64,000 nt of DNA from Acidimicrobiia bacterium (GTDB taxonomy: Bacteria > Actinomycetota > Acidimicrobiia > Acidimicrobiales > Poriferisodalaceae): positions 62,001 through 126,000 of the forward strand of contig JAJEEO010000011.1 of the NCBI GenBank assembly GCA_022820925.1, written 5' to 3'. The notes beneath the pieces were generated by a model. It did no database searches. It saw nothing but the letters and a program-made list of their open reading frames with translations, and was not told where the DNA came from. Made by a program: the position numbers and the translations under genes. Within the stretch, counting starts at the first letter, position 1. Every line of letters starts with the position of its first letter. Positions 1 to 64,000 of this stretch are shown one piece after another.

Positions 1-104
1 CGGTGTGGGCCGCGGCAGGCACGCCCGACACCGTCTTCGAGCTGACCCCCGACGAGCTGCTGCGAGCCAGCGGCGCAAAGGCAGCCGACTTCGTCTCACG
101 CTGA
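1..104 (+). CDS. C-terminal end of a YbaK/EbsC-like aminoacyl-tRNA deacylase (partial)
   Basis: Only the last 33 codons are inside the window, read in the frame that ends at the TGA at 102-104. The peptide VWAAAGTPDTVFELTPDELL, followed by RASGAKAADF, resembles the conserved end of YbaK/ProX-type editing domains, which pair a small AAG(T/H)P turn with a closing helix of the LTPDEL-R-TG type. Such proteins hydrolyse misacylated tRNA in the cytoplasm. The catalytic part lies outside the window, so the assignment rests on the tail alone. The next gene faces the other way and ends 57 bases downstream. Confidence 0.5.
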   Translation, partial: VWAAAGTPDTVFELTPDELLRASGAKAADFVSR

Positions 105-161
105 TCACGACCAGATGAGCCATGCGCGCGTTCAGCCTGCGCGCGTTGGGCCCGCGTGCGC

Positions 162-2513
162 TCAGTCCGCGTACTCGGGCTGCTCGGGTTCGAGATCGGG
201 GTCATCGGCCTGCTGAGTGTCAGGCAGCTCGCCTTCGACTCGCAGGTTGGGGATGATGCGGTCGAGCCAGACCGGCAGCCACCAGTTGCGGGCGCCGAGC
301 AATTCCATCGTGGAGGGCACGATCAGCATCCGCACGAGGGTGGCGTCGATGGCGATCGCCGTGGCCAGACCCATGCCGAACAGCTTGACCACGCGTTCTT
401 CTTCGAGCACGAAGCTGCCGAACACCACGATCATGATCGCTGCCGCCGCGGTGATGACACGCGCCGTCGCGGCCAGTCCGTCGGCCACGGAGTTGACCGG
501 ATCGCCGGTGCGCTCGTATTCCTCCTTCATGCGTGACAGCAGGAAGACTTCGTAGTCCATCGACAACCCGAACAGCACGGCGAACAGCATCATCGGGATG
601 AACGGCTCGATCGGTGCGGGCTCGATGCCGAGCACGCTGCCGAACCAGCCCCACTGGAACACGGCCACGAGCACCCCGTAGGAGGCGCCGATCGACAGCA
701 GGTTCATGATGACCGCCTTGAGCGGCACCACCAGCGAGCGGAACACCGCCATCAGCAGCAGGAATGACGCCCCGAGCACTGCGCCGAAGAAGATCAGCAT
801 GCGCCCAGCCAAGTAGTCGCTGAAGTCGATCTGGAAGGCCACGACGCCGCCGATCAGCGCGTCGACGCCGGTGCCGTCGAGGGCAGCGGGGATGACCTGA
901 TCGCGCAGCGTGTGGACGAGCGTTTCGGTGGCGGCGTCCTGGGGACCGGTCGAGGGCAGCAGCCGGATCATCGCCGCTTGGCCGTCGGGGCTGGGGAACG
1001 GGGGAGAGGCGGCCACGACGCCTTCGGTCCGGTTGAGCGCGTCGGTCAGCTGCAGCAGATCGAGCATGTCTTGGCGGCTGTCGGTCTCGGCGACGATCAG
1101 CAGCGGGCCGTTCGCTCCCGGGCCGAAGCCCTCCGCGATGAGGTCGTAGGCCTTGCGGGTGGTGGTGTCGGGAAGGAAATTGCCCTCGTCGGAAAAGCCC
1201 AGCCGCAGGGCGAAGACCGGGGCGGCGGCCAGTACCAGCACGGCAGTGCCGCCGAGAGCGAACAGCCACGCCCGGCGTTGCACGATCCGACTGAGGCGGT
1301 ACCAGGCGGTGTCGCGCAGCGGCTTGGGCTGGCGGTGGTGCAGGATGCGCCGCAGCGGGTTGCGGGCGCCGCCGAACGCCCCTGCCACCAGCACGGCAGC
1401 AGCCGCAGGCAACGCGGCCAGCAGCGGGCGCAGGCCGAGGCCGAATCCCAGCAGCGCCACCGCCACCAGCGACGCGGCGAGCATGCCGCGTACCCGGGTG
1501 GTCGCCATCCGGTTGCGCATCAGCCCCAGGACGGCAGGCAGCAGGGTCATCGAGCCTGCCATCACGATCGCAACCGTGATTGCCGCGGACAGCCCCAGTC
1601 CGGCGACGAACGGCAGGCCCATGAGCAGCAGGCCCAGCAGCGACACCACCACGGTCGCGCCGGCGAAGACCACCGAACGGCCCGCAGAGTCGAGCGCTGC
1701 ACCCACGGCCTCGAGCGGACCGAAGCCGTTCCGCACCCATTCCCGGTAGCGGTTGAGGATGATCAGCGCGTAGTCGATGCCCACGCCGAGCCCGATCATC
1801 ACCCCGAGCGTCGGCGCGATGTCGGGCACTGTCGCCAGGTTGCTGAGGATCGTGATGGTGAGGGCGCCGATGCCGACGCCGATGAGCGCGGTGCCCACGG
1901 TGACACCCATGGCGACCACTGAGCCGACAGCGGCGATCAGTACGAACACGGCGAACGCCAGTCCGATGGCCTCGGTCTCGGGAGGCTCCTGGCCGGCGAG
2001 CCACGCACCGCCGACTTCCACCTCGACGCCGGGGATGTCCCGCACGCCGCTGCGGTCGATGAGCTCGGAGATGTGCTCGCCGAGGCTGCCCGCCTCGTCA
2101 ACATTGAACGAGCGGCTGATCTGGACCTCGGCGACGGCGATCTGGCCCGCATGGGGACCTTGCTGGGCGATGAACTGGCGGCCGCCGGGGTCGTAGGGCG
2201 AGCTGACCGTCACCTCGTCGAGGGCGTCGACGGCAACGAAGAGCTCGGTGAGCGACGATCGCACGGCAGGGTCGTCCACCCCGGAGCTGGACTTGACCAC
2301 GATCGACCCGCCGATGTTGGAGCCGAGGTCGCCGAAGTGGGCGTCGAGCACATCGGCGGCGCGGTCGCTCTCGGAATCGGGGGTGTTGAGCGCTGCGCCG
2401 AATGACGGCCCGACCAGTCCCGCCAGCAGCCCGGCTGCGACGGCAAGCCCCAGCCAGGCTGCGAAGACTCGCCACGGCTTCTGGAAGCACCACTGGCCGA
2501 GCGCGCTGTACAT
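162..2513 (-). CDS. MMPL/RND family transporter
   Basis: A 783-residue inner-membrane protein of the MMPL branch of the RND superfamily, which uses the proton gradient to move lipids or hydrophobic compounds across the membrane. It has the usual two-fold design: an N-terminal helix, an extracytoplasmic loop, five to six helices, then a repeat of the pattern. The two paired-Asp-Tyr signatures are visible as GIDYALIILNRYREW near residue 245 and GLSMDYEVFLLSRMKEEY near residue 650. The chosen start is the ATG at 2513, because AGAAGGA lies 8 bases upstream; an ATG at 2522 sits on top of that site. The C-terminus is a short acidic, Pro-rich cytoplasmic tail. The substrate cannot be read from sequence. 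It is divergently arranged with the secreted nucleotidase at 2784. Confidence 0.9.
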   Translation of the reverse strand: MYSALGQWCFQKPWRVFAAWLGLAVAAGLLAGLVGPSFGAALNTPDSESDRAADVLDAHFGDLGSNIGGSIVVKSSSGVDDPAVRSSLTELFVAVDALDEVTVSSPYDPGGRQFIAQQGPHAGQIAVAEVQISRSFNVDEAGSLGEHISELIDRSGVRDIPGVEVEVGGAWLAGQEPPETEAIGLAFAVFVLIAAVGSVVAMGVTVGTALIGVGIGALTITILSNLATVPDIAPTLGVMIGLGVGIDYALIILNRYREWVRNGFGPLEAVGAALDSAGRSVVFAGATVVVSLLGLLLMGLPFVAGLGLSAAITVAIVMAGSMTLLPAVLGLMRNRMATTRVRGMLAASLVAVALLGFGLGLRPLLAALPAAAAVLVAGAFGGARNPLRRILHHRQPKPLRDTAWYRLSRIVQRRAWLFALGGTAVLVLAAAPVFALRLGFSDEGNFLPDTTTRKAYDLIAEGFGPGANGPLLIVAETDSRQDMLDLLQLTDALNRTEGVVAASPPFPSPDGQAAMIRLLPSTGPQDAATETLVHTLRDQVIPAALDGTGVDALIGGVVAFQIDFSDYLAGRMLIFFGAVLGASFLLLMAVFRSLVVPLKAVIMNLLSIGASYGVLVAVFQWGWFGSVLGIEPAPIEPFIPMMLFAVLFGLSMDYEVFLLSRMKEEYERTGDPVNSVADGLAATARVITAAAAIMIVVFGSFVLEEERVVKLFGMGLATAIAIDATLVRMLIVPSTMELLGARNWWLPVWLDRIIPNLRVEGELPDTQQADDPDLEPEQPEYAD

Positions 2514-2783
2514 GGTCGGCATCCTTCTGTGACAGTGAGCGATGCGGTGGGTCGGCGTCACGCCCCGCGCCCGCTGCCGATCGCTCTCGGGGATCAGCCG
2601 GGCAAGCTACCGCCGCAGCGCGGGAGGCGGCGCGCAGGCGATGCTGCGAGCCGGCGGACGGCGGAACCGCGGCGACTGCTCGCTCAGCAAGTGATGAGCG
2701 TTTCCCTCTACGTTTCCCGCCCGCGGCATTTCCGTCACACCGTGCTGCGACACTGCACGCTGCATGACACGAGGAGGCAGCCA

Positions 2784-4838
2784 GTGGCTGTGACGACGAC
2801 GAGGACCGAATTGGTGACGCCCCGGCGCAGGGCACGACGCCTGCGAGCGGCCCTGATTGCCGTGGTGATACTCGCGGCGGTGCCGCTGGGCGCGTCCCCG
2901 CTGGGCGCTCAGGCCGACGGCAATGGCGATGGCAATGGTGACGGAGGTGCGACGCCCACGCTGATCTCTGCAGGTCCGGTGACGATCACGATCCTGCACA
3001 ACAACGACGGCGAGTCGAAGCTGTTGCCTGACGTCGAGTCGGGGTTCCCTGGTGTGGCGAGGTTCGTGGCTGAGATGCGCAAGCTGCAGGCTGCGGCCGC
3101 CGAAACGGGACCCGTGGTGACCCTGACGTCTGGCGACAACTTCCTGGCATCGTTGGAGTTGGGCGTCTCGCTCGACCGCGACGGGCCGATGTACGACTCG
3201 GTTGCGCTCAGCGGTCTCTACGACGCCATGGCGCTCGGCAACCACGACTTCGACTTCGGGCCCGACGTGACGGCCAGGTTCATCGAGGGCTTCGACCCGC
3301 CGATCCCGTTCCTGAGCGCCAACCTCGACGTCTCGGCCGAACCTGCGCTGGCTGCCTTGGCCGAGCGCGGACTGGTCGCACCGTCAACGGTGATCGAGAC
3401 CCGCGGCGAGCGCATCGGCGTGATCGGCGCAGTGACGCCGTGGCTGCCGAACATCTCCAGTCCGCGCAAGGCGGTGGTGAGCGCAGTGCTGCCCGCCGTG
3501 CAGGCAGAAGCTGATCGCCTGGCCGCTGATGGCGTCAACAAGATCATTCTCGTCAGCCACCTCCAAGACGTGAGGGAAGAGGAAGCGCTGGCTGTCGAGC
3601 TCACCGGCGTGGACGTGGTCATCGCCGGCGGCGGTGACGACCTGCTGGCGAACCCCGGAGACACCTGCCAGCCCCACGATGAGCCGGTGGCGCCCTACCC
3701 GACGTGGATCGAAAATGCCGCGGGCAGCCGGGTGCCGGTGGTGACCGCTCCCGGCGGCTATCGCTGCATCGGCAAGCTGGAGGTGACCTTCGACGCCGAC
3801 GGGAACGTCACTGCGGCAGTGGGCTCTTCGATCGGGGTCGAGCTCGACCGAGATCCCGATGCCGCCGTGCAGGCCGATGTGGTCGAACCGCTGACTGCTG
3901 AGGTGGTACTGGTCGACAGCACCGCCCTCGGTGCGAGCGACGTCGAACTCGAAGGCCGCAAGCCTGTCCTGCGCACTCAGTCCACGAACGTGGGCAGCCT
4001 GATGGCCGACGCGTTGCGGGTGCGCGGCGCGCATCTCGCCCCGGGCTTCGGCGTGGCGGCCCCGCAGGTGGCGGTGGCCAACGGCGGCGGGCTGCGCAAC
4101 GACTCGGTCATCGGTGCAGGCTCGGTGAGCGTGGGCACCACCTGGGACATCGCCCCGTTCAACAACGTGCTGGTGACCGCCGAAGTGCCGCGTGCCACGC
4201 TGGCCGAGTTGCTCGAACGGGCGCTGAGCGCGCTGCCGCGAGCGTCGGGACAATTCCCTCACGTTTCGGGCATGACGGTCGTGTACGACCCCGAGGGCGT
4301 CGGGCAGGGAATCGACCGCGACGGCGACTGCGGTCTCATCGAGCCCAACGGAACACGTCTGCGCGAGGTGACCTTGGACGATGGCACGCAGATCGTCGCC
4401 GGCGGTGAGGTGGTGCCGGGCGATGCGGTGGCGCTCGCAACGGTCGACTTCCTGGCGAATGGCGGCGACTGCTACCCGCTCGGCGACCTCTCGTTCACAC
4501 GGCTGGGCGTGACCTACCAGCAGGCCCTGGCCGATTACATCGCCGAGGATCTGAGCGGCATGATCAGCGCCGAGCAGTTTCCCGTCGACGGCGGCAAGCG
4601 GGTGATGGCGCAGGAGAGCGAAGACGAATCTGAGGACGAGGCCGCCGCCGACGACTACGTGCTCTACACGGTGCAGCCCGGCGATTTCCTGTGGAACATC
4701 GCGGTGGCGCACCTGGGCCACGGGGCACGCTGGCCGGCCATCTTCGAGGCGAACAAGGGTCGCCCCCAAGCCGACGGCGGCGCGCTCACCGACCCGAACC
4801 TGATCCGGATCGGCTGGGTGCTGCGCATCCCGTCATAA
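2784..4838 (+). CDS. Secreted 5'-nucleotidase/2',3'-cyclic phosphodiesterase family protein with C-terminal LysM domain
   Basis: A 684-residue exported metallophosphoesterase of the UshA type. The GTG at 2784 is chosen because GAGGAGG lies 6 bases upstream. It is followed by an Arg-rich n-region, a hydrophobic stretch and an Ala-rich cleavage region, so a Sec signal peptide is likely. A low-complexity Gly/Asn/Asp linker leads to the phosphoesterase domain: TITILHNNDGES (metal-binding loop), TLTSGDNF and GNHDFDFG. The 5'-nucleotidase C-terminal domain follows (GGGLRNDSVIGAG, then WDIAPFNNVLV). After an acidic linker the last 55 residues form a LysM module (YTVQPGDFLWNIAVAHLG), which should bind peptidoglycan. 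The protein probably releases phosphate or nucleosides at the wall. The usual HTND loop is HNND here. Confidence 0.88.
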   Translation: MAVTTTRTELVTPRRRARRLRAALIAVVILAAVPLGASPLGAQADGNGDGNGDGGATPTLISAGPVTITILHNNDGESKLLPDVESGFPGVARFVAEMRKLQAAAAETGPVVTLTSGDNFLASLELGVSLDRDGPMYDSVALSGLYDAMALGNHDFDFGPDVTARFIEGFDPPIPFLSANLDVSAEPALAALAERGLVAPSTVIETRGERIGVIGAVTPWLPNISSPRKAVVSAVLPAVQAEADRLAADGVNKIILVSHLQDVREEEALAVELTGVDVVIAGGGDDLLANPGDTCQPHDEPVAPYPTWIENAAGSRVPVVTAPGGYRCIGKLEVTFDADGNVTAAVGSSIGVELDRDPDAAVQADVVEPLTAEVVLVDSTALGASDVELEGRKPVLRTQSTNVGSLMADALRVRGAHLAPGFGVAAPQVAVANGGGLRNDSVIGAGSVSVGTTWDIAPFNNVLVTAEVPRATLAELLERALSALPRASGQFPHVSGMTVVYDPEGVGQGIDRDGDCGLIEPNGTRLREVTLDDGTQIVAGGEVVPGDAVALATVDFLANGGDCYPLGDLSFTRLGVTYQQALADYIAEDLSGMISAEQFPVDGGKRVMAQESEDESEDEAAADDYVLYTVQPGDFLWNIAVAHLGHGARWPAIFEANKGRPQADGGALTDPNLIRIGWVLRIPS

Positions 4839-4840
4839 GC

Positions 4841-4858
4841 CGATCGCTCAGGCGATCG
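4841..4858. terminator. Small hairpin between convergent genes
   Basis: Two CGATCG hexamers at 4841-4846 and 4853-4858 can pair around a 6-base loop just after the stop of the nucleotidase gene and before the end of the facing phosphatase gene. There is no T-tract, and the stem is short, so a terminator role is only suggested by position. Confidence 0.25.
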
Positions 4859-4888
4859 CTCAGCGACGGCGCGGGCGTCGACGCCGAT

Positions 4889-6562
4889 TCAGGTGCCGGC
4901 GCTCGCAGCCAGGGTGTCCTCGGGCTGGGCTCTCGACTCGTCGGCGTCACCGCAGCCCAGCCCGTTGGTGGGGTGACCCGGCTTGCCGGTCACGGCGACT
5001 TCAGGCTCGATCACCACGCTGCGTCCGGTGATCGCTTCGAGAAGCTCGCTGCGGATCTGAGCGGTGAACAACTCCACTGAGGTGTCGACGTCGGGCGAGA
5101 CCCGTGCGACCAGGCGGAGCTCCCCGTTTTGCTTCGCGGAAGCGTTGTTGCCTGCCACGCGCACGCGGGTCACCACCTGACGATTCGAGCGGTCCAAGCC
5201 GATGGCGATCCGCAGCATGGCCGCCATCCATCTCACCCGGTTCTTGTCGGCCGAATTCAGCGACGCGAACTCAGCGTGCTTGGACTTGGGCGCACTCTTG
5301 CGGTGGTAGCGGGCGACCTGGGCAATGATCTCGATCTCGCGCTCGGTGAATCCGGTCAGGTGCTCGCTGTTGCGGATGATGTAGTAGCTGTGGCGGTGGT
5401 GGGCGCTGTGGGAGATGAAGATGCCCACGTTGTGCAGCAACGAGGCCGCCTCGAACAGCTCCCGATCCTCGTCGTCGAGCCCGTGCAGCGGGTACAGGCC
5501 GTCGAACATCTCGAGGGCCAGATCGGTGATGTGCTCGGCGTGGCGCAGGTCCTCGTGGTAGCTGTTGGCCACGTACATCACGCCCGAGCGCCGCAGGTCC
5601 TCCAAGCGATGGAACGGATCCAGCCCCGGCGCCGCGGCCCGGCGTAACTGCTCGAACAGGATGCCCTCACGCAGCGCGTAGTCCGAGACCTCCATTCGCT
5701 TGATGCCCAGCAGCTTGAATGTCTCGGTCAGCAGCAGCGCGCCTCCGACGATGATGTCGGCCCGCCGCTCTTCCAGCCCCTCGATGCCGAGACGGCGGGC
5801 GGGAGTCGCGGCATCGGTGAGGTCGCCCGTCAGCGATCTGAGTTCCTTGGCGGTGAACGACAGCCTCCCGGTGCGGCTGTCGCGGTCGCCGCGGCGGATG
5901 GCGCACATGCGTGCCAGCGCGGTGATGGTTCCCGAGGAGCCCACCGCCGTCTCAAAGCCGAGCGCTGCGACCTCAGCGGGCAGGTGCCCGAGGAACGAAC
6001 GGATGTAATTGCGGCACTCGCGCACGGCCCGCTTGCGTGTGCGTCCGCCGGGGAAGAAGCGGTCGGTCAGCCGGATGGAGCCCAGCTTGAGGCTGCGCAA
6101 CAACAGCGGCTCGGACCCGTCGCCGATGATGAACTCGGTGGAGCCGCCGCCGATGTCGATGAGCAGGTGGCGCTTGTCGAGCAGCGGCACCGCCGCCAGC
6201 ACGCCGAGGTGGATGAGCCGGGCCTCTTCGACACCGGAGACCACCTCGATGTCCACGCCGGCCTCGACGCGGGCGCGCTCGGTGAACTCGTTGCGGTTGT
6301 CGGCCTCGCGCACGGCGCTCGTGGCAACCGCGGTGATGCTCTGCGCGCCGGCATGGACGGCGATTCGCTGCATCCGGCCGAGCGTCGCGATGCCGCGCTC
6401 GATGGCTTCGGGCTCGAGCACCTTCATGTCCTCGCCGCCCGAGCCGAGCCGCACCGGTTCGCGCTCTCGCGTCAGAACTTCGAAGTGGCCCTCGTCGTCA
6501 ACGTCGGCGACGACGAGGTGAAACGAATTCGTCCCGACGTCGATCGCTGCGATGACGCTCAC
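4889..6562 (-). CDS. Ppx/GppA family exopolyphosphatase with C-terminal HD-like region
   Basis: A 557-residue cytoplasmic protein of the Ppx/GppA family, which hydrolyses polyphosphate or pppGpp. The first ASKHA ATPase-fold motif is AAIDVGTNSFHLVVADVD at the extreme N-terminus; DIGGGSTEFIIG near residue 140 and GSSGTITALARM near residue 210 are the other phosphate-binding loops. From about residue 300 an HD-type helical domain follows (RHAEHITDLALEMF, then LLHNVGIFISHSAHH, then QVARYHRKSAP). The expected His-Asp pair reads HN, so this domain may not be a metal phosphohydrolase; degenerate versions are common in this family. GTG 6562 is preferred, as the motif starts at once; a TTG at 6571 is the alternative. 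No clear ribosome site is visible for either, so leaderless translation is possible. Confidence 0.87.
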   Translation of the reverse strand: MSVIAAIDVGTNSFHLVVADVDDEGHFEVLTREREPVRLGSGGEDMKVLEPEAIERGIATLGRMQRIAVHAGAQSITAVATSAVREADNRNEFTERARVEAGVDIEVVSGVEEARLIHLGVLAAVPLLDKRHLLIDIGGGSTEFIIGDGSEPLLLRSLKLGSIRLTDRFFPGGRTRKRAVRECRNYIRSFLGHLPAEVAALGFETAVGSSGTITALARMCAIRRGDRDSRTGRLSFTAKELRSLTGDLTDAATPARRLGIEGLEERRADIIVGGALLLTETFKLLGIKRMEVSDYALREGILFEQLRRAAAPGLDPFHRLEDLRRSGVMYVANSYHEDLRHAEHITDLALEMFDGLYPLHGLDDEDRELFEAASLLHNVGIFISHSAHHRHSYYIIRNSEHLTGFTEREIEIIAQVARYHRKSAPKSKHAEFASLNSADKNRVRWMAAMLRIAIGLDRSNRQVVTRVRVAGNNASAKQNGELRLVARVSPDVDTSVELFTAQIRSELLEAITGRSVVIEPEVAVTGKPGHPTNGLGCGDADESRAQPEDTLAASAGT

Positions 6563-6646
6563 GTGCCGCAACGCTAGAGGGCGAGCGCGCCGTCACCGAA
6601 GATGGCAGCAGATGGCAGTAGGCGACTGCCCACTAGCGTTCCGCCG

Positions 6647-7057
6647 ATGACGACCCACGAGACCCAGGTCGTTCCGCGATTCGGCGAGTTGGACCCCTAC
6701 AACCACGTCAACCACGCGGTCTACGTGTCGTACTTCGAGGCGGCGCGCTGCCTGGCGCTGGAATCTGCCGACCTCGCGCTGCCGGACCTGTCAGATCAGA
6801 ACGTGCAGATCGTGGTGACCAACCTCGAAGTGCGTTTCCGGGCGCCTGCGACCGCCCGGGACACGCTGCGCGTCGAGACCGAGCTGGTCGAGCGTCGCCG
6901 TGCGAGCACCCGCTGGCAGCAGCGGATCATCCGCGAATCTGACGATGCCGTGCTGGTCGAGGGCAACCTGACCGCTGCCATCTGCGACAACGACGGCAAG
7001 CCGCGCCGCCCGCCGCCAGGACTCATGGACAAGTTCGACGCACTCGCCCCGGGCTAG
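6647..7057 (+). CDS. Hot-dog fold acyl-CoA thioesterase (4HBT family)
   Basis: A 136-residue single-domain hot-dog thioesterase. The signature helix region reads RFGELDPYNHVNHAVYVSYF near the N-terminus, matching the D-x-x-x-H-V-N-x-x-x-Y pattern of YbgC/4HBT enzymes; the Asp is the catalytic candidate. The rest is an alternating beta pattern ending in a basic, Pro-rich tail. The ATG at 6647 starts directly before the conserved domain; an in-frame ATG at 6602 would add 15 low-quality residues. The likely reaction is hydrolysis of a short- or medium-chain acyl-CoA. The gene diverges from the Ppx/GppA gene and is monocistronic, ending at a long palindrome. Confidence 0.82.
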   Translation: MTTHETQVVPRFGELDPYNHVNHAVYVSYFEAARCLALESADLALPDLSDQNVQIVVTNLEVRFRAPATARDTLRVETELVERRRASTRWQQRIIRESDDAVLVEGNLTAAICDNDGKPRRPPPGLMDKFDALAPG

Positions 7058-7071
7058 GGGTTCGAACCTGT

Positions 7072-7169
7072 AGGCGCGCCCGCTGCGGAGGCGGCAGGAT
7101 CCTCTGCCCCCGCGAGGGACTGGTCGCAACGTCGCAGAGTTCCCTGCCGCCTCCGCAGCTATGGCGCCT
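7072..7169. repeat. Long nested inverted repeat between convergent genes (probable bidirectional terminator)
   Basis: A 17-base arm at 7082-7098 (GCTGCGGAGGCGGCAGG) is matched perfectly by its reverse complement at 7143-7159. Outside it, 7072-7077 pairs with 7164-7169 across a symmetric 4x4 internal loop. Inside it, 7102-7107 pairs with 7134-7139 after 3-base gaps on each side. Altogether 29 base pairs are stacked in nested order in a 98-base segment that fills the gap between the stop codons of the thioesterase and the facing SDR. A shared terminator is the simplest reading; a small non-autonomous mobile element is possible. Confidence 0.7.
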
Positions 7170-7174
7170 GTCTC

Positions 7175-7960
7175 CTAGACGACGGGGCAGAGGCCGCCGT
7201 CGATGTTGATCGCGGCGCCGGTGAGGTAGCTGGCGGCGTCACTGGCGAGAAACAGGGCAAGGTTGGCGAATTCCTGGGAATCGCCCATGCGGCCGATGGG
7301 AATGCGCTCGCCGACCGCTGCGGTGTACTCCTCGAACGTTTCGCCGGGCTGCATCCGCTCCCAGCGAGCCTGCCACTGGTGGGTCACGAGCAGGCCGGTG
7401 TTGAGCGCGTTGACGAGCACGCCGTCGGATGCGAACTCCGACGCGAGCGCCTTGGTCATCGCCATGCCCGCGGCGCGGGTCGCCGATGTCGGGCACGTCT
7501 GCGCTCTCGGCGCCTTGGCCTCGGCGTTCAGCGAGTTGATGATCCGCCCCCAGCCCTGGCTGCGCATGTGCGGGATGCACAGCCGGCAGAGGCGTATCGC
7601 CGAGAACAGCTTCAGGTCGAGATCGTCGTGCCAGTCGTCGTCGGTGATGTCCAAGAACGGCTTGGCGTGCGACGTCCCGGAGTTGTTGACGAGGATGTCC
7701 ACCGGCCCGCAGACCCCCACGGCTTCGGCGTGAGCCCGCGTGACCTCTTCAGCCACCCGGACATCGGCCGAGATCGCCGCATGGGCACTGTCTGGGTTGA
7801 CATCTCGAAGTGCCGCGAGCGTGTCATCAAGCACGGCCTGATCGCGGGCCACAACCGCCACTGCGGCACCCGCAGCAGCGAACGTCTCGGCCATCGCTCG
7901 CCCCAGACCCCGGCTGCCCCCGGTGATCAGCGCTGTGCGGCCGTCAAGTCTCAATTCCAT
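7175..7960 (-). CDS. SDR family protein with degenerate catalytic motif
   Basis: A 261-residue short-chain dehydrogenase/reductase fold protein, 3-oxoacyl-reductase-like. The cofactor loop is intact (ALITGGSRGLGRAMAETF near residue 10), and VNNSGTSHAKPF marks the NNxG element. The active-site segment reads CPTSATRAAGMAMTKAL where classical SDRs have Tyr-x-x-x-Lys: the Tyr position is Thr and the Lys position is Arg. A recognised BKR-like SDR subgroup also lacks the standard catalytic tetrad, so this may be a natural variant with altered chemistry rather than a decayed gene. The C-terminus (LTGAAINIDGGLCPVV) is of normal SDR type. It faces the alcohol dehydrogenase gene across a 119-base divergent region. 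Confidence 0.85.
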   Translation of the reverse strand: MELRLDGRTALITGGSRGLGRAMAETFAAAGAAVAVVARDQAVLDDTLAALRDVNPDSAHAAISADVRVAEEVTRAHAEAVGVCGPVDILVNNSGTSHAKPFLDITDDDWHDDLDLKLFSAIRLCRLCIPHMRSQGWGRIINSLNAEAKAPRAQTCPTSATRAAGMAMTKALASEFASDGVLVNALNTGLLVTHQWQARWERMQPGETFEEYTAAVGERIPIGRMGDSQEFANLALFLASDAASYLTGAAINIDGGLCPVV

Positions 7961-7978
7961 GCGCGCACGATATTTCTG

Positions 7979-8013
7979 GGCGCTGTCCCGCGCTCGTTCG
8001 CGGCGCTGTCCCG
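7979..8013. repeat. 12-base direct repeat in divergent promoter region
   Basis: GGCGCTGTCCCG occurs at 7979-7990 and again at 8002-8013, 23 bases apart, about two helical turns, in the region between the divergent SDR and alcohol dehydrogenase genes. Spacing and location would suit a regulator-binding pair, but no regulator gene lies nearby. Confidence 0.3.
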
Positions 8014-8079
8014 TGTTCTGACGGGACTGCCGCCACCGCGGCCCAGCGCATTCGGGCCGGTCGTGCGCGACGATGTGGA

Positions 8080-9111
8080 ATGCGAGCGGGACTGGTCACC
8101 GGCAAGGAACGATTCGAGTTGCGAGAAGTCGGCGAGCCGACACCCGGATCCGGCGAGGCGCTGGTGGAGATCTCGCTCTGCGGCATCTGCGGCAGCGACG
8201 TGCACGCCTACGCCGAAGGCTGGCCCTACGCGCCGGGCATCTGCGGTCACGAGTGGGTCGGCACCATCGTCGCCGTGGATGCCGACGTCGAGGTGGTGGG
8301 CATGGGCGACCGTGTCACCGGTGCGGTGGCGCCCGGCTGCGGCGACTGCCCCGAGTGCCGCGCGGGCCATGCCGAGTACTGCTCGACCGCACGCTCGTTC
8401 TACTCGGGCCCCGATGCGCCGACCTCGGGCGGGTTCGCCCCGTACATGGCGGTGAGCGCCAACCGGCTGGTGCGGGTGCCCGACGGGCTCGCTGACGTCG
8501 ATGCGGCAGTCATCGAACCCGCTTCGGTGGCGCTGCACGCTGTGCGTCGCAGCCGTCTGCGGACCGGCGACGTGGCGTGCGTCGTGGGCTGTGGCCCGAT
8601 CGGCTTGCTGACCGCCCAGTGCGCGCGCCTCGCCGGCGCCGGACTGGTGATCGCCGTGGAGCCTGACGCCGAGCGTCGAGCCCTGGCGCTCGAGACCGGC
8701 GCCGATGTGGCAGTCGCACCGGGTGCGGAGACGCGAGAAGCAGTGAACGACGCCACGGGCGGCCTGCGGGCCGACATCGCCTTCGACTGCGCCGGCATTC
8801 CCCAGACCATCCAGCAGTCGGTGGACATGGTGCGCTTCGGCGGCTCAGTCTGCATCGTCGGCGTCACCGGCAGCGACGCGGTGATCCGGCCGAACCGCTG
8901 GCTGTTCAAGGAGATCTCGGTGGACACGTCGCTGGCGTTCACACTCGACGAGATGCGGGCCGCGGCCGGCTTCGTTGCCGACGGCCGCATCAGCGTCGCC
9001 CCGTTGGTGGGGGGCACGATCACGCTCGACGAGCTGCCGCAGACGATCGACGACCTTGCGACGAGGCGCAACACGGCGATCAAGCTGCTCGTCGATCCCA
9101 CGGCTGGCTGA
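8080..9111 (+). CDS. Zinc-dependent alcohol/polyol dehydrogenase (MDR family)
   Basis: A 343-residue medium-chain dehydrogenase related to threonine and sorbitol dehydrogenases. Catalytic zinc ligands are seen in CGICGSDVH (Cys near residue 34) and GHEWVG (His-Glu near residue 58). The structural zinc lobe has four cysteines in CGDCPECRAGHAEYC. The nucleotide-binding turn is VVGCGPIGLL near residue 165, with the acidic residue of VEPDAE favouring NAD. The reaction is oxidation of a secondary alcohol or the reverse; the substrate is unknown. It opens a plus-strand series with a carboxyltransferase, an acyl-CoA dehydrogenase and an SDR, consistent with a catabolic pathway that ends in acyl-CoA oxidation. 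Confidence 0.9.
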   Translation: MRAGLVTGKERFELREVGEPTPGSGEALVEISLCGICGSDVHAYAEGWPYAPGICGHEWVGTIVAVDADVEVVGMGDRVTGAVAPGCGDCPECRAGHAEYCSTARSFYSGPDAPTSGGFAPYMAVSANRLVRVPDGLADVDAAVIEPASVALHAVRRSRLRTGDVACVVGCGPIGLLTAQCARLAGAGLVIAVEPDAERRALALETGADVAVAPGAETREAVNDATGGLRADIAFDCAGIPQTIQQSVDMVRFGGSVCIVGVTGSDAVIRPNRWLFKEISVDTSLAFTLDEMRAAAGFVADGRISVAPLVGGTITLDELPQTIDDLATRRNTAIKLLVDPTAG

Positions 9112-9154
9112 GCAATCCGGCCGTACGCTTGCGCCATCCGGCACGGGGGGCGAC

Positions 9155-10705
9155 ATGAGCTGGGAGCCCGAGATCGCAGAGCTGCGCCGGCGCGAGGCAT
9201 TCGCCGAGGCGCTGGGCGGGCCCGACAAGGTCGAACGGCAGCACTTCTTCGGCAAGATGACGGTGCGCGAACGCATCGATGCCATGGCCGACAAGGGCTC
9301 GTTCCACGAGATCGGCAAGACCGCCGGCGTCGCCGAATACGACGATGACGGCAATCTCGTCCACCTGACGCCGTCCAACTTCATCTTCGGCCTCGCCCGC
9401 ATCGACGATCGGCCGGTGGTCCTCTCCGGCGACGACTTCACCGTGCGCGGCGGCTCCTCGGACGCCACCATCCCCGAGAAGCGCAACGCCGCCGAGTCCA
9501 TGGCGTATGAGATGCGGCTGCCGCACATCCGCCTGGTGGACGGCATGGGCGGCGGCGGCTCGGTCAAGTCCATCGAGATGGCGGGCCGCACCTACATTCC
9601 CGAGCTGCGGGGCTGGGACGTCATCGTGAACCACCTCTCGGTGGCGCCGTCGGTATCGCTGGCGCTGGGCTCGGTGGCGGGCATCGGCGCCGCCCGGGTG
9701 GCGACTGCGCACTACTCGGTCATCGTGCGCGACACCGCGCAGATGATGATCGCCGGGCCGGCCCTGGTCGAGCAGGCGTCGCTGGGCGACCACGGCAAGG
9801 AAGTACTCGGCCACGCCGACATCCACACGGCCAACGGCGCCATCGACGACGTGGTCGACAGCGAGGACGAGGCGTTCGAGCGCGCACGCCGCTTCCTGTC
9901 GTATCTGCCCGACAACGTGGACGAGCTGCCCGAGCGGGTGCTGAGCGGCGACAGCCCGCAGCGGCGAGACGACGAGCTGATCTCGATCGTGCCCCGCGAG
10001 CCACGGCGCGTCTACAAGATGCGCTCGATCATCGAGTCGGTCTGCGACCAGGGCAGTTTCTTCGAGATCGGCAGTCGCTGGGGGCGATCGATCATCACCG
10101 GGCTGGCACGGCTCGACGGGTGGCCGGTGGCGATCTTCGGCGAGGATCCCTACGTATACGGCGGCGGCTGGACTGCGGACAGCTGCCGCAAGCTCATCCG
10201 CCTGCTCGACACCGCCTCCACGTTCCACCTGCCGGTGGTGCACCTGGCGGATTGCCCGGGCTTCCTGATCGGCAAGGAATCCGAGGAGAGCGGCACAATC
10301 CGGTTCGGCTCGGCGGCGCTGGCCGCACTGGGCCAGCTCACAGCGCCGTTCGCCTGCGTGGTCATCCGCAAGGCATTCGGCGTCGCGGGTGCGGCCAACA
10401 ACAAGCCGGGCGCCCGCAGCTTCCGGGTGGCATGGCCCTCGGGCGATTGGGGTTCGCTGCCTATCGAGGGCGGCCTCGAGGTGGCGTACAAGCAGGATCT
10501 GGCCGACAGCGACACCCCCGAGGAGTTGCTGGAGGAGATCCGGGGTCGGCTCAACAGCGTGCGCTCGCCGCACCGCTCGGCCGAGTTCTTCGAGATCGAG
10601 GAGATCATCGACCCCCGCGACACCCGTCCGGTGCTGTGCGAGTGGGTGGATCTGGCCCGCCGCTCGCTCCGGCCCGGGCCGAGTACCTTCGGCTACCGGC
10701 CGTAG
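9155..10705 (+). CDS. Acyl-CoA carboxylase carboxyltransferase (beta) subunit
   Basis: A 516-residue protein of the propionyl-/methylcrotonyl-/acetyl-CoA carboxylase carboxyltransferase family, moving the carboxyl group from carboxybiotin to an acyl-CoA. The N-terminal half opens with KMTVRERIDAMADKGSFHEIG, and the first crotonase-fold domain has DGMGGGGSVKSIEMAGRTYI. The second half carries GRSIITGLARLDGWPVAIFG, then PGFLIGKESEESG and a Gly-rich oxyanion segment GVAGAANNKPGA. The ATG at 9155 follows a GGGGGG tract 4 bases upstream; a far longer open frame runs upstream but overlaps the alcohol dehydrogenase. No biotin carboxylase subunit is in the window. The 3' end lies in a tandemly duplicated segment. 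Confidence 0.9.
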   Translation: MSWEPEIAELRRREAFAEALGGPDKVERQHFFGKMTVRERIDAMADKGSFHEIGKTAGVAEYDDDGNLVHLTPSNFIFGLARIDDRPVVLSGDDFTVRGGSSDATIPEKRNAAESMAYEMRLPHIRLVDGMGGGGSVKSIEMAGRTYIPELRGWDVIVNHLSVAPSVSLALGSVAGIGAARVATAHYSVIVRDTAQMMIAGPALVEQASLGDHGKEVLGHADIHTANGAIDDVVDSEDEAFERARRFLSYLPDNVDELPERVLSGDSPQRRDDELISIVPREPRRVYKMRSIIESVCDQGSFFEIGSRWGRSIITGLARLDGWPVAIFGEDPYVYGGGWTADSCRKLIRLLDTASTFHLPVVHLADCPGFLIGKESEESGTIRFGSAALAALGQLTAPFACVVIRKAFGVAGAANNKPGARSFRVAWPSGDWGSLPIEGGLEVAYKQDLADSDTPEELLEEIRGRLNSVRSPHRSAEFFEIEEIIDPRDTRPVLCEWVDLARRSLRPGPSTFGYRP

Positions 10706-10765
10706 GCCGGGGCCGAAGCGACCAGCACAGGGGCTACCGGCCGTAGGCCGGGGCCGAAGCGACCA
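10691..10765 (+). repeat. Tandem duplication of a gene 3' end
   Basis: A 34-base unit beginning GGCTACCGGCCGTAGGCCGG is present at 10691-10724 and again, identically, at 10732-10765, with a 41-base period. The first copy encodes the last codons (Gly-Tyr-Arg-Pro-stop) of the carboxyltransferase; the second lies in the intergenic region. Each copy contains the near-palindrome CTACCGGCCGTAG and GC-rich self-complementary pieces. Confidence 0.85.
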
Positions 10766-10856
10766 TCACTGGGCCAATCGCCCCTGAGCCAACATTCCTG
10801 TCGCGTGGCAGACTCAGCGGCGAGCTGAGCTGTTACGCAAGCAGGGGAGCGCGCCC

Positions 10857-12107
10857 ATGGATCCGACCTATACCGACGAGGCCGAGGACTACCGGGAGAA
10901 GATCCAGGCATTCCTGGCCGAGCACCTGCCGGAGAACTGGGGCGGCATGGGCCGGCTCTCCGAGGAGGCGAGCGAGACGTTCGTCGAGGAGTGGCGAGCG
11001 CTGCTGGCCGAGAACCAGCTCCTCGCGGTGTCGTGGCCGGTCGAATACGGCGGAGCCGGGCTCAGCGAGGTCGAACGGATCGTGCTGGCCGAGGAATTCG
11101 CCAAAGCCGGCGTCCCCACCGGTGGCAACAACGACGGCTTCAGCATCACGATGGTCGGCAACGCCATCATCGAGTGCGGCACCGAGGAGCAGAAGCGTCA
11201 CTTCCTGCCCAAGATCATCTCGGGCGAGCACCGCTGGTGCCAGGGCTACAGCGAGCCCGACAGCGGCTCGGATCTCGCCAACCTGGGCACACGCGCCGTG
11301 CTCGACGGCGACGAGTGGGTGATCAACGGCCAGAAGATCTGGACCTCCAGCGGACACACCGCCAACTGGATCTTCGTGCTGTGCCGCACCAACCCCACCG
11401 AGGCCAAGCACCGCGGGATTTCGTTCTTGCTGGTGCCGGTGGACCAGCCCGGTGTGGAGATGCGCCCGATCATCAACATCAACAACCGGCACGACTTCAA
11501 CGAGGTGTTCTTCACCGACGCCAAGACGGCGAAGGAGAACGTGGTCGGCGATGTCAACGACGGCTGGCGGGTGGCCAACGTGCTGCTCGGCTTCGAGCGG
11601 GGCCATGGCGCTACGACCGATGCGCTGCGCTTCCGTGACGAGCTCGACCGGATCACGGCGCAGGCCGTCGAGCGGGGCGCGACCGACGATCCTCTCATGC
11701 GGCAGGATCTGGCACGAGCTCACACCAAGGTGGAAATCATGCGGTGGATGGGCCAGCGCAATGTCACCAACGTGCTGGCGGGCAATGCTCCCGGACCCGA
11801 GTCGTCGCTGCACAAGCTGCTGTGGAGCGAGTACCACAAGTGGGTCACCGAGCTGTCGATGGACCTGCTGGGCATGGAAGCGACCGCGCCCAGCGGTCAT
11901 CCCGCTGCACACGGCATCAACACCGACGCCGTCGGTGTCGAGTTCTCATCGCTGGCGTGGGTGCAGACGTTCATGGGCGCCCGTCCCGGCACGATCTATG
12001 CCGGAACGTCGGAGATCCAGCGCAACATCGTCGGCGACCGGGTGCTCGGGCTGCCGCGTGAACCGCGTGCCGACGGCGGCCCGTGGAACCAGATCGGCAA
12101 GACCTGA
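10857..12107 (+). CDS. Acyl-CoA dehydrogenase family protein
   Basis: A 416-residue flavoprotein of the acyl-CoA dehydrogenase family, catalysing alpha,beta-dehydrogenation of an acyl-CoA with electron transfer to ETF. Visible features are the N-terminal helical domain (VSWPVEYGGAGLSEVERIVL), the FAD/substrate signature CQGYSEPDSGSDLANLGTRA near residue 125, INGQKIWTSSGHTANWIFVL, and the C-terminal signature GTIYAGTSEIQRNIVGDRVL. The ATG at 10857 has GGGAG 8 bases upstream. It resembles actinobacterial FadE enzymes associated with branched or cyclic (including sterol-derived) acyl-CoAs, but the substrate cannot be fixed. A 70-base gap separates it from the downstream SDR, and both are probably co-transcribed. 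Confidence 0.9.
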   Translation: MDPTYTDEAEDYREKIQAFLAEHLPENWGGMGRLSEEASETFVEEWRALLAENQLLAVSWPVEYGGAGLSEVERIVLAEEFAKAGVPTGGNNDGFSITMVGNAIIECGTEEQKRHFLPKIISGEHRWCQGYSEPDSGSDLANLGTRAVLDGDEWVINGQKIWTSSGHTANWIFVLCRTNPTEAKHRGISFLLVPVDQPGVEMRPIININNRHDFNEVFFTDAKTAKENVVGDVNDGWRVANVLLGFERGHGATTDALRFRDELDRITAQAVERGATDDPLMRQDLARAHTKVEIMRWMGQRNVTNVLAGNAPGPESSLHKLLWSEYHKWVTELSMDLLGMEATAPSGHPAAHGINTDAVGVEFSSLAWVQTFMGARPGTIYAGTSEIQRNIVGDRVLGLPREPRADGGPWNQIGKT

Positions 12108-12177
12108 TCCGGGCAGAGCACGACCTGTAAGAGCGAGGCGCGCACGCGCGCACACCTACGACTGAGAGGGACCGACC

Positions 12178-12960
12178 ATGGAACTGCGACTGGACGGCAA
12201 GACGGCGCTGGTGACCGGCGGCTCGGCCGGCATCGGCAAGGGCATTGCGAAGTCGTTCGCCGATGCGGGCGCGAACGTGATGATCACGAGCCGCAAGGCC
12301 GACAAGTGCGAGGCGGCCGTGGCCGATCTGGCTGAGACGGCTAGCGGCGAGGTGAGCTACATCGCGTCGCACATCGGGCACCTCGACGAGGCCGAGCGGG
12401 TGATGGACGGCACGATCGAGCGGTATGGGTCGCTGGACATGCTGGTCAACAACGCGGCCACGAACCCGTGGGCCGGTCCGATGATGGACTGCGACATCCC
12501 CCGTCTCGACAAGACCTACGAGGTGAATCTGCGCGCGCCGCTGCAGTGGTCGCAGGTCGCTTGGGACAAGTGGATGGGCACCCACGGCGGCTCGATCATC
12601 AACATTGCCTCGGTGGGGGGGCACCACACGTCTGAGGCGCTGGGCGTCTACTGCATGTTCAAGGACGCGCTCATGCACATGACCCGCCAGCTCGCAGCCG
12701 AGATGGGGCCCAAAGTGCGGGTGAACTGCATTGCGCCAGGGCTGATCCGCACTGACTTCGCGCGTGTGCTCTGGGATGGGCCTCGCGGGAAGATGATCGC
12801 CGACCAGCTGCCGCTCAAGCGGCTTGGCGAGCCGTCCGATATCGGCGAAGCAGCGCTGTTCCTGTCTGCTGCCGGCTCGTGGATGACCGGCCATGTGATG
12901 GACATCGACGGTGGCGAGTGCGTGAAGATCTCCGGAGAGCTGCCGCTCGAAGAGGGCTGA
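12178..12960 (+). CDS. SDR family oxidoreductase
   Basis: A 260-residue classical SDR, 3-oxoacyl reductase-like. The NAD(P) loop is VTGGSAGIGKGIAKSFADAG, NNAAT is present, and the active site reads SIINIASVGG followed by YCMFKDALMHM, so Ser, Tyr and Lys are all in place. The C-terminus has the usual MDIDGG. GAGAGGG lies a few bases before the ATG. Placed after an acyl-CoA dehydrogenase, it could reduce or oxidise a beta-hydroxyacyl or ring hydroxyl intermediate of the same pathway. It shares its first residues (MELRLDGKTAL) with the SDR at 7175-7960, so the two are probably paralogues, only this one keeping the full catalytic set. Confidence 0.9.
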   Translation: MELRLDGKTALVTGGSAGIGKGIAKSFADAGANVMITSRKADKCEAAVADLAETASGEVSYIASHIGHLDEAERVMDGTIERYGSLDMLVNNAATNPWAGPMMDCDIPRLDKTYEVNLRAPLQWSQVAWDKWMGTHGGSIINIASVGGHHTSEALGVYCMFKDALMHMTRQLAAEMGPKVRVNCIAPGLIRTDFARVLWDGPRGKMIADQLPLKRLGEPSDIGEAALFLSAAGSWMTGHVMDIDGGECVKISGELPLEEG

Positions 12961-12994
12961 GCCGGCCTGCTCTGGCCCTGCGCCGGGTCGCCGG

Positions 12995-13798
12995 TCAGAG
13001 AGTTCCGGCGAACCCCGGCAACGTCGCGAGCCAGTCGGCGATTGCGCGGGGATCCTCGACCATCGCATTGTGACCGAGTCCGCTGAACACATGCGGGTCG
13101 GTGACGCCTGCCGCCAGCGGGTTCGCTGACGCTGCTGCGGCCAGATCGAGGTGCTGGTCGCCAGCCACCAGCGGGTCATGCTCACCGATCGCCATGGATA
13201 TCGGGCACTTCGCCGCCGGCAGCAATGCCGCGAGATCGGGCGGACCGACGCTCACGGTGGCGGGATCCTGCGACGCACGCCAGGGCAGTTCCTGGCCCGA
13301 GTCGTTGGCCACGCCGGCGTCGATCGCTGCCCCCAGGCGCGGATCGTCGGCCGGGATGACGCCGAACAGGCCCGACAGCTTCAAGAACCACTCAGCGGCG
13401 GCCTGGCGGTCGTCGAACCCTCGCGGCGGCCGGGCAGCGAGACCGTCGATGCGGGCCAGCTCCTCGTCGGACCAGCGGATCTTGACGCCGATCGTGGCGA
13501 CCGATGCCGGGGCGGGACCGAACCAGCCTGACGCGAGCGCGAGCGCAACGGCGCCGCCCATGGAGTGCCCGACGACGGCGTAGGGCTGCGCTGGGTACTC
13601 GCTGTGCAGCGTTGCTGCGACGTCGGCTGCCATCGCCCCGAACGAGTAATGGCCGGTCCACGCGGCCCGCCCGTGCCCTCGGAAGTCGGGCGTCAGCACT
13701 GACGTGCCGCGATCGCGGAGTAGCTCGGCAACGCCGTCCCACACATGGCGGTTGGCGCCGAGTCCGTGCAGCAGCACCAGAACCGGCTGCTCAGCCAT
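12995..13798 (-). CDS. Alpha/beta-fold hydrolase
   Basis: A 267-residue cytoplasmic alpha/beta hydrolase. The oxyanion-loop motif LLHGLGANRHVWDGV sits at residue 9, the nucleophile elbow is VVGHSMGGAVALALASGW near residue 95, and the catalytic His is likely in FSGLGHNAMVEDP near the C-terminus. An acid residue is probably in AIGEHDPLV. The fold suits an esterase, lactonase or C-C hydrolase; the gene neighbourhood of acyl-CoA enzymes favours a catabolic role. It converges with the SDR at 12178, with only 34 bases between stops. Confidence 0.85.
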   Translation of the reverse strand: MAEQPVLVLLHGLGANRHVWDGVAELLRDRGTSVLTPDFRGHGRAAWTGHYSFGAMAADVAATLHSEYPAQPYAVVGHSMGGAVALALASGWFGPAPASVATIGVKIRWSDEELARIDGLAARPPRGFDDRQAAAEWFLKLSGLFGVIPADDPRLGAAIDAGVANDSGQELPWRASQDPATVSVGPPDLAALLPAAKCPISMAIGEHDPLVAGDQHLDLAAAASANPLAAGVTDPHVFSGLGHNAMVEDPRAIADWLATLPGFAGTL

Positions 13799-13867
13799 CG
13801 CGGCGCCCGACCTGCGGTGGGATCTGTCTGCAGCGGCTGCGGGCAGTGCCGTGCCGGTCTTGAGTGC

Positions 13868-14833
13868 TCATCGGGTCCGTTCTCCGTAGTCGCCATGGGG
13901 AGCATCGCGCTCGGCGATCACTTGGCGGAATCCCTTCGTCTCGAAGTCTTCCACCCAGCGGTAGGCCTCTTCGGTGTGACGGGTCACACCGTCGAAGAAT
14001 GTGCCGAGCAGCTGGCTGGTGCGCAGGCCCATGTTCTCGTAGGCCTGGTTGACCAGCAGCTTGTTGAGCGCGAGCTGGTTGGCGGGGATGTGCGCGAGCC
14101 GCCGGGCGAATGCCTCGACGTGCCCGCCGAGTTCGTCGGGCGGGTATACGTAGGCGACCAAACCGATGCGGTGGGCGGTTTCGGCGTCGATGGCATCGCC
14201 CGACAGCAGGAACTGTTTCGCGTGCTCGAGGCCCAGCCGGTACACCCACATCATCGTGGTGGGCGTGCCGTAGATGCGCGACGGGGCGTAGCCGATGTGG
14301 GCGTCTTCGGCCATGAACAGGAGGTCGCAGCACAGGATCATGTCGGTGGCGCCGCCGATCGCCCAGCCGTGGATCTGGCCCAGCACCGGCTTGGGGCACT
14401 CCCAGATCTTCATGAACCGCTTCACGTTGTGGCCCATGAACTGCCAGTCGCGCACCGGGTCCCAGGCGCCTTCGCGCGGTTCGGGGCCGGGGGCGCTGTA
14501 GGGACTGCCCCACGAGTCGTACAGCTCGTCGTGCGCCCCGCCGCTCGAGGTCTGCCCCGACGCCGTCGGGGTGCCCCCGCCGGGATTCAGGTCGTAGCCG
14601 GCCGTGAGCGTGGGGCCGTTGCCGCGGATCACGATTGAGCGGACGTTGCGGGAGGCCGTCGCCCGGTCGACGCCGTCTGCCACCCCGGCGATGACGCTCT
14701 CGGTGAGGGTGTTCATGCGCTCCGGCCGATTCAGCGTTATGAACGCGACCGTGTCGACCTCGTCGTACAGCACCACCGGCTCGGGCTCGCCGGTTGTCCG
14801 AGTGCCCTCAGCCGATCCCACGTCGGAGTTCAT
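13868..14833 (-). CDS. Enoyl-CoA hydratase/isomerase (crotonase) family protein
   Basis: A 321-residue crotonase-fold protein, longer than the typical 260 because of an N-terminal extension and an insertion after the first oxyanion element. TLNRPERMNTLTESVIAGV is the family N-terminal signature; NGPTLTAGYDLN and HGWAIGGATDMILCCDLLFM are the two oxyanion-hole segments. The insertion (Gly/Thr/Ser-rich, residues about 85-125) separates them. A hydratase or isomerase acting on an enoyl-CoA is likely. It is 69 bases upstream of the hydrolase on the same strand, so the two may form an operon. Confidence 0.87.
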   Translation of the reverse strand: MNSDVGSAEGTRTTGEPEPVVLYDEVDTVAFITLNRPERMNTLTESVIAGVADGVDRATASRNVRSIVIRGNGPTLTAGYDLNPGGGTPTASGQTSSGGAHDELYDSWGSPYSAPGPEPREGAWDPVRDWQFMGHNVKRFMKIWECPKPVLGQIHGWAIGGATDMILCCDLLFMAEDAHIGYAPSRIYGTPTTMMWVYRLGLEHAKQFLLSGDAIDAETAHRIGLVAYVYPPDELGGHVEAFARRLAHIPANQLALNKLLVNQAYENMGLRTSQLLGTFFDGVTRHTEEAYRWVEDFETKGFRQVIAERDAPHGDYGERTR

Positions 14834-14944
14834 GGCGCGGACGCTAGCTGCGCACGCCCGGTCGCATGGCTGCTAGGGCGGCCGGGCGACTGAAGGCTGA
14901 CGTGCTTCGGGCGAGCCTCCGGCGGTGTGGTCTGGCCGGGCAGC

Positions 14945-15523
14945 TCAGGACTGGTGTGTGTGGGGCGGCGAGGGCCAGCCGGGCACGCCTTCTTCGAGCT
15001 GCACCCCGGCGCTGTTGTTGAAACCGCAGACCATGCGGTAGCAGCCCGACACGGCGAGAAGCTGGCATATGTCGGCGGCGCCGTAGTGCTGCGACGCTGC
15101 GGCCCAGGCCGCGTCCGACACACAATCGTCGGCGCACAGGTCGTCGACGAGCTGGAGCATGGCGGCTTCAGCGGGCGTCCAGTGACCCTGGGAGATGGGG
15201 CGCGTCGCGTCGTAGAGCTCTGCTTCGGTCACGCCGTCGACGAGCGCTACGAGACCGTGCTGGCCGAAGGTGTACTCCGAGCCGCAGTTCCAGCATGTCC
15301 GCAGCACGGCGATCTCCACGTCCCGCCGCGTGAGCTCGTCTTCGAACTTCAGCAGGATGGTCTGGGAGAACATCCCCATGGCCTTGGAGACGAGGCGGTT
15401 GTGGGCCATCGTCGCCCGCATGTTCACCACGTTGGCCGGCGACGATTTCATCGCTTCACGTGCGAGTTCGGCGGCCCACTCCAAGGGTTCCAAACGGGGT
15501 TGGGATGGTCGCGGGAGTGACAT
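14945..15523 (-). CDS. Carboxymuconolactone decarboxylase/AhpD-like family protein
   Basis: A 192-residue helical protein of the CMD/AhpD superfamily. The core helix carries LRTCWNCGSEYTFGQH near residue 75, similar to the Cys-x-x-Cys...His active site of AhpD-type proteins, and an upstream Glu (DVEIAVL) is at the expected position. Members range from peroxidase partners to true decarboxylases, so the reaction is open. The ATG at 15523 is the only reasonable start. Its promoter region, shared with the broken P450 gene, contains a 16-base palindrome that could be the operator. Confidence 0.8.
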   Translation of the reverse strand: MSLPRPSQPRLEPLEWAAELAREAMKSSPANVVNMRATMAHNRLVSKAMGMFSQTILLKFEDELTRRDVEIAVLRTCWNCGSEYTFGQHGLVALVDGVTEAELYDATRPISQGHWTPAEAAMLQLVDDLCADDCVSDAAWAAASQHYGAADICQLLAVSGCYRMVCGFNNSAGVQLEEGVPGWPSPPHTHQS

Positions 15524-15545
15524 ACCGGCAGAGTAGAACGCTCTC

Positions 15546-15561
15546 CATACACTGATGTATG
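15546..15561. promoter_or_regulatory. Candidate operator palindrome CATACA-N4-TGTATG
   Basis: A perfect 6-base inverted repeat with a 4-base spacer (CATACACTGATGTATG) lies in an unusually AT-rich patch between divergent genes, 23 bases from the start of the AhpD-like gene and about 105 bases from the P450 start. Spacing and symmetry fit a TetR-family dimer site. No regulator gene is in the neighbourhood. Confidence 0.45.
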
Positions 15562-15666
15562 TCGATAGTTCATAACACTACTCATGACCCGCACGCGGCT
15601 TCGGCTGGGCGCCTGGCCTACGCTGGCAGCGTCTGGGACTGCCGAGCCTCGGGTGAGGGGGCTGCC

Positions 15667-16895
15667 GTGAGCACGATGACCGGAGCCGAGCGCGGTGATG
15701 TCGAGCGCGATTTCGACATCTTCAGTGACGAGTACATCGCCGACCCATCAGTGGTGTGGGACCAACTGCGCACCGAGTGCCCTGTCGCGCACAGTGAGCG
15801 CAACGGCGGTGGGTGGATGCCCACCACTTGGGACGACATCGCGGCGGTGGCCTACGACACCGACAACTTCAGCTCACGCGACAGCTCGGTGGCGCAGACG
15901 CCTGAAGGTGCGTCGTTCATCTCGGCCCCGCCGATCACCTCCGATCCGCCATTCCATGCCGACGCCCGCCGGATGCTGCTGCCGTTCTTCTCGCCCAAGG
16001 CAGTGGAGGATCTTGTCGAGGTGACGCGCAGCATCGCCCGGGAGCGCCTCGACGTCATCGCAGCCGGGACCGGGGTGGCTCGGGCGTGATCGATGCAGCA
16101 GAAACCTTCTCCAAGTACATCCCGGTTCGGGTGATCGCCCGCATCCTGGGCTTGCCCGAGTCGGACGAGCCGATGTTCACCCGCTGGGCTGTCGCCGTGC
16201 TGCAGGCCACACCAGAGGAGCACGACCACCGCGCTGCCGCAACTCGCGAGGTGCTGAGCTACTTCGGCGATCTCGTCGACGCTCGCCGCGAAGAACGTGC
16301 AGATGATCTTCCGTCGAAGCTGATTGACATGCGGCTGCCGAACGGCGACCCGCTCACCAACCGCCACATCACCGGTGTCGGCTTCCTGCTGCTGCTGGCC
16401 GGCATCGATACTACGTGGAGCTCGATCTCAGCCAGCCTGCTGCACCTGGCGACCCATCCCGAGGACCGCGAGCGCCTGCTGGCCGAGCCGGAACTGCTCG
16501 ATTCGGCGATCGAGGAGTTCCTGCGGGCCTACGCACCGGTGACCATGGCCCGGATCAGCGCCACCGACGAGGCCGAGATCAGCGGTTGCCCGGTCCCCAA
16601 GGGCGACAAGGTGTACCTGCCGTTCGGTGCGAGCAATCGCGACCCCGCCATGTTCGACCGTCCCGATGAGGTCCTCATCGATCGAGCCCACAACCGCCAC
16701 GTCGCCTTCGGCATCGGCATCCACCGCTGCCTGGGCTCGAACCTGGCCCGAATGGAGCTCAAGGTCGCGCTCGAAGAGTGGCTCGCACGCTTCCCCAACT
16801 TCGAGCTCGCCACCGACGCCGACGGCCGCAGCGCTGAATGGGGCGGCTCGCAGATCCGAGGCCCCCGCAACCTGCAGATCCGCGTCGGCATCTGA
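15667..16895 (+). pseudogene. Cytochrome P450, interrupted by a frameshift
   Basis: Two adjoining frames together give one normal P450. The first (15667-16089, 140 codons from GTG with GAGGGGG upstream) holds the N-terminal part, including the C-helix region ITSDPPFHADARRMLLPFFS. It stops at TGA 16087-16089. The second frame overlaps by four bases (GTGA, from 16086) and continues with SKYIPVRVIARILGLPE, the I-helix LLLAGIDTTWSSIS, the ExxR helix EEFLRAYAP and the haem loop FGIGIHRCLGSNLARMEL with its Cys ligand. Joined length is about 409 residues, typical of a soluble bacterial P450. A one-base loss, or two-base gain, near 16070-16090 in a G/C-rich run would explain it; a sequencing error is equally possible. 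Independent translation of two halves is unlikely to give an enzyme. Confidence 0.8.
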
Positions 16896-17112
16896 AGCCG
16901 CGAACGGGCGCCAGCGTCGACTTCCTTGGAGTTGATGTCTCGAAGTCCCCCAAAGGAACTGTCTCCAATGCACCAACTCCAGTCACGAGTTGGGCTATCG
17001 CGTCGCCGATGGTGCTTATGCTCGACAGCGGCTGGCAGCGCACCTGATTGACATGACGCCCGAGCGCTTGGCTGCGCCACAACCGACGGCTCACAGCAGG
17101 AGGCTTCGCGGG

Positions 17113-17661
17113 GTGATGGTGTCACGAGGCGAAGCGGTGATGCCGAGCGAGCTCGTGGAGCGGTTCGACGGCAAGAGCCGGCGCGCACAGCAGATATTCG
17201 TAGTGGCGCTGCTGGTGATGGCGGCCGGGCTGGGCACGCTCGTCACCGCCGTCCCCGACGATGACTTGACGGGTACAGCCCGATTGTGGGTCACGGTCCC
17301 GCTGGTCATGTCGTTCGTTTGTGCGTCGTGGATGTTCAGCCGTATGCGTTTGGAACTGCAGATCGACGATGGTGGCTTCACGGCCCGTGTGCGGCCGTTC
17401 CGCAGTCTGCGCGTGGATGCCCGAACGGTCGTGAGCGCAGAGATCGTCGAAGTGGAACCGTTCTGGGAGTTCGGCGGCTGGTGGCACAAGGGCCTGCGCA
17501 ACAACCGCTTGCTGGGCGGCACCGGCAGCACGGCCCTGCGTGTGACCTATCTGCACCACGCTGGCACTCGCGAGCCGAAGACCTGCCGCCTCACACTTTT
17601 GACATCCCACGCCGAGCTCCTTCTCGACGCTCTACAACAAGGTCCGGATATGCGCGTCTGA
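17113..17661 (+). CDS. Small membrane protein with PH-like C-terminal domain, function unknown
   Basis: About 182 residues. Two hydrophobic helices (IFVVALLVMAAGLGTLV, then WVTVPLVMSFVCASWMF) form a hairpin near residues 30-80, followed by a soluble beta-rich domain (LELQIDDGGFTARVRPF, then EPFWEFGGWWHKGLRNNR). The pattern of a double helix plus a beta domain with a conserved Trp-rich loop resembles small bacterial PH-like membrane proteins of unknown role. GTG 17113 is preferred because AGGAGG lies 9 bases upstream; ATG 17116 and ATG 17140 are alternatives. The 217 bases upstream, after the P450, hold no gene I can support, only a short inverted repeat at 16927-16934/16974-16981. Confidence 0.65.
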   Translation: MMVSRGEAVMPSELVERFDGKSRRAQQIFVVALLVMAAGLGTLVTAVPDDDLTGTARLWVTVPLVMSFVCASWMFSRMRLELQIDDGGFTARVRPFRSLRVDARTVVSAEIVEVEPFWEFGGWWHKGLRNNRLLGGTGSTALRVTYLHHAGTREPKTCRLTLLTSHAELLLDALQQGPDMRV

Positions 17662-17903
17662 GCACAGCACGCTGCTGCTGGGGCCATTCCCAATCCTCCT
17701 CATATTCTCGGAAGCCTCGCGGATGACCTGAAACGGCGGGGCCTCGTCGTTCGCTGTCGAATGCCGCCTCCCGCGAGCCAGGTCTGTTGGGTGCCGGTCC
17801 AGCGAGCCGAGCCACAGTGGCGTCAATCCCGCCATCTCCGGCTCCGGTGCCCAAGCTGTAGCCGCTTCCGACCGCGATCGACCCGCACCCGCCGCCCCGG
17901 TTG

Positions 17904-19121
17904 TCATGCGGGCGGTGCTCTTGGGGCTGTGCTGTCACCCGTCGGCGGCGTTGCGGGAGAGCGCAGTTCGTAGCGGTTGGTGCCGGGCGCTTGTTCGACG
18001 GTGTGGCCGTGGTCGTGGATCTTGTGGTGGCAGTCGTTGCAGACCAGCACCAGGTTGTCGTAGTCGGTTCGGCCGCCGTGCTGCCATTCGATGATGTGGT
18101 GCGCTCGGCAGTAGTCGGGCGACATGTCGCAGCCGATGCAGCCCTGGTCACGGAGTGCGAGCGCGGCACGCTGCAGTTCGGTGGCGGTGCGGCGGCTGCG
18201 GCCCATGCGCAGGTCGCCGGTTGCGTGGTTGAAGATCGCCGGCAGCACCTGTGCATCGGCGGCGATGCGGCCGATCTCGCCGATGGGGATGGGGGTGCCG
18301 TCTGACAGTCGGGCGTTCGTGAGCTGGTGGTTCACCGCGTCGTAGTCGGCCACCACCAGCAGCGAAGTGCCTGCGGGCCGTGCGGCGTCGGGCTCAAGCA
18401 TCAGCATGGTGATCGCGTCTGCGGTGCGCTGGGGGTGCGACGGTCGTGACTTGGGGTCTTCGTTGTTGTAGAGGCGTCGTTCTGCGGCGGAGATCACGGT
18501 CGCCAGTCGGGCGCCGGTGACGGGGTCGAACTGGGCATTGAGCACCACCATGCCGTCGTGCCGGCTGGTGAAGATCTTCCCTGAGCGCGCCTGACGCTGC
18601 CGCTCCAGCAGCGAGGCGCCGTCATCGGAGCTCGCCTCGGCTTGGTGGCGGGCGACGGTGCGGCGGAACTGGTCGTATCCCTCGCGCTGAGCCCGATCGG
18701 CCAACCATGCCTCGTCGATGGGCCCCTCGGTCGACGCGCGGGCGATCAGCTGAGCGTGCCCGTCGGGAATCGTGCCTTCCTCCAAGCCGCTGCGAGTCGC
18801 GTCGAGGTCGCCGAGCGCCACGCTGTTCTTCACATCGCTGCGCGCCGCTCGCCCCGGAATTCTCAGTGTGTCCTTGGCCATCTGTTCGGCCGTAGCGGCG
18901 TCAGTACGGCGCGTCAGCTCCCGCAGCGTCTCGCTGCGCAGCGCGGCCAGCGCCGACGTCGCCCGGCCGATCTCGGCCAGCCGGCGATGCAACGCAGCAT
19001 CAGACAGTTCGGACACCGCCACCGCATCGGCCCGCACCTCGACACCGACAGGTGTCTCATGTGCGGCATCTGCAGCAGAGGAGTCGCTACCGCCAACCCG
19101 GTCGCAGCCGTCCGTTTCCAT
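17904..19121 (-). CDS. DUF222 domain protein with C-terminal HNH endonuclease domain
   Basis: A 405-residue protein with the two-part layout common and multicopy in actinobacteria (the 13E12-repeat type). Residues about 30-280 are a helical DUF222 region, and the C-terminus is an HNH nuclease finger with CDMSPDYCRAHHIIEW and LVLVCNDCHHKIHDHG; the zinc cysteines and the catalytic His pair are visible. The expected activity is metal-dependent DNA cleavage, though the cellular role is unknown. It lies between the small membrane protein and the CRISPR operon, facing away from the operon across a 190-base promoter region. The 242 bases downstream of its end hold no recognised feature. Confidence 0.87.
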   Translation of the reverse strand: METDGCDRVGGSDSSAADAAHETPVGVEVRADAVAVSELSDAALHRRLAEIGRATSALAALRSETLRELTRRTDAATAEQMAKDTLRIPGRAARSDVKNSVALGDLDATRSGLEEGTIPDGHAQLIARASTEGPIDEAWLADRAQREGYDQFRRTVARHQAEASSDDGASLLERQRQARSGKIFTSRHDGMVVLNAQFDPVTGARLATVISAAERRLYNNEDPKSRPSHPQRTADAITMLMLEPDAARPAGTSLLVVADYDAVNHQLTNARLSDGTPIPIGEIGRIAADAQVLPAIFNHATGDLRMGRSRRTATELQRAALALRDQGCIGCDMSPDYCRAHHIIEWQHGGRTDYDNLVLVCNDCHHKIHDHGHTVEQAPGTNRYELRSPATPPTGDSTAPRAPPA

Positions 19122-19238
19122 GAGAACAACCGTACGAAGGGGGTGTCACAAGTATCGACGCCGAGGCGGAACCGAAGGCCACGCAGCACGACAACTCGAC
19201 TGTCGCGGATTGCCACGGCGGCGTCCATCCGCGTTCAT

Positions 19239-19256
19239 GTAACACCGTCAAGTTAC
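19239..19256. promoter_or_regulatory. Short inverted repeat upstream of the cas operon
   Basis: GTAAC at 19239-19243 and GTTAC at 19252-19256 are inverted with an 8-base spacer in the least GC-rich part of the region between the HNH gene and csb1. It lies about 55 bases before the csb1 start, where an operator or promoter would be expected. The site is short and may be chance. Confidence 0.25.
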
Positions 19257-19279
19257 GTTCGCGAGTGGAGCACAGAGAA

Positions 19280-19324
19280 ATGAACGAGACGCATAGCGCG
19301 AAGGAGCGGACGTGGCTGAGTTGA
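19280..19324 (+). CDS. 14-codon upstream reading frame overlapping the csb1 start
   Basis: An ATG at 19280, with GGAG 9 bases upstream, opens a 14-codon frame (MNETHSAKERTWLS) that ends at TGA 19322-19324, ten bases beyond the GTG of csb1. The AAGGAG site used by csb1 (19301-19306) lies inside it. Ribosomes finishing the short frame would stop next to the csb1 start, so it could couple or tune translation of the effector operon. It may equally be fortuitous. Confidence 0.25.
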   Translation: MNETHSAKERTWLS

Positions 19325-20565
19325 CATACGAAACGTTGCGAGATGCCGTGTCGGGCGGGGCAGTGGCGCTGCGCTCGATCATGAGCTTGCAACCGGCGGA
19401 TGGCGAAGGAGGCAAGGTCTTCCCTCCGACTTACTTGGCCGGGCCCGGCGCAGCACACAAGTACGCAGTCGAGGAGCGGCAGGTGGGTGACCGGGTTGTT
19501 TCGACCGTGCTGCTGGACTCAGTGGCCTCGCAAGCGAATCGGGCCGAGTTCGCTCTGCTCGACGGATGGGAGGCTGGGGAGCTTCGATTCCCGGTTGCCT
19601 ACGTGGACTTCACCGGCGATGACGGTGTCGCTGACCTTGGTCGGCTCACGGTCTTGGAGGCCCCGCATCGCATTGCAGATGCGATCTTTCGGGACAGCCT
19701 GTTGGGCGGCACTCTGTTTCGACTCTCGGATGTGGGTCGGGCGATCACGGAAGCGCAGCCGAGGAATGCGACTGCGATGTTCAGGTACTCGCCGACGGCA
19801 TTGCTGTTCGGCCAATGGGATTCGACGGGACCCAAAGGTGGCTTGGGGGCGAAGTTCCAGCGGGCGTTTGTCTCCGAGATTGTGGGGCTCGATGCGAGGG
19901 TCGGCGCAAGCGTAAGCAGCCGTATCGACCCGCTCCAGATCGAGAAATTGCCGCCTGATCAGATCGCATACAACCACGGTGACCCCGAAGAGGTTTGGAC
20001 GTTTGATCCAGACGAAGCCGTTCCAGCTAAGAATGGCGAGCCTGAGGCTGCGACACGAGGTTCAGAGAGCGGAACTGCAGGTCAGCCCTCCAAGATCAAC
20101 CACGGCAATATCGCGCCGTCGATTGATGCGCTCGCTGGTGGCGTGACGATCTCGTCCGCTCGACAGACGACGGTCATTTCGTTCGCCGCGCTGCGTCGCC
20201 TCAGGTTCGCCGGTGCGAGCAGGGAGGCGGCCACGGCGGCTCGGACCGCGGTGGCCGCGCTAGGCGTTGCGGCGATCGCTTATGGCTATGAGATGGACCA
20301 TGACCTGCGGTCGCGTTGCCTGCTTGTGCCCGAGCACGCATTGTCTGCTGAGTTGGTGCTGCGCGATGGCTCCGAACCCGAATCCATCAGCATCGATCGT
20401 GGCTCAAGTGCCGCATTGGTCGAACGGGCGGCGCATGAAGCAGCTGCGGCCGGACTCGGCTGGACGACCGATGAGATGCGGTTGGTGCCGGCGCCGAAGC
20501 TCGTCGAGTTGCTTCGACGCAGCCGCGAGATGTCGGCACGCGAGGGTGTCACGGAGGCTGCGTGA
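19312..20565 (+). CDS. csb1: Type I-G (I-U) CRISPR effector subunit Csb1/Cas7
   Basis: A 417-residue RAMP protein of the GSU0053/Csb1 family, the Cas7 backbone that coats the crRNA in the type I-G Cascade complex. Typical family features are the opening YETLRDAVSGGAVALRS, LQPADGEGGKVFPPTY with PTYL, QANRAEFALLDG, the DAIFRDS...GTLFR region, LLFGQWDSTGPKGGLGAKF, and a C-terminal beta-alpha domain. The start is GTG 19312 with AAGGAG 5 bases upstream. It is the first gene of the operon; its stop overlaps the csb2 start by four bases (GTGA), indicating translational coupling. Function follows from the family and the full gene set. Confidence 0.92.
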   Translation: MAELTYETLRDAVSGGAVALRSIMSLQPADGEGGKVFPPTYLAGPGAAHKYAVEERQVGDRVVSTVLLDSVASQANRAEFALLDGWEAGELRFPVAYVDFTGDDGVADLGRLTVLEAPHRIADAIFRDSLLGGTLFRLSDVGRAITEAQPRNATAMFRYSPTALLFGQWDSTGPKGGLGAKFQRAFVSEIVGLDARVGASVSSRIDPLQIEKLPPDQIAYNHGDPEEVWTFDPDEAVPAKNGEPEAATRGSESGTAGQPSKINHGNIAPSIDALAGGVTISSARQTTVISFAALRRLRFAGASREAATAARTAVAALGVAAIAYGYEMDHDLRSRCLLVPEHALSAELVLRDGSEPESISIDRGSSAALVERAAHEAAAAGLGWTTDEMRLVPAPKLVELLRRSREMSAREGVTEAA

Positions 20566-22238
20566 CCGCCATCGAGGTCACACTCTTGACCGGTCGGTAC
20601 GTCGCTACGGCGCACCATGACCGCAGGAGTCACGAGTGGCCGCCGCATCCGGCTCGGTTGTTCTCGGCGCTCGTGGCGACGTGGGCCGATGACGAGGATG
20701 CGGACCCGGACGAGCGATCCGCAATTGAATGGTTGGAAGGCCAGAATGCACCGGCGATAACGGCGTCTCATCCGGATGGTGTCTCGGTGCGGCGCCCGGT
20801 GAGTCACTTCGTGCCTGTGAATGACGCGGCGGTGATATCTGGAGCGCAGTATCGAAACCGCGCCGGTCGGATCGCTGACTTGGAAGATGAACACCATCAG
20901 TTGTTCGACTCCCTTGGAGGCGAGGTAACACGGAAGGTTGAGCGGTTACGAGACAAGATCGACAAGGAGCGTGATGTGGCATTGCTTGTCGACTCGCTCG
21001 GCGCGACCAACCCGAAGGCCGCTGAGGCACTTCTTCCAGAAGGTCGCGGTAAGCAGGAACGACAGTTTCCGTCGGTCACTCCCGATTGTCCAGTGGTGAC
21101 GTTCGCTTGGGATCAAACCCCCGAACCCCACCTCACCGCGGCACTCGACGGGCTGCTGAGCAGGGTCACGCGTGTCGGTCACTCGTCGTCTTTGGTGTCG
21201 TGCCGGCTGGTTGAGTCGCCGCCGTCACCAACGATGGCTCCTGGGGATGGGTCGATGGTGCTGCGATGCACCCAGCGTGGTCAGCTCGCTGCGCTGGAGC
21301 AGGCGCACTCGCAGCACTTAGGCGTGCGCCCTCGGGCGTTGCCGTTCGTCGGTGTGCGCTATTCGCAGGTTCACAGTGAGGTGGAGGTGGGTTCGGTCGT
21401 ACGGCCGGACATCGCCGGCGACTTCGTTGTTTTCGAGATCCCTGCGGACAAGCGCCGTATGCCGATGACCCGCACCGTGGAACTGACTGAAGCCCTGCGT
21501 GGCGCTGTCTTCCACCATGCCGAGGATCCGTTGCCTGAAGGACTAAGCGGTCACCGGCCCAGCGGTTCGCCCAGCCGTGACCCCCATGTCGCGTTCGTTG
21601 CTCTTCCGAATGTGGGCCATACCCACGCGGATGGCCGTCTCATGGGTCTGGCGATCATGCTTCCCGATCAGCTTGACGAGCGTGCTTCTCGGGCTGCCTA
21701 TCGCGCCATCGGCATGTGGGAGCGGGCCGAGCCACGCGGCTTCTGCCGGTTGACGTTGGCTGGGGGAGATGTGCTTGACCTGCAGCGCAGGCAGTCCCCT
21801 TTCGAGTTCTTGAGCCTGCGGCACCGGACGTGGGCACAGCCATCGCGCTGCTGGGTGAGCACAGCACCGATCGCCTTGCCCAAGAGTCCCGGCCGGCTGA
21901 CGCGCGGATCGCCGAGCTCCAGAGCCAAGTCATGGGCCGCAGCAGAAGAGCAGGTGAGACAGTCGTGTGCCCATGTGGGGTTGCCCGAACCCGAGGTCGT
22001 CGCGATCTCGCTTGATCCGTTGATCGCTGGCGCGCGACCCGCTGGCGACTACCCCGCATTCGTGCAGGGAACCCGGCGCGGTGACGGCGTGCGTCGGCGC
22101 CTCGTACATGCCGCGGTGCTATTCGATCAGGAGATCCAGGGACCGTTCACCGTGGGCTCAGGCAGATTCCTCGGTCTCGGCTTGATGCGCCCGGTTCCTG
22201 ATTGGGACCCATCACCGGATGGCTCAGGCGACGAATAG
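20562..22238 (+). CDS. csb2: Type I-G CRISPR effector subunit Csb2 (Cas5-Cas6-like)
   Basis: A 558-residue protein of the GSU0054/Csb2 family, regarded as a fusion of a Cas5-like RAMP with a Cas6-like domain. It should process the repeat hairpin and hold the crRNA 5' handle. The opening TAIEVTLLTGRYVA followed by EWPPHPARLFSALVATWAD is the family hallmark; PVSHFVPVND comes next. A His-rich segment (SGHRPSGSPSRDPHVAFVAL) and a Gly-rich C-terminus (GPFTVGSGRFLGLGLMRPV) match the second RAMP domain, where a catalytic His would be expected. The GTG at 20562 overlaps the csb1 stop. The hairpin-forming repeats downstream are its likely substrate. Confidence 0.9.
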   Translation: MTAIEVTLLTGRYVATAHHDRRSHEWPPHPARLFSALVATWADDEDADPDERSAIEWLEGQNAPAITASHPDGVSVRRPVSHFVPVNDAAVISGAQYRNRAGRIADLEDEHHQLFDSLGGEVTRKVERLRDKIDKERDVALLVDSLGATNPKAAEALLPEGRGKQERQFPSVTPDCPVVTFAWDQTPEPHLTAALDGLLSRVTRVGHSSSLVSCRLVESPPSPTMAPGDGSMVLRCTQRGQLAALEQAHSQHLGVRPRALPFVGVRYSQVHSEVEVGSVVRPDIAGDFVVFEIPADKRRMPMTRTVELTEALRGAVFHHAEDPLPEGLSGHRPSGSPSRDPHVAFVALPNVGHTHADGRLMGLAIMLPDQLDERASRAAYRAIGMWERAEPRGFCRLTLAGGDVLDLQRRQSPFEFLSLRHRTWAQPSRCWVSTAPIALPKSPGRLTRGSPSSRAKSWAAAEEQVRQSCAHVGLPEPEVVAISLDPLIAGARPAGDYPAFVQGTRRGDGVRRRLVHAAVLFDQEIQGPFTVGSGRFLGLGLMRPVPDWDPSPDGSGDE

Positions 22239-22245
22239 GTTGCCG

Positions 22246-25200
22246 ATGAGCGCCGAGTCACTGTCTGCTGAGGACTTTGCCGCCTACTTCACGTCGGTGC
22301 ACGGCCACCAGCCCTACCCATGGCAGGAGCGTCTGACGGGCCAAGTGCTCGCCGAGGGGCAATGGCCAGATGTCATCGACCTGCCGACCGGCGCGGGCAA
22401 GACAGCAGTCCTCGACACCGCCGTGTTCACGCTCGCAGCACGACCAGATGTCTTTCCACGGCGTGTCGTCTTCGTGATCGACCGTCGCATCGTGGTCGAT
22501 CAGGTCTACGAGCGGGCCCGCAAGATCAGCGACTCGATCCGTGCTGCCGAGAACGGTGTGCTCAGCCGGATGCGCTCAGTACTCGGGGACTTCGCTGATG
22601 ACTTGACAGATCCGATCGGCGCATCCGCCCTGCGTGGCGGTGTCCCGATCGACGACGATTGGTCGCTTCGGCCCGATCAGCCGTGGGTGATGGTGTCCAC
22701 CGTGGACCAGTTCGGCTCCAAGCTGCTGTTCCGCGGCTATGGGGTCAGCCAAGGCATGTGGCCCATTCATGCTGGCCTCGCCGGCAACGACTGTCTGACC
22801 ATCCTCGACGAGGTGCATCTGAGCAGGCCCTTCGTCGACACGCTGCGGGATATTGGGATGGAGCCGACGGTCAACTCATTCAACGCAGAGCTGCTGCCGA
22901 GGCGCGGCTGCATCGTCGAGATGTCCGCCACGCCTCGCTGCGGGGACCGCCGCCGCTTCGCGTTGCAGCCGGCCGCTGACCTCGGTGGTCTCGGCAAACC
23001 GAGCAGACGGCTCCGCCAGATAGCTCGCGCAGCCAAGCGGGCAAGCCTGGTTCCCATCGCAGGGTCCGCAGCGCATGTGGCGTTGCCCAAGAAGATCACG
23101 ACGATTCTCCAGCAAGACCTCGAAGCCCACGAGCGAAGCATCGGTGTAGTCGTGAACCGGGTGCGAACGGCGCGGGAAGTCGATGGCGCATTGCGGCGCG
23201 CGGGTTTCACTTCACACTTGATCACGGGCCGCATGCGCCCGCTGGATCGAGCACGACGGCTTCGAGAGATAGACGTACTTGTCGATCCTGACGACCGAGA
23301 CTCCGATGCAGGTCGGACAGTCGTGGTCGCCACCCAGGCGATCGAGGTCGGTGCCGATTTCAGCTTTGACGCACTCATCGTCGAAGCGTGTCCGGTGGAC
23401 AGTTTGCGTCAGCGCGTCGGTCGCCTGGATCGGCGTGGCTCGCTCGCCGCGGACACGGGCAAGCCTGCGCGCTGCTGGGTCCTCGGGCTGCAATCGGATG
23501 TCGAAGGCAAGCGATCTGATCCGATCTATGGCGAAGCCGTCAAGGTCACGTGGCGGGAACTGGATGAGCGAGCCGTCGGTGGGCACATAGACATCGGATC
23601 TTCGAGCGAAGCGCTGGCTGGCATGCCATCTGACGCCAGTGCCCCGACTATGGAAGCACCCTTGCTGTTGCCGACCCACATTGAGGCGTGGTCACAAACC
23701 CGACCTGAGCCGCTTGTGCAGCCGGAAATCAGCGACTTTTTGCACGGTTTCGACGACAATCCGCCCGAGCCGGAGGTGTCCGTCGTGTGGCGCCGGGACC
23801 TGCGACGCGACGCCCTGCTGGCTGTCCGTCCGCGGCAGGCGGAGTACTTGACGGTGCCGATATCCGCCGCTCGCGCATGGCTGCAGCGCAACGACGAGAC
23901 GCCGATGGCTGATGTGGCCACACCCGCCCCCGATGGCATACCGGGACACGCAAGCGGCGACGGGGCTGCAACAGCTGGCCAACGCCGAATTTGCCGGTAC
24001 CTCGGCGGCGATGCAGTCATCGAAGAGGTCGACATCGACGAGCTTAAGCCGGGCGATGTCATCGTCGTCGACCCGTCACGAGGTGGGTTGTCGGGCGGAA
24101 CCTGGGATCCGCACGGTGTCGTTGCAGCAGAGTCGAGTTCGCCTGACAGCGGAGAAGCGGCAACGGTGCAAGAGGCCGTTGCTGATCTCGGTGACGAGGC
24201 TCAGTGGGCCTACGGGAAGCGCTGCACGATCCGCCTCGACGGTCAGCTCCAGGAGTGGATTGCAACGTGGCTCGGCGACGAGGCGCCCCGACTGCCCAGA
24301 CCGCATGGCGATCAAATCGCCGACAGCGATGACCCCAGCGGGGACGCTCGCACGCCCGACGAGAAGATCGATGAGTGGATCGAGGCGTTGCTCGATCATG
24401 ATCGCGAAGCAGTGCCGACGCAGTTGCGTTGGCTGTTCGAGAGCCCGGCTTCTGACCGGAACAACGGTGCTGGCGCGCTGGATCGCCTCAGGGATCCCTC
24501 TCGACGTACATGGAGCTTGGTCTCAGACTCGGACAACGACGTCAAGCCGATCGGCCGTAGTTCTGGGGACGGTGACTACTACGTCCTCCTGCAGAGGTCG
24601 CCCGACATCTCGGCGTCCCGCGAAGACGACGATGCGTCGTTGACCGGCACCGGCATTCCCCTCCGTCGCCACCTTGAAGGGGTCGGCGCACGGGCCGAGA
24701 GATTCGCCAAGAACCTCGGCCTGGGTGCCGAGCTAGTTGCCGACCTGCGGCTCGCTGGCGAGCTGCATGACCTTGGCAAAGTGGACCGCAGATTTCAGGC
24801 GCAGATGGTCGGGCATGACCGAGTCCAGCTGGAACTGCTGGACGAGCCGCTCGCCAAGTCGCTTCAGGGCGCTCGTACTCGTCGTCACTCATGGCCGCCC
24901 GTGCGACACGAGATCGCCAGCGTTGCGATGGCGCAGTCCTCCACGGCGCTGATGGAGCGAGCCCACGATGCAGACCTCGTGCTGCACCTAGTAGCGACGC
25001 ACCACGGTCACAGTCGCCCGCTGCCATCGATAGTTTCCGACGATTGTCCCCAGGACTTGACTTATCAACACGACGGCCATGCGCTGCGTGCCCGATCCGA
25101 GTTCAGCGAATCGACTCTCGCCCTCGAGATGGCCGATCGCTTCTGGCGGTTGAGCACCAAGTACGGGCACCACGGCCTCGCGTGGCTCGAAGCAATCCTC

Positions 25201-25272
25201 CGTCTCGCCGATCACCGCCAGAGCGAAGCCGAAGCACAGGGGCCTGCTGACCCTGATCGGGAGGTTCGCTGA
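22246..25272 (+). CDS. cas3: Type I-G Cas3 helicase-nuclease with C-terminal HD domain
   Basis: About 1008 residues. The superfamily 2 helicase comes first: Walker A DLPTGAGKTAV near residue 45, the DExH box ILDEVHLSRPF near residue 190, SATPR, and motif VI VDSLRQRVGRLDRRG near residue 395. The HD nuclease is C-terminal, with ELHDLGKVDRRFQAQM near residue 840, RHEIASVAM and LHLVATHHGHSRP. This helicase-first order is characteristic of type I-U/I-G Cas3. The protein unwinds and degrades DNA licensed by the Cas7-Cas5-Cas8 complex. ATG 22246, 7 bases after the csb2 stop, gives the usual short N-terminus (SAEDFAAYFTSVHG); ATG 22219 would overlap csb2 by 20 bases. Its stop overlaps the next start as TGATG. 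Confidence 0.92.
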   Translation: MSAESLSAEDFAAYFTSVHGHQPYPWQERLTGQVLAEGQWPDVIDLPTGAGKTAVLDTAVFTLAARPDVFPRRVVFVIDRRIVVDQVYERARKISDSIRAAENGVLSRMRSVLGDFADDLTDPIGASALRGGVPIDDDWSLRPDQPWVMVSTVDQFGSKLLFRGYGVSQGMWPIHAGLAGNDCLTILDEVHLSRPFVDTLRDIGMEPTVNSFNAELLPRRGCIVEMSATPRCGDRRRFALQPAADLGGLGKPSRRLRQIARAAKRASLVPIAGSAAHVALPKKITTILQQDLEAHERSIGVVVNRVRTAREVDGALRRAGFTSHLITGRMRPLDRARRLREIDVLVDPDDRDSDAGRTVVVATQAIEVGADFSFDALIVEACPVDSLRQRVGRLDRRGSLAADTGKPARCWVLGLQSDVEGKRSDPIYGEAVKVTWRELDERAVGGHIDIGSSSEALAGMPSDASAPTMEAPLLLPTHIEAWSQTRPEPLVQPEISDFLHGFDDNPPEPEVSVVWRRDLRRDALLAVRPRQAEYLTVPISAARAWLQRNDETPMADVATPAPDGIPGHASGDGAATAGQRRICRYLGGDAVIEEVDIDELKPGDVIVVDPSRGGLSGGTWDPHGVVAAESSSPDSGEAATVQEAVADLGDEAQWAYGKRCTIRLDGQLQEWIATWLGDEAPRLPRPHGDQIADSDDPSGDARTPDEKIDEWIEALLDHDREAVPTQLRWLFESPASDRNNGAGALDRLRDPSRRTWSLVSDSDNDVKPIGRSSGDGDYYVLLQRSPDISASREDDDASLTGTGIPLRRHLEGVGARAERFAKNLGLGAELVADLRLAGELHDLGKVDRRFQAQMVGHDRVQLELLDEPLAKSLQGARTRRHSWPPVRHEIASVAMAQSSTALMERAHDADLVLHLVATHHGHSRPLPSIVSDDCPQDLTYQHDGHALRARSEFSESTLALEMADRFWRLSTKYGHHGLAWLEAILRLADHRQSEAEAQGPADPDREVR

Positions 25273-26204
25273 TGCCGGAACTTGAGCTCCCTGGGCTGTC
25301 GGGCGACAGCCCGCTCGGTTTTCTGGCGGGACTCGGAGTGCAGGTCGCACTCGCCGAGACCGGCTGTGAACTGCATCTCGGGTGGGCCGACTCGCTCACT
25401 CCGGTGGCGATTGTCGACTCCGTCTTCGACTTGGAAGAAATCGTTTCGCGTGTCGATTCGGTGGCGAAGGGCTGGTCCGAAGGAGCAGCGCTGAATCCAA
25501 TTCCGTCTCGCGGCGACGTCAAGTTTCCTGCAAGCGCGATCCGGGACTACCTAGCCGAATCGCGCATGTCGAGGAACGGGGTTCTGGCGGCGTCACTCGT
25601 CGCGGAGAACAGTCTCGATGCGATGTCTCGAACGAAGGCGAAGCCGACAGATCTTGACTTCACGTCCGGGAACCAGAAGCTCCTCGACATGATGAGGAGA
25701 ATCCTCTCTGAGACAGGTCCAGAGGACATTGCGCAGACCCTGTCGGGGGCGTGGCGATACGACGAGCGACTCCCGTCGCTTGGCTGGGATGTCATCGATG
25801 ACCGCCAATATGCGCTTGAAGCGTTCGATCCGACTGATACCGCGAGGAATCCGAAGCTCTCGTGCGCGGGTGCCCACTGCCTCGCCATTTTGGGCATGTT
25901 CCATTTCCCGGTGTTCCGCGGTTACCGGAAGACGGCGACCACGGCGTGTCACGGGACGTGGAACCAAGGATGCTTCTCATGGCCACTATGGGAGCGCCCC
26001 GCGCCGAGTCGAGTGTCCAGGACGTACATAGCGCATGCATCGATCCCGCCGTCCGATGCGGTCAGCGTTGATTCAGCTCCATACGTCGCACGGACACGTC
26101 AATTCGCTGGCTGGGGGATTACCCGGATCCTGACGTCGAGTATCGACCGGGCCAGCAAGTATGGGCGCTTCGGGCCGCCAAGGGTGATCTGGCGACGTGC
26201 CTAA
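25272..26204 (+). CDS. Short type I-G Cas8-like subunit (Cas8u2/Csb3-like)
   Basis: A 310-residue protein in the position of the type I-G large/auxiliary subunit. It begins LPGLSGDSPLGFLAGLGVQ and ends FAGWGITRILTSSI followed by SKYGRFGPPRVIW, both resembling termini of Csx17/Csb3-type proteins; the middle has LPSLGWDVIDDRQYALEAFD and a Cys/Trp-rich stretch (HGTWNQGCFSWPLW). At about 310 residues it fits the small Cas8u2 rather than the roughly 700-residue Csx17 form. It probably helps recognise the PAM or target strand in the Cascade complex. The start ATG overlaps the cas3 stop, and its stop overlaps the cas4-cas1 start by eight bases. Subfamily naming is from memory of the type I-U gene set, so treat it as probable. 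Confidence 0.75.
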   Translation: MPELELPGLSGDSPLGFLAGLGVQVALAETGCELHLGWADSLTPVAIVDSVFDLEEIVSRVDSVAKGWSEGAALNPIPSRGDVKFPASAIRDYLAESRMSRNGVLAASLVAENSLDAMSRTKAKPTDLDFTSGNQKLLDMMRRILSETGPEDIAQTLSGAWRYDERLPSLGWDVIDDRQYALEAFDPTDTARNPKLSCAGAHCLAILGMFHFPVFRGYRKTATTACHGTWNQGCFSWPLWERPAPSRVSRTYIAHASIPPSDAVSVDSAPYVARTRQFAGWGITRILTSSIDRASKYGRFGPPRVIWRRA

Positions 26205-27837
26205 CGTACCTGAGCTTGTGCCGGCCCGGATGGTCAACGAGTTCGTGTACTGCCCGCGGCTGTTCTATCTCGAATGGGTGCAGGCCAGATTCGAGGACAA
26301 CGCCGACACGGTGCACGGTCGCTATGTGCATCGCAACGTGGACAAGGGCGGCGGTCGGATGGGCGAGTCGTCGGAGGACGATCCGGTTCGCGACGCCCGC
26401 TCTGTGCTCGTGAGCTCGGAGCGTCTGGGTCTTATTGCGAAGACGGACATCGTCGAGGGATCCGACGGCGAGGTGGTGCCTGTGGAGGTCAAGCGGGGCC
26501 GGCCGCCGAAGCACGGTCCCGCATGGGAACCTGAGCTGGTGCAGTTGGCCGCAATCGGGCTGATCTTGCGCGACAACGGCTACGACTGCGAGAACGGCCA
26601 GTTCTATTTCGCCTCGTCGCGAGAACGCACGACCGTCGAGTTCGATAGCCGCTTGGTTGACCGGACGCTCGACACCGTCGATCGGCTGCGCCAGGTCGCC
26701 GCTGCCGATGATCCGCCGCCGCCGCTGGTGGACAGCCCGAAGTGCCCGCGCTGTTCGCTGGTGGGCATCTGCCTTCCCGACGAGACCAATTTCCACACCG
26801 GGCGAGTCGAGGGGACGCCTCGACGCCTGACGCCTCGCGATTCGGCTGCGCGGCCGCTGTATGTCGGCCAGCAAGGCGCTCGCCTCGGCATCAGTCAGCG
26901 TCGGGTCGAAGTGAAGGTCAATCGCGAGGTGGTCAGCAGCGAGCGCCTGATCGATGTCTCGCAGATCAATCTCACAGGCAACGTTCAGGTATCCACTCAG
27001 CTGCTGAATGCAGCGTTCCGGGAGGACATCCCGGTGTGCTGGTTCAGCTACGGCGGATGGTTCCAAGGGATGGCCCACGGCCTGCCGTCCAAGCATGTGG
27101 AGCTGCGGCGGCGCCAGGTCGCGGTGGCGGCTCAGGCTGGCCTGCCGTTGGCGCGGCAGATGATCGTGGGCAAGATCCGCAACTCCCGAACCCTGTTGAT
27201 GCGCAACTCTCGTGAACCGGTGGATGCGGCCGTCGGGCAGCTGAAGGAGCTCGCTGGCAAGGCTGCCGAGGCTGACTCGGTGGAGTCGCTGCTCGGACTC
27301 GAAGGCGCTGCGGCGCGATCGTACTTCGGCAGCTTCGCGTCGATGCTGAAGGACGACCGTCTCGGCACTTTCGACTTCAACGGCCGCAACCGGCGACCGC
27401 CTCGCGACCCCGTCAATTGCCTGCTGTCGTTCCTGTACGCGCTGTTGGTCAAGGACCTCACGGCGGTGGCGTTCTCGATCGGCTTCGATCCTTACCTGGG
27501 CGTGTATCACCGACCGAGATTCGGGCGGCCCGCGCTCGCACTCGATCTCGCCGAGGAGTTCCGGCCCATCATCGCCGAGTCAGTCGTTGTGAACGCCGTG
27601 AACAACGGCGAAGTGGCCGAGAACGGCTTTGTCGTCCGGGCCGGGGGAGTAGCACTCGAGCAGCCGGCGCGCCGAGCAGTCATCGCCGCCTACGAGCGGC
27701 GCCTCGACCACGAGGTCACCCACCCGACGTACGGCTACAAGATCACCTACCGTCGCGTTCTCGAGGTCCAGGCACGGATGCTCGCGGCAAGCATGCTCGG
27801 CGAGATCCCCGAGTACGTTCCCTTCATGACCAGGTAG
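26197..27837 (+). CDS. cas4-cas1: Cas4-Cas1 fusion, CRISPR adaptation integrase with PAM-processing nuclease
   Basis: A 546-residue fusion typical of type I-U/I-G. Residues 1-205 are Cas4, a RecB-like nuclease: the first cluster Cys is in EFVYCPRLFYLEW, the metal-binding residues lie in VVPVEVKRG, and the last three Cys are in CPRCSLVGIC, so the iron-sulfur cluster looks complete. Residues about 215-546 are Cas1 (RPLYVGQQGARLGISQRR, then VSTQLLNAAFREDIPVCWFS, and DPVNCLLSFLYALL with the active-site region YLGVYHRPRFGRPALALDLAEEF). Cas4 trims prespacers at the PAM, and Cas1 joins them to the leader-proximal repeat. The GTG start at 26197 lies inside the end of the cas8-like gene. Confidence 0.93.
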   Translation: MPNVPELVPARMVNEFVYCPRLFYLEWVQARFEDNADTVHGRYVHRNVDKGGGRMGESSEDDPVRDARSVLVSSERLGLIAKTDIVEGSDGEVVPVEVKRGRPPKHGPAWEPELVQLAAIGLILRDNGYDCENGQFYFASSRERTTVEFDSRLVDRTLDTVDRLRQVAAADDPPPPLVDSPKCPRCSLVGICLPDETNFHTGRVEGTPRRLTPRDSAARPLYVGQQGARLGISQRRVEVKVNREVVSSERLIDVSQINLTGNVQVSTQLLNAAFREDIPVCWFSYGGWFQGMAHGLPSKHVELRRRQVAVAAQAGLPLARQMIVGKIRNSRTLLMRNSREPVDAAVGQLKELAGKAAEADSVESLLGLEGAAARSYFGSFASMLKDDRLGTFDFNGRNRRPPRDPVNCLLSFLYALLVKDLTAVAFSIGFDPYLGVYHRPRFGRPALALDLAEEFRPIIAESVVVNAVNNGEVAENGFVVRAGGVALEQPARRAVIAAYERRLDHEVTHPTYGYKITYRRVLEVQARMLAASMLGEIPEYVPFMTR

Positions 27838-27841
27838 AGCC

Positions 27842-28138
27842 ATGAGTGATCGACGCCGATACTTGGTCTCATACGACATCCGAGATCCGAAGCGGCTGCG
27901 CAAAGTCCACAAGGCCATGAAGGCGTACGGTTGGCCCATGCATTACAGCGTGTTCATCAGCGATCTTGACAATATTGAACTGATCGACCTCAAGTTCGAA
28001 CTTGGAGAAGTGATCCACCATGGAGAAGACACAGTTGCATTCGTCGACCTAGGAATGCCAACAGAGCGCGGCCGAGAGTGCTTTGATTTTCTCGGAATAG
28101 CGCCACCACTGCCACAATCCGGGCCGGTTATCGTCTGA
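27842..28138 (+). CDS. cas2: Cas2, CRISPR adaptation scaffold
   Basis: A 98-residue ferredoxin-fold protein: RRYLVSYDIRDPKRLRKVHK with the conserved Asp after the first strand, then GWPMHYSVFISDL, matching the Cas2 beta-alpha-beta pattern. It forms the dimer bridging two Cas1 dimers during spacer insertion. It starts four bases after the cas4-cas1 stop, with AGGTAGAG upstream, and is the last gene of the operon. Its base composition is slightly less GC-rich than that of its neighbours, and the leader and array follow directly. Confidence 0.95.
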   Translation: MSDRRRYLVSYDIRDPKRLRKVHKAMKAYGWPMHYSVFISDLDNIELIDLKFELGEVIHHGEDTVAFVDLGMPTERGRECFDFLGIAPPLPQSGPVIV

Positions 28139-28308
28139 TGCGAGCGGTCCAGTCAGGCTCCGATGCCCGGGCAGCGCTCGCAACCCTGAAGTACGGGCCT
28201 GATATGCACCTTGACAACAGAATCCAATGCTTCCCGAGCACTCCTACACAGGGAGCGCTCGCAACTGCTCTCAAAGCCGCTGGTCAGAGCCGGTAGATTT
28301 CGAGAGCG
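28139..28308 (+). promoter_or_regulatory. CRISPR leader region
   Basis: The 170 bases between cas2 and the first repeat are non-coding and lie at the conserved end of the array, which fits the leader carrying the array promoter and Cas1-Cas2 docking sites. A 12-base direct repeat, AGCGCTCGCAAC, occurs at 28173-28184 and 28254-28265. The last 20 bases before the first repeat, GTAGATTTCGAGAGCG, have no obvious symmetry. Confidence 0.7.
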
Positions 28309-28782
28309 GTTTGGCCGGAGATATCTCCGGCCCTTCATTGAAGCGAGTGCTTGCACGGCTGCACGTCGCGGCTGGTGTGACGGTTTGGCCGGAGATATCT
28401 CCGGCCCTTCATTGAAGCCAGTTCCTTGCCACGAAGAAGGGCGAGCAGATCACCCAGTTTGGTCGGAAATGTCTCCGGCCCTTCATTGAAGCCCGTAGGC
28501 GCGTAGTCGTCCCACTCGGTTGGGAACCGTTTGGCCAGGGATGTCTCCGGCCCTTCATTGAAGCGCGGCCCAGTCGAACGCCCAGGCTGCGACGCGCAGC
28601 ACATTTGGCCGATCTATCGATCGGCCCTTCATTGAAGCTCGACGTGGTTGCCGACAATCCGGTTGTAATGCACCGAACTCGGCTGGCCAATTGGCTAGCC
28701 CTTCATTGAAGTGATTGTGCCGTGAACTCGCGGATTACCGATTTGGTGTTGGCCGATTGATTGATCGGCCCCTCTTTGGAGT
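28309..28782 (+). CRISPR. Type I-G CRISPR array: seven 36-base repeats, six spacers, repeats diverging distally
   Basis: Repeats lie at 28309-28344, 28383-28418, 28457-28492, 28529-28564, 28603-28638, 28677-28712 and 28747-28782; spacers are 38, 38, 36, 38, 38 and 34 bases. The consensus is GTTT, then a 20-base palindrome with arms GGCCGGAG and CTCCGGCC, then CTTCATTGAAGC. Repeats 1-2 are identical. Repeats 3-4 differ at 3-4 stem or loop positions. Repeats 5-7 have new stems (GGCCGATC/GATCGGCC, GGCTGGCC/GGCTAGCC, GGCCGATT/GATCGGCC) that still pair, while the CTTCATTGAAG tail stays constant through repeat 6. The leader end adjoins cas2, so transcription is plus-strand and the crRNA 5' handle should be ATTGAAGC. 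Confidence 0.95.
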
Positions 28783-28819
28783 TGTGTCGTGAATGCCGTC
28801 TGGATGCCAGCGGCGCGTT

Positions 28820-28855
28820 ACCTGACCGAAAGTTCAGCCGGTCACTCATTGGATA
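28820..28855 (+). repeat. Cryptic eighth CRISPR repeat, heavily decayed
   Basis: After a 37-base interval from repeat 7, a 36-base segment keeps the repeat plan: a 20-base block starting GACCG and ending CGGTC (five pairs left of the stem), then ACTCATTGGATA, which matches 7 of 12 tail positions including TCATTG. Its spacing matches that of the array. It ends eight bases before the stop codon of the next, convergent gene. Confidence 0.55.
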
Positions 28856-28863
28856 GCCGCTGG

Positions 28864-29859
28864 CTATTCGGCGGGGAAGGGGAGCTGGAGCCACCAGGGG
28901 CGGCTGACGGCGTCGACGCGGGTCACCCACTTGACCCACCAGAAGCCTCGCCGGCCGGGCGCGACCAGCCGTACCGGGGCGCCGTGGCCCCGTCGCAGGG
29001 GTTCCCCGCCGTAGCCGACGGCCAGGTACAGGTTGGCAGCGTCGCGGGCGGGGAAGAGGCGGCTGTAGCCGGTCAGCGACGTGACTTCCAGCGTGGGCGC
29101 GTCGGTGTCACCGAGCAATTCGGCCAACGGCACTGCATCCCACGATTGGCGGCTCCACCACCCGCCGGTGCAGTCGAGGTCGGCTTGCACCGGCGCAGCG
29201 TGGTCGTACAAGGTCTTGAGCTTCACTGGCTCGCCTGCGACGGTGAGCTCCCAGTCCGAGGCGTCCACCCGGGGCGACCGGTCGTTGAGCCACATCGTTG
29301 TCGGCATCTCGGCGGGGTTGAACGAGCCGATCTCGTGTGAGCCCGTGAACCGCCGGTTGTCGCCCACCACCAGCTGCTGGATCCAGTACGCAGCTCCCGC
29401 GGCTGCCAGCGCGATGGCACCGCCGACGAACGCCCGGCGGTCGAGGTCGGTGATGCCGGGACGCCCCGGCCGGCTGGCGATGTGCCACAGCAGCAGCGGG
29501 GCCACGAACGCGACCAGCAGGACATGGGTCCACAGCGCCGACCAGTAGCCCACGCCGTGCCAGAGCCCGGTGGCGTGCAGCACGCCGAGCACGACCGTTG
29601 CGACGACGAGAGCCCCCAGAAGCATCGACAGCCACCGGCTGGCGCGACGGCGCTTGAGCCCGGTGCGCACCGAGCCCCGGAGCTTCGCCGGCGCCATCGC
29701 CAGCAGACTCAGGCCGGCAATGGCGTGGGCGACGGTCAGCCAGCGGCCCCAGCCGGTGCCCACCGCCCACGACGCCAAACCCGTGCCAACTGCAACGATC
29801 GCCGCAGCGGCCAAGAGCACATCGACCTGCCGGGCGGTGAGCAACGCGCCACGGCTCAT
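28864..29859 (-). CDS. Molybdopterin-dependent oxidoreductase with N-terminal membrane (cytochrome b-like) domain
   Basis: 331 residues. The N-terminal half has about four hydrophobic helices with His residues (TVAHAIAGLSLLAMAP, then ALWTHVLLVAFVAPLLLWH), resembling a di-haem membrane anchor. The C-terminal half is a sulfite-oxidase-fold molybdopterin domain, with WELTVAGEPVKLKTLYD, the cofactor Cys in DLDCTGGWWSRQSWDAVPL and the ending VRLVAPGRRGFWWVKWV. Proteins of this build pass electrons from the membrane to a periplasmic reductase such as a methionine-sulfoxide-repair type, but the substrate is unknown. The length is short for a full cytochrome fusion. A small hairpin at 28852-28868 spans its stop codon. 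It is convergent with the CRISPR array and apparently unrelated to it. Confidence 0.83.
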   Translation of the reverse strand: MSRGALLTARQVDVLLAAAAIVAVGTGLASWAVGTGWGRWLTVAHAIAGLSLLAMAPAKLRGSVRTGLKRRRASRWLSMLLGALVVATVVLGVLHATGLWHGVGYWSALWTHVLLVAFVAPLLLWHIASRPGRPGITDLDRRAFVGGAIALAAAGAAYWIQQLVVGDNRRFTGSHEIGSFNPAEMPTTMWLNDRSPRVDASDWELTVAGEPVKLKTLYDHAAPVQADLDCTGGWWSRQSWDAVPLAELLGDTDAPTLEVTSLTGYSRLFPARDAANLYLAVGYGGEPLRRGHGAPVRLVAPGRRGFWWVKWVTRVDAVSRPWWLQLPFPAE

Positions 29860-29884
29860 GTCATGCCGATCTGAGTCGGCCTCC

Positions 29885-29996
29885 GCGCGCTCGACGGTCT
29901 CGGCGAATTGATGGCTCCATCATGTCCGCCGGCGAGGCCAATGTGGCCCACGCGCAGCGCGCTCGACGGTCCCGGCGAACAGATGCCGCCATCGTG
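29885..29996. repeat. Imperfect 40-base direct repeat, two copies
   Basis: Segments 29885-29924 and 29957-29996 both begin GCGCGCTCGACGGT and agree at roughly 33 of 40 positions, with a 72-base period. They lie in the 231-base gap between the oxidoreductase start and the end of the ABC substrate-binding gene. No coding potential was accepted here. They could be regulator sites for the oxidoreductase or remains of a local duplication. Confidence 0.6.
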
Positions 29997-30090
29997 CGGC
30001 TCGCACCCAGTCCGGCGCTGGAGATAGCCGACCGGGGTGACGGCAGCGAGACCGCCGCCACCCCAGCCGGTCTGGTCGGCGTGCGAGCGG

Positions 30091-31215
30091 CTACTCGCCG
30101 CCCTCGAGCAGCACGACGGGGATCCGCTCCCAGTCGTCGCCCACGACATCGATGCCCGCGTCCCGCAGATTCGCGACCGCCGCCTCGGCGATGTCGGTGC
30201 GGTACGCACCATCGTCAGGCTCCGCAGCCAGGATGCCCTCGCTGGTGGCCACGTCAACCGTCTGTGCCCACAGGTCGGGATCCATGATGCCCGCACCCAG
30301 CGGAGACGGCCAGATCAGCGCGCTGATCTCGTTCATCTGCCACGTCTGGTGCGACTGGCCCAGCGTCGGGACGTTGTCGAGCACGATCTGCACGCACTCC
30401 TCGGTGTTGTCCCGGCAGTGGATCCAGCCGCGCAGCGACGCCTCCACGAACCGGACCGCCGCGTCGTAGTACGCAGGATCGTCATCGAGGCGGTCGGCAT
30501 CAGCCCACAGGGCGTCCTGGAGCATCGCCGTGCCCTCGTCGTTCCAGTCGATGATGTTGAGATCGGACGGCTGGTAGAGCTCGCCGGTCGCCGGGTTGAT
30601 CGTCTCGAGCACTTGCGCGTACTCGTTGTAGATCATCGCCTGCGCCGCATCGATCTCGCCGGAGATCAACGCCAGCATGTCGAAGTTCTGCTGCACCAGC
30701 TGGATGTCGGAATCCGGGTCCAACCCGCTGCGGCGCAGCCCGGCCAGCAGCTCGAACTCGTTGCCGAATCCCCAGTTGCCCACGGTGCGGCCTTCGAGGT
30801 CGGACACCGAGTTGATGCCGGAGTCCACGAAGGACACCTGCAAGGTGGCGCTCCGCTGGAACACCTGGGCAATGTTGGTGATGTTGGCACCTTCCTCGCG
30901 TGGCACCAAGCCCCTCGGCACCCACGAGACAGCGAATTCCGCAGCACCCGAATCCAGCACCGAGGCCGGCACGATGTCGACACCGCCCTCGAGGATGGTC
31001 ACGTCGAGTCCGACGTCTTCGTAGAAGCCGAGTGCCTGCGCCGCGTAGTAGCCGGCGAACTGTGCTTGGGTGAACCACTGCAGCTGCAGCGACACCTCCG
31101 AGATGGGCTCGAATTCGGGCTCATCCGCGTCGTCGCCGCCGGTGCAGGCCGCGGCTAGCAGGCCGAGCGCCAGCAGCGGCGTCAACAGCCGCAATGTCAA
31201 TTTCCTGGTCCCCAT
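30091..31215 (-). CDS. ABC transporter substrate-binding lipoprotein, NMT1/THI5-like
   Basis: A 374-residue lipoprotein: a basic n-region, a hydrophobic stretch and the lipobox LLAAAC, with the Cys at about residue 24. The mature part starts with an acidic linker and the family signature LQLQWFTQAQFAGYYAAQALGFYEDVGLDV, shared by ThiY/RibY-type binders of pyrimidine or flavin-like heterocycles. ATG 31215 has GGGAGG 6 bases upstream; the longer frame has no ribosome site. It is the last gene of a minus-strand set whose other members are two permeases, an ATPase and pyrimidine/hydantoin-degrading enzymes, so a pyrimidine base, hydantoin or N-carbamoyl compound is the likely ligand (inference). 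Confidence 0.87.
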   Translation of the reverse strand: MGTRKLTLRLLTPLLALGLLAAACTGGDDADEPEFEPISEVSLQLQWFTQAQFAGYYAAQALGFYEDVGLDVTILEGGVDIVPASVLDSGAAEFAVSWVPRGLVPREEGANITNIAQVFQRSATLQVSFVDSGINSVSDLEGRTVGNWGFGNEFELLAGLRRSGLDPDSDIQLVQQNFDMLALISGEIDAAQAMIYNEYAQVLETINPATGELYQPSDLNIIDWNDEGTAMLQDALWADADRLDDDPAYYDAAVRFVEASLRGWIHCRDNTEECVQIVLDNVPTLGQSHQTWQMNEISALIWPSPLGAGIMDPDLWAQTVDVATSEGILAAEPDDGAYRTDIAEAAVANLRDAGIDVVGDDWERIPVVLLEGGE

Positions 31216-31269
31216 GTCAACCCTCCCCAGGTTGGTTTCTCCTATAGGACCCCACGACCCCAACAGACG

Positions 31270-32052
31270 TCATTGCGCCCTCCGTGCTGCGAAGTACCAC
31301 GGCATGACGAGCCGTTCGAGCACGACAGCGATCGCGTAGAGGCCGATGCCCACCAGCGATCCGGCCAGAACAGCGGCCCACGCGTCGTCGTAACGCGTCA
31401 GGCCGGCTGAGTTGGTGATGATGTTGCCGAGAGCGTCCTGCCGCCCGCCGAAGTACTCGGCCACGATGGCGGCGATCACCGCCAGCGACGTTGCGAGCTT
31501 CAGCGCGGTGAAGAAGTACGGCATCGCATTGGGGATTCGCACCTCGCGCATGATCCGCCACTTGCCCGCGCCGTAGGACTCCATCAGCTCGATCTGGCTC
31601 GGTTCGATGTGCCCGAGCCCCCGGGTGGTATTGATGAACACCGGGAAGAAGACCAGCACCACCACGACTGCCTGGTTGGAGCGGGGCGACAGGATCCCGA
31701 ACCAGGCGTTGAAGATTGGCGCCAGGGCGATGATCGGCACGGCATTGACCGCGACCGCCAGCGGCGTGAGCGTCTCGTGTGCCGATCGGAACGCGGTCAC
31801 GAGCACGGCCGCCAGTGCACCCACCACCACGCCGGCGATCAGGCCGGTGACGATGATGAACCCGGTGATGCCGGTCGCGGTCGAGATCGCGTCGAAGTCG
31901 CCGAACAGGGCGCTGACGATGGTTGAGGGAGGCGGCAGCACGAAGCCGTCGGGGTTCAGCACGGCCAGCAGGGCTTCCCAGCAGCCGAACATGATCGCCG
32001 CCGCCACCACAGGAGGCAGCCACGCCCGCAGCACAGCCTTCGCGGCGGTCAC
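31270..32052 (-). CDS. ABC transporter permease (second)
   Basis: A 260-residue inner-membrane protein of the SsuC/TauC/ThiX permease type with about six helices and the EAA loop ELMESYGAGKWRIMREVRIPNAMPYFFTALK near residue 165, which docks the ATPase. Its start overlaps the ATPase stop by four bases, and it sits 54 bases upstream of the binding-protein gene. With the permease at 32882 it should form a heterodimeric channel, since the two sequences share the fold but are clearly different. Confidence 0.9.
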   Translation of the reverse strand: MTAAKAVLRAWLPPVVAAAIMFGCWEALLAVLNPDGFVLPPPSTIVSALFGDFDAISTATGITGFIIVTGLIAGVVVGALAAVLVTAFRSAHETLTPLAVAVNAVPIIALAPIFNAWFGILSPRSNQAVVVVLVFFPVFINTTRGLGHIEPSQIELMESYGAGKWRIMREVRIPNAMPYFFTALKLATSLAVIAAIVAEYFGGRQDALGNIITNSAGLTRYDDAWAAVLAGSLVGIGLYAIAVVLERLVMPWYFAARRAQ

Positions 32053-32885
32053 GAGGCGTGGTCCCCTCGCAGCGCGTTGCGCACTGCGGTCACGTTGGCG
32101 AAGTACTCCGGATGGTCGCGGGTCGCCTCGCTGCGCTCACCCAGGTCGGTGTCGATGACGGCCGAGATCCTGCCCGGTCGGGGCGACATCACCACTACCC
32201 GCGTCGACAGAAACACGGCCTCGCTGATGGAGTGGGTCACGAAGATCACCGTGGTCTGGGTCTCGTTCCAGATCCGCAGCAGCTCGTTCTGCATGTGCTC
32301 GCGGGTCATCTCGTCGAGCGCGCCGAACGGCTCGTCCATCAGCAGCAGCTTCGGGTCGAACGACATCGCCCGGGCAATGGCGACCCGCTGCTGCATGCCG
32401 CCCGACAGCTCCGCAGGATGGTGCCGGGCGAACTCGCTCAGCTTCACCAGTTCGAGCATCTCGGCGGACCGTTGCCGTCGGTCGGCCGCATTCCAGCCCA
32501 TCAGCTCGAGGGGCAGCTCGATGTTGCGCGACACGTTGCGCCAGTCGAACAGGCCCGCCCGCTGGAACACCATCGAGTAGTCGCGGTCGAGCCGTGCCCG
32601 GTCCGCAGGCTTGCCGTTGACGGTGACGGACCCCTCGCTCACGTCGGTCAGCGCGGCGATCAGCCGCAGCAAGGTGCTCTTGCCGCAGCCCGAGGGACCG
32701 ATCAGCGTGACGAACTCGCCGGCTGCGATCCGCAGGTCGATCCCGGTCAGCGCGTGGACCTCGTTGGAACGTCCTGGATTGAACACCTTGTCCACGCCCG
32801 CCACCTCGACGGCGGCCACGACGGCCTCGCAGTCACGATCGCCATCTGGGGGTTCAGGACCGTTTGTCGGGAAGCCGTTGCTCAT
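32049..32885 (-). CDS. ABC transporter ATP-binding protein
   Basis: A 278-residue SsuB/TauB/ThiZ-type ATPase. Walker A is LIGPSGCGKSTLLRLI near residue 62, the Q-loop is SMVFQRAGLFDW, the signature is LSGGMQQRVAIARAM near residue 158, Walker B is LLLMDEPFGALDE, and the H-loop is VTHSISEAVFL. ATG 32885 overlaps the preceding permease stop as ATGA; a far longer in-frame reading exists upstream but would run through that permease in a wrong frame. It energises import by the flanking permeases and the NMT1-like lipoprotein. Confidence 0.93.
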   Translation of the reverse strand: MSNGFPTNGPEPPDGDRDCEAVVAAVEVAGVDKVFNPGRSNEVHALTGIDLRIAAGEFVTLIGPSGCGKSTLLRLIAALTDVSEGSVTVNGKPADRARLDRDYSMVFQRAGLFDWRNVSRNIELPLELMGWNAADRRQRSAEMLELVKLSEFARHHPAELSGGMQQRVAIARAMSFDPKLLLMDEPFGALDEMTREHMQNELLRIWNETQTTVIFVTHSISEAVFLSTRVVVMSPRPGRISAVIDTDLGERSEATRDHPEYFANVTAVRNALRGDHAS

Positions 32886-33889
32886 GTCCCGTACTGCCCT
32901 TGTTCTGGCTCCCGTCCCTTGCGTCCGACCAGCACATACTCGACCGTCGAGATCACCAGGAAGACGAAGATCCCCAATGCGGCCGCCCCGAGCACGGCGA
33001 CATAGAGGCGCTCGGGTCCCGTCGTGTAGCGCTGGGCTTCGAGCAGCACCCGGCGACCGAGGCCGCCTTTGACGCCGGCGGAGATCTCGCCGACGATGGC
33101 GCCCACCACGCTGGCGGTCGCCGCGATCTTGAACGCAGCGAACAGGTATGGCAGCGATGCCGGCAGGCGCAGGCGCCACAGCGTCTGGCCCCATCGTGCG
33201 GCGTAGGAGTCCATCAGCTCGAGGTTCTCGGGGCGGGGCGACTGCAGGCCCCGCAGGCCGTTGATCGTCACGGGGAAGAAGGTCAGGTACGTCGCGATGA
33301 TGGACACCGACATCCAGTCCTGCCATTCGAACGGCAGAAAGTCGAAGCTCTTGCGTCCCCAGATCACGATAATAGGCGCTATCGCGATCAGCGGGATGGT
33401 TTGGCTGGCGATGACGTGGGGCACCAGCGCACGCTCCAGGCGCCCCGAGGTGGTCAGTGCGATGGCGATGCCCAGCCCGACGACGACGCCGATGGCGAAC
33501 CCGACCGCCGCTTCTCGCAGCGTGAACGCTGCTTCGGAGGCGACGATCGACCAGAAGGCCTCGCCCGAGCCTCGCGGCTCCTCGAAGATCCCCGCCAGGA
33601 TGTCGCCCACGGGCGGCATCTTGAGGTCGGTGGTCTCGGGCAGGAACGACCCGATCACAGGCCAGCCGGACTGAGCATCGTCGATGGCGGCCCCCACTGC
33701 TTTGTATCCGGTGTACGCCAGGCTCAGCAGGCACACGAACACGACCAGAACGACGACCTGGCGAGCGATGCGGAGCGTGCGAGCGCGGCGGCGCTCACGG
33801 GCCGCCTGCAGGCGGATCATCTGGTCGCGGACGACGGGGTCGTCTTCGGCCAACGCGCTGGCGGCCCCCGAGGCGGTGTCAGCCGGCAC
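32882..33889 (-). CDS. ABC transporter permease (first)
   Basis: A 335-residue permease, longer than its partner because of a cytoplasmic N-terminal segment rich in Arg before the first helix and a periplasmic stretch near residues 80-120. The EAA docking loop reads ELMDSYAARWGQTLWRLRLPASLPYLFAAFK. It begins ten bases after the LLM oxidoreductase stop on the same strand and overlaps the ATPase start by four bases, so the transporter is evidently co-expressed with the catabolic enzymes upstream. Confidence 0.9.
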   Translation of the reverse strand: MPADTASGAASALAEDDPVVRDQMIRLQAARERRRARTLRIARQVVVLVVFVCLLSLAYTGYKAVGAAIDDAQSGWPVIGSFLPETTDLKMPPVGDILAGIFEEPRGSGEAFWSIVASEAAFTLREAAVGFAIGVVVGLGIAIALTTSGRLERALVPHVIASQTIPLIAIAPIIVIWGRKSFDFLPFEWQDWMSVSIIATYLTFFPVTINGLRGLQSPRPENLELMDSYAARWGQTLWRLRLPASLPYLFAAFKIAATASVVGAIVGEISAGVKGGLGRRVLLEAQRYTTGPERLYVAVLGAAALGIFVFLVISTVEYVLVGRKGREPEQGQYGT

Positions 33890-33899
33890 GACGCTCAGC

Positions 33900-34901
33900 T
33901 CAGCTTCTCAGCGCCGGAATGATGCGCTGGCCGTAAGCGTTGAGCGTTTCGTCCTTGGCGTCGTGCATGAGGTAGATCGCGAACTGGTCGACGCCCAGGT
34001 CTCGCAGCTCGCACAGCCGCGAGACGTGATGATCCGCGTCGCCCAGGATGCAGAACCGGTCGATCACCTCGTCGGGGACGAAGTCGGTGTGGACGTTGCC
34101 GGCCTTTCCGTGCTCGGCGTAGTCGTAGCCCTCGCGTCCGGCGATGTAGTCGGTGAGGGCTTGGGGCACCCCTCCGCCGGTGTCCCCGTACCGCTCGACG
34201 AGATCAGCCACGTGATTGCCGACCATCCCGCCGAACCAGCGGCACTGGTCGCGTTGGTGGGCGAGGTCGTCGCCGACATAGGCCGGCGCCGCCACGCAGA
34301 TGTACAGGTCGTCAGGGCTGCGTCCGGCGTCGGCCGCGGCCTGGCGCACCGCGGCGACGGTCCACTCGGTGATCTGGGGATCGGCAAGCTGCAGGATGAA
34401 GCCGTCGGCCTGCTCCCCGCAGAGCCGCAACGCCCGTGGTCCGTAGGCGGCCATCCAGATGTCGAGCCGACTGCCCGACGACCACGGGATCTGCTGGCGG
34501 GTGCCGTTGTAGATCACCTCGCGGCCCTCGGCCAGTCCCTTGATGACCGTCATCGACTCCGACAGCGTGGCCAGGCTGGTGGGACGGTGGCCCAGCACCC
34601 GCATCGCCGAGTCGCCGCGCCCGATGCCGCAGACCGTCCGGTTGCCGAACATGTCATTCAGCGTGGCGAACAGCGACGCAGTGACCGTCCAGTTCCGGGT
34701 GCCCGGGTTGGTGACCATCGGTCCGACGATCATGCGATTGGTGGCTGACAGCATCTGGCTGTAGATCACGTAGGGCTCTTGCCACAGCACGTGGCTGTCG
34801 AAGGTCCACCCGTAGTCGAACCCCAGCGTCTCTGCTCGCTGGGCGAGGTCCACCACTCGCCACGCGGGCGGATCGGTCTGAAGAACAACGCCGAATTCCA
34901 T
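33900..34901 (-). CDS. LLM class (F420/flavin-dependent) oxidoreductase of the hydantoinase-associated type
   Basis: A 333-residue TIM-barrel oxidoreductase of the luciferase-like superfamily: MEFGVVLQTDPPAWRVVDL at the start, GYGWTF-like turn DYGWTFDSHVLW, the cofactor segment VCGIGRGDSAMRVLGHRP and IWMAAYGPRALRLCGEQADG. I recall a family of such enzymes (CPS_4043-like) that recurs next to dihydropyrimidinase genes, and the context here agrees: dihydropyrimidinase lies 66 bases upstream and ABC permease genes follow. It may act on a pyrimidine-ring or hydantoin-type compound. Whether the cofactor is F420 or FMN cannot be told from sequence. Confidence 0.85.
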   Translation of the reverse strand: MEFGVVLQTDPPAWRVVDLAQRAETLGFDYGWTFDSHVLWQEPYVIYSQMLSATNRMIVGPMVTNPGTRNWTVTASLFATLNDMFGNRTVCGIGRGDSAMRVLGHRPTSLATLSESMTVIKGLAEGREVIYNGTRQQIPWSSGSRLDIWMAAYGPRALRLCGEQADGFILQLADPQITEWTVAAVRQAAADAGRSPDDLYICVAAPAYVGDDLAHQRDQCRWFGGMVGNHVADLVERYGDTGGGVPQALTDYIAGREGYDYAEHGKAGNVHTDFVPDEVIDRFCILGDADHHVSRLCELRDLGVDQFAIYLMHDAKDETLNAYGQRIIPALRS

Positions 34902-34967
34902 GTTCTCAGTCCTCCGATCCGTTTCGATGCCCGAACGCGCCGTTGCGTCGGGCCATGGTGTTGCCCC

Positions 34968-36377
34968 CTACTGCAGGTACTGGCAGAGACTCCGGCGCAG
35001 GTACTGGCCGTCGCCGGCACGGCCCAGGTACTGGCCGTCGTCGATGATCTTGCGGCCTCGCGAGAACACCGTGTCGACATGGCCGGTCACCTCGACGCCC
35101 TCGTAAGCCGAGTGGTCGATGTTCATGTGGTGGTTGTCGACGCTGATCGTCCACTGCTTGTTCGGGTCGTAGATGACGATGTCGGCATCCGAACCTGCGG
35201 CGATGATCCCCTTGCGTGGGTACAGGCCCATCATGCGAGCAGGGGTGGTGGCGCACAGCTCGACCCAGCGAGCCAAGCCGATCTCGCCGGTCACCACCCC
35301 CTGGTAGATCATGTCCATGCGGTGCTCGACCCCGCCGATGCCATTGGGGATGGCCCGGAAGTCGTTGAGTCCGAGCTCCTTCTGCTCCTTCATGCAGAAC
35401 GGGCAGTGGTCAGTGGACACGACGGCCAGATCGTTGGTGCGCAGCCCCTTCCACAAGTCGTCCTGGTGGCCTTCTTCGCGGGAGCGGATCGGCGTCGAGC
35501 ACACGTACGCGGCACCGGCGAAACCAGGTCGATCGAGGTGGTCCTCCAAGCTGAAATGCAGGTACTGCGGGCAGGTCTCCGCGAACACGTTCATGCCCGC
35601 GTCGCGTGCCAGAGTCACCTGCTCAAGGGCCTCGGAGGCCGAGAGGTGCACGATGTACAGCGGTGCCGCACCCACCTTGGCCAGCTGGATCGCCCGGTGC
35701 GTGGCCTCAGACTCGAGCTCTTTGCGGCGCACGTAGCCGTGGGTGACCGGCGAGGTCTCCCCCCGCTCGAATGCCTGGTTGGCCAGCACGTCGATCGCCA
35801 AGCCGTTCTCGGCGTGCATCATGATCAGCCCGCCGTTGCCGGCCGCCTGCTGCATGGCCCGAAGGATCTGCCCGTCGTCGGAGTAGAAGACGCCTGGGTA
35901 GGCCATGAACAGCTTGAAGCTGGTGATGCCCTCGTTGACCAGCAGGTCCATCTCCTTGAGCGAGTCGTTGTCGACGCCGCCGATGATCATGTGGAAGCCG
36001 AAGTCGATCGCGCAGTTGCCCTCGGTCTTGGCCATCCACTCATCGAGGCACTCGCGCACGTTCTCGCCGTAGCGCTGCACAGCGAAGTCGATGATCGTGG
36101 TGGTGCCGCCCCACGCTGCCGCCCGCGTGCCGGTCTCGAAGGTGTCCGAGGCGTAGGTGCCGCCGAAGGGCAGTTCCATGTGGGTGTGCACGTCCACGCC
36201 ACCGGGCACCACCAGCCGGCCGGTGGCGTCGACGATCTCGGAGTTCTGGGCGGCAGCGGCGGCGATGTCGCTGCCGGGCTGCAGCACGGCAGCGATCTGC
36301 TCGCCGTCGATCAGCACGTCGGCCGGATCGGCACCAGTCGAGCTGACAACGGTGCCCCCCGTGATCAACGTCGTCAT
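34968..36377 (-). CDS. Dihydropyrimidinase / D-hydantoinase
   Basis: A 469-residue amidohydrolase that opens the ring of dihydrouracil, dihydrothymine or hydantoins to N-carbamoyl amino acids. Metal ligands are visible: HTHMELPFGG, the carboxylated Lys in SFKLFMAYPG, MMHAENG, VHLSASEALEQ and the Asp of STDHCPF. Substrate-loop residues and MNIDHSAYEG near the C-terminus fit the family. The last 25 residues contain three copies of a QYL-containing unit (DGQYLGRAG, DGQYLRRS, CQYLQ), produced by a DNA repeat and unlike the usual tail. It starts 57 bases after the beta-ureidopropionase-like gene. Confidence 0.92.
   Translation of the reverse strand: MTTLITGGTVVSSTGADPADVLIDGEQIAAVLQPGSDIAAAAAQNSEIVDATGRLVVPGGVDVHTHMELPFGGTYASDTFETGTRAAAWGGTTTIIDFAVQRYGENVRECLDEWMAKTEGNCAIDFGFHMIIGGVDNDSLKEMDLLVNEGITSFKLFMAYPGVFYSDDGQILRAMQQAAGNGGLIMMHAENGLAIDVLANQAFERGETSPVTHGYVRRKELESEATHRAIQLAKVGAAPLYIVHLSASEALEQVTLARDAGMNVFAETCPQYLHFSLEDHLDRPGFAGAAYVCSTPIRSREEGHQDDLWKGLRTNDLAVVSTDHCPFCMKEQKELGLNDFRAIPNGIGGVEHRMDMIYQGVVTGEIGLARWVELCATTPARMMGLYPRKGIIAAGSDADIVIYDPNKQWTISVDNHHMNIDHSAYEGVEVTGHVDTVFSRGRKIIDDGQYLGRAGDGQYLRRSLCQYLQ
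34974..35034. repeat. Short tandem repeat at the 3' end of the dihydropyrimidinase gene
   Basis: CAGGTACTGG occurs at 34974-34983, 34998-35007 and 35025-35034, spaced 24 and 27 bases, both multiples of three. On the coding (minus) strand each copy specifies Gln-Tyr-Leu, so the gene has been lengthened in frame by local duplication. Confidence 0.8.
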
Positions 36378-36434
36378 TGTCGTGCCCCCCTTGGTCGTGA
36401 ATTGCGAAGCCCGAGCGCGTTCCCGATCGCCGCT

Positions 36435-37277
36435 TCAGGGCGCTACGAGCGATTCGTACGATTCGGGCCGGCGATCCCGGTAGAAGGCCCACTGGTTGCG
36501 GACCTCATCGACCATCTCGAGGTCGAGCTCGCGCACCACCAGCTCTTCGGCATGGTCCGATGCGGCCTTGTCCACGATCTGTCCCCGGGGGTTGGCGAAG
36601 TACGACGTGCCGTAGAAGTCGTTGTCGCCCAGCGGCTCGATGCCGACCCGGTTGATGGCCCCGACGAAATACATGTTCGCCGCCGCCGAGGATGTCTGTT
36701 CGAGCTGCCACAGGTAGGCGGACAGCCCCCGGCTGGTGGCCGAGGGATTGAACACGATCTCCGCGCCGGCCAGCCCGAGCGCACGCCAGCCCTCGGGGAA
36801 ATGCCGGTCGTAGCAGATGTAGACGCCGACCGTCCCGACGGCGGTCTCGAAGACCGGGTAGCCCAGATTGCCTGGCCGGAAGTAGAACTTCTCCCAGAAC
36901 CCCTTGACCTGCGGGATGTGGTTCTTGCGGTACTTGCCGAGATAGGTCCCGTCGGCGTCGATGACGGCCGCGGTGTTGTAGAGGAGCCCGGCCTGCTCCC
37001 GCTCGTACATGGGCACGACGAGCACCATCTCGTGCTGTTCCGCGAGCTCGCAGAAGCGCTTGGTGGTCGGGCCGTCGGGAATCGCCTCGGCGTAGGAGTA
37101 GTACTCGGCATCCTGCACTTGGCAGAAATACGGCCCGTAGAACAGCTCTTGGAAGCACATCACCCGGGCGCCGGCGGCAGCCGCCTCGGCCACGTACTTC
37201 TCGTGGAGCTCGATCATCGACTCCTTGTCGCCGGTCCAGGCGGTCTGGGATATCGCAGCGGTCACCGTGCGTGCCAT
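36435..37277 (-). CDS. Beta-ureidopropionase / N-carbamoyl-amino-acid hydrolase (nitrilase superfamily)
   Basis: A 280-residue carbon-nitrogen hydrolase. The Glu-Lys-Cys triad is clear: Glu in CFQELFYGPYF near residue 44, Lys in YRKNHIPQV near residue 117, and the nucleophile in YICYDRHFPEGWRALG near residue 153. It hydrolyses N-carbamoyl-beta-alanine or N-carbamoyl-D-amino acids to the amino acid, CO2 and ammonia, the step after dihydropyrimidinase, whose gene follows on the same strand. It is the first gene of the cluster; the operon promoter should lie in the 125-base region shared with the divergent MFS gene, which holds a conspicuous A7 tract. Confidence 0.92.
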   Translation of the reverse strand: MARTVTAAISQTAWTGDKESMIELHEKYVAEAAAAGARVMCFQELFYGPYFCQVQDAEYYSYAEAIPDGPTTKRFCELAEQHEMVLVVPMYEREQAGLLYNTAAVIDADGTYLGKYRKNHIPQVKGFWEKFYFRPGNLGYPVFETAVGTVGVYICYDRHFPEGWRALGLAGAEIVFNPSATSRGLSAYLWQLEQTSSAAANMYFVGAINRVGIEPLGDNDFYGTSYFANPRGQIVDKAASDHAEELVVRELDLEMVDEVRNQWAFYRDRRPESYESLVAP

Positions 37278-37402
37278 GTTGTGCCCTCCTCGCTCTCTTG
37301 GAAGTCCCTCGTGCGTGGCTGGAGGAAAAAAAGGAGTCTAGATCAGCCCGCAGAGGGGTCCTGAACCGACGCAGCAGTGGCCTCATCAGGCAGGATGTAA
37401 CG

Positions 37403-38695
37403 ATGTCGGGACGCACCACCACCTTCCGCGGATGGAAGGTGGTGGGGGCGGGGGCAGTTATCCAGGGGCTGCAGAGCGCATTCGTCATGCACTCGCTGGG
37501 TGCCTACCTGGTGGAGATCGAGCGCGAATACGGCTGGAGCAAGACGGCCCTGTCGGGCGCGTTCGCAGTGAATCGCGCCGAGACGGCGCTGCTGGGGCCG
37601 GCGCAGGGTTGGCTGATCGACCGGTTCGGGCCCAAGGCCATCACACGAGCAGGCGCGGTGTGCATGGCGGTCGGCTTCGTGTGGTTCAGCCAGCTGCACT
37701 CGTTGTGGCAGTTCTACGGCGCCTTCCTGGTCATGGCCGTCGGCAGCGCGTTCTGCGGATTCCTGACGGTCACCGTTGCGATCGTGCGGTGGTTCGAGCG
37801 GCTGCGAGCCCGTGCTCTGTCGCTCGGTGGCATGGGACTGGCCGCAGGAGGGGTCTGCGTGCCGCTCGTGGTGCTGTCGTTCACGTGGTTCGGCTGGCGT
37901 ACGACCGCTGCTGTCACCAGCGTCGCCGGCGCCGCTGTCGCGTGGTGGTTGGCCAAGTACCTCGACGGCAGCCCCGCCGAATTCGGCGAAGAGGTCGACG
38001 GCGGGGCCAAGATCGTTGCCAACGGCAAGACGGTGCGCGCCGAGGGTCTCACCGACGTCCACTTCACGGCAAAGGAGGCGATGCGCACGAGAGCGTTCTG
38101 GACGATCTCATTCGGTCACCTGAGCGCACTGTTCGTCGTCGGCGCTGTGATGGCGCACCTGCAGCTCTACTTGACATCCGAGCGTGGCTACTCGTTGCAG
38201 CACGCCAGCCTGTTCGCCGCTGCGCTGCCGCTCATGCAGCTGGCCGGCATGGCGGTGGGCGGCTACCTCGGCGACCGGATCAACAAGCGGCTCATAGCGT
38301 CGGTCGCCATGTTCGGCCATGCCGGTGGCATCCTGCTGCTCGCGTGGGCGCCCAACGCATTTGTGGTGGTGCTGTTCGTGATCTTCCATGGCCTCGCGTG
38401 GGGAGCGCGCGGCCCGCTCATGCAAGCCCTGCGCGCCGACTACTTCGGCTCGTCGGCATTCGCTGCGATCATGGGCGTGAGCTCGCTGATCGTGATGATC
38501 GGGCCGATCGTCGGACCCCTCGCCGCGGGGTGGCTGGCTGACACCACCGGCAGCTACGTCACCGGATTCGTGGCGCTGGCTGTCATCACCGCAGCCGGGA
38601 TGCTGTTCTTCGTGATCACCAAGCCCCCGAGCCCCCCGCAGCGCACGACCGGCACCACCACCGTCCCGCAGCGACAGCAAGAAGTGGCACGCTGA
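37403..38695 (+). CDS. MFS transporter (oxalate/formate or monocarboxylate-like)
   Basis: A 430-residue major-facilitator protein with twelve predicted helices. The opening FRGWKVVGAGAVIQGLQSAF, the loop motif DRFGPKAITRAGAVCMAVGF and RWFERLRARALSLGGMG fit the OFA/monocarboxylate subgroup. ATG 37403 is used because AGGA lies 7-8 bases before it; the reading frame stays open further upstream without a ribosome site. It ends five bases before a P450 gene, so it may import that operon's substrate. It diverges from the pyrimidine cluster, which leaves a role there possible as well. Confidence 0.87.
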   Translation: MSGRTTTFRGWKVVGAGAVIQGLQSAFVMHSLGAYLVEIEREYGWSKTALSGAFAVNRAETALLGPAQGWLIDRFGPKAITRAGAVCMAVGFVWFSQLHSLWQFYGAFLVMAVGSAFCGFLTVTVAIVRWFERLRARALSLGGMGLAAGGVCVPLVVLSFTWFGWRTTAAVTSVAGAAVAWWLAKYLDGSPAEFGEEVDGGAKIVANGKTVRAEGLTDVHFTAKEAMRTRAFWTISFGHLSALFVVGAVMAHLQLYLTSERGYSLQHASLFAAALPLMQLAGMAVGGYLGDRINKRLIASVAMFGHAGGILLLAWAPNAFVVVLFVIFHGLAWGARGPLMQALRADYFGSSAFAAIMGVSSLIVMIGPIVGPLAAGWLADTTGSYVTGFVALAVITAAGMLFFVITKPPSPPQRTTGTTTVPQRQQEVAR

Positions 38696-38700
38696 GCGCC

Positions 38701-40095
38701 ATGGGAGCCGTCCGCTCGGACACTGCGTCTGAAACTGGGCGCGGAGCGGGGCTCGACCCGGCGCCGCTGTTCGATCCGCGTACCTACCTGGACGGTGTGC
38801 CGCACGATCTCATTGCCGACCTGCGGGCCCAGGCGCCGGTGCACTGGGTGCCCGAGCCCGAGCTCATGGGGTGGGAGGCGGGGCCCGGCTTCTGGGCCGT
38901 GCTCACGCACGAGCTGATGAACCGGGTGCTGCGCGACCCAGGGACATTCTCGTCACACCTCGGCGGCACGCAGATCCGCGACCCCCAGACCGCTGCGATG
39001 CTCGAATTCGTCCAGCGGATGATGCTCAACCAGGATCCGCCGCAGCACACGCGGCTGCGGCGCCTGCTCATGCGCTCGTTCACCCCGAGCGCCGTGGCCG
39101 AGCTGGAGGCCACCATCTCCGCTCGGGCCGAGCGGCTCGTGAGTGCTGTGGTGGAGCGCGGGCACGCCGATTTCGCCAAGGAGGTCTCGGCCGAGCTGCC
39201 GCTGCTGACGCTCGCCGACATCATGGGCGTGCCGTCGCAGGACCGGATGCTGCTGTTCGACTGGTCCAACCGGGTCATCGGCTACCAGGACGCCGAGTAC
39301 TCGGTGTCGGACGCATTCGATCCCGCTACTGGAACAGAGATGGCGCGGCGCGCCTGCGACGTGCGGGACCAGATCCGCCCCGGCCCCGACGGTCGCATGC
39401 CTGACCCTCGCTCGCGCGAAGGTCTCGCAGACATGTACGGGTACGCGCACGACCTCGCCACCTACAAGCGGGCGAACCCGGGCTCCGATGTGGTGTCGAT
39501 CCTGCTGGCTGCCGACGACGCCGAGGGCGGCATCACCAACGAAGAATTCGAGACCATGTTCTTCCTGTTCGCCGTGGCGGGCAACGAGACGCTGCGGAAC
39601 GGCATCCCCGGCGGGCTCTGGGCGTTGCTGCAGCATCGCGATCAGCTCGCCAAGCTGCGGGCGGACCCTGGGCTGTTGCCGGGCGCCATCGAGGAGATGC
39701 TGCGGTTCATCCCGCCGGTGGTGCACTTCCGCCGCACGGCCTCGCGCGATGTCGAACTCGGCGGCTGCGCTGTGCGTGCGGGCGACAAGGTGGTCGTCTT
39801 CCACGTGGCGGCCAACCGGGACCCAGCCGTGTTCTCCGAGCCCGACCGGTTCGACATCGAGCGCAGCCCGAACGACCACCTCACCTTCGGGGCGGGGCCC
39901 CACTTCTGCCTGGGCGCTCACCTGGCTCGCCGCCAGATGTCCGCGATGTTCGCCGAGTCGTTGTGGCGCATGCCGAACCTGCGCCTCGACCCGGCCCGCA
40001 GACCCGAACGCCTGCTGTCGAACTTCCAGCACGGCTTCAAGCACCTGCCGGTGCTCTGGGATGTGCCTGCCAGCGGCAGGGACGGTCCACAGTGA
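38701..40095 (+). CDS. Cytochrome P450
   Basis: A 464-residue intact P450. C-helix region: MMLNQDPPQHTRLRRLLMRS; I-helix: FFLFAVAGNETLRNGIPGG, where the usual Asp/Glu-Thr pair reads Glu-Thr; K-helix: EEMLRFIPPV with ExxR; haem loop: FGAGPHFCLGAHLARRQM with the Cys ligand. Residues about 215-260 are a somewhat long helical insertion. The protein resembles actinobacterial CYPs that hydroxylate sterol side chains or terpenoids, but the substrate is not decidable. Its stop overlaps the start of an LLM oxidoreductase gene, giving tight coupling. No ferredoxin gene lies beside it. Confidence 0.92.
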   Translation: MGAVRSDTASETGRGAGLDPAPLFDPRTYLDGVPHDLIADLRAQAPVHWVPEPELMGWEAGPGFWAVLTHELMNRVLRDPGTFSSHLGGTQIRDPQTAAMLEFVQRMMLNQDPPQHTRLRRLLMRSFTPSAVAELEATISARAERLVSAVVERGHADFAKEVSAELPLLTLADIMGVPSQDRMLLFDWSNRVIGYQDAEYSVSDAFDPATGTEMARRACDVRDQIRPGPDGRMPDPRSREGLADMYGYAHDLATYKRANPGSDVVSILLAADDAEGGITNEEFETMFFLFAVAGNETLRNGIPGGLWALLQHRDQLAKLRADPGLLPGAIEEMLRFIPPVVHFRRTASRDVELGGCAVRAGDKVVVFHVAANRDPAVFSEPDRFDIERSPNDHLTFGAGPHFCLGAHLARRQMSAMFAESLWRMPNLRLDPARRPERLLSNFQHGFKHLPVLWDVPASGRDGPQ

Positions 40096-41108
40096 GCAAC
40101 CCGGCCGGCGCCACGGTGCCGCCATTGCGGATCGGCGTGACGCCCGACATCGCACTCTGGGAGCGGTCGCTGGCTGAACGGCGCGAGATCGTCGCGCATG
40201 TCGCAGAGGCCGGCTTCGACACAGTGTTCTTCGCGGATCACGTGAGCTTTCGGACCGGCCACGGCCATGACGGCATGGTGACAGCCGCCGGCTTGGTGAA
40301 TCTGCATCCGGATCTCGGGGTGTACTTGGCGGTGTACCTGCTGCCTCTGCGCCACCCGGTGCCGGTCGCACGCCAGCTCGCCAACCTTGCCGAGATGGCA
40401 CCGGGGCGGATCCGTTTCGGCGTCGGCATCGGCGGCGACGATCGGCACGAGGTCGAGGTGTGCGGCGTGGATCCCCGCACGCGCGGCCGCCGGACTGACG
40501 AGTCGCTGGGAATCGTGCTGCGGTTGCTGGCCGGCGAGACCGTCGACCATCGGGGCGAGTTCTTCTCGCTGGAAACGGCCCGTATCACGCCGGCGCCAGA
40601 CCCGCCGATCCCCACCTACGTAGGCGGTCGATCTGACGCTGCCGTCCGCCGTGCCGGCCGGTTTGCCGACGGCTGGCTTGCAGCCTGGTGCTCTGTCCGC
40701 CGCTACCGGGAAGCAGCCGAGATCTTTGCCGAGGCAGCCGCCACCGAGCGGGCCGTCCCGGGCCCGCCGCCTGACGTGCCCGACCATGGGCTGCAGCTGT
40801 GGGTCGGCTTCGGAGACAGCCGTGCAGAGGCGGCGAGCTACGTAGGACCTGATCTGGAGCGCTTCTACAAGGTGCCGTTCGCAAGCTTCGAGAAGTACAC
40901 CCCGCACGGCACTGTCGACGACGTCGTGGAGTTCTTCCTGCCGTACCTCGACGCGGGCTGCCGGCATGTGAACCTCACACCGTGCGGATCGGACCCCCTC
41001 GAGGCGATACTGGCTGCGGGGGAAGTGGCACGACGGCTGAGACAGGCTGACCCGCTGGCAGTCTCGGCCACCGCTGGATCAGCGCAGCAGGGGAGCGACT
41101 CGACATGA
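40092..41108 (+). CDS. LLM class flavin/F420-dependent oxidoreductase
   Basis: A 338-residue luciferase-like protein: RIGVTPDIALWERSLAERRE at the N-terminus, DTVFFADHVSFRTG, the cofactor segment GRIRFGVGIGGDDRHEVEVCG, and PTYVGGRSDAAVRRAGRFADGW. GTG 40092 overlaps the P450 stop (GTGA). The TauD-type gene downstream starts inside its own end (ATGA at 41105), so P450, LLM enzyme and dioxygenase are translated as a unit. A joint role in oxidative breakdown of one substrate is likely. Confidence 0.87.
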   Translation: MSNPAGATVPPLRIGVTPDIALWERSLAERREIVAHVAEAGFDTVFFADHVSFRTGHGHDGMVTAAGLVNLHPDLGVYLAVYLLPLRHPVPVARQLANLAEMAPGRIRFGVGIGGDDRHEVEVCGVDPRTRGRRTDESLGIVLRLLAGETVDHRGEFFSLETARITPAPDPPIPTYVGGRSDAAVRRAGRFADGWLAAWCSVRRYREAAEIFAEAAATERAVPGPPPDVPDHGLQLWVGFGDSRAEAASYVGPDLERFYKVPFASFEKYTPHGTVDDVVEFFLPYLDAGCRHVNLTPCGSDPLEAILAAGEVARRLRQADPLAVSATAGSAQQGSDST

Positions 41109-42001
41109 GCACGACGGCAGCATCGCGGCCGCAATCGACAACCGAGATGCTGGACATCCGGCCGATTTCAGGGGCGCTCGGCGCCGAGCTCTGGGCTCAG
41201 GGCGGCGAGCCGCTCGACGTCAACGCGCTCGACACCGCGGGCGCTGCGGCGGTCCGTGAGGCGCTGTGCGAACACCAGGTCGTAGTGATCCGCGGTCAGC
41301 AGATGGACATCGCTGATGTGGCGCGCTTCGGCCGTCGCTTCGGCGAGCTCGAGCGTCACCCGTACCTCGGCGGCACCGCCGAGGAGCCCGAGGTGGTCCC
41401 GGTCATCAAGGAACCCCACGAAACTGTCAACTTCGGCGGCGGCTGGCACTCGGAGATGTCGTTCCTCGAATGCCCGCCCATGGCGACGGCGCTGTATGCG
41501 GTGGAAGTGCCGACCTTCGGCGGCGACACGCTGTTCGCGAACCAGCAGGCGGCCTACATGGGGCTGTCCGACACCATGAAGCGCTTTGCCGAGAGCCTCA
41601 CCGCAGTGCACTCAGCAGCCCGTCAGCACGGGCGGCGGGGCGATTCGGACCGGTACGCGGGCCAGCGCAGTTCGATGACGGTCAACGTGTCTGACGAGGC
41701 GCATGCGCAGCTGACCCATCCGGTCGTGCGGACCCATCCCGAGACCGGCGCGAAAGCGCTCTACGTGAACCGGGCGTTCACCGAGGCCATCTCGGGCATG
41801 CGCCGGCACGAGTCGAAGGCACTGCTGGAGATGCTGTGGGACCATGCGGTCGGCGAGCAGTTCACGTGCCGGGTCCGGTGGGAGCCCGGAACGCTGACCA
41901 TGTGGGACAACCGCAGCGTCCAGCACTACGCGCTGAACGACTACCACGGGCAGCGTCGACACATGCTCCGGGTGACGATCGCCGGCGATCGGCCCCGCTG
42001 A
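41105..42001 (+). CDS. TauD/TfdA-family 2-oxoglutarate-dependent dioxygenase
   Basis: A 298-residue double-stranded beta-helix oxygenase. The iron-binding region reads GGGWHSEMSFLECPP, His115-x-Glu117, where taurine dioxygenase has His-x-Asp; clavaminate synthase is a known relative with His-x-Glu. The distal His is likely in WDNRSVQHYALNDY, and the 2-oxoglutarate Arg in RRHMLRVTIAGD. It couples oxidative decarboxylation of 2-oxoglutarate to hydroxylation, often breaking C-S, C-O or C-N bonds. It is coupled to the LLM enzyme upstream and followed 31 bases later by a CoA transferase. Confidence 0.88.
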   Translation: MSTTAASRPQSTTEMLDIRPISGALGAELWAQGGEPLDVNALDTAGAAAVREALCEHQVVVIRGQQMDIADVARFGRRFGELERHPYLGGTAEEPEVVPVIKEPHETVNFGGGWHSEMSFLECPPMATALYAVEVPTFGGDTLFANQQAAYMGLSDTMKRFAESLTAVHSAARQHGRRGDSDRYAGQRSSMTVNVSDEAHAQLTHPVVRTHPETGAKALYVNRAFTEAISGMRRHESKALLEMLWDHAVGEQFTCRVRWEPGTLTMWDNRSVQHYALNDYHGQRRHMLRVTIAGDRPR

Positions 42002-42032
42002 GTCGACTCGCAGGCGACCAGAGGCTGGACGA

Positions 42033-43250
42033 ATGGCGATGAGACCGCTGGCGGGCATCCGCGTGGTGGACATGAGCCGCGTTCTGGCCGGGCCGTTCGC
42101 CGGACGGATTCTGAGCGACCTCGGCGCCGACGTCGTGAAGGTGGAGCCGCCCGAGGGCGACATCTCGCGCCTGTGGGGCGTCAACCGGGCCGGGCTCGCC
42201 GGCTTCTACACCCAGCAGAACGTGGGCAAGCGAAACGTGTGCATCGACCTTCGTGCCGGCGGAGGCGCCGAGACGGTGAAACGGCTCGTCGCGCACGCCC
42301 ATGTGCTCGTCGAGAACTTCCGGCCTGGCGTGATGGCTCGCCATGGCCTGTCGTTTGCCGAGTTGTGCGAGGTGAATCCCGCCCTGGTGATGCTGTCGAT
42401 CAGCGGATTCGGGCAGGAGGGCCCCGATTCGCAGCGAGCCGCCTATGCGGCAGTGCTTCACGGCGAATCGGGCTGGATGGCTCGAACCGCCACGATGCAC
42501 CAGCAGCCGCTCCAAGAGCCGTACCTGGCAGTTGCCGATACCAACGCAGCGCTTCATGGATCGATCGGCGTCCTCGCAGCACTGCGTGTCGCAGAGATGA
42601 CCGGGCACGGCCAGCACATCGACATAGCGATGCTCGAAGCATTCCTGGCGACCGATGAGGGCAGCCAGTCCGGACTTGACGGCGGCAACTACACATCCCA
42701 AGGCGGGCTCGTGTGGGACGGCGTGGACGGGCCGGTTCTGACTGCCGGCGATTTCCGATGGATCTGGCGCCAGCTGAGCGAGACCCACGGGCTCGCCGAC
42801 CCGTCGCCCCCCGACGCCGACATACCGACCAAGCGGGCGCACCGCACCGATGCGATCAACGCGTTCCTGAGCTCGTTCGCGACCCGTGCTGAGATGCTGG
42901 CGGCCCTCGACAAGGCGAACCTGGCGTGGGGCGACATCCGCACGACGGCCGAGGCGCATAGGTCGCCCACCGCAGTGCACCGTGGCTCCTCGGTCGAGAT
43001 CGACGCTCGCGACGGCGGCACGCGGCGCGTCACCCAGACGCCGTATCGATTTGCGGGTGCCGCAGCGGAATCGGGGGCGGTCTCGGGGGTGACCCCGGAG
43101 TCGTTGGCACCGTACCGGGGCGAGCACAACGCCGAAGTGCTGGCCGAATGGCTGGGCGCCGGCCGTGCGGAAGTCGACGCGCTGCGCCAAGCGGGTGTGC
43201 TCGCCGAGGACCAGTTCGCGGCCGAAGGGCGCGCAACCGGGCATTCGTGA
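42033..43250 (+). CDS. Class III (CaiB/BaiF) CoA transferase
   Basis: A 405-residue formyl-CoA-transferase-fold protein: RVVDMSRVLAGPFAGRILSDLGADVVKVE at the start (highly conserved in the family), then VENFRPGVMARHGLSF, SISGFGQEGP and the probable nucleophile Asp in AVADTNAALHGSIG. It moves CoA between carboxylic acids, activating the catabolic substrate or a product. Last gene of the P450-LLM-dioxygenase series. The ATG at 42033 could be replaced by the ATG at 42039 without affecting the domain. Confidence 0.9.
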   Translation: MAMRPLAGIRVVDMSRVLAGPFAGRILSDLGADVVKVEPPEGDISRLWGVNRAGLAGFYTQQNVGKRNVCIDLRAGGGAETVKRLVAHAHVLVENFRPGVMARHGLSFAELCEVNPALVMLSISGFGQEGPDSQRAAYAAVLHGESGWMARTATMHQQPLQEPYLAVADTNAALHGSIGVLAALRVAEMTGHGQHIDIAMLEAFLATDEGSQSGLDGGNYTSQGGLVWDGVDGPVLTAGDFRWIWRQLSETHGLADPSPPDADIPTKRAHRTDAINAFLSSFATRAEMLAALDKANLAWGDIRTTAEAHRSPTAVHRGSSVEIDARDGGTRRVTQTPYRFAGAAAESGAVSGVTPESLAPYRGEHNAEVLAEWLGAGRAEVDALRQAGVLAEDQFAAEGRATGHS

Positions 43251-43316
43251 TCTTCATGGAACCGAAACAGTCCGGCAGAGGTCTGATGTGGCAGGCAGTC
43301 TTCGTGGGGACGTGGC

Positions 43317-44021
43317 ATGGCCGGAGCGCCTATCGCAGTGATGAATCCGGCGTCGTTGGACGCAGGTCTGCCGTTCATCGTTTCGCGGCTGGATTCGGCT
43401 GTGATGGGGTCGGGGCTCGTGGGCTCAGGGCCCGTGGGCTCGGAGCTGATGGGTTCGGGCACGATCCGTTGTGGATTGACGGTGAGCGCCGCTGAGGGAG
43501 CGCCGCAGGCTGCCTCTGGCCCGATCGATGTCGTGGCGCTGCGGTTCGAGGACTTCTACGCGGCCCACCGCGACGAGATGGCGCGGGCTATCGGGCTGGC
43601 GTTGCGTGATCCGTCGCTGGGAGCTGAAGCCGCCGACGAGGCGTTCGCGCGGGCCTGCCAGCGCTGGGGACAGGTCAGCTCATATGCGAATCCGCAGGGT
43701 TGGGTGTTTCGGGTCGGGCTGAACTGGGCCCGCTCATGGTTGCGACGGGTGCGGCGAGAGCGAGAGCGCCGTCCGCTGCTGGCCCAGTCGGAGGCGACCG
43801 AGGACCGGGCGCCCGATCTGGATCTCGAGCGTGCACTCGCAACGCTCAACGATGCTCACCGTGCAGTCATCGTGGCCCGCTTCTACCTCGATTGGTCGGT
43901 GGCGGAGACCGCCGCCGCGCTCGGCATCGCGACGGGCACGGTCAAGAGCCGTCTCAGTCGGGGGCTGGACCAGCTTCGCGATGTGCTCGAAGCAGCACCT
44001 GATGCAGGGGAGGGGTCGTGA
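43317..44021 (+). CDS. ECF-type (SigE-like) RNA polymerase sigma factor with N-terminal extension
   Basis: A 234-residue protein. Region 2 runs from about residue 75 (RFEDFYAAHRDEMARAIGLAL) through WVFRVGLNWARSWLRR, and region 4 ends the protein (LNDAHRAVIVARFYLDW, then IATGTVKSRLSRGLDQL with its helix-turn-helix). The first 65 residues are unusual: a Gly-Ser-Val-rich stretch with GSGLVGSGPVGSELMGSG, caused by imperfect DNA repeats around 43406-43460; an internal start cannot be excluded. The stop overlaps the start of the next gene, which has the layout of a membrane-anchored anti-sigma or sensor partner. Confidence 0.83.
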   Translation: MAGAPIAVMNPASLDAGLPFIVSRLDSAVMGSGLVGSGPVGSELMGSGTIRCGLTVSAAEGAPQAASGPIDVVALRFEDFYAAHRDEMARAIGLALRDPSLGAEAADEAFARACQRWGQVSSYANPQGWVFRVGLNWARSWLRRVRRERERRPLLAQSEATEDRAPDLDLERALATLNDAHRAVIVARFYLDWSVAETAAALGIATGTVKSRLSRGLDQLRDVLEAAPDAGEGS

Positions 44022-45442
44022 CCGACGAAGACCGCCTCCGCAACCGGCTGCACAGCGCGGCATCGGGAATGCCGGTGGGTTCCGGCTCGGTAGCAGGCGT
44101 CCAGGCGCGCGCTGCCCAGCTGCAGCGCCGGCGCAATGCGATGCGCGGCGGGGCGGGCGCGTTCGCGCTGGTGGCGGTCGCGCTCGTTGGCATCGTGTCG
44201 CTGCGCAACGGCGGGCCAGGTGAATTCACCGACTCCGCGGTGGCGACACAGCAGGAAGCAGCCGACGACATGCCCGCGACGACCGCGGCGGCTGCTGCCG
44301 CGGCGAGCGAATCGGTTGAGGAGATGGCTATCGAGGCGATGGCCGAGGAGGAGATGGCCGAGGAGGAGCCCGCCACTGCGACAGTGACGGGCAGCGCTGT
44401 GACCTCGCAGGACCAACCGGAGCCGTCGGGAGGCGCCGAGACGGTCACGACGGAACCCCCCGTCAGCGAGACGGTCGAGCCGGCGGTCTCAGGCGAATCC
44501 GAGAACTGGAACAGCGCCCAGTCTGACGACGGCAGCCCGAAGGCGGCGGTGTTCGCCACCGCAGTGTCGGTAGTGAAGCCGCCGCCGCAGGCCCAGGGCG
44601 GCACCATGAGCTACTCGTTCAGCGGCGGACATGCGGTCGCCCAGGCGTCCGATGGCTGGTACGCCTATGACGGCACCGATTGGCAGACGCTCGGCGTGCC
44701 CGCCAGCCTGGAAGTGGCCGCTGTCGACCTGTCCGCATCGGAACGATTCGCGATCCTGGGCGTTGTACGGCCGCTGGCGTGCGCGGTCGAGCACATCGTG
44801 GGCGTGCAGACCTCCGAAGGGTGGCGCTTCGCGCGCATCGAGGACGGAACCCCGTCCATCGTGCACTCGGTGCTGCTCGATGCCCAGGTGCGCGTCCTCG
44901 ACAATGCAATCGAGGTGGAGCGGACCGAGCTCCTGTCGCTCTGGGAGGAATGCGCTGATGGGACCGAGCAGACTGCGCCGTCCGCGGAAGTTGCCGGCCT
45001 GCTCGAGGACCTTGAGCTGCTCGGCGAAGTGACCCGGCAGAGCTGGCTGTCGGTACCGCTGGAACCGGACGTTGCCGGACACTGGCTGCGCATCGCCCAC
45101 GACGACGCACACGCCGCTGCACTTCGCGAATCAGATCTCGATTGGATTCACACCGTCGCGCCGAGGCTCACGGTCCCAGCCGTCGAGCTCGAAGACTCTC
45201 TCGAGCGGCGAGGTGACGACGCGAGGTTCTCGCTGCACGAGACAACGATCCTCGATGTGGTGACCAAGGTCGAAGTCTCCGACGGCACGGCGTGGCTGCA
45301 CCACGGCGATCAGACTTGGGAGGTGTGCCCGATCCCCGATGTGGACGCTGCACACGGTGAGGTCGGCTGGGCCGGCGAGCATCTCGCGGTGATCGTCGGC
45401 ACGCCAGAGCAGCAGCTGTACCTCCTCGAGCGCACCGAATAG
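44018..45442 (+). CDS. Single-pass membrane protein, probable partner (anti-sigma-like) of the ECF sigma factor
   Basis: 474 residues from GTG 44018, with AGGGG just upstream. A short cytoplasmic N-terminus (TDEDRLRNRLHSAASG) precedes one helix (GAFALVAVALVGIVSL, about residues 45-62). A long low-complexity Ala/Glu/Thr linker follows (repeated EEM units, residues 90-170), then an extracytoplasmic domain of roughly 290 residues with no motif I recognise. Overlap with the sigma gene by GTGA and the short cytoplasmic segment fit a regulatory partner that senses an external signal, but no zinc-type anti-sigma motif is seen. Function is inferred from context only. Confidence 0.7.
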   Translation: MTDEDRLRNRLHSAASGMPVGSGSVAGVQARAAQLQRRRNAMRGGAGAFALVAVALVGIVSLRNGGPGEFTDSAVATQQEAADDMPATTAAAAAAASESVEEMAIEAMAEEEMAEEEPATATVTGSAVTSQDQPEPSGGAETVTTEPPVSETVEPAVSGESENWNSAQSDDGSPKAAVFATAVSVVKPPPQAQGGTMSYSFSGGHAVAQASDGWYAYDGTDWQTLGVPASLEVAAVDLSASERFAILGVVRPLACAVEHIVGVQTSEGWRFARIEDGTPSIVHSVLLDAQVRVLDNAIEVERTELLSLWEECADGTEQTAPSAEVAGLLEDLELLGEVTRQSWLSVPLEPDVAGHWLRIAHDDAHAAALRESDLDWIHTVAPRLTVPAVELEDSLERRGDDARFSLHETTILDVVTKVEVSDGTAWLHHGDQTWEVCPIPDVDAAHGEVGWAGEHLAVIVGTPEQQLYLLERTE

Positions 45443-45478
45443 CTGCCGTTGTCGCAGGGCCGGTCCTAGTGTGACCGG

Positions 45479-46537
45479 ATGCCTCAGCACACGAGCGTCA
45501 CACAGGAATTCCCCGAGCTGGGCTTCTACATGCTGCCTGGCGACGCATTCGACTCAGCGGATGCCCTCGCCGAGGTTCGAGCTGCCGAAGCGATGGGGCT
45601 CGGCAGGGCATTCCTCGGAGAGCGGCCCAATCGCAAGGAAGCGGGTGCCATCTGCGGTGCTACCGCTGCCGTCACCGAATCCATCGGCATCACGCTGGGG
45701 GTGACCAACATCAATACCCGCCACCCGACGCTCACGGCAGGTCTTGCGCTCACGGTGCAGAGCCTGGCCGGCGGGCGATTCACGATGGGCTTCGGACGCG
45801 GCGTCGCTGTGGCGCAGCAGATCATGGGTCTGGAGCCCGTCACCACGGCCGATCTGGAGGACTTCGCCCTAGTGATGCGCCGGTTGTTCCGGGGCGAGAT
45901 CGTCGGCGACTACGACGGTCCGACCGGCCGCGTTCCGATCCTGCTGCTCGACCAGACGCTGGATGAACACTTGCCGCTGGCGCTGGGGGCGATGGGGCCG
46001 AACACGCTGGCGCTGGGCGGACGCTGCTTCGACGACGTCATCCTGCATCCGTTCTATTCCGACGAGACCGTGGTGCGCTCGGTAGATGCGGTCACGACGG
46101 CGGCCGATCAGGCCGGGCGCGATCCGGCTGATGTCAACGTGTGGTCGTGCTTCGTGGTGGTCAGCGACGAGGTGCCGCCAGAGCTGCGGCTGCGCAAGAC
46201 AGTCGGGCGCTTGGCCACCTACTTGCAGTACTACGGCGATGTGCTGGTGCGGGTGAACCGCTGGGACCCAGATGTGCTGGCGCAGTTCCGTGCCGACGAG
46301 GTGGTGGCCAGGTTCCTCGCCCCGATCGATGGCACGGCCACGGTTGCCGAGCTCGAGCACATCGGCACGCTCTTGCCAGACGAATGGCTGGCTCCGATGG
46401 GGGCAGGCACGCCCGCCGAGTGCGCTGCTGCGGTGAGACGCCAGATCGACCTCGGCTGCGACGCTGTGCTCATGCACGGCGCAACGCCTGCCGAGTTGGC
46501 AACGGTGATCGATGCCTACCGGCAGCTCGCCACCTAA
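45479..46537 (+). CDS. LLM class F420-dependent oxidoreductase
   Basis: A 352-residue luciferase-like TIM-barrel enzyme: LGFYMLPGDAFDSADALAEV, LGRAFLGERPNRKEAGAICG, TRHPTLTAGLALTVQSLAGG and FTMGFGRGVAVAQQIMGLEP with the cofactor-contacting Gly-Arg-Gly. It resembles mycobacterial F420-dependent families more than the FMN monooxygenases. It stands alone, 36 bases after the membrane protein gene and 114 bases before the amidase. The substrate is unknown. Confidence 0.87.
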   Translation: MPQHTSVTQEFPELGFYMLPGDAFDSADALAEVRAAEAMGLGRAFLGERPNRKEAGAICGATAAVTESIGITLGVTNINTRHPTLTAGLALTVQSLAGGRFTMGFGRGVAVAQQIMGLEPVTTADLEDFALVMRRLFRGEIVGDYDGPTGRVPILLLDQTLDEHLPLALGAMGPNTLALGGRCFDDVILHPFYSDETVVRSVDAVTTAADQAGRDPADVNVWSCFVVVSDEVPPELRLRKTVGRLATYLQYYGDVLVRVNRWDPDVLAQFRADEVVARFLAPIDGTATVAELEHIGTLLPDEWLAPMGAGTPAECAAAVRRQIDLGCDAVLMHGATPAELATVIDAYRQLAT

Positions 46538-46651
46538 GCACTGACGCTGTCTCCGCCGCGGCGGCGCTCGACCCAGAACCCGCCTGCGACATCAGAACTA
46601 ACGTCGGCGCAGCGTCGGGGCTGTCTCGGCGCCTGGGATTGGGGGGACGAG

Positions 46652-48022
46652 ATGGCGAGCGATGACCCGGGACTGTGGAGTGCGAGCGAGCAGGCTGCGG
46701 CAGTGGCCGCGGGGGAGCTGTCGAGCCGGGAGCTGACTGCTCACGTCATTGACCGCATCGAGCGGCTCGACGGCGACATCAACGCCGTGGTCACCCGCGA
46801 CTTCGAGGCGGCGCTGGAGCGCGCGGCAGCGGCCGATGCTGCGCAGGCGGGCGGAGCCACGCTCGGGCCGCTGCACGGCGTTCCGTTCACTGCCAAGGAC
46901 GCCCTGATGACGGCGGGCATCCGCTCGACCGGCGGGGCGCGAGAACTGACCGACAACGTGCCCGACACCGATGCGGCAGTCGTGGCTGCCTGCCGTGCAG
47001 CGGGCGCGATCGTGATCGGCAAGACAAACCTGCCGCGCTGGTCAGCCGACAACCAGTCGTTCAATGACCTGTTCGGCACCACCAACAACCCATGGGATCT
47101 GACCAAGGTCCCCGGCGGCTCGTCGGGTGGCGCCGCAGCAGCGACCGCGATGGGCTTCACCGGCTTTGAGATCGGCACCGACATCGGCGGCTCGATCCGA
47201 TTCCCGGCCTCGTACAACGGCATCTGGGGCCACAAGCCGAGCTTCGGCGTCATCCCGACGACCGGCTATCTCGACCACGTGCGCGGCGGCACCACCGAGC
47301 CGGACATCAACGTGTTCGGCCCGCTTGCGCGCAGCTGCGACGACCTGGAATTGCTGTTCGACGTGCTGCTGCGCAGCGAAGAGCCGTGGGTGCCGCGGCT
47401 GCCGCCTGCGCCGGATGACGTCGGCGGCCTGCGCGTCGCGGCGTGGCTCGACGACGAGTACTGCCCGGTCGACGGCGACGTAGTGGAGGTGATGAACGCT
47501 GCTGTCGGCGCCCTCGAGGCCAGCGGCGTGAGCGTCGACCACGCAGCTCGACCAGACATCGACCCGCTGCCGGCGTGGGAGACCGGCCTCTGGCTGGTGC
47601 GGGCCGCCATGACCTTGGCCGGCCGCGGCGAAGGACCCGGCCATCGCGAGTGGCTCGAGCGCCACATGGCGCGCGAGGAATGCCGCAGCAAGTGGGCCGA
47701 TTTCTTCACCGGCTACGACGCGATCCTCATGCCGGTGAGCTTCCACCCGCCCTTCGACCACATGCAGGAAGGATCCTTCGCCGAGCGCCGCATCCCCGCG
47801 AATGGCATCGAGCGGCCCTACATCGAGATGACCCGCTGGACGATCCTGACCGGCATGTCGTACCTGCCCGCCACGGTGCCGCCGCTGGGCCTCACCACTC
47901 AGGGCCTGCCCGTGGGGTTCCAGGTGGTCGGCCCCTACGGCGGCGACCGCACCACGATGGCGCTGGCCCGCCGCATCGGCGAGCTCACCGGCGGCTACCA
48001 GCCCCCACCCCGCGCGCTCTGA
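46652..48022 (+). CDS. Amidase (amidase-signature family)
   Basis: A 456-residue amidase. The Ser-cisSer-Lys triad is visible: Lys in GVPFTAKDALM near residue 80, the cis-Ser in PGGSSGGAAAATAMG near residue 155, and the nucleophile in GTDIGGSIRFPASYNG near residue 180. It hydrolyses a linear amide to acid and ammonia; the family also contains GatA, but no gatB/gatC lies here and the length fits stand-alone catabolic amidases. Its last 28 bases overlap the end of the facing AddA-like gene. The 114 bases upstream contain a CGCCGCGGCGGCG run but no gene. Confidence 0.92.
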   Translation: MASDDPGLWSASEQAAAVAAGELSSRELTAHVIDRIERLDGDINAVVTRDFEAALERAAAADAAQAGGATLGPLHGVPFTAKDALMTAGIRSTGGARELTDNVPDTDAAVVAACRAAGAIVIGKTNLPRWSADNQSFNDLFGTTNNPWDLTKVPGGSSGGAAAATAMGFTGFEIGTDIGGSIRFPASYNGIWGHKPSFGVIPTTGYLDHVRGGTTEPDINVFGPLARSCDDLELLFDVLLRSEEPWVPRLPPAPDDVGGLRVAAWLDDEYCPVDGDVVEVMNAAVGALEASGVSVDHAARPDIDPLPAWETGLWLVRAAMTLAGRGEGPGHREWLERHMAREECRSKWADFFTGYDAILMPVSFHPPFDHMQEGSFAERRIPANGIERPYIEMTRWTILTGMSYLPATVPPLGLTTQGLPVGFQVVGPYGGDRTTMALARRIGELTGGYQPPPRAL

Positions 48023-51000
48023 GCGGCAGCGGCCACCTCGTCGATTGCTTGGGCGAGATCTTCGCCTTCGATCACGCCCTCGACGACATCGTCACGGGCC
48101 AGGAACTGGAACACGATCCGTTCCACCTCCATGCCCGTGGCCTGCTGCGCGCACCAGGCATAGGTGGCGCCCTGCAGGCGGTAGTAGCCGGTCTTCTGCT
48201 CGACAACACTGCTGTCGGTGATGGCGTCGGTCTTGAAGTCGACCACCACCAGTCGCCCTTCGGGTGTCTCGTACAGCAGGTCGATGAAGCCTTCGAGCAC
48301 GAGCCCGTCGTCGAGCGGCGCGGTGACGAACACCTCCTGCCAGTAGCGCCCGCGGGCAGCTTCTGCCACCGTGCCGCTCGCAAGCGCAGCTTCCACCCGA
48401 CGTCTGATCTCACTCGTCTGCCCGGTCAGACCGTGGTCGCGCGCGCAGATGGCCGCGAGCGCTCGCAGCGTGCTGGAGTCGTGTGACGAGGTGTCGGATA
48501 TGTCGATGTTCTGCAACACCGCATGCACGGCGCTGCCCAGGGCGGTGCCGTAACGGCCTTGGCGCGCCAGCGGTTCGCCACGGGCGCGGTAGCCATCCTC
48601 GCTGCCGGCACCGGCTACAGCAGCGCCGGTGTCGGTGACCACATCGTCCTTGGACAACCCCGCTGCGTCCAGCTCTGCGTCGGGACCTGCACCACTCGCG
48701 CCGCCCTCGGTGACGATGGTTGCGGCGTGATGCTTGGCGAGGGCCGAGGCACTGAGATGCGACGCAGTCCTGCTCGCCTTCACGGCTGCCGCATGCCGCT
48801 GCTGCCATTCTTCGCGGCGTGCACGAATCGAAGTTGAATCCGCAGCGGCTTCGAGGGTTGAGGCCCGACTGCCCGAACCGTCGGACTCGTCGAGCGCGTA
48901 TGCGTCGGAATCTTCGCGATCGGGCCGGAAGTCGTCCACGCGCCAAGTGATCCCGCTCAGCGGCTCGTCCGCGGCAGCGCTGCCTGAGATGCTCAACGCA
49001 GCGCTCAGCAGTTCCCCGCTCTCAAGATTGTGGTCACCGCTCGAGCGCTGGGGCGGTTCCTTGCGGTGCACCGAGACGATCAGATGGTCGCGCGCCCTGG
49101 TGCAGGCCACGTACAACAGGCGCAGTCGTTCGTAATGAAGCGCCACAACCTCGTCTTCGTTGCGTTCCTCGAAGTGAAGGGAGCTCACTTCGCCTCGTAG
49201 GCGGATCTCAGGCGGTGAGCCCTCCCGCGAGATGATCACCTGCACGCCGGCTCGCCTGCGGGGCCTGTCCTGCAGACCCGCGACGATGACGATCGGGAAT
49301 TCGAGGCCCTTGGCGGCGTGAATGGTCATCACGCGCACCGCTTCGTCGTCGGACTCGGGCAGGATCGATTCGGTGGCGCGCGAGTTCTCTGCTGCCTGCC
49401 CTTTCGCCCACGCCAGGAAGCCGCGCAGGCCGCCGTGCTGGCTGTCGGACCATGCCCGCGCCTGGTCGGCGAGGTATCGGATCTGACGCCAGCCGTCACG
49501 CGGCCGCGCCCGAGTCGCCACTTGCTCATAGAGCCGTCGCTCCCGCACGAGTGCGTCGATGACCGCAGCTGGGCCCAAGGTGGTGCTGCGTTGGTGCAAC
49601 GACAGCAGGTGCCTGAGCGCGTCGACTGCCGGTGTGGGCTCCGCGTCGCCCAGCCGTGGGTCGGTGTAGTTCCACGAGCCCTGATGCCTCACCCGGTGGA
49701 CGTACAGGTCGTCGTCGCCGCAGCCGTACACGGGCGTCCGCAATGCACTGGCGATTGCCAGTGAATCGGTGGGATCCGACACCGCTCGCAGGCACATCAT
49801 GAGGTCGCGCACCATCTGCGTTCGCCAGACGAATGATGCGGCCTCGAGCCGGTATGAGATGTCGGCGTCGGACAGGGCGTCTTCGAGCTGGGGCAGGCCC
49901 GTCCGCTTGGGAATGAGCACGGCGATGTCGCTGGGACGGGCAGGCCGCGCCTCGCTGGTGTCGGGGTCGATGACCATCCACCGTTCGCTCAAGATTGCTC
50001 CGATCGAGCCCGCAACGTCTGCGGACTCGGCCTCGCGCACCTCGCCGATCGGCAACCTGCGGGCATGCGGATCGAGTCCCAAGACACTGACCCGAGGTCC
50101 GCTGACACGCTGCAAATCGGCGCCGATGCTCTCTGTGGTCGCTGCCCGAACGGCGTCAGGCAGTTGCCGCCCTGCCTTCAGCGCGCGGTACGGAGGTTGG
50201 AGGGCAGGCACCTCGGCGATGAGGCTGCCGAAGACCTCGTTGACCCAATCGATGATCCCCGGCAGGGTGCGGAAGTTGGTGCTCAAGGTGAGCACTGATC
50301 CGAGTTCTTCGCCGAGACTCGCCTGCGCGGACCGGTACTGCGCAATGTCGGCTCGGCGAAAGCGGTAGATGGACTGCTTCGGATCGCCGACGAAGAAGAG
50401 CCGCTCAGGCCGGGCGGAAGCCGCGTCGACGCCGTCTGGAAATGCAATGAGCTGTGCCAGCTCGATCTGAATCAGATCGGTGTCTTGGAACTCGTCGAGC
50501 AGCAGCCGCTGGTACTGGGCTGCCAGCGCAGAGCGCACCTGGGCGGCCGCGGGACTGTCACGCAGCAGCCACCGCGCTTGGGTGAGCAGATCATGGAATT
50601 CCAAGCTGCCGACGCGCCGACGGTGCATGACGCCATCGGTGGTGAACGCACGGAGCCGTTCGGTGACCTGGGCCAGCGCTTCAGCCACCACCGACGCCAC
50701 TGCGCGGTCGATCTCGTCGGACAGCCGGGCAAAGTCAGCTCGCACGTCCGCGACATCGGGCCAGTCGCGCTTGTTCCCCTTGTTGCCGACCTTGGGAACA
50801 TCGGCGCGCATCAGCACGCGGAGGCCTTCGCGGTCATTGCGGGTGTTCGCGAGACGCTCGACCAGACCGCTGATCGCGCCGAACGAGAGGTACAGCTTGC
50901 AGGCGCCGGGGTTGGTGCACTCTCTGCGACGCTCCAGAAGGCGCGTCGCGAGCTGGTTGATGTGCGCCACGCCGAGTGGCGCGCTGTCCCGCAGATGGGC

Positions 51001-51570
51001 AGGCCAATGGAGCCGGTCAGAGTTGGCGTTGAGCGCTCGGGCCAGATCGCGCAGGTGCGCCGGAGTGACGCCAACCGCGTCGAGCATGCCGATCGGCCAG
51101 CGCATCGACTGGTCGGACAGCAGCTCCGACAGGAACGTGTCCCAGCGCTCGTCGAACGCGACCTCCGAAGCGATCTCGTCGAGCGTCTCGAACGACGGAG
51201 GCAGGCCGGCCTCCACTGGGTGCTCAGCCAGAATGCGGCGAGCGAAGCTGTGCAGGGTGCCCACTGCGGCACCGTCCAGTTCGCCCAATGCGGCGACCAC
51301 GAGATCGCGTTTGGCACCCGACGCGGCCTGCAGCGCCTTGTTCAGCTCGGCCCGCACACGGTTGCGGAGCTCGGCGGCCGCCTTGTCCGTGAACGTGATG
51401 GCTGCGACAGATGACATCGGCACCGGATCGAAGCTGCCCGTGCCGGTCACCATCGACACGATCCGATTCACGAGCACGGTGGTCTTTCCGGTGCCGGCGC
51501 CCGCTTCGACGAAGAGCAGCCGACGCGACTCGGTGGCGATCAGATCGCGCTCGTTCTGGTCGGACAGCAT
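47995..51570 (-). CDS. AddA-like UvrD-type helicase with C-terminal RecB nuclease domain
   Basis: A 1191-residue superfamily 1 helicase-nuclease for double-strand break processing. Walker A is FVEAGAGTGKTTVLVNRI near residue 25, motif II is LLLDEFQDTD near residue 365, then FFVGDPKQSIYRFRRAD, and motifs V-VI include MTIHAAKGLEFPIVIVAG and LLYVACTRARDHLIVSV. The C-terminal PD-(D/E)xK nuclease shows GSAVHAVLQ, LEGFIDLLYE and LVVVDFKTD with the catalytic Asp and Lys. ATG 51570 overlaps the upstream gene's stop as TGATG. With the gene upstream it forms an AddAB/AdnAB-type complex that resects DNA ends for RecA. Confidence 0.9.
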   Translation of the reverse strand: MLSDQNERDLIATESRRLLFVEAGAGTGKTTVLVNRIVSMVTGTGSFDPVPMSSVAAITFTDKAAAELRNRVRAELNKALQAASGAKRDLVVAALGELDGAAVGTLHSFARRILAEHPVEAGLPPSFETLDEIASEVAFDERWDTFLSELLSDQSMRWPIGMLDAVGVTPAHLRDLARALNANSDRLHWPAHLRDSAPLGVAHINQLATRLLERRRECTNPGACKLYLSFGAISGLVERLANTRNDREGLRVLMRADVPKVGNKGNKRDWPDVADVRADFARLSDEIDRAVASVVAEALAQVTERLRAFTTDGVMHRRRVGSLEFHDLLTQARWLLRDSPAAAQVRSALAAQYQRLLLDEFQDTDLIQIELAQLIAFPDGVDAASARPERLFFVGDPKQSIYRFRRADIAQYRSAQASLGEELGSVLTLSTNFRTLPGIIDWVNEVFGSLIAEVPALQPPYRALKAGRQLPDAVRAATTESIGADLQRVSGPRVSVLGLDPHARRLPIGEVREAESADVAGSIGAILSERWMVIDPDTSEARPARPSDIAVLIPKRTGLPQLEDALSDADISYRLEAASFVWRTQMVRDLMMCLRAVSDPTDSLAIASALRTPVYGCGDDDLYVHRVRHQGSWNYTDPRLGDAEPTPAVDALRHLLSLHQRSTTLGPAAVIDALVRERRLYEQVATRARPRDGWRQIRYLADQARAWSDSQHGGLRGFLAWAKGQAAENSRATESILPESDDEAVRVMTIHAAKGLEFPIVIVAGLQDRPRRRAGVQVIISREGSPPEIRLRGEVSSLHFEERNEDEVVALHYERLRLLYVACTRARDHLIVSVHRKEPPQRSSGDHNLESGELLSAALSISGSAAADEPLSGITWRVDDFRPDREDSDAYALDESDGSGSRASTLEAAADSTSIRARREEWQQRHAAAVKASRTASHLSASALAKHHAATIVTEGGASGAGPDAELDAAGLSKDDVVTDTGAAVAGAGSEDGYRARGEPLARQGRYGTALGSAVHAVLQNIDISDTSSHDSSTLRALAAICARDHGLTGQTSEIRRRVEAALASGTVAEAARGRYWQEVFVTAPLDDGLVLEGFIDLLYETPEGRLVVVDFKTDAITDSSVVEQKTGYYRLQGATYAWCAQQATGMEVERIVFQFLARDDVVEGVIEGEDLAQAIDEVAAAAQSARGGGW

Positions 51571-54500
51571 CACTCGGCCTCGCTCACAGAGGCCTCGGCC
51601 AACCCGACAAAACCGGCCAACCCGCTGTCGGCGCGCTTGCGTTTCCACTGCCGCGAGATGTCGGCGGTGCCGATCCCGTCGGGATCGCAGTACGGGCAGG
51701 GCGTGAAGCCTGCGCGGTCGTCGCCCGCGCGCACATATCCCACGAAGACACCCGCGTCGATGCCGTCGGTGACGGACTTCACGACCTCGTCGAAGCGTTC
51801 GAAGTACTGCTGGTCCATCGGGCGCGATACCCACGCCCAGCCCGCGCGCGCCGAGACGAACCAGTAGGCCGCTTCGCGTACCGCTTCGGTCACCGCGGTG
51901 CCGGGTGCGTAGTGGTGCGCGGCTGCGAGTGCGTAGACGCCGAGCTGCAGCTTGGTGCCACGCAGCGTGGGGTCGTCTCCCCGGCTGGCGCGTATCGACG
52001 GCTTGCGGATGCCCACGTAGGGCGATTCCGAGCCGGACTTGTAGTCGATGACGACCAGGCGGCCGGGCTCGCCTGGGGAGCTGCCTGCCGCGCTGTCATC
52101 GAGGAGTTCGACCCGGTCGATCGCGCCGCGGAATTGCAGGACGCGTCCTGGCTCGAGGTCGTAGGGCACGGCTGCGTTCGTTCCTTCGCCAGAGGCCGGC
52201 GGCCCGAGTCCGAAGCAGTGCTCCGAAGCGACGACCGTGCCGCGTGGTGCGGCATGAGGCGTGACTGCGCGCTGCTCGTCACGCGCCAGCACCTCGACGA
52301 GGTCGGCGAGCACGGTCTCGCGGTCGAAGCTCCACAGCAACGGAAAGCCGGTGGCGCCGGCCGATTCGAACTCTGCTGCCTTGGCGGCGCCGATCTCGAG
52401 GAGACGATTGCGGTCGGCGCTGCTGTAGGGGCGTCGCGCACCGGGCAGATCGTCAGGCGTCGGGGCCGCATCGATCAGCTCGCGCAGCAGTTCGTCGAGT
52501 GATTCGTGGATGAGCCGTCCCCGGTCGATGGGACTGAGACGAACGACGGACTCCGGCTCGACGACTTCGTCGATGCCGAGCAGGTACGAGAACAAGTACT
52601 TGCGCGGACAAGTGGCCCACGTCTCCAGGCGGCTGGCTGAGAAGACCTGGGTGAAGCCGCCGCCTCCGACGACGACGTCGCCGAGGTCGCCGTCGAAACG
52701 GGTGAAGCGGCGGCTCTGGCGCCCTCGCCACAGCGCAACGCCGCGTGCGAATGCAGGCTCGGTCTCGTCGGCGAACAGCCAATGGCTGCCCGTGTCGCCT
52801 CCGCCTGCTGCGTTGAGCAGGTCGCGGCTGTCGAACTCGGCCGCAGTCGCAGGGAATCGGGCATGCAGCAAACCGCTGAGGAACGAATGGCTGACGCTGA
52901 GCCCGCCGACAGACCCCGACGCTGCCGCCGACGTCAGGTTTTCCGCGTCGAGATAGCCGCCGGAGAAGTCATCGCTGGGCTGCTCGGCCGCAGCGGCAAG
53001 CTGCTGCACGGTCGGCAGCAGCCAGCGCGAGGGCACATTCTCGGCCGTCCGGCGCAGGTCGCCGCGTGGGATGGTGACGGTGCTGCGCCCGGTGCAGCAC
53101 GCCAGCGCCGCCAGCAGATCGCGGTGCTGTGCATCGGTGCGCTCCGAACGGGTCCGCAGCGCTCCTCGATGCCTGTCCGCATCGCCGATGAGGCTGTCCG
53201 GAAGCTGACGGTTGGGATAGATGCCCTCGGCCAAGCCCAGGACGTACAGCCGTTTTCGGGGAATGGCGGGGTGGCTGCCGATCCTGCCGACGAACACACC
53301 GACGCCGACCCGGCCGCTCAGCCCATGCGGACTGGCCAGCTGCGACTGCAGCGTGCGCAGAAACAGGGATGCATCGGCGGCCGGCTCGATGGTGCCGAGG
53401 TTGCTGAGCCCTTCGACGATGTGATCGATTCTCTGAGCAGCGGCCCGTTCGACATCCCAGCGCGTCCGGGCGTCGCTGACGTCGTGGGGACGGTGGGCGC
53501 CGGCCATGCCGGCGGGCAGGCCTGGCATCCAGTCGTCGTCGGTCGTGCGACCGAGGAAGGCGGTCACCTGACTGCGCAGCCACGCGGAGAGGTCGTTCCA
53601 GCTGCGCAGCGATACGGCACGATTGATGCGCTGGGACAGATTGGAGGCGAACTCGGCCAGGTCGCCGCAGCGCTCCCGGTCTGCCCGGAGGCGAGCGAGC
53701 CGGGCATCGCGGGCTTCGGGGTCGGACTCCTCGGCGGCGATCTGGGAATCGAGCAAGCGCATGTAGCGGCCGAGCCGGGTGGCCGGGTCGCCGGATCGAG
53801 CGTTTTGGCCCTCGGAGGGGATCCAGTCGGATCCCTCGACGACGTTGGCGGCTCGTGCCAGCCGTTCCCAAGCGGCTGCCGGCACAGGTGCACGGTTCCG
53901 CGTACCGTCGGCCGTCTCGATGGGTCTCCACACGGGCGCTTCGGCCAGCATTGCCATGACGTCGACACGCCGCAGCCGTTGATCGACAGCCAGCCGCATC
54001 AGGTTCAGCACGAAGCGCCCGACGACGGACTCCGAGAGCGACTGGGCAGCGTCGCCATTCCACGCGATGCCCGCCGCCTCGAGTTGATCGGTGAGCGAAC
54101 GCGCATACGGATCACGGGCGGGAATGAGAACCGCGATCTCGTTGGCCGCTATGCCGTCGCTCAGATCTTCGAGTACCGACCGCACCGCGGTGCGCACTTC
54201 CTCGTCGGGATCGGTCACGCTGATGATGCGGTGGGCGGTTGCCTCGTCGATTCCGGCCTCGGCGAGGAGCTGCGAGACCGCCGATTCGGTGCCGGACGCG
54301 CTCAGGGCCGCGTGAAGCTCATGCGCTGGGCGATCCGCCACCTGATTGCCGGTGATGCCGAGGTGCACGACGATGTCGGTGGCGTCTGCCAGCGCCTGCA
54401 CCAGTCGAATCTCGTTCGGCGAGAGGTCTCGCGGCAGGTGGAGCACGATGCGACCCAGCCGCTGCCGCGCGCGCTCCGCTTCAGCGTCGGCGCCATCTCC

Positions 54501-55067
54501 CAAAAGGCCGACGACGTGTTCGAGCAGACCATTCGGGTCGTAGTAGTTCCGTGCTTCCAATCGCCCCCAGACTCGCTGGATGAAGCGGGTCACCTCGCGT
54601 ACCCGTGCGGAGTCGGATGTGCCGAGCCGTTCTCGCTGGTCGCGGCGCAGCGAGCGCACCTCGTCGAATGCCCGTGCCAGTGAGACCTCGGTGGCCGCGT
54701 GATCGGCGATGTCGGCGAACATGCCTGGGGAGTCGGCCAGCTCCTGGCGAATCGCCGCAGCGATGACGAGGTCGTTGACCGGCTGACGCCCCCGCTCCCG
54801 CAAGTCAGCGGATCCCAGCTCGTCGGCCACCCGCTGCAAGGTCCAGAACTCGATGGCGACCAGCCCGCGGTGGGTCTGCTCTGGGCCTGCCGATTCGGCG
54901 CGCTGTCGCGTGAGCTGCCGCCGAAGTGCAACACCCTCGTAGTTGGTGCGCACCACCACCGTGACCGGCGCGAACGGATCATCGACCTTGACATCGCGCA
55001 CGACTGCCTCAAGCTCGTCGCAGGCCGGCCCTCCATAGCCGACTAGTCGGAACGAGATCTGCCGCAC
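51570..55067 (-). CDS. AddB-like helicase-nuclease subunit
   Basis: 1165 residues from GTG 55067. The N-terminal half is an AddB/RecC-like inactivated helicase fold: no Walker A is seen, and the segment DPDEEVRTAVRSVLEDLSDG with VLIPARDPYARSLTDQLEAAG matches that family. The C-terminal nuclease has TCPRKYLFSYLLGID, RGRLIHESLDELL, RAIDRVELL-type strand IDRVELLDD and RLVVIDYKSG. Cluster cysteines are seen in CPRK and CPYC, but the fourth expected Cys, six residues after the CPYC motif, is Gly1133. Translation is coupled to the AddA-like gene by TGATG. Confidence 0.85.
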   Translation of the reverse strand: MRQISFRLVGYGGPACDELEAVVRDVKVDDPFAPVTVVVRTNYEGVALRRQLTRQRAESAGPEQTHRGLVAIEFWTLQRVADELGSADLRERGRQPVNDLVIAAAIRQELADSPGMFADIADHAATEVSLARAFDEVRSLRRDQRERLGTSDSARVREVTRFIQRVWGRLEARNYYDPNGLLEHVVGLLGDGADAEAERARQRLGRIVLHLPRDLSPNEIRLVQALADATDIVVHLGITGNQVADRPAHELHAALSASGTESAVSQLLAEAGIDEATAHRIISVTDPDEEVRTAVRSVLEDLSDGIAANEIAVLIPARDPYARSLTDQLEAAGIAWNGDAAQSLSESVVGRFVLNLMRLAVDQRLRRVDVMAMLAEAPVWRPIETADGTRNRAPVPAAAWERLARAANVVEGSDWIPSEGQNARSGDPATRLGRYMRLLDSQIAAEESDPEARDARLARLRADRERCGDLAEFASNLSQRINRAVSLRSWNDLSAWLRSQVTAFLGRTTDDDWMPGLPAGMAGAHRPHDVSDARTRWDVERAAAQRIDHIVEGLSNLGTIEPAADASLFLRTLQSQLASPHGLSGRVGVGVFVGRIGSHPAIPRKRLYVLGLAEGIYPNRQLPDSLIGDADRHRGALRTRSERTDAQHRDLLAALACCTGRSTVTIPRGDLRRTAENVPSRWLLPTVQQLAAAAEQPSDDFSGGYLDAENLTSAAASGSVGGLSVSHSFLSGLLHARFPATAAEFDSRDLLNAAGGGDTGSHWLFADETEPAFARGVALWRGRQSRRFTRFDGDLGDVVVGGGGFTQVFSASRLETWATCPRKYLFSYLLGIDEVVEPESVVRLSPIDRGRLIHESLDELLRELIDAAPTPDDLPGARRPYSSADRNRLLEIGAAKAAEFESAGATGFPLLWSFDRETVLADLVEVLARDEQRAVTPHAAPRGTVVASEHCFGLGPPASGEGTNAAVPYDLEPGRVLQFRGAIDRVELLDDSAAGSSPGEPGRLVVIDYKSGSESPYVGIRKPSIRASRGDDPTLRGTKLQLGVYALAAAHHYAPGTAVTEAVREAAYWFVSARAGWAWVSRPMDQQYFERFDEVVKSVTDGIDAGVFVGYVRAGDDRAGFTPCPYCDPDGIGTADISRQWKRKRADSGLAGFVGLAEASVSEAE

Positions 55068-55138
55068 TCCAGCGAACTTACGTCAGGGGTGTGACAGCAA
55101 CAGTGCCGAGTTTCACTCCTGCGGCGTCGTCGTCCTGC

Positions 55139-56068
55139 TCAGGTGCCGGCGAGGCGGGCCACCACCGGTGCCATGGCATCTACTTCGGGGTCGTGGATGA
55201 TGATGTAGCTGGCGCCGTAGGTCTCGCGGTGGTGATGCAACTGCTCGCAGATGTCGTCGACCGTGCCGGCCAGAACCAAGGGAACTTCACGGGCCTCTTC
55301 CAGCGTCAGCCCAAAGCCCGGCGCGAACTGCTCCAAGATGCTGTCGGCGTCGTCGGTCACCAGCGCCATGAACGTATTGAGCTGGATCTCGATGCCGGCG
55401 AAACGGTCGCCGGCGGCGTCGGCGATCCACTGGCGGCGCTCGACGAACTTGTCTGCCACCGAACTGCGTGCTGCATCGGGGCCCACGGTGCCCGAGCGGA
55501 GATTGGGGTTCAGGCTGATGATGTCGGCAAGGCGGGCTGCCTCGCTCAGCACCCGCTTGCCGCCGCCGCCGATGATGACCGGCGGCCCGCCCGGCGTGTG
55601 CGGCAGCGGCCGGCCCACCATGCCGGCGATCTGGTAGTGCTCGCCCTCGTAGTCGAAGGGCTCGCCGGACCACAGGCCCTTGATGACCTCCAACGCCTCG
55701 ATCATGCGGTCGATGCGCACGCCGGGCCGGTCGAGCGCGATGCCCGACTGCTCGTAGTCCTCGGTCAGCCAGCCGGCGCCGATGCCGAACTCGGTGCGTC
55801 CCTCCGCCAGCAGATCGAGGGTGGCGAAGTCCTTCGCCAGCACTGCGGGGTGGCGATAGTCGGCAGCGAACACCAGCGTCCCCACCCGCAGCGTCGTGGT
55901 GATCTCCGCAGCGACGGCGGGATGCACGATGGGCGACCAGCTGTCCCAGAAATGATCGTGGCAGAACAGGGTCGAGTAGCCGAGATCCTCGACCTTGCGC
56001 GCCATCTCGCGGAATGCCGCGGGGCTCTCAGGCTTGCCGTATTGGACGCCGAATCTGAACGGTCGCAC
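55139..56068 (-). CDS. LLM class F420-dependent oxidoreductase
   Basis: A 309-residue luciferase-like enzyme: RPFRFGVQYGKPESPAAFRE, LGYSTLFCHDHFWDSWSPI, the cofactor segment GRTEFGIGAGWLTEDYEQSG and PPVIIGGGGKRVLSEAARLA. The arrangement is that of actinobacterial F420-dependent families. It lies 131 bases after the TRAP binding-protein gene on the same strand, but a strong hairpin between them suggests separate transcription. The gene end is 71 bases from the divergent start of the AddB-like gene's upstream region. Confidence 0.87.
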   Translation of the reverse strand: MRPFRFGVQYGKPESPAAFREMARKVEDLGYSTLFCHDHFWDSWSPIVHPAVAAEITTTLRVGTLVFAADYRHPAVLAKDFATLDLLAEGRTEFGIGAGWLTEDYEQSGIALDRPGVRIDRMIEALEVIKGLWSGEPFDYEGEHYQIAGMVGRPLPHTPGGPPVIIGGGGKRVLSEAARLADIISLNPNLRSGTVGPDAARSSVADKFVERRQWIADAAGDRFAGIEIQLNTFMALVTDDADSILEQFAPGFGLTLEEAREVPLVLAGTVDDICEQLHHHRETYGASYIIIHDPEVDAMAPVVARLAGT

Positions 56069-56144
56069 GGCGGCACCCTACGCGCCGCCGATCTGCTCGG
56101 GACGACGGTCGCGTGTCAACGGCACGAGACGGCGATGCTCGCAG

Positions 56145-56167
56145 CCGGCGCCGGCACCCGGCGCCGG
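56145..56167 (-). terminator. GC-rich hairpin after the TRAP operon
   Basis: Two copies of the self-complementary CCGGCGCCGG at 56145-56154 and 56158-56167, separated by three bases, can fold into a 10-pair stem. It lies 33 bases past the stop of the TRAP substrate-binding gene on the minus strand. There is no T-tract, as is common in high-GC actinobacterial terminators. Confidence 0.5.
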
Positions 56168-56199
56168 TCGGTCCGGCGGCGAGACCCGCTGAGGTCCGG

Positions 56200-57432
56200 C
56201 TAGATCTGGGTCTGCTGGTCCAGGAAGGAACGCTCTGCCAGGCCGTGCCACTCGGCGATGCCGTCACGGAACTCCCGCCACGGCGCCAGGATGGCGGCGA
56301 AGCGAGCATCGTCCGCCGCCACCGCATCCAGCACGTTCTCGGTCTCTTCCTTGAACGCCGCCATCAGCTCAGCCGGGAATTCGCGGATGCTGGCGAACTC
56401 CTTCACACGCTGCAGGTCGGCCTGGTTGCGCACGTCGTAGTCGGCAATCGTGTTGATGTTCGCCGATGCCGCCGCAATCTCGATGGCTGCCTGGTATTCG
56501 GCCGGCAGGTCGTTCCACAGCGACAGCGGGAACTGCACCTCCACCGCCGTGCCAGGTTCCCACCAGCCCGGGTGGTAGTAGAACAGATCGCCATCGAACT
56601 GGTCCAGGCCCAGGATGAGGTCGTCGGTGGGTCCCACGAACTCGGCGCCGTCGATCGCGCCCTGCTGGATCGCAGGCAGGATTTCCCCGCCCGCCAAGGT
56701 GACCTGCTCGCCGCCGAGGCTCTCGAGCACACGCCCCGCAAGGCCGGGAATGCGCATCTTCAGGCCCTGCAGGTCGCTGACCGAATTGAGCTCCTTGGTG
56801 AACCAGCCACCCATCTGGCAGCCCGTGCCGCCGGCCGGGAAGGCGATGACGCCATGCTCCTCGGCGTAGAACTCGTTGAGCATGTCGAGGCCGCCGCCCT
56901 TGTACAGCCAGGCGTTCTGCTGGCGCTGCGTCAGTCCGAACGGCACGGCGGTGCCGAACTGCTGCACGGGGCTGAGGCCGACGTAGTAGTACGACGCCGT
57001 ATGACCGGCCTGCACGCCGACGTCGCGCACGGTGGGCAGCACCTCGAGGCCGCCCACGATCTCGCCGGCCGGTCGGGGATTGATCTTGAACCTGCCGCCG
57101 GTGAGCCGGCTCACCTGCTCGGCGAAGAAGTTCGCCGAGCCGAACAGGGTCACCAGCGCCGCGGGCCAGCTCGTCGCCATCTCCCACTCGATCTCGGGAC
57201 CGTCCTGGGTGAGTGCCACTGAGGTCGCCGGCGCATCGGTGCCAGCGGGTCCTTCGGTCGTCGCGGCAGTATCGCCGTCGCCGTCGGACGTGCAGGCGTT
57301 GAGAACCGTCGCCGCCGCTGCGAATCCTGCTACGCCGAGACCGGCCTTGAGGAACGATCGCCGGTCGAATCCGGCATCTTCGAGGCGTTCGTCGAGGGCA
57401 GTCTCAGGACTGGCCTCGTCTTGCATAGTCAT
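56200..57432 (-). CDS. TRAP transporter substrate-binding protein (DctP/TakP type)
   Basis: A 410-residue exported protein. The N-terminus carries a twin-arginine signal, DRRSFLKAGLGVAGFAAAA, ending in NACTSDG, so it may also be lipid-modified at Cys. The mature part shows EWEMATSWPAALVTLFGSAN, AVPFGLTQRQQNAWLYKGGG and QMGGWFTKELNSVSDLQGLK, then RIPGLAGRVL, matching binders annotated for mannitol/chloroaromatic or keto-acid/lactate TRAP systems. The Arg in RIPG is the usual carboxylate ligand. It follows the large-permease gene; the 95-base gap holds a perfect 12-base palindrome TGAGTCGACTCA (57515-57526) and GGAGGGA before the ATG, hinting at its own promoter. Confidence 0.9.
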   Translation of the reverse strand: MTMQDEASPETALDERLEDAGFDRRSFLKAGLGVAGFAAAATVLNACTSDGDGDTAATTEGPAGTDAPATSVALTQDGPEIEWEMATSWPAALVTLFGSANFFAEQVSRLTGGRFKINPRPAGEIVGGLEVLPTVRDVGVQAGHTASYYYVGLSPVQQFGTAVPFGLTQRQQNAWLYKGGGLDMLNEFYAEEHGVIAFPAGGTGCQMGGWFTKELNSVSDLQGLKMRIPGLAGRVLESLGGEQVTLAGGEILPAIQQGAIDGAEFVGPTDDLILGLDQFDGDLFYYHPGWWEPGTAVEVQFPLSLWNDLPAEYQAAIEIAAASANINTIADYDVRNQADLQRVKEFASIREFPAELMAAFKEETENVLDAVAADDARFAAILAPWREFRDGIAEWHGLAERSFLDQQTQI

Positions 57433-57527
57433 GTGCGGTCCCTCCCCCCGCGAGCGTGAATAAGCACGCCTATTACCGCGCGCGAACGTAGCACGCGCCC
57501 GTATAGCCCCAGAATGAGTCGACTCAG

Positions 57528-59096
57528 CTAACTGAACAGCTCAAGCGACGTGTACACGATTCCCGGAAACACGCCGAGGATGACCAGGGCGATGGACTGC
57601 AGCCCCATGAACGGGATGGCGCCCTTGTGGATGTCGGCGGTGCGCACTTCGGGTGGCGCCACGCTCTGCAGATAGAACAGCGAAAAGCCCACCGGCGGCG
57701 AGATGAACGCCATATTCAGATTCACCGCCATCATGACGGCGAACCAGATCTTCTCGTCCTGTGTGAAGCCGAGCACTTCCATGGCGGGCACGAAGATCGG
57801 CACCACGATGAAGGTGATCTCGAGGAACTCCAGATTGATGCCCAGCAGGAAGACGGCGACCATCGCGACGATGACGAAGCCGAGCTTGCCGCCGCCGATC
57901 GAGGTCAGCCATTCGGAGGTCTGATCGGAGCCGCCGAGCTGGAAGAACATGGCGCTGAAGAAGGTGGAGCTGAACAGCAGCGTCATGACCAGCACCACGA
58001 CGCTGGCGGTCGACTTGCCCGCCTGCACCGCCGCAGCGCGGCTGAGTCGCCACTGGGGCCGGATGTGGGTGGCGCCCTCGCGCATGAGCAGGCGGTCGAA
58101 CAGCCAGTTCAAGCCGGTGAGCGCCAGCGCTCCGAACACGCCGACTGCGCCCGATTCGGAAGGCGTGGCGATCCCCTGGAAGATCGACACCAGCACGCCG
58201 AGGATGAGCACCACGATCGGCACGATCGCGATGAGCACTTCGCACGCCAGCATCCGCGTGAACAGCATGATCACGAAGCTCACGACCAGCACCAGCACGG
58301 CGGCGATCAACGCGACGCGCAAGTTGGCCAGCAGCATCACGCAGCCGACCATGAAGCCCAGCAGCCCAGCGATGAACAGCTTGGTCTGGATTGACGGATT
58401 GCCCTCCAGCTTGCGCTCTTCGAGCGGCATGGCCGGGCCCATGTCCGGCTTCCACCACGAGACGGCCAGCACGTATGCCACGTACAGGCCGCTGAGCAGT
58501 AGGCCCGGCAGCAGCGCGCCCGCGAACAGGCCCAGGATGCCGACGCCCATCTGCTGGGCAAGCAGGATCAGCACGATGCTGGGCGGCAGCAGCTGCGCGA
58601 GCGTTCCTGAGGCGGTGATCGCGCCCGTCGAGAGCTTGTTGTCGTAGCCCAGCCGCACCATCGCCGGCAGCGACAGCAGGCCCATCACGATGACGGTGGC
58701 CGCCACCACGCCGGTCGCGGCCGCGAGCAGCGTGCCCACCAGCACCACCGCAGCGGCCACGCCGCCGCGCAGCGCGCCCATCAGCATGCCGACGGCGTTC
58801 AGCAGCCGTTCGGCCATGCCCGATCGCTCCAGGATCGCGCCCATCAGCACGAACAACGGCACTGCCAGCAGCACTGGGTCGCTGATGGCCACGAACCAGC
58901 GTGCGGGCAGCGTGTTCAGCGTGGCGGTGTTGAACGAGCCGGTGAGATCGCCGATGAATGCGAACGCCAGCGCTGTCGCGGCAAAGGAGAACGCCACGTT
59001 GTAGCCGGTGAGGATCATGCCCATGAAGACGATGAACATCGTCAGGGCCAGAAAGACGCCCGTGTCCATGCCGAATATGGCCAGCAGATCGCTCAT
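57528..59096 (-). CDS. TRAP transporter large permease (DctM)
   Basis: A 522-residue membrane protein with about twelve or more helices and the DctM features GYNVAFSFAATALAFAF, SDPVLLAVPLFVLMGAILERSG near residue 75, TGAITASGTLAQLLPPSIVLILLAQ and FVPAMEVLGF. It is roughly 90 residues longer than standard DctM proteins because of extra helices in the middle (residues about 235-300), as in the mannitol/chloroaromatic-type TRAP subgroup. It imports an organic acid with sodium. It starts seven bases after the small permease stop. Confidence 0.92.
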   Translation of the reverse strand: MSDLLAIFGMDTGVFLALTMFIVFMGMILTGYNVAFSFAATALAFAFIGDLTGSFNTATLNTLPARWFVAISDPVLLAVPLFVLMGAILERSGMAERLLNAVGMLMGALRGGVAAAVVLVGTLLAAATGVVAATVIVMGLLSLPAMVRLGYDNKLSTGAITASGTLAQLLPPSIVLILLAQQMGVGILGLFAGALLPGLLLSGLYVAYVLAVSWWKPDMGPAMPLEERKLEGNPSIQTKLFIAGLLGFMVGCVMLLANLRVALIAAVLVLVVSFVIMLFTRMLACEVLIAIVPIVVLILGVLVSIFQGIATPSESGAVGVFGALALTGLNWLFDRLLMREGATHIRPQWRLSRAAAVQAGKSTASVVVLVMTLLFSSTFFSAMFFQLGGSDQTSEWLTSIGGGKLGFVIVAMVAVFLLGINLEFLEITFIVVPIFVPAMEVLGFTQDEKIWFAVMMAVNLNMAFISPPVGFSLFYLQSVAPPEVRTADIHKGAIPFMGLQSIALVILGVFPGIVYTSLELFS

Positions 59097-59103
59097 GGGG
59101 CGG

Positions 59104-59928
59104 CTACTCGACTCGCAGCGGCGACTCGTGCTCGATGATGTCGCCCTTCTCCTCGTCGCCGATCATCACGAAGCCGGTCTTGATCAGCTCAGCCAAGACC
59201 TGCAAGCCGAACAGGATGAACGCGATGAGGATCATCACCTTGATGGGTCCGACGGGCAGGCCGCCGGCGTCGACGGCTTCCTCCCAGGTCTCCCAGACCC
59301 GCCAGCTGCTGGGCCACTCGCCGTTGTGCCTGCGGCCCAGCGAGGTGGCTGCGTAGCCCTTGAGGATCCGGATGGCCATGATGATGAACGGCAGCAGCAG
59401 CGCCGAATGAACGATGAAGTCCAGCCAAGCCTTGCGCTTGGCGCTGAAGTTGGCCCACCAGAAGTCGATGCGGGGGTTGACGCCGTCGCGCACGCCGAAG
59501 TTGATGGCGATGAGGAACATCAAGCCGAACGACTGCCACGCCAAGCTGGTGGTCTCGCCGAAGAGGATGTCGGTCTCGACGAGATCATTGCCGTAGCGGG
59601 TGATGACGTTGAACAGCTGGAGCAGGAAGACCACCCACGCCAGGATCCACGCCACGGTCAGGCTGAACGTGGCGATCGACTCGACGCCCCGGCGGAGCCG
59701 GTCCAGCCCGTCGTGCCACAGCCCCATCGCGAGTGCTCCCACGAGAACGAGCCAGTTCCACCAGACGAGGTTGCCGATCCAGTACTCGGTGTCCCAGAAC
59801 AGCCGGGCAGCGATGGCAAGGACAATCGTGGCCCCTGCCAGCCAGCCGATCGGGTGCAGCCGTGCCCACCATCGGATGTCCTCGGCGACCGGTGGCGCAT
59901 CCGGAGCTGCCGCGGCGGTGTCTGTCAC
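59104..59928 (-). CDS. TRAP transporter small permease (DctQ)
   Basis: 274 residues from GTG 59928, preceded by a GGGGAAGGGG run. The four-helix DctQ core is seen (LTVAWILAWVVFLLQLFNVITRYG, then WQSFGLMFLIAINFGVRDGV followed by NPRIDFWW, the conserved region). The protein is longer than classical DctQ (about 170) by an N-terminal pair of helices and a C-terminal acidic tail. A much longer frame stays open upstream but runs antisense through the thioesterase gene. It is the first gene of the TRAP operon, divergent from that gene across 84 bases. Confidence 0.85.
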   Translation of the reverse strand: MTDTAAAAPDAPPVAEDIRWWARLHPIGWLAGATIVLAIAARLFWDTEYWIGNLVWWNWLVLVGALAMGLWHDGLDRLRRGVESIATFSLTVAWILAWVVFLLQLFNVITRYGNDLVETDILFGETTSLAWQSFGLMFLIAINFGVRDGVNPRIDFWWANFSAKRKAWLDFIVHSALLLPFIIMAIRILKGYAATSLGRRHNGEWPSSWRVWETWEEAVDAGGLPVGPIKVMILIAFILFGLQVLAELIKTGFVMIGDEEKGDIIEHESPLRVE

Positions 59929-60012
59929 GGCGCCCCTTCCCCCATGTCGGTCGTCTGCACCGCTCGAACCCGGAAACAGGCGATCCAACATCCTGCCACC
60001 TAGCTTGTCGCC

Positions 60013-60945
60013 GTGGTGAACATCGCGTCCGGTGCTAGTAACGCCAACTCTGGGCTCCACGCCGCAACCCCTCCGGGACCGATGCCTCCGGCCCTGTTCG
60101 TTCTCGAGCCCGGAGGCGTGAGCGCGACCGAGCTGACGCGCGGCCCGTGGGCGCACCAGGTGATGCACGGCGGTGCCATCGGCGGGCTGCTGGGCTGGGC
60201 GGTCGAGCGCGAGCAGGAGCGGCTCGGCATCTCGCAGGTGTGCAGCCGGCTGACGGTGGAGATCCTCTCGGGCATGCCGATGGCGACCTATGAAGTCGCT
60301 GCAACCACCGTCAAGGGCGGAAAGCGGACAGCGCTCGTTGACGCCGAGGTGCGAGAGGCCAGTGGCGCCGGCGGCGGACGCCTGGTGGCGCGGGCGACCT
60401 CGCAGTGGCTGACCCCCACCGCGCCGCCGGGCAGCGAACCTACCGGTGACGGGCAGTCGCTGCCGCCGATCCCAGACGAGCGCGCCGACCCTGGCGCCAA
60501 TCCCGACATCGACTACCCGCGTCCCGGCTTCAACGCCGACGCAGTGGATTTCCGATTCGTCGACGGCTCGACGGAGCAGCCGGGCCCGGGCCGCACGTGG
60601 CTGCGACTGGACCATCCGCTGATGGCCGGCGAGGAGACGTCACCGCTGGTGCGGGCTGCGACTCTGGCCGATCTGGGCGCCGCTGTGGGGTGGGATTTCT
60701 CGCCGTCGGGCGGCGCCTTCATCAACACCGACGTGACATTGCAACTGCTGCGCGTGCCGGTGGGGGAGTGGTTCTACTTCGATGCGACCACGGTGGTGGC
60801 GCCCCAAGGGCTGGCGGGCACCCACACGGTCATCTGCGACCGGAGCGGCCTGCTCGGCTGGGTGCTGCAGAGCCAGGTCGAAGCTCCCGCAGACATCGGT
60901 TTCCCAGGCGGCATGAACGCCGCGCGCGAAGCAGCCGTCCGCTAG
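60013..60945 (+). CDS. Thioesterase-family protein (double hot-dog, TesB-like)
   Basis: A 310-residue protein resembling two fused hot-dog domains, as in TesB-type acyl-CoA thioesterases. Domain 1 has RGPWAHQVMHGGAIGGLLGWAVE and VCSRLTVEILSGMPM; domain 2 has FINTDVTLQLLRVPVGEWFYFDATT and GLAGTHTVICDRSGLLGWVLQSQ. The start is GTG 60013. It is a probable acyl-CoA hydrolase in a neighbourhood of CoA-transferase and transporter genes. Its stop is followed immediately by a 29-base tandem repeat. Confidence 0.8.
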   Translation: MVNIASGASNANSGLHAATPPGPMPPALFVLEPGGVSATELTRGPWAHQVMHGGAIGGLLGWAVEREQERLGISQVCSRLTVEILSGMPMATYEVAATTVKGGKRTALVDAEVREASGAGGGRLVARATSQWLTPTAPPGSEPTGDGQSLPPIPDERADPGANPDIDYPRPGFNADAVDFRFVDGSTEQPGPGRTWLRLDHPLMAGEETSPLVRAATLADLGAAVGWDFSPSGGAFINTDVTLQLLRVPVGEWFYFDATTVVAPQGLAGTHTVICDRSGLLGWVLQSQVEAPADIGFPGGMNAAREAAVR

Positions 60946-61032
60946 CCGGCCCGTGTCTGATGATCGCCGGTTACCCGGCCCGCGTCTGATGATCGCCGGT
61001 TACCCGGCCTGTATCTGATCGTCGCTGGTTAA
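60946..61032. repeat. 29-base tandem repeat, about three copies
   Basis: Copies at 60946-60974 and 60975-61003 are near-identical (CCGGCCCG, then GTCTGATGATCGCCGGTTAC). A third, more diverged copy runs from 61004 into the end of the facing receiver gene. Each junction forms GCCGG-TTAC-CCGGC, a five-pair hairpin, so the block is a row of small hairpins directly after the thioesterase stop. Confidence 0.85.
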
Positions 61033-61040
61033 CCAGCGAC
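61021..61040. terminator. Perfect 20-base palindrome at a convergent gene junction
   Basis: GTCGCTGGTTAACCAGCGAC reads the same on both strands, and it overlaps the stop codon of the minus-strand receiver protein gene. With the tandem hairpins beside it, it probably ends transcription from both sides; a protein-binding site is also possible. Confidence 0.45.
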
Positions 61041-61874
61041 CTCGGCCAGCAGGTCGTCGATGACGTGGGCCATCTGGCTGTAGTCGGGCCGCTTCATCAC
61101 GAAGGCGTCGGCGCCGAGGTCGTATGCCCTGGCACGGTCCTCGGCCGCCTCCTCGGTCGTCAGCGCAACCATCATTACCTTGTCGAATTCGTCGGCGCCC
61201 CGGATCTCGGCGAGCAGGTCGAAACCGCTCACTACCGGCAGCTTCAGGTCGAACAGCACCAGATCGACTTCGGAGGAACCGACCGTGCGCAGGAACGAGA
61301 GGGCATTGGCGCCGTCGTGTGCCACACGCACCTGGTTGCGCGTGCCGGCCTCGGCCAAGGCCAACGTGAGCACGTCGACATCGTGGGAGTTCTCCTCCGC
61401 CAGCAGCACGTGGACAGTGTCGTCAGGGGCGTGCAGCACCGGAGGCTCGAAGCCGCCCGCGCGGTCGACGGCTTGGGACTCGGCCGTGATGTGCTCGACC
61501 GGCACGCCGAAGCGCCGTTGCAGCCGGTGCGGCAGATCCAGGTGGAGCCAGCGGCTCGCGCCCGCGGGCAGGGTGCTCAGGATGATCAGATCGGGATTCA
61601 GCCGGTCGATCGCGAGATTGACTGCTACGACGGGATGCGCGGGCCCGACCTCGCCGGTGACCCTGGCGCCGATGTCGTCAAGCGAATCGAAGGCCTGACT
61701 GAGCCGGCGGCGCGCACCCGCAAGCGCCCGTGCGGGATCGGGTCCGTTCGCACCTGTCGCGGGGACGACGATGTGAAATCTGGTCTCCGGGTCGACCGCC
61801 AAGATGTGCTCGACCCGCTCGTGCAGGTGGCTTCCGACGAGGGTCTGGTTGGCCACGATCAAGACGTGTCGCAT
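61029..61874 (-). CDS. Usp-like domain fused to a CheY-type receiver domain
   Basis: 281 residues in two parts. Residues 1-135 look like a universal-stress-protein fold (RHVLIVANQTLVGSHLHERV, then NLAIDRLNPDLIILSTLPAG with a C-terminal nucleotide-type strand). Residues 150-281 are a receiver domain: acidic pair in VLLAEENSHDVDVL, phosphoacceptor Asp209 in LVLFDLKLPVVSGFDL, Thr in MVALTTEE, and Lys in FVMKRPDYS. There is no output domain, so it probably works by protein contact, linking phosphorelay to a Usp-type sensor. No histidine kinase is adjacent. It converges with the thioesterase gene. Confidence 0.82.
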   Translation of the reverse strand: MRHVLIVANQTLVGSHLHERVEHILAVDPETRFHIVVPATGANGPDPARALAGARRRLSQAFDSLDDIGARVTGEVGPAHPVVAVNLAIDRLNPDLIILSTLPAGASRWLHLDLPHRLQRRFGVPVEHITAESQAVDRAGGFEPPVLHAPDDTVHVLLAEENSHDVDVLTLALAEAGTRNQVRVAHDGANALSFLRTVGSSEVDLVLFDLKLPVVSGFDLLAEIRGADEFDKVMMVALTTEEAAEDRARAYDLGADAFVMKRPDYSQMAHVIDDLLAEVAG

Positions 61875-61924
61875 GCCGGCAACTCCTCTGTGGGCGGTCT
61901 GTGCAAGCGAACTTAGACGCGACC

Positions 61925-63145
61925 TTATGACGCTTCGCGCACGGCGCCCGCGTCGATCAGCCCGTCGATCTCGTCATCGGACAGGCCGGCGGCGGCGAGT
62001 ACCTCGCGGGTATCGGCGCCCAGCTTGGGCGAGGGGCCGCGCGGGCCGACATCGGCGTCGGCGAATCGCATCGGGATGCCGACGCTTCGGTAGGGGCCGA
62101 TGTCGGGGCTGTCGAGCGTGGGGAACATGCCGAGAGCCTCGGCCTGGGGATCTTCGGCGACTTCGTGCAGGCCCAGTACCGGTCCCCAGATGATCCCCTC
62201 GGCATCGAAGATCTCGCCCCACTCGTCGCGGGTGCGGTGTGCCAGCGCCTCGTCGATGCCGGCCACGATCTCGGGCATGTGGGCGAACCGGCCGCGGATG
62301 TCGGCAAAGCGCTCGTCCTCGAGCCAGTCGAGCCGCTCGATGACCCGGCACAGCAACGGCCAGGCGCTCTCGGCGGGCATGTTGAGCACCACCCACTTGC
62401 CGTCGCCGCAGGGGTACCGATTGGCGGTAGGGACGATCATGTTCTGGCGGGCACGCTGGCGCAGCGGCGCCTTGTCCACGGCGGTGATGGCGTAGTCGGA
62501 CGCCTGGGTCCAGACCGCTGTCTCGTAGAGCGATGTCTCGACGACCTGCGCCTCGCCGGTGCGTTCGGCCAGCCGCAGGGCCGCCAGCACAGCACCCACC
62601 AGTGCCAGGCCTGTGGTGTGGTCGCCTTGGGCGGGGCGCGCCATCGGCACTGCGCCGTCGGGTCCTTCCCGCATAGCGTCGTAGATGCCCGATCGCCCGA
62701 AGAACGCCGTCACGTCGTAGCCGGGACGCCATGCCTCGGGACCGGAGGTGCCGTAGCCGGTCAGCGTGGCGTGCACGATGCGCGGGTTCACTGCGGTGAC
62801 CGTGGCCTGGTCGAGTCCGAATCGCTCTTGGCGGTGGACGAGCAGGTTGCACATGAACACGTCTGCCGTGGCGATGAGCCGGTGGACCACCTGCTGGCCC
62901 TGCGGCGAGCCCAGGTCCACCGCGATCGAGCGCTTGCCGCGGTTGTCGACGTCGAACTGGAAGTCGTAGTCCTTGATCTCCGGGGGCAGCTTCGCCGGGC
63001 GGCTGTAGCCCCGCATCGGGTCGCCCTCGAGCGGCTCCACCTTGATGACATCGGCGCCGAGGTCGGCCAGGATCGCGCCCGCCGACGGGGTGGCCATCCA
63101 GCTGTCCACCTCGATCACCTTCACATCGTCCAACGGTGCCGCCAT
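61925..63145 (-). CDS. Class III (CaiB/BaiF) CoA transferase
   Basis: A 406-residue CoA transferase with DVKVIEVDSWMATPSAGAIL and DLGADVIKVEPLEGDPMRGY at the start, HATLTGYGTSGPEAWRPGYD, and the likely nucleophile Asp in RPAQGDHTTGLALVGAVLAA. ATG 63145 follows GGAGG by 6 bases; an upstream in-frame start would add 39 residues of unlikely composition. It is a different branch from the CoA transferase at 42033. It is divergent from the SDR at 63198, with 52 bases for both promoters, suggesting shared control. Confidence 0.9.
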   Translation of the reverse strand: MAAPLDDVKVIEVDSWMATPSAGAILADLGADVIKVEPLEGDPMRGYSRPAKLPPEIKDYDFQFDVDNRGKRSIAVDLGSPQGQQVVHRLIATADVFMCNLLVHRQERFGLDQATVTAVNPRIVHATLTGYGTSGPEAWRPGYDVTAFFGRSGIYDAMREGPDGAVPMARPAQGDHTTGLALVGAVLAALRLAERTGEAQVVETSLYETAVWTQASDYAITAVDKAPLRQRARQNMIVPTANRYPCGDGKWVVLNMPAESAWPLLCRVIERLDWLEDERFADIRGRFAHMPEIVAGIDEALAHRTRDEWGEIFDAEGIIWGPVLGLHEVAEDPQAEALGMFPTLDSPDIGPYRSVGIPMRFADADVGPRGPSPKLGADTREVLAAAGLSDDEIDGLIDAGAVREAS

Positions 63146-63197
63146 CGGACCTCCAAGCCAGCGTCGAGTCCGGGCCGCGAGATTACGCTGCCGGGCC

Positions 63198-64000
63198 ATG
63201 GAACTTGCTGGAAGGGTCGCTGTCGTCACGGGCGGAGCGAGCGGAATCGGGGAGGCGCTCATCGAGCGCTTCCATGCTGAAGGGGCGCGGGCGCTGGTGG
63301 TCGTCGACCGCGACGAGGCGGGCGCTCAGGCGGTGGCTGACCGGGTCGGCGGCACCGCCGTCGGGCTGGACGTCACCGACGAGGAGGCCATCAAGACGGT
63401 GGTTGCCGACACGGTCGCGGCGCACGGCGCACTCGACGTGTTCGTCTCCAACGCCGGCTACGTGACCCAGGGCGGGCTGGAAGTCTCGAACGACGAGATC
63501 CAGCGCATGTGGGAAGTGCACGTGATGTCCCACGTGTATGCGGCGCGCGCGGCGGTTCCCGTCATGGTCGAACGCGGCGGCGGCTACCTGCTGAACACGG
63601 CCTCGGCGGCAGGCCTGCTGACCCAGCTCGGCTCGCTGCAGTACGCGGTGACCAAGGCCGCAGCGGTGTCGCTGGGCGAGTTCCTGGCGATCACCTACGG
63701 CGACAAGGGGATCGTGGTGTCGATGCTGTGCCCCCAAGCGGTCGAGACGAACATCCTGGCCAACAGCCCCGACCGCACCGGCAACGGCGACCAGGAGCGC
63801 GGCACGCCGGGTGCGGCCGCGGGCGACGGAGTCTTGCAGCCATCGCAGCTGGCCGACACGGTCATCGAGGCGATGGCAGAGGAGCGCTTCTTGGTGCTGC
63901 CCCACCCGGAGGTGCAGACCTACCGCGAGCGCAAGGCATCCGATGTCGATCGCTGGCTGTCGGGCATGCGCCGCTTCCAGTCGCGGCTGTTCGCCGACTC
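63198..64000 (+). CDS. SDR family oxidoreductase (truncated by the window end)
   Basis: 267 codons are visible with no stop. The cofactor loop is VVTGGASGIGEALIERF, then FVSNAGYVTQGGLEV, and the active site SAAGLLTQLGSLQYAVTKAA keeps Ser, Tyr and Lys. The C-terminal part (SQLADTVIEAMAEERFLVLP, then HPEVQTYRERKA) resembles SDRs of fatty-acid or retinol-type substrates, which usually end near residue 270-280, so only a few residues are missing. It is divergent from the CoA transferase gene. Confidence 0.88.
   Translation, partial: MELAGRVAVVTGGASGIGEALIERFHAEGARALVVVDRDEAGAQAVADRVGGTAVGLDVTDEEAIKTVVADTVAAHGALDVFVSNAGYVTQGGLEVSNDEIQRMWEVHVMSHVYAARAAVPVMVERGGGYLLNTASAAGLLTQLGSLQYAVTKAAAVSLGEFLAITYGDKGIVVSMLCPQAVETNILANSPDRTGNGDQERGTPGAAAGDGVLQPSQLADTVIEAMAEERFLVLPHPEVQTYRERKASDVDRWLSGMRRFQSRLFAD

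Follow-up and report, generated by a model that had tools for sequence, protein, structure and literature searches.

The CRISPR array at positions 28309-28782 of the analysed 64,000-nt stretch of DNA (the window) is very probably an ordinary type I-G array in which successive versions of the mother repeat are preserved, repeats 5 and 7 being fossils of an older stem, designated C. In the initial annotation the same array was described as one in which the stem sequence changes by paired substitutions while the hairpin is maintained. The pattern is real and is mostly explained by inheritance, which leaves an unusually readable history together with an unexplained palindrome signal at the DNA level.

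The array is preceded, on the + strand, by an operon composed of csb1, csb2, cas3, a gene encoding an NF049934 "Cas3-extension" protein, a cas4-cas1 fusion and a gene occupying the position of cas2 (Table 1). The features placing the locus in type I-G (formerly I-U) are (i) a full-length match of Csb2 to TIGR02165, (ii) Csb1/Cas7g and Cas3g proteins matching TIGR02570 and TIGR02621 above the cut-off, (iii) the Cas4-Cas1 fusion recognized by NF049935, and (iv) regular 36-nt hairpin repeats located directly after cas2 and the leader. A further feature expected of type I-G would be processing of crRNA by Csb2 to give an 8-nt 5' handle. The product of the cas2-position gene shares 95-97% identity (tblastn) with those of five congeners (loci L009-L013). 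Known type I-G systems, e.g. that of Thioalkalivibrio sulfidiphilus (PMC9638904) and Methanosarcina barkeri Cas4/1 (PMC10504553), have in common with this locus csb1, csb2, cas3g, the cas4-cas1 fusion and a 36-nt repeat consisting of a long hairpin and a tail. Unlike in these systems, no csx17/cas8g was recognized in the operon of the window, which contains the NF049934 gene, adjacent to cas3, instead. No match to TIGR04113 (Csx17/Cas8g) was obtained in the window genome, and control genomes likewise gave none. The window genome encodes a single Cas1, and the repeat tail occurs in register at one place only, i.e., in this array. A search of the leader for a promoter-like site gave none.

Table 1. 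Features of the type I-G locus, with positions in the window. B and C denote stem types.
Feature	Position	Strand	Description
csb1 / cas7g	19312..20565	+	TIGR02570 (E 5e-20); PF09617 (E 9e-50)
csb2 (cas5-cas6 fusion)	20562..22238	+	predicted crRNA processing; TIGR02165, full length (E 4e-81)
cas3g	22219..25272	+	TIGR02621 (E 3e-208)
type I-G "Cas3-extension family" protein gene	25272..26204	+	NF049934 (E 1e-72)
cas4-cas1 fusion	26197..27837	+	NF049935 (E 6e-230, 764 bits)
cas2 (98 aa)	27842..28139	+	inferred from position and size; homologues in the same place in L009-L013
leader (169 bp)	28140..28308	+	88-92% identical to the leaders of L009-L013
repeat 1	28309..28344	+	GTTT GGCCGGAG ATAT CTCCGGCC CTTCATTGAAGC; stem type B, perfect 20-bp palindrome
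spacer-bearing stretch	28345..28746	+	six spacers of 38, 38, 36, 38, 38 and 34 nt
repeat 2	28383..28418	+	same sequence as repeat 1
repeat 3	28457..28492	+	B with changes in the 5' arm (one G.U, one A.C), loop ATGT
repeat 4	28529..28564	+	B with changes in the 5' arm (one A.C, one G.U), loop ATGT
repeat 5	28603..28638	+	stem type C, GGCCGATC/GATCGGCC, loop TATC; identical stem in congeners G159 and G303
repeat 6	28677..28712	+	stem GGCTGGCC/GGCTAGCC, loop AATT; versus C, three compensated pairs and one G.U
repeat 7 (terminal)	28747..28782	+	type C stem with one G.U, loop GATT, decayed tail

The array contains seven 36-nt repeats. For repeats 1-2, 5, 6 and 7 the arms given in the annotation were confirmed, with 8 of 8 pairs kept, and the proposed folding check, once performed, returned 8 bp and a 4-nt loop for each of them (-17.6 kcal/mol for repeats 1 and 2; -15.6, -16.6 and -14.5 kcal/mol for repeats 5, 6 and 7, respectively). 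When the same number of changes per arm is placed at random, the probability that all eight pairs are kept by chance is 0.003 for repeat 5, 0.002 for repeat 6 and 0.003 for repeat 7, the last of which has its third pair changed on both sides relative to repeats 1-2 (G-C to U.G). Retention of all eight pairs despite the altered stem thus holds for these three repeats, but not for repeats 3 and 4, which the annotation had omitted. Their arms (GGTCGGAA/CTCCGGCC and GGCCAGGG/CTCCGGCC, respectively) each contain one A.C mismatch and one G.U, the changes are confined to the 5' arm and the loop, and the fold is clearly weakened (-12.0 and -10.5 kcal/mol), that of repeat 4 being no better than the folds of shuffled sequences (z = -0.6). 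The tail CTTCATTGAAG is intact from repeat 1 through repeat 6, as had been reported, and in repeat 7 four changes fall within the last 12 nt.

Comparative analysis of the six spacers revealed none shared with the fetched related loci, and only short matches of chance length within the window. Searches of IMG/VR with exact stretches taken from spacers 1, 5 and 6 found nothing, and a scan of that collection with a loose repeat pattern yielded single, scattered matches only.

Three main versions of the stem were distinguished in the genus: A (GGCGGGGA-ATAT-TCCCCGCC), B (GGCCGGAG-ATAT-CTCCGGCC) and C (GGCCGATC-AATT-GATCGGCC). The five congeners L009-L013, whose Cas4-Cas1 proteins are 95-97% identical to that of the window, carry homogeneous arrays with the A stem. 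Among 397 genomes of the order, the 3' half of repeat 5 (GATCGGCCCTTCATTGAAG) was found, besides the window, in 53 places in congener G159 and in one place in congener G303, all other matches being scattered and mismatched. In G159 the repeat GTTTGGCCGATCAATTGATCGGCCCTTCATTGAAGC forms a 53-repeat array built on C. The end of this array lies approximately 110 bp from DNA sharing 89% identity with positions 30027-33827 of the window, which places both arrays at the same genomic site; the G159 assembly comes without the cas genes and leader, and the tie consists of downstream synteny and repeat sequence only. A distal stem of the window array therefore matches the repeat that a related genome uses at the corresponding site. 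G303 independently shows the same order of layers, in which a repeat of type A precedes an exact C repeat, itself followed by a decayed, C-like one (GGCCGATT).

The annotation had taken the stem of repeats 1-2 as the reference, which is the wrong ancestor. Compared with the G159 repeat, repeat 5 has an unchanged stem and differs by two loop bases and the first base, while repeat 7 departs from C by one stem change (producing a G.U) plus changes in the loop and tail. Since repeats 5 and 7 share one stem, the compensation events counted from repeats 1-2 number two, not three. Misassembly of the distal repeats, named at the outset as a possible refutation, is unlikely, because the stem of repeat 5 recurs in the two congeners at the places described above.

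In CRISPR arrays the leader end is the newest, and new repeats are copied there. Each new spacer would copy the mother (leader-proximal) repeat, so that a change in its stem would reach later repeats only and older versions would stay at the far end. According to this scenario, C would be the older stem of the genus, still working in G159 and surviving as repeats 5 and 7 of the window and inside the G303 array. The mother repeat would later have been replaced by B in the window lineage and by A in the five congeners. A and B share pair 6 (G-C) and the loop ATAT, both differing from C, which fits the origin of both after C through a step that they have in common. Copies of B (repeats 3 and 4) would have decayed through single unpaired changes, and the old C stems would have been kept, with drift affecting only the loops, the first bases and the tail of the terminal repeat. 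The scenario is built on the repeat sequences and shared stems, on synteny of the neighbouring DNA, on the two mixed arrays and on the absence of a link between stem and Csb2. The second option offered in the annotation, acquisition onto different repeat variants, comes close to the layering seen with G159 and G303. Against the scenario, a single C-to-B series does not account for every distal repeat, as it does not yield repeat 6, and no intermediate step between C and B is recorded. A tree based on the DNA from cas4-cas1 to the leader gave no resolution within the genus.

Among the loci compared, the stem sequence does not track Csb2. A stem tied to the Csb2 allele was suggested by the comparison of the window with L010, L012 and L013 (Csb2 74-76% identical, stems different), and was dropped because L009 and L011, whose Csb2 proteins are only 31-32% identical to that of the window, share the same A stem. 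As the stem is independent of Csb2, a change of Csb2 did not drive the change of the stem. Two Csb2 proteins approximately 31% identical to each other serve identical repeats, which is compatible with the annotated view that Csb2 may read mainly the shape and the 3' tail; such reading cannot, however, account for loops that stay palindromic (see below). Within the genus, the effector genes are far more variable than the adaptation genes and the leader.

Two effector sets occur in this genus, csb1-csb2-cas3-NF049934 or cas3-csx17-csb1-csb2, in combination with the same adaptation genes, leader and repeat. The csb2 gene of L011 is part of a cas3-csx17-csb1-csb2 set, and both kinds of Csb2 are present in the L011 genome (G398). 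The NF049934 gene of the window is 97% identical to that of L013 (7070-8000) and only 42-45% identical to those of L010 and L012; the neighbouring genes do not follow this split, which indicates that recombination had a breakpoint between cas3 and cas4-cas1.

When CRISPR repeats covary, this is commonly read as evidence of selection for the RNA hairpin. We compared ten mother repeats (nine consensus sequences, taken from this clade and the relatives nearest to it, and that of L018, a locus from another genus). All 10 positions of the 20-bp palindrome pair in each of them; the 21 changes observed are all two-sided, G.U is absent, and both loop positions covary as well (A-T, T-A, C-G, G-C). Selection for the RNA hairpin does not predict the latter, since the bases of a 4-nt loop cannot pair in RNA. 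Covariation in related arrays, the test proposed in the annotation, thus extends from the stem to loop positions that RNA pairing leaves unpredicted. In the GGCC group, 72 of 72 stem pairs are of the Watson-Crick type. A palindromic centre is present in 17 of 62 distinct type I-G cores, versus 3.8 expected from shuffled loops, although the 62 cores are mutually related and the excess does not represent 17 independent events. Repeats that are no longer the template (repeats 3, 4, 5 and 7 of the window and the last repeat of G159) have lost the loop symmetry. These sequences point to a constraint at the DNA level or to palindrome-templated mutation, between which the data do not choose.

A constraint of this kind would exist if the Cas4-Cas1/Cas2 integrase needed symmetric repeat DNA, in which case selection at integration, acting on repeat 1 only, would keep the 20-bp palindrome together with its loop. 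We regard this as a tentative possibility: it agrees with the palindromic and covarying loops and with the strong conservation of adaptation genes and leader beside varying effectors, and an effect of inverted repeats on second-site integration is known from a type II-A system (PMC6895254), but asymmetric loops occur in many type I-G repeats served by an integrase of this kind.

Templated mutation would operate through template switching at the DNA level during duplication of the leader-proximal repeat: single strands would fold back, gap filling would switch template, and arm and loop would be copied across, making and keeping palindromes without selection on RNA. Template-switch mutations that change both arms of an RNA hairpin in one event, and are reported to make and keep hairpins, were described for rRNA and not for CRISPR repeats (PMC8794818), and their involvement here is a proposal only, concerning the change of the mother repeat and not the layering. 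This mechanism seems unlikely. It would explain the fully palindromic mother repeats lacking one-sided changes, the excess of palindromic centres and the loss of loop symmetry in non-template repeats; on the other hand, palindromic loops are absent from the GGGGGG clade and from most other type I-G repeats, no intermediate has been seen, and the 62 cores share ancestry. Rather unlikely, too, is the proposal that the leader-proximal repeat changes as a DNA palindrome, loop included, because its duplication at spacer integration copies arm onto arm. If true, templated mutation would be the means by which CRISPR stems turn over, and compensation seen between CRISPR repeats would alone be no proof of selection on RNA structure.

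Repeat 6 is flanked by two repeats of type C, and its own stem is neither C nor B. Its changes relative to C are all transitions, the C loop is kept, and it is the only distal repeat with paired changes relative to the true ancestor C, such changes being absent from repeats 5 and 7. A search for its stem in 395 genomes of the class gave scattered matches only, none of them with the array tail. Repeat 6 is either a product of in-place compensation, the sole real case in the array, or a remnant of another stem lineage; we infer that it belongs to a further lineage, recombined in or changed on its own. Recombination of the whole distal block from a foreign array, as opposed to its inheritance, would accommodate this repeat, which a single lineage leaves unexplained, and effector modules in the genus do recombine. 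Such an origin is nevertheless improbable, given that the C stem is native to the genus and the locus, leader and tail are continuous, and no spacer is common to any fetched array.

The annotation had interpreted the array as evidence of continued selection for the hairpin, and a weaker form of that claim stands. In three C-derived distal repeats (repeats 5 and 7 and the last repeat of G159) changes affect 1 of 48 stem sites, compared with 6 of 12 in the loop, 4 of 12 in the first four bases and 7 of 36 in the tail (stem versus loop, Fisher P = 0.0001), and distal C-type stems look conserved relative to loops in this small sample of repeats with a possibly partly shared history. A continuing requirement of Csb2 for these stems may be the reason for their retention; binding of Csb2 to the 3' hairpin is tight, and cleavage occurs 4 nt beyond the hairpin base (PMC9638904). 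That compensatory changes arose in place in each distal repeat, under selection for a hairpin read by Csb2, is very improbable: the 8 of 8 pairs kept in repeats 5-7, the contrast between stems and loops, the transitions of repeat 6 (a type of path via G.U) and the tight binding by Csb2 argue for it, but the stems of repeats 5 and 7 are inherited from C, repeats 3 and 4 of the same array have broken pairs, and distal repeats 39, 41 and 42 of L131 have lost pairing, the very outcome that the annotation had named as refuting its claim.

The terminal repeat of L018 (56 of 56; 14098-14133) has four compensated pairs relative to its array consensus and none broken. Among approximately 80 arrays surveyed, it was the sole other one whose terminal repeat has several compensated pairs, so fully compensated distal candidates recur, yet are uncommon. 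It is a candidate for a second fossil repeat, in another genus; a search for a relative with the same stem, in genomes that evidently excluded L018's own, gave no match. Repeat regions were also contrasted over the terminal repeats of 28 arrays; two misregistered repeats confounded this comparison, which does not count among the main evidence.

Paired changes that preserve the hairpin are known between related CRISPR systems (CRISPRmap, PMC3783184). In contrast to those cases, several stem versions are present here in one array, a congener reveals the ancestral version, and covariation extends to the loop. The locus also resembles CreTA and other ectopic degenerate repeats in having diverged repeats beside a CRISPR locus, for which resistance to loss by recombination has been put forward (PMC9458426); in CreTA, however, one or two ectopic repeats lie outside the array, next to a toxin gene, while the diverged repeats of the window are in register inside it. 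Inherited layering accounts for most of the within-array covariation, and part of what remains falls at loop positions, beyond the reach of RNA pairing. With one genus, three main stem versions and one locus, this is a small system for separating repeat turnover, Csb2 specificity and palindrome-templated mutation.

Several further observations were made in related loci. L018 and L009-L013 have the same 20-bp core, GGCGGGGAATATTCCCCGCC, with differing tails and first bases and Cas1 proteins only 72% identical. Two congeners (G303, at C15, and G384, at C176) carry a second, distant type I-G-like locus (Csb2 approximately 32% and Cas1 approximately 34% identical). In the last repeats of the type I-G arrays L046, L080, L074 and L013 the hairpin is kept and the tail is lost, as expected if the last crRNA needs only the 5' part of the repeat.
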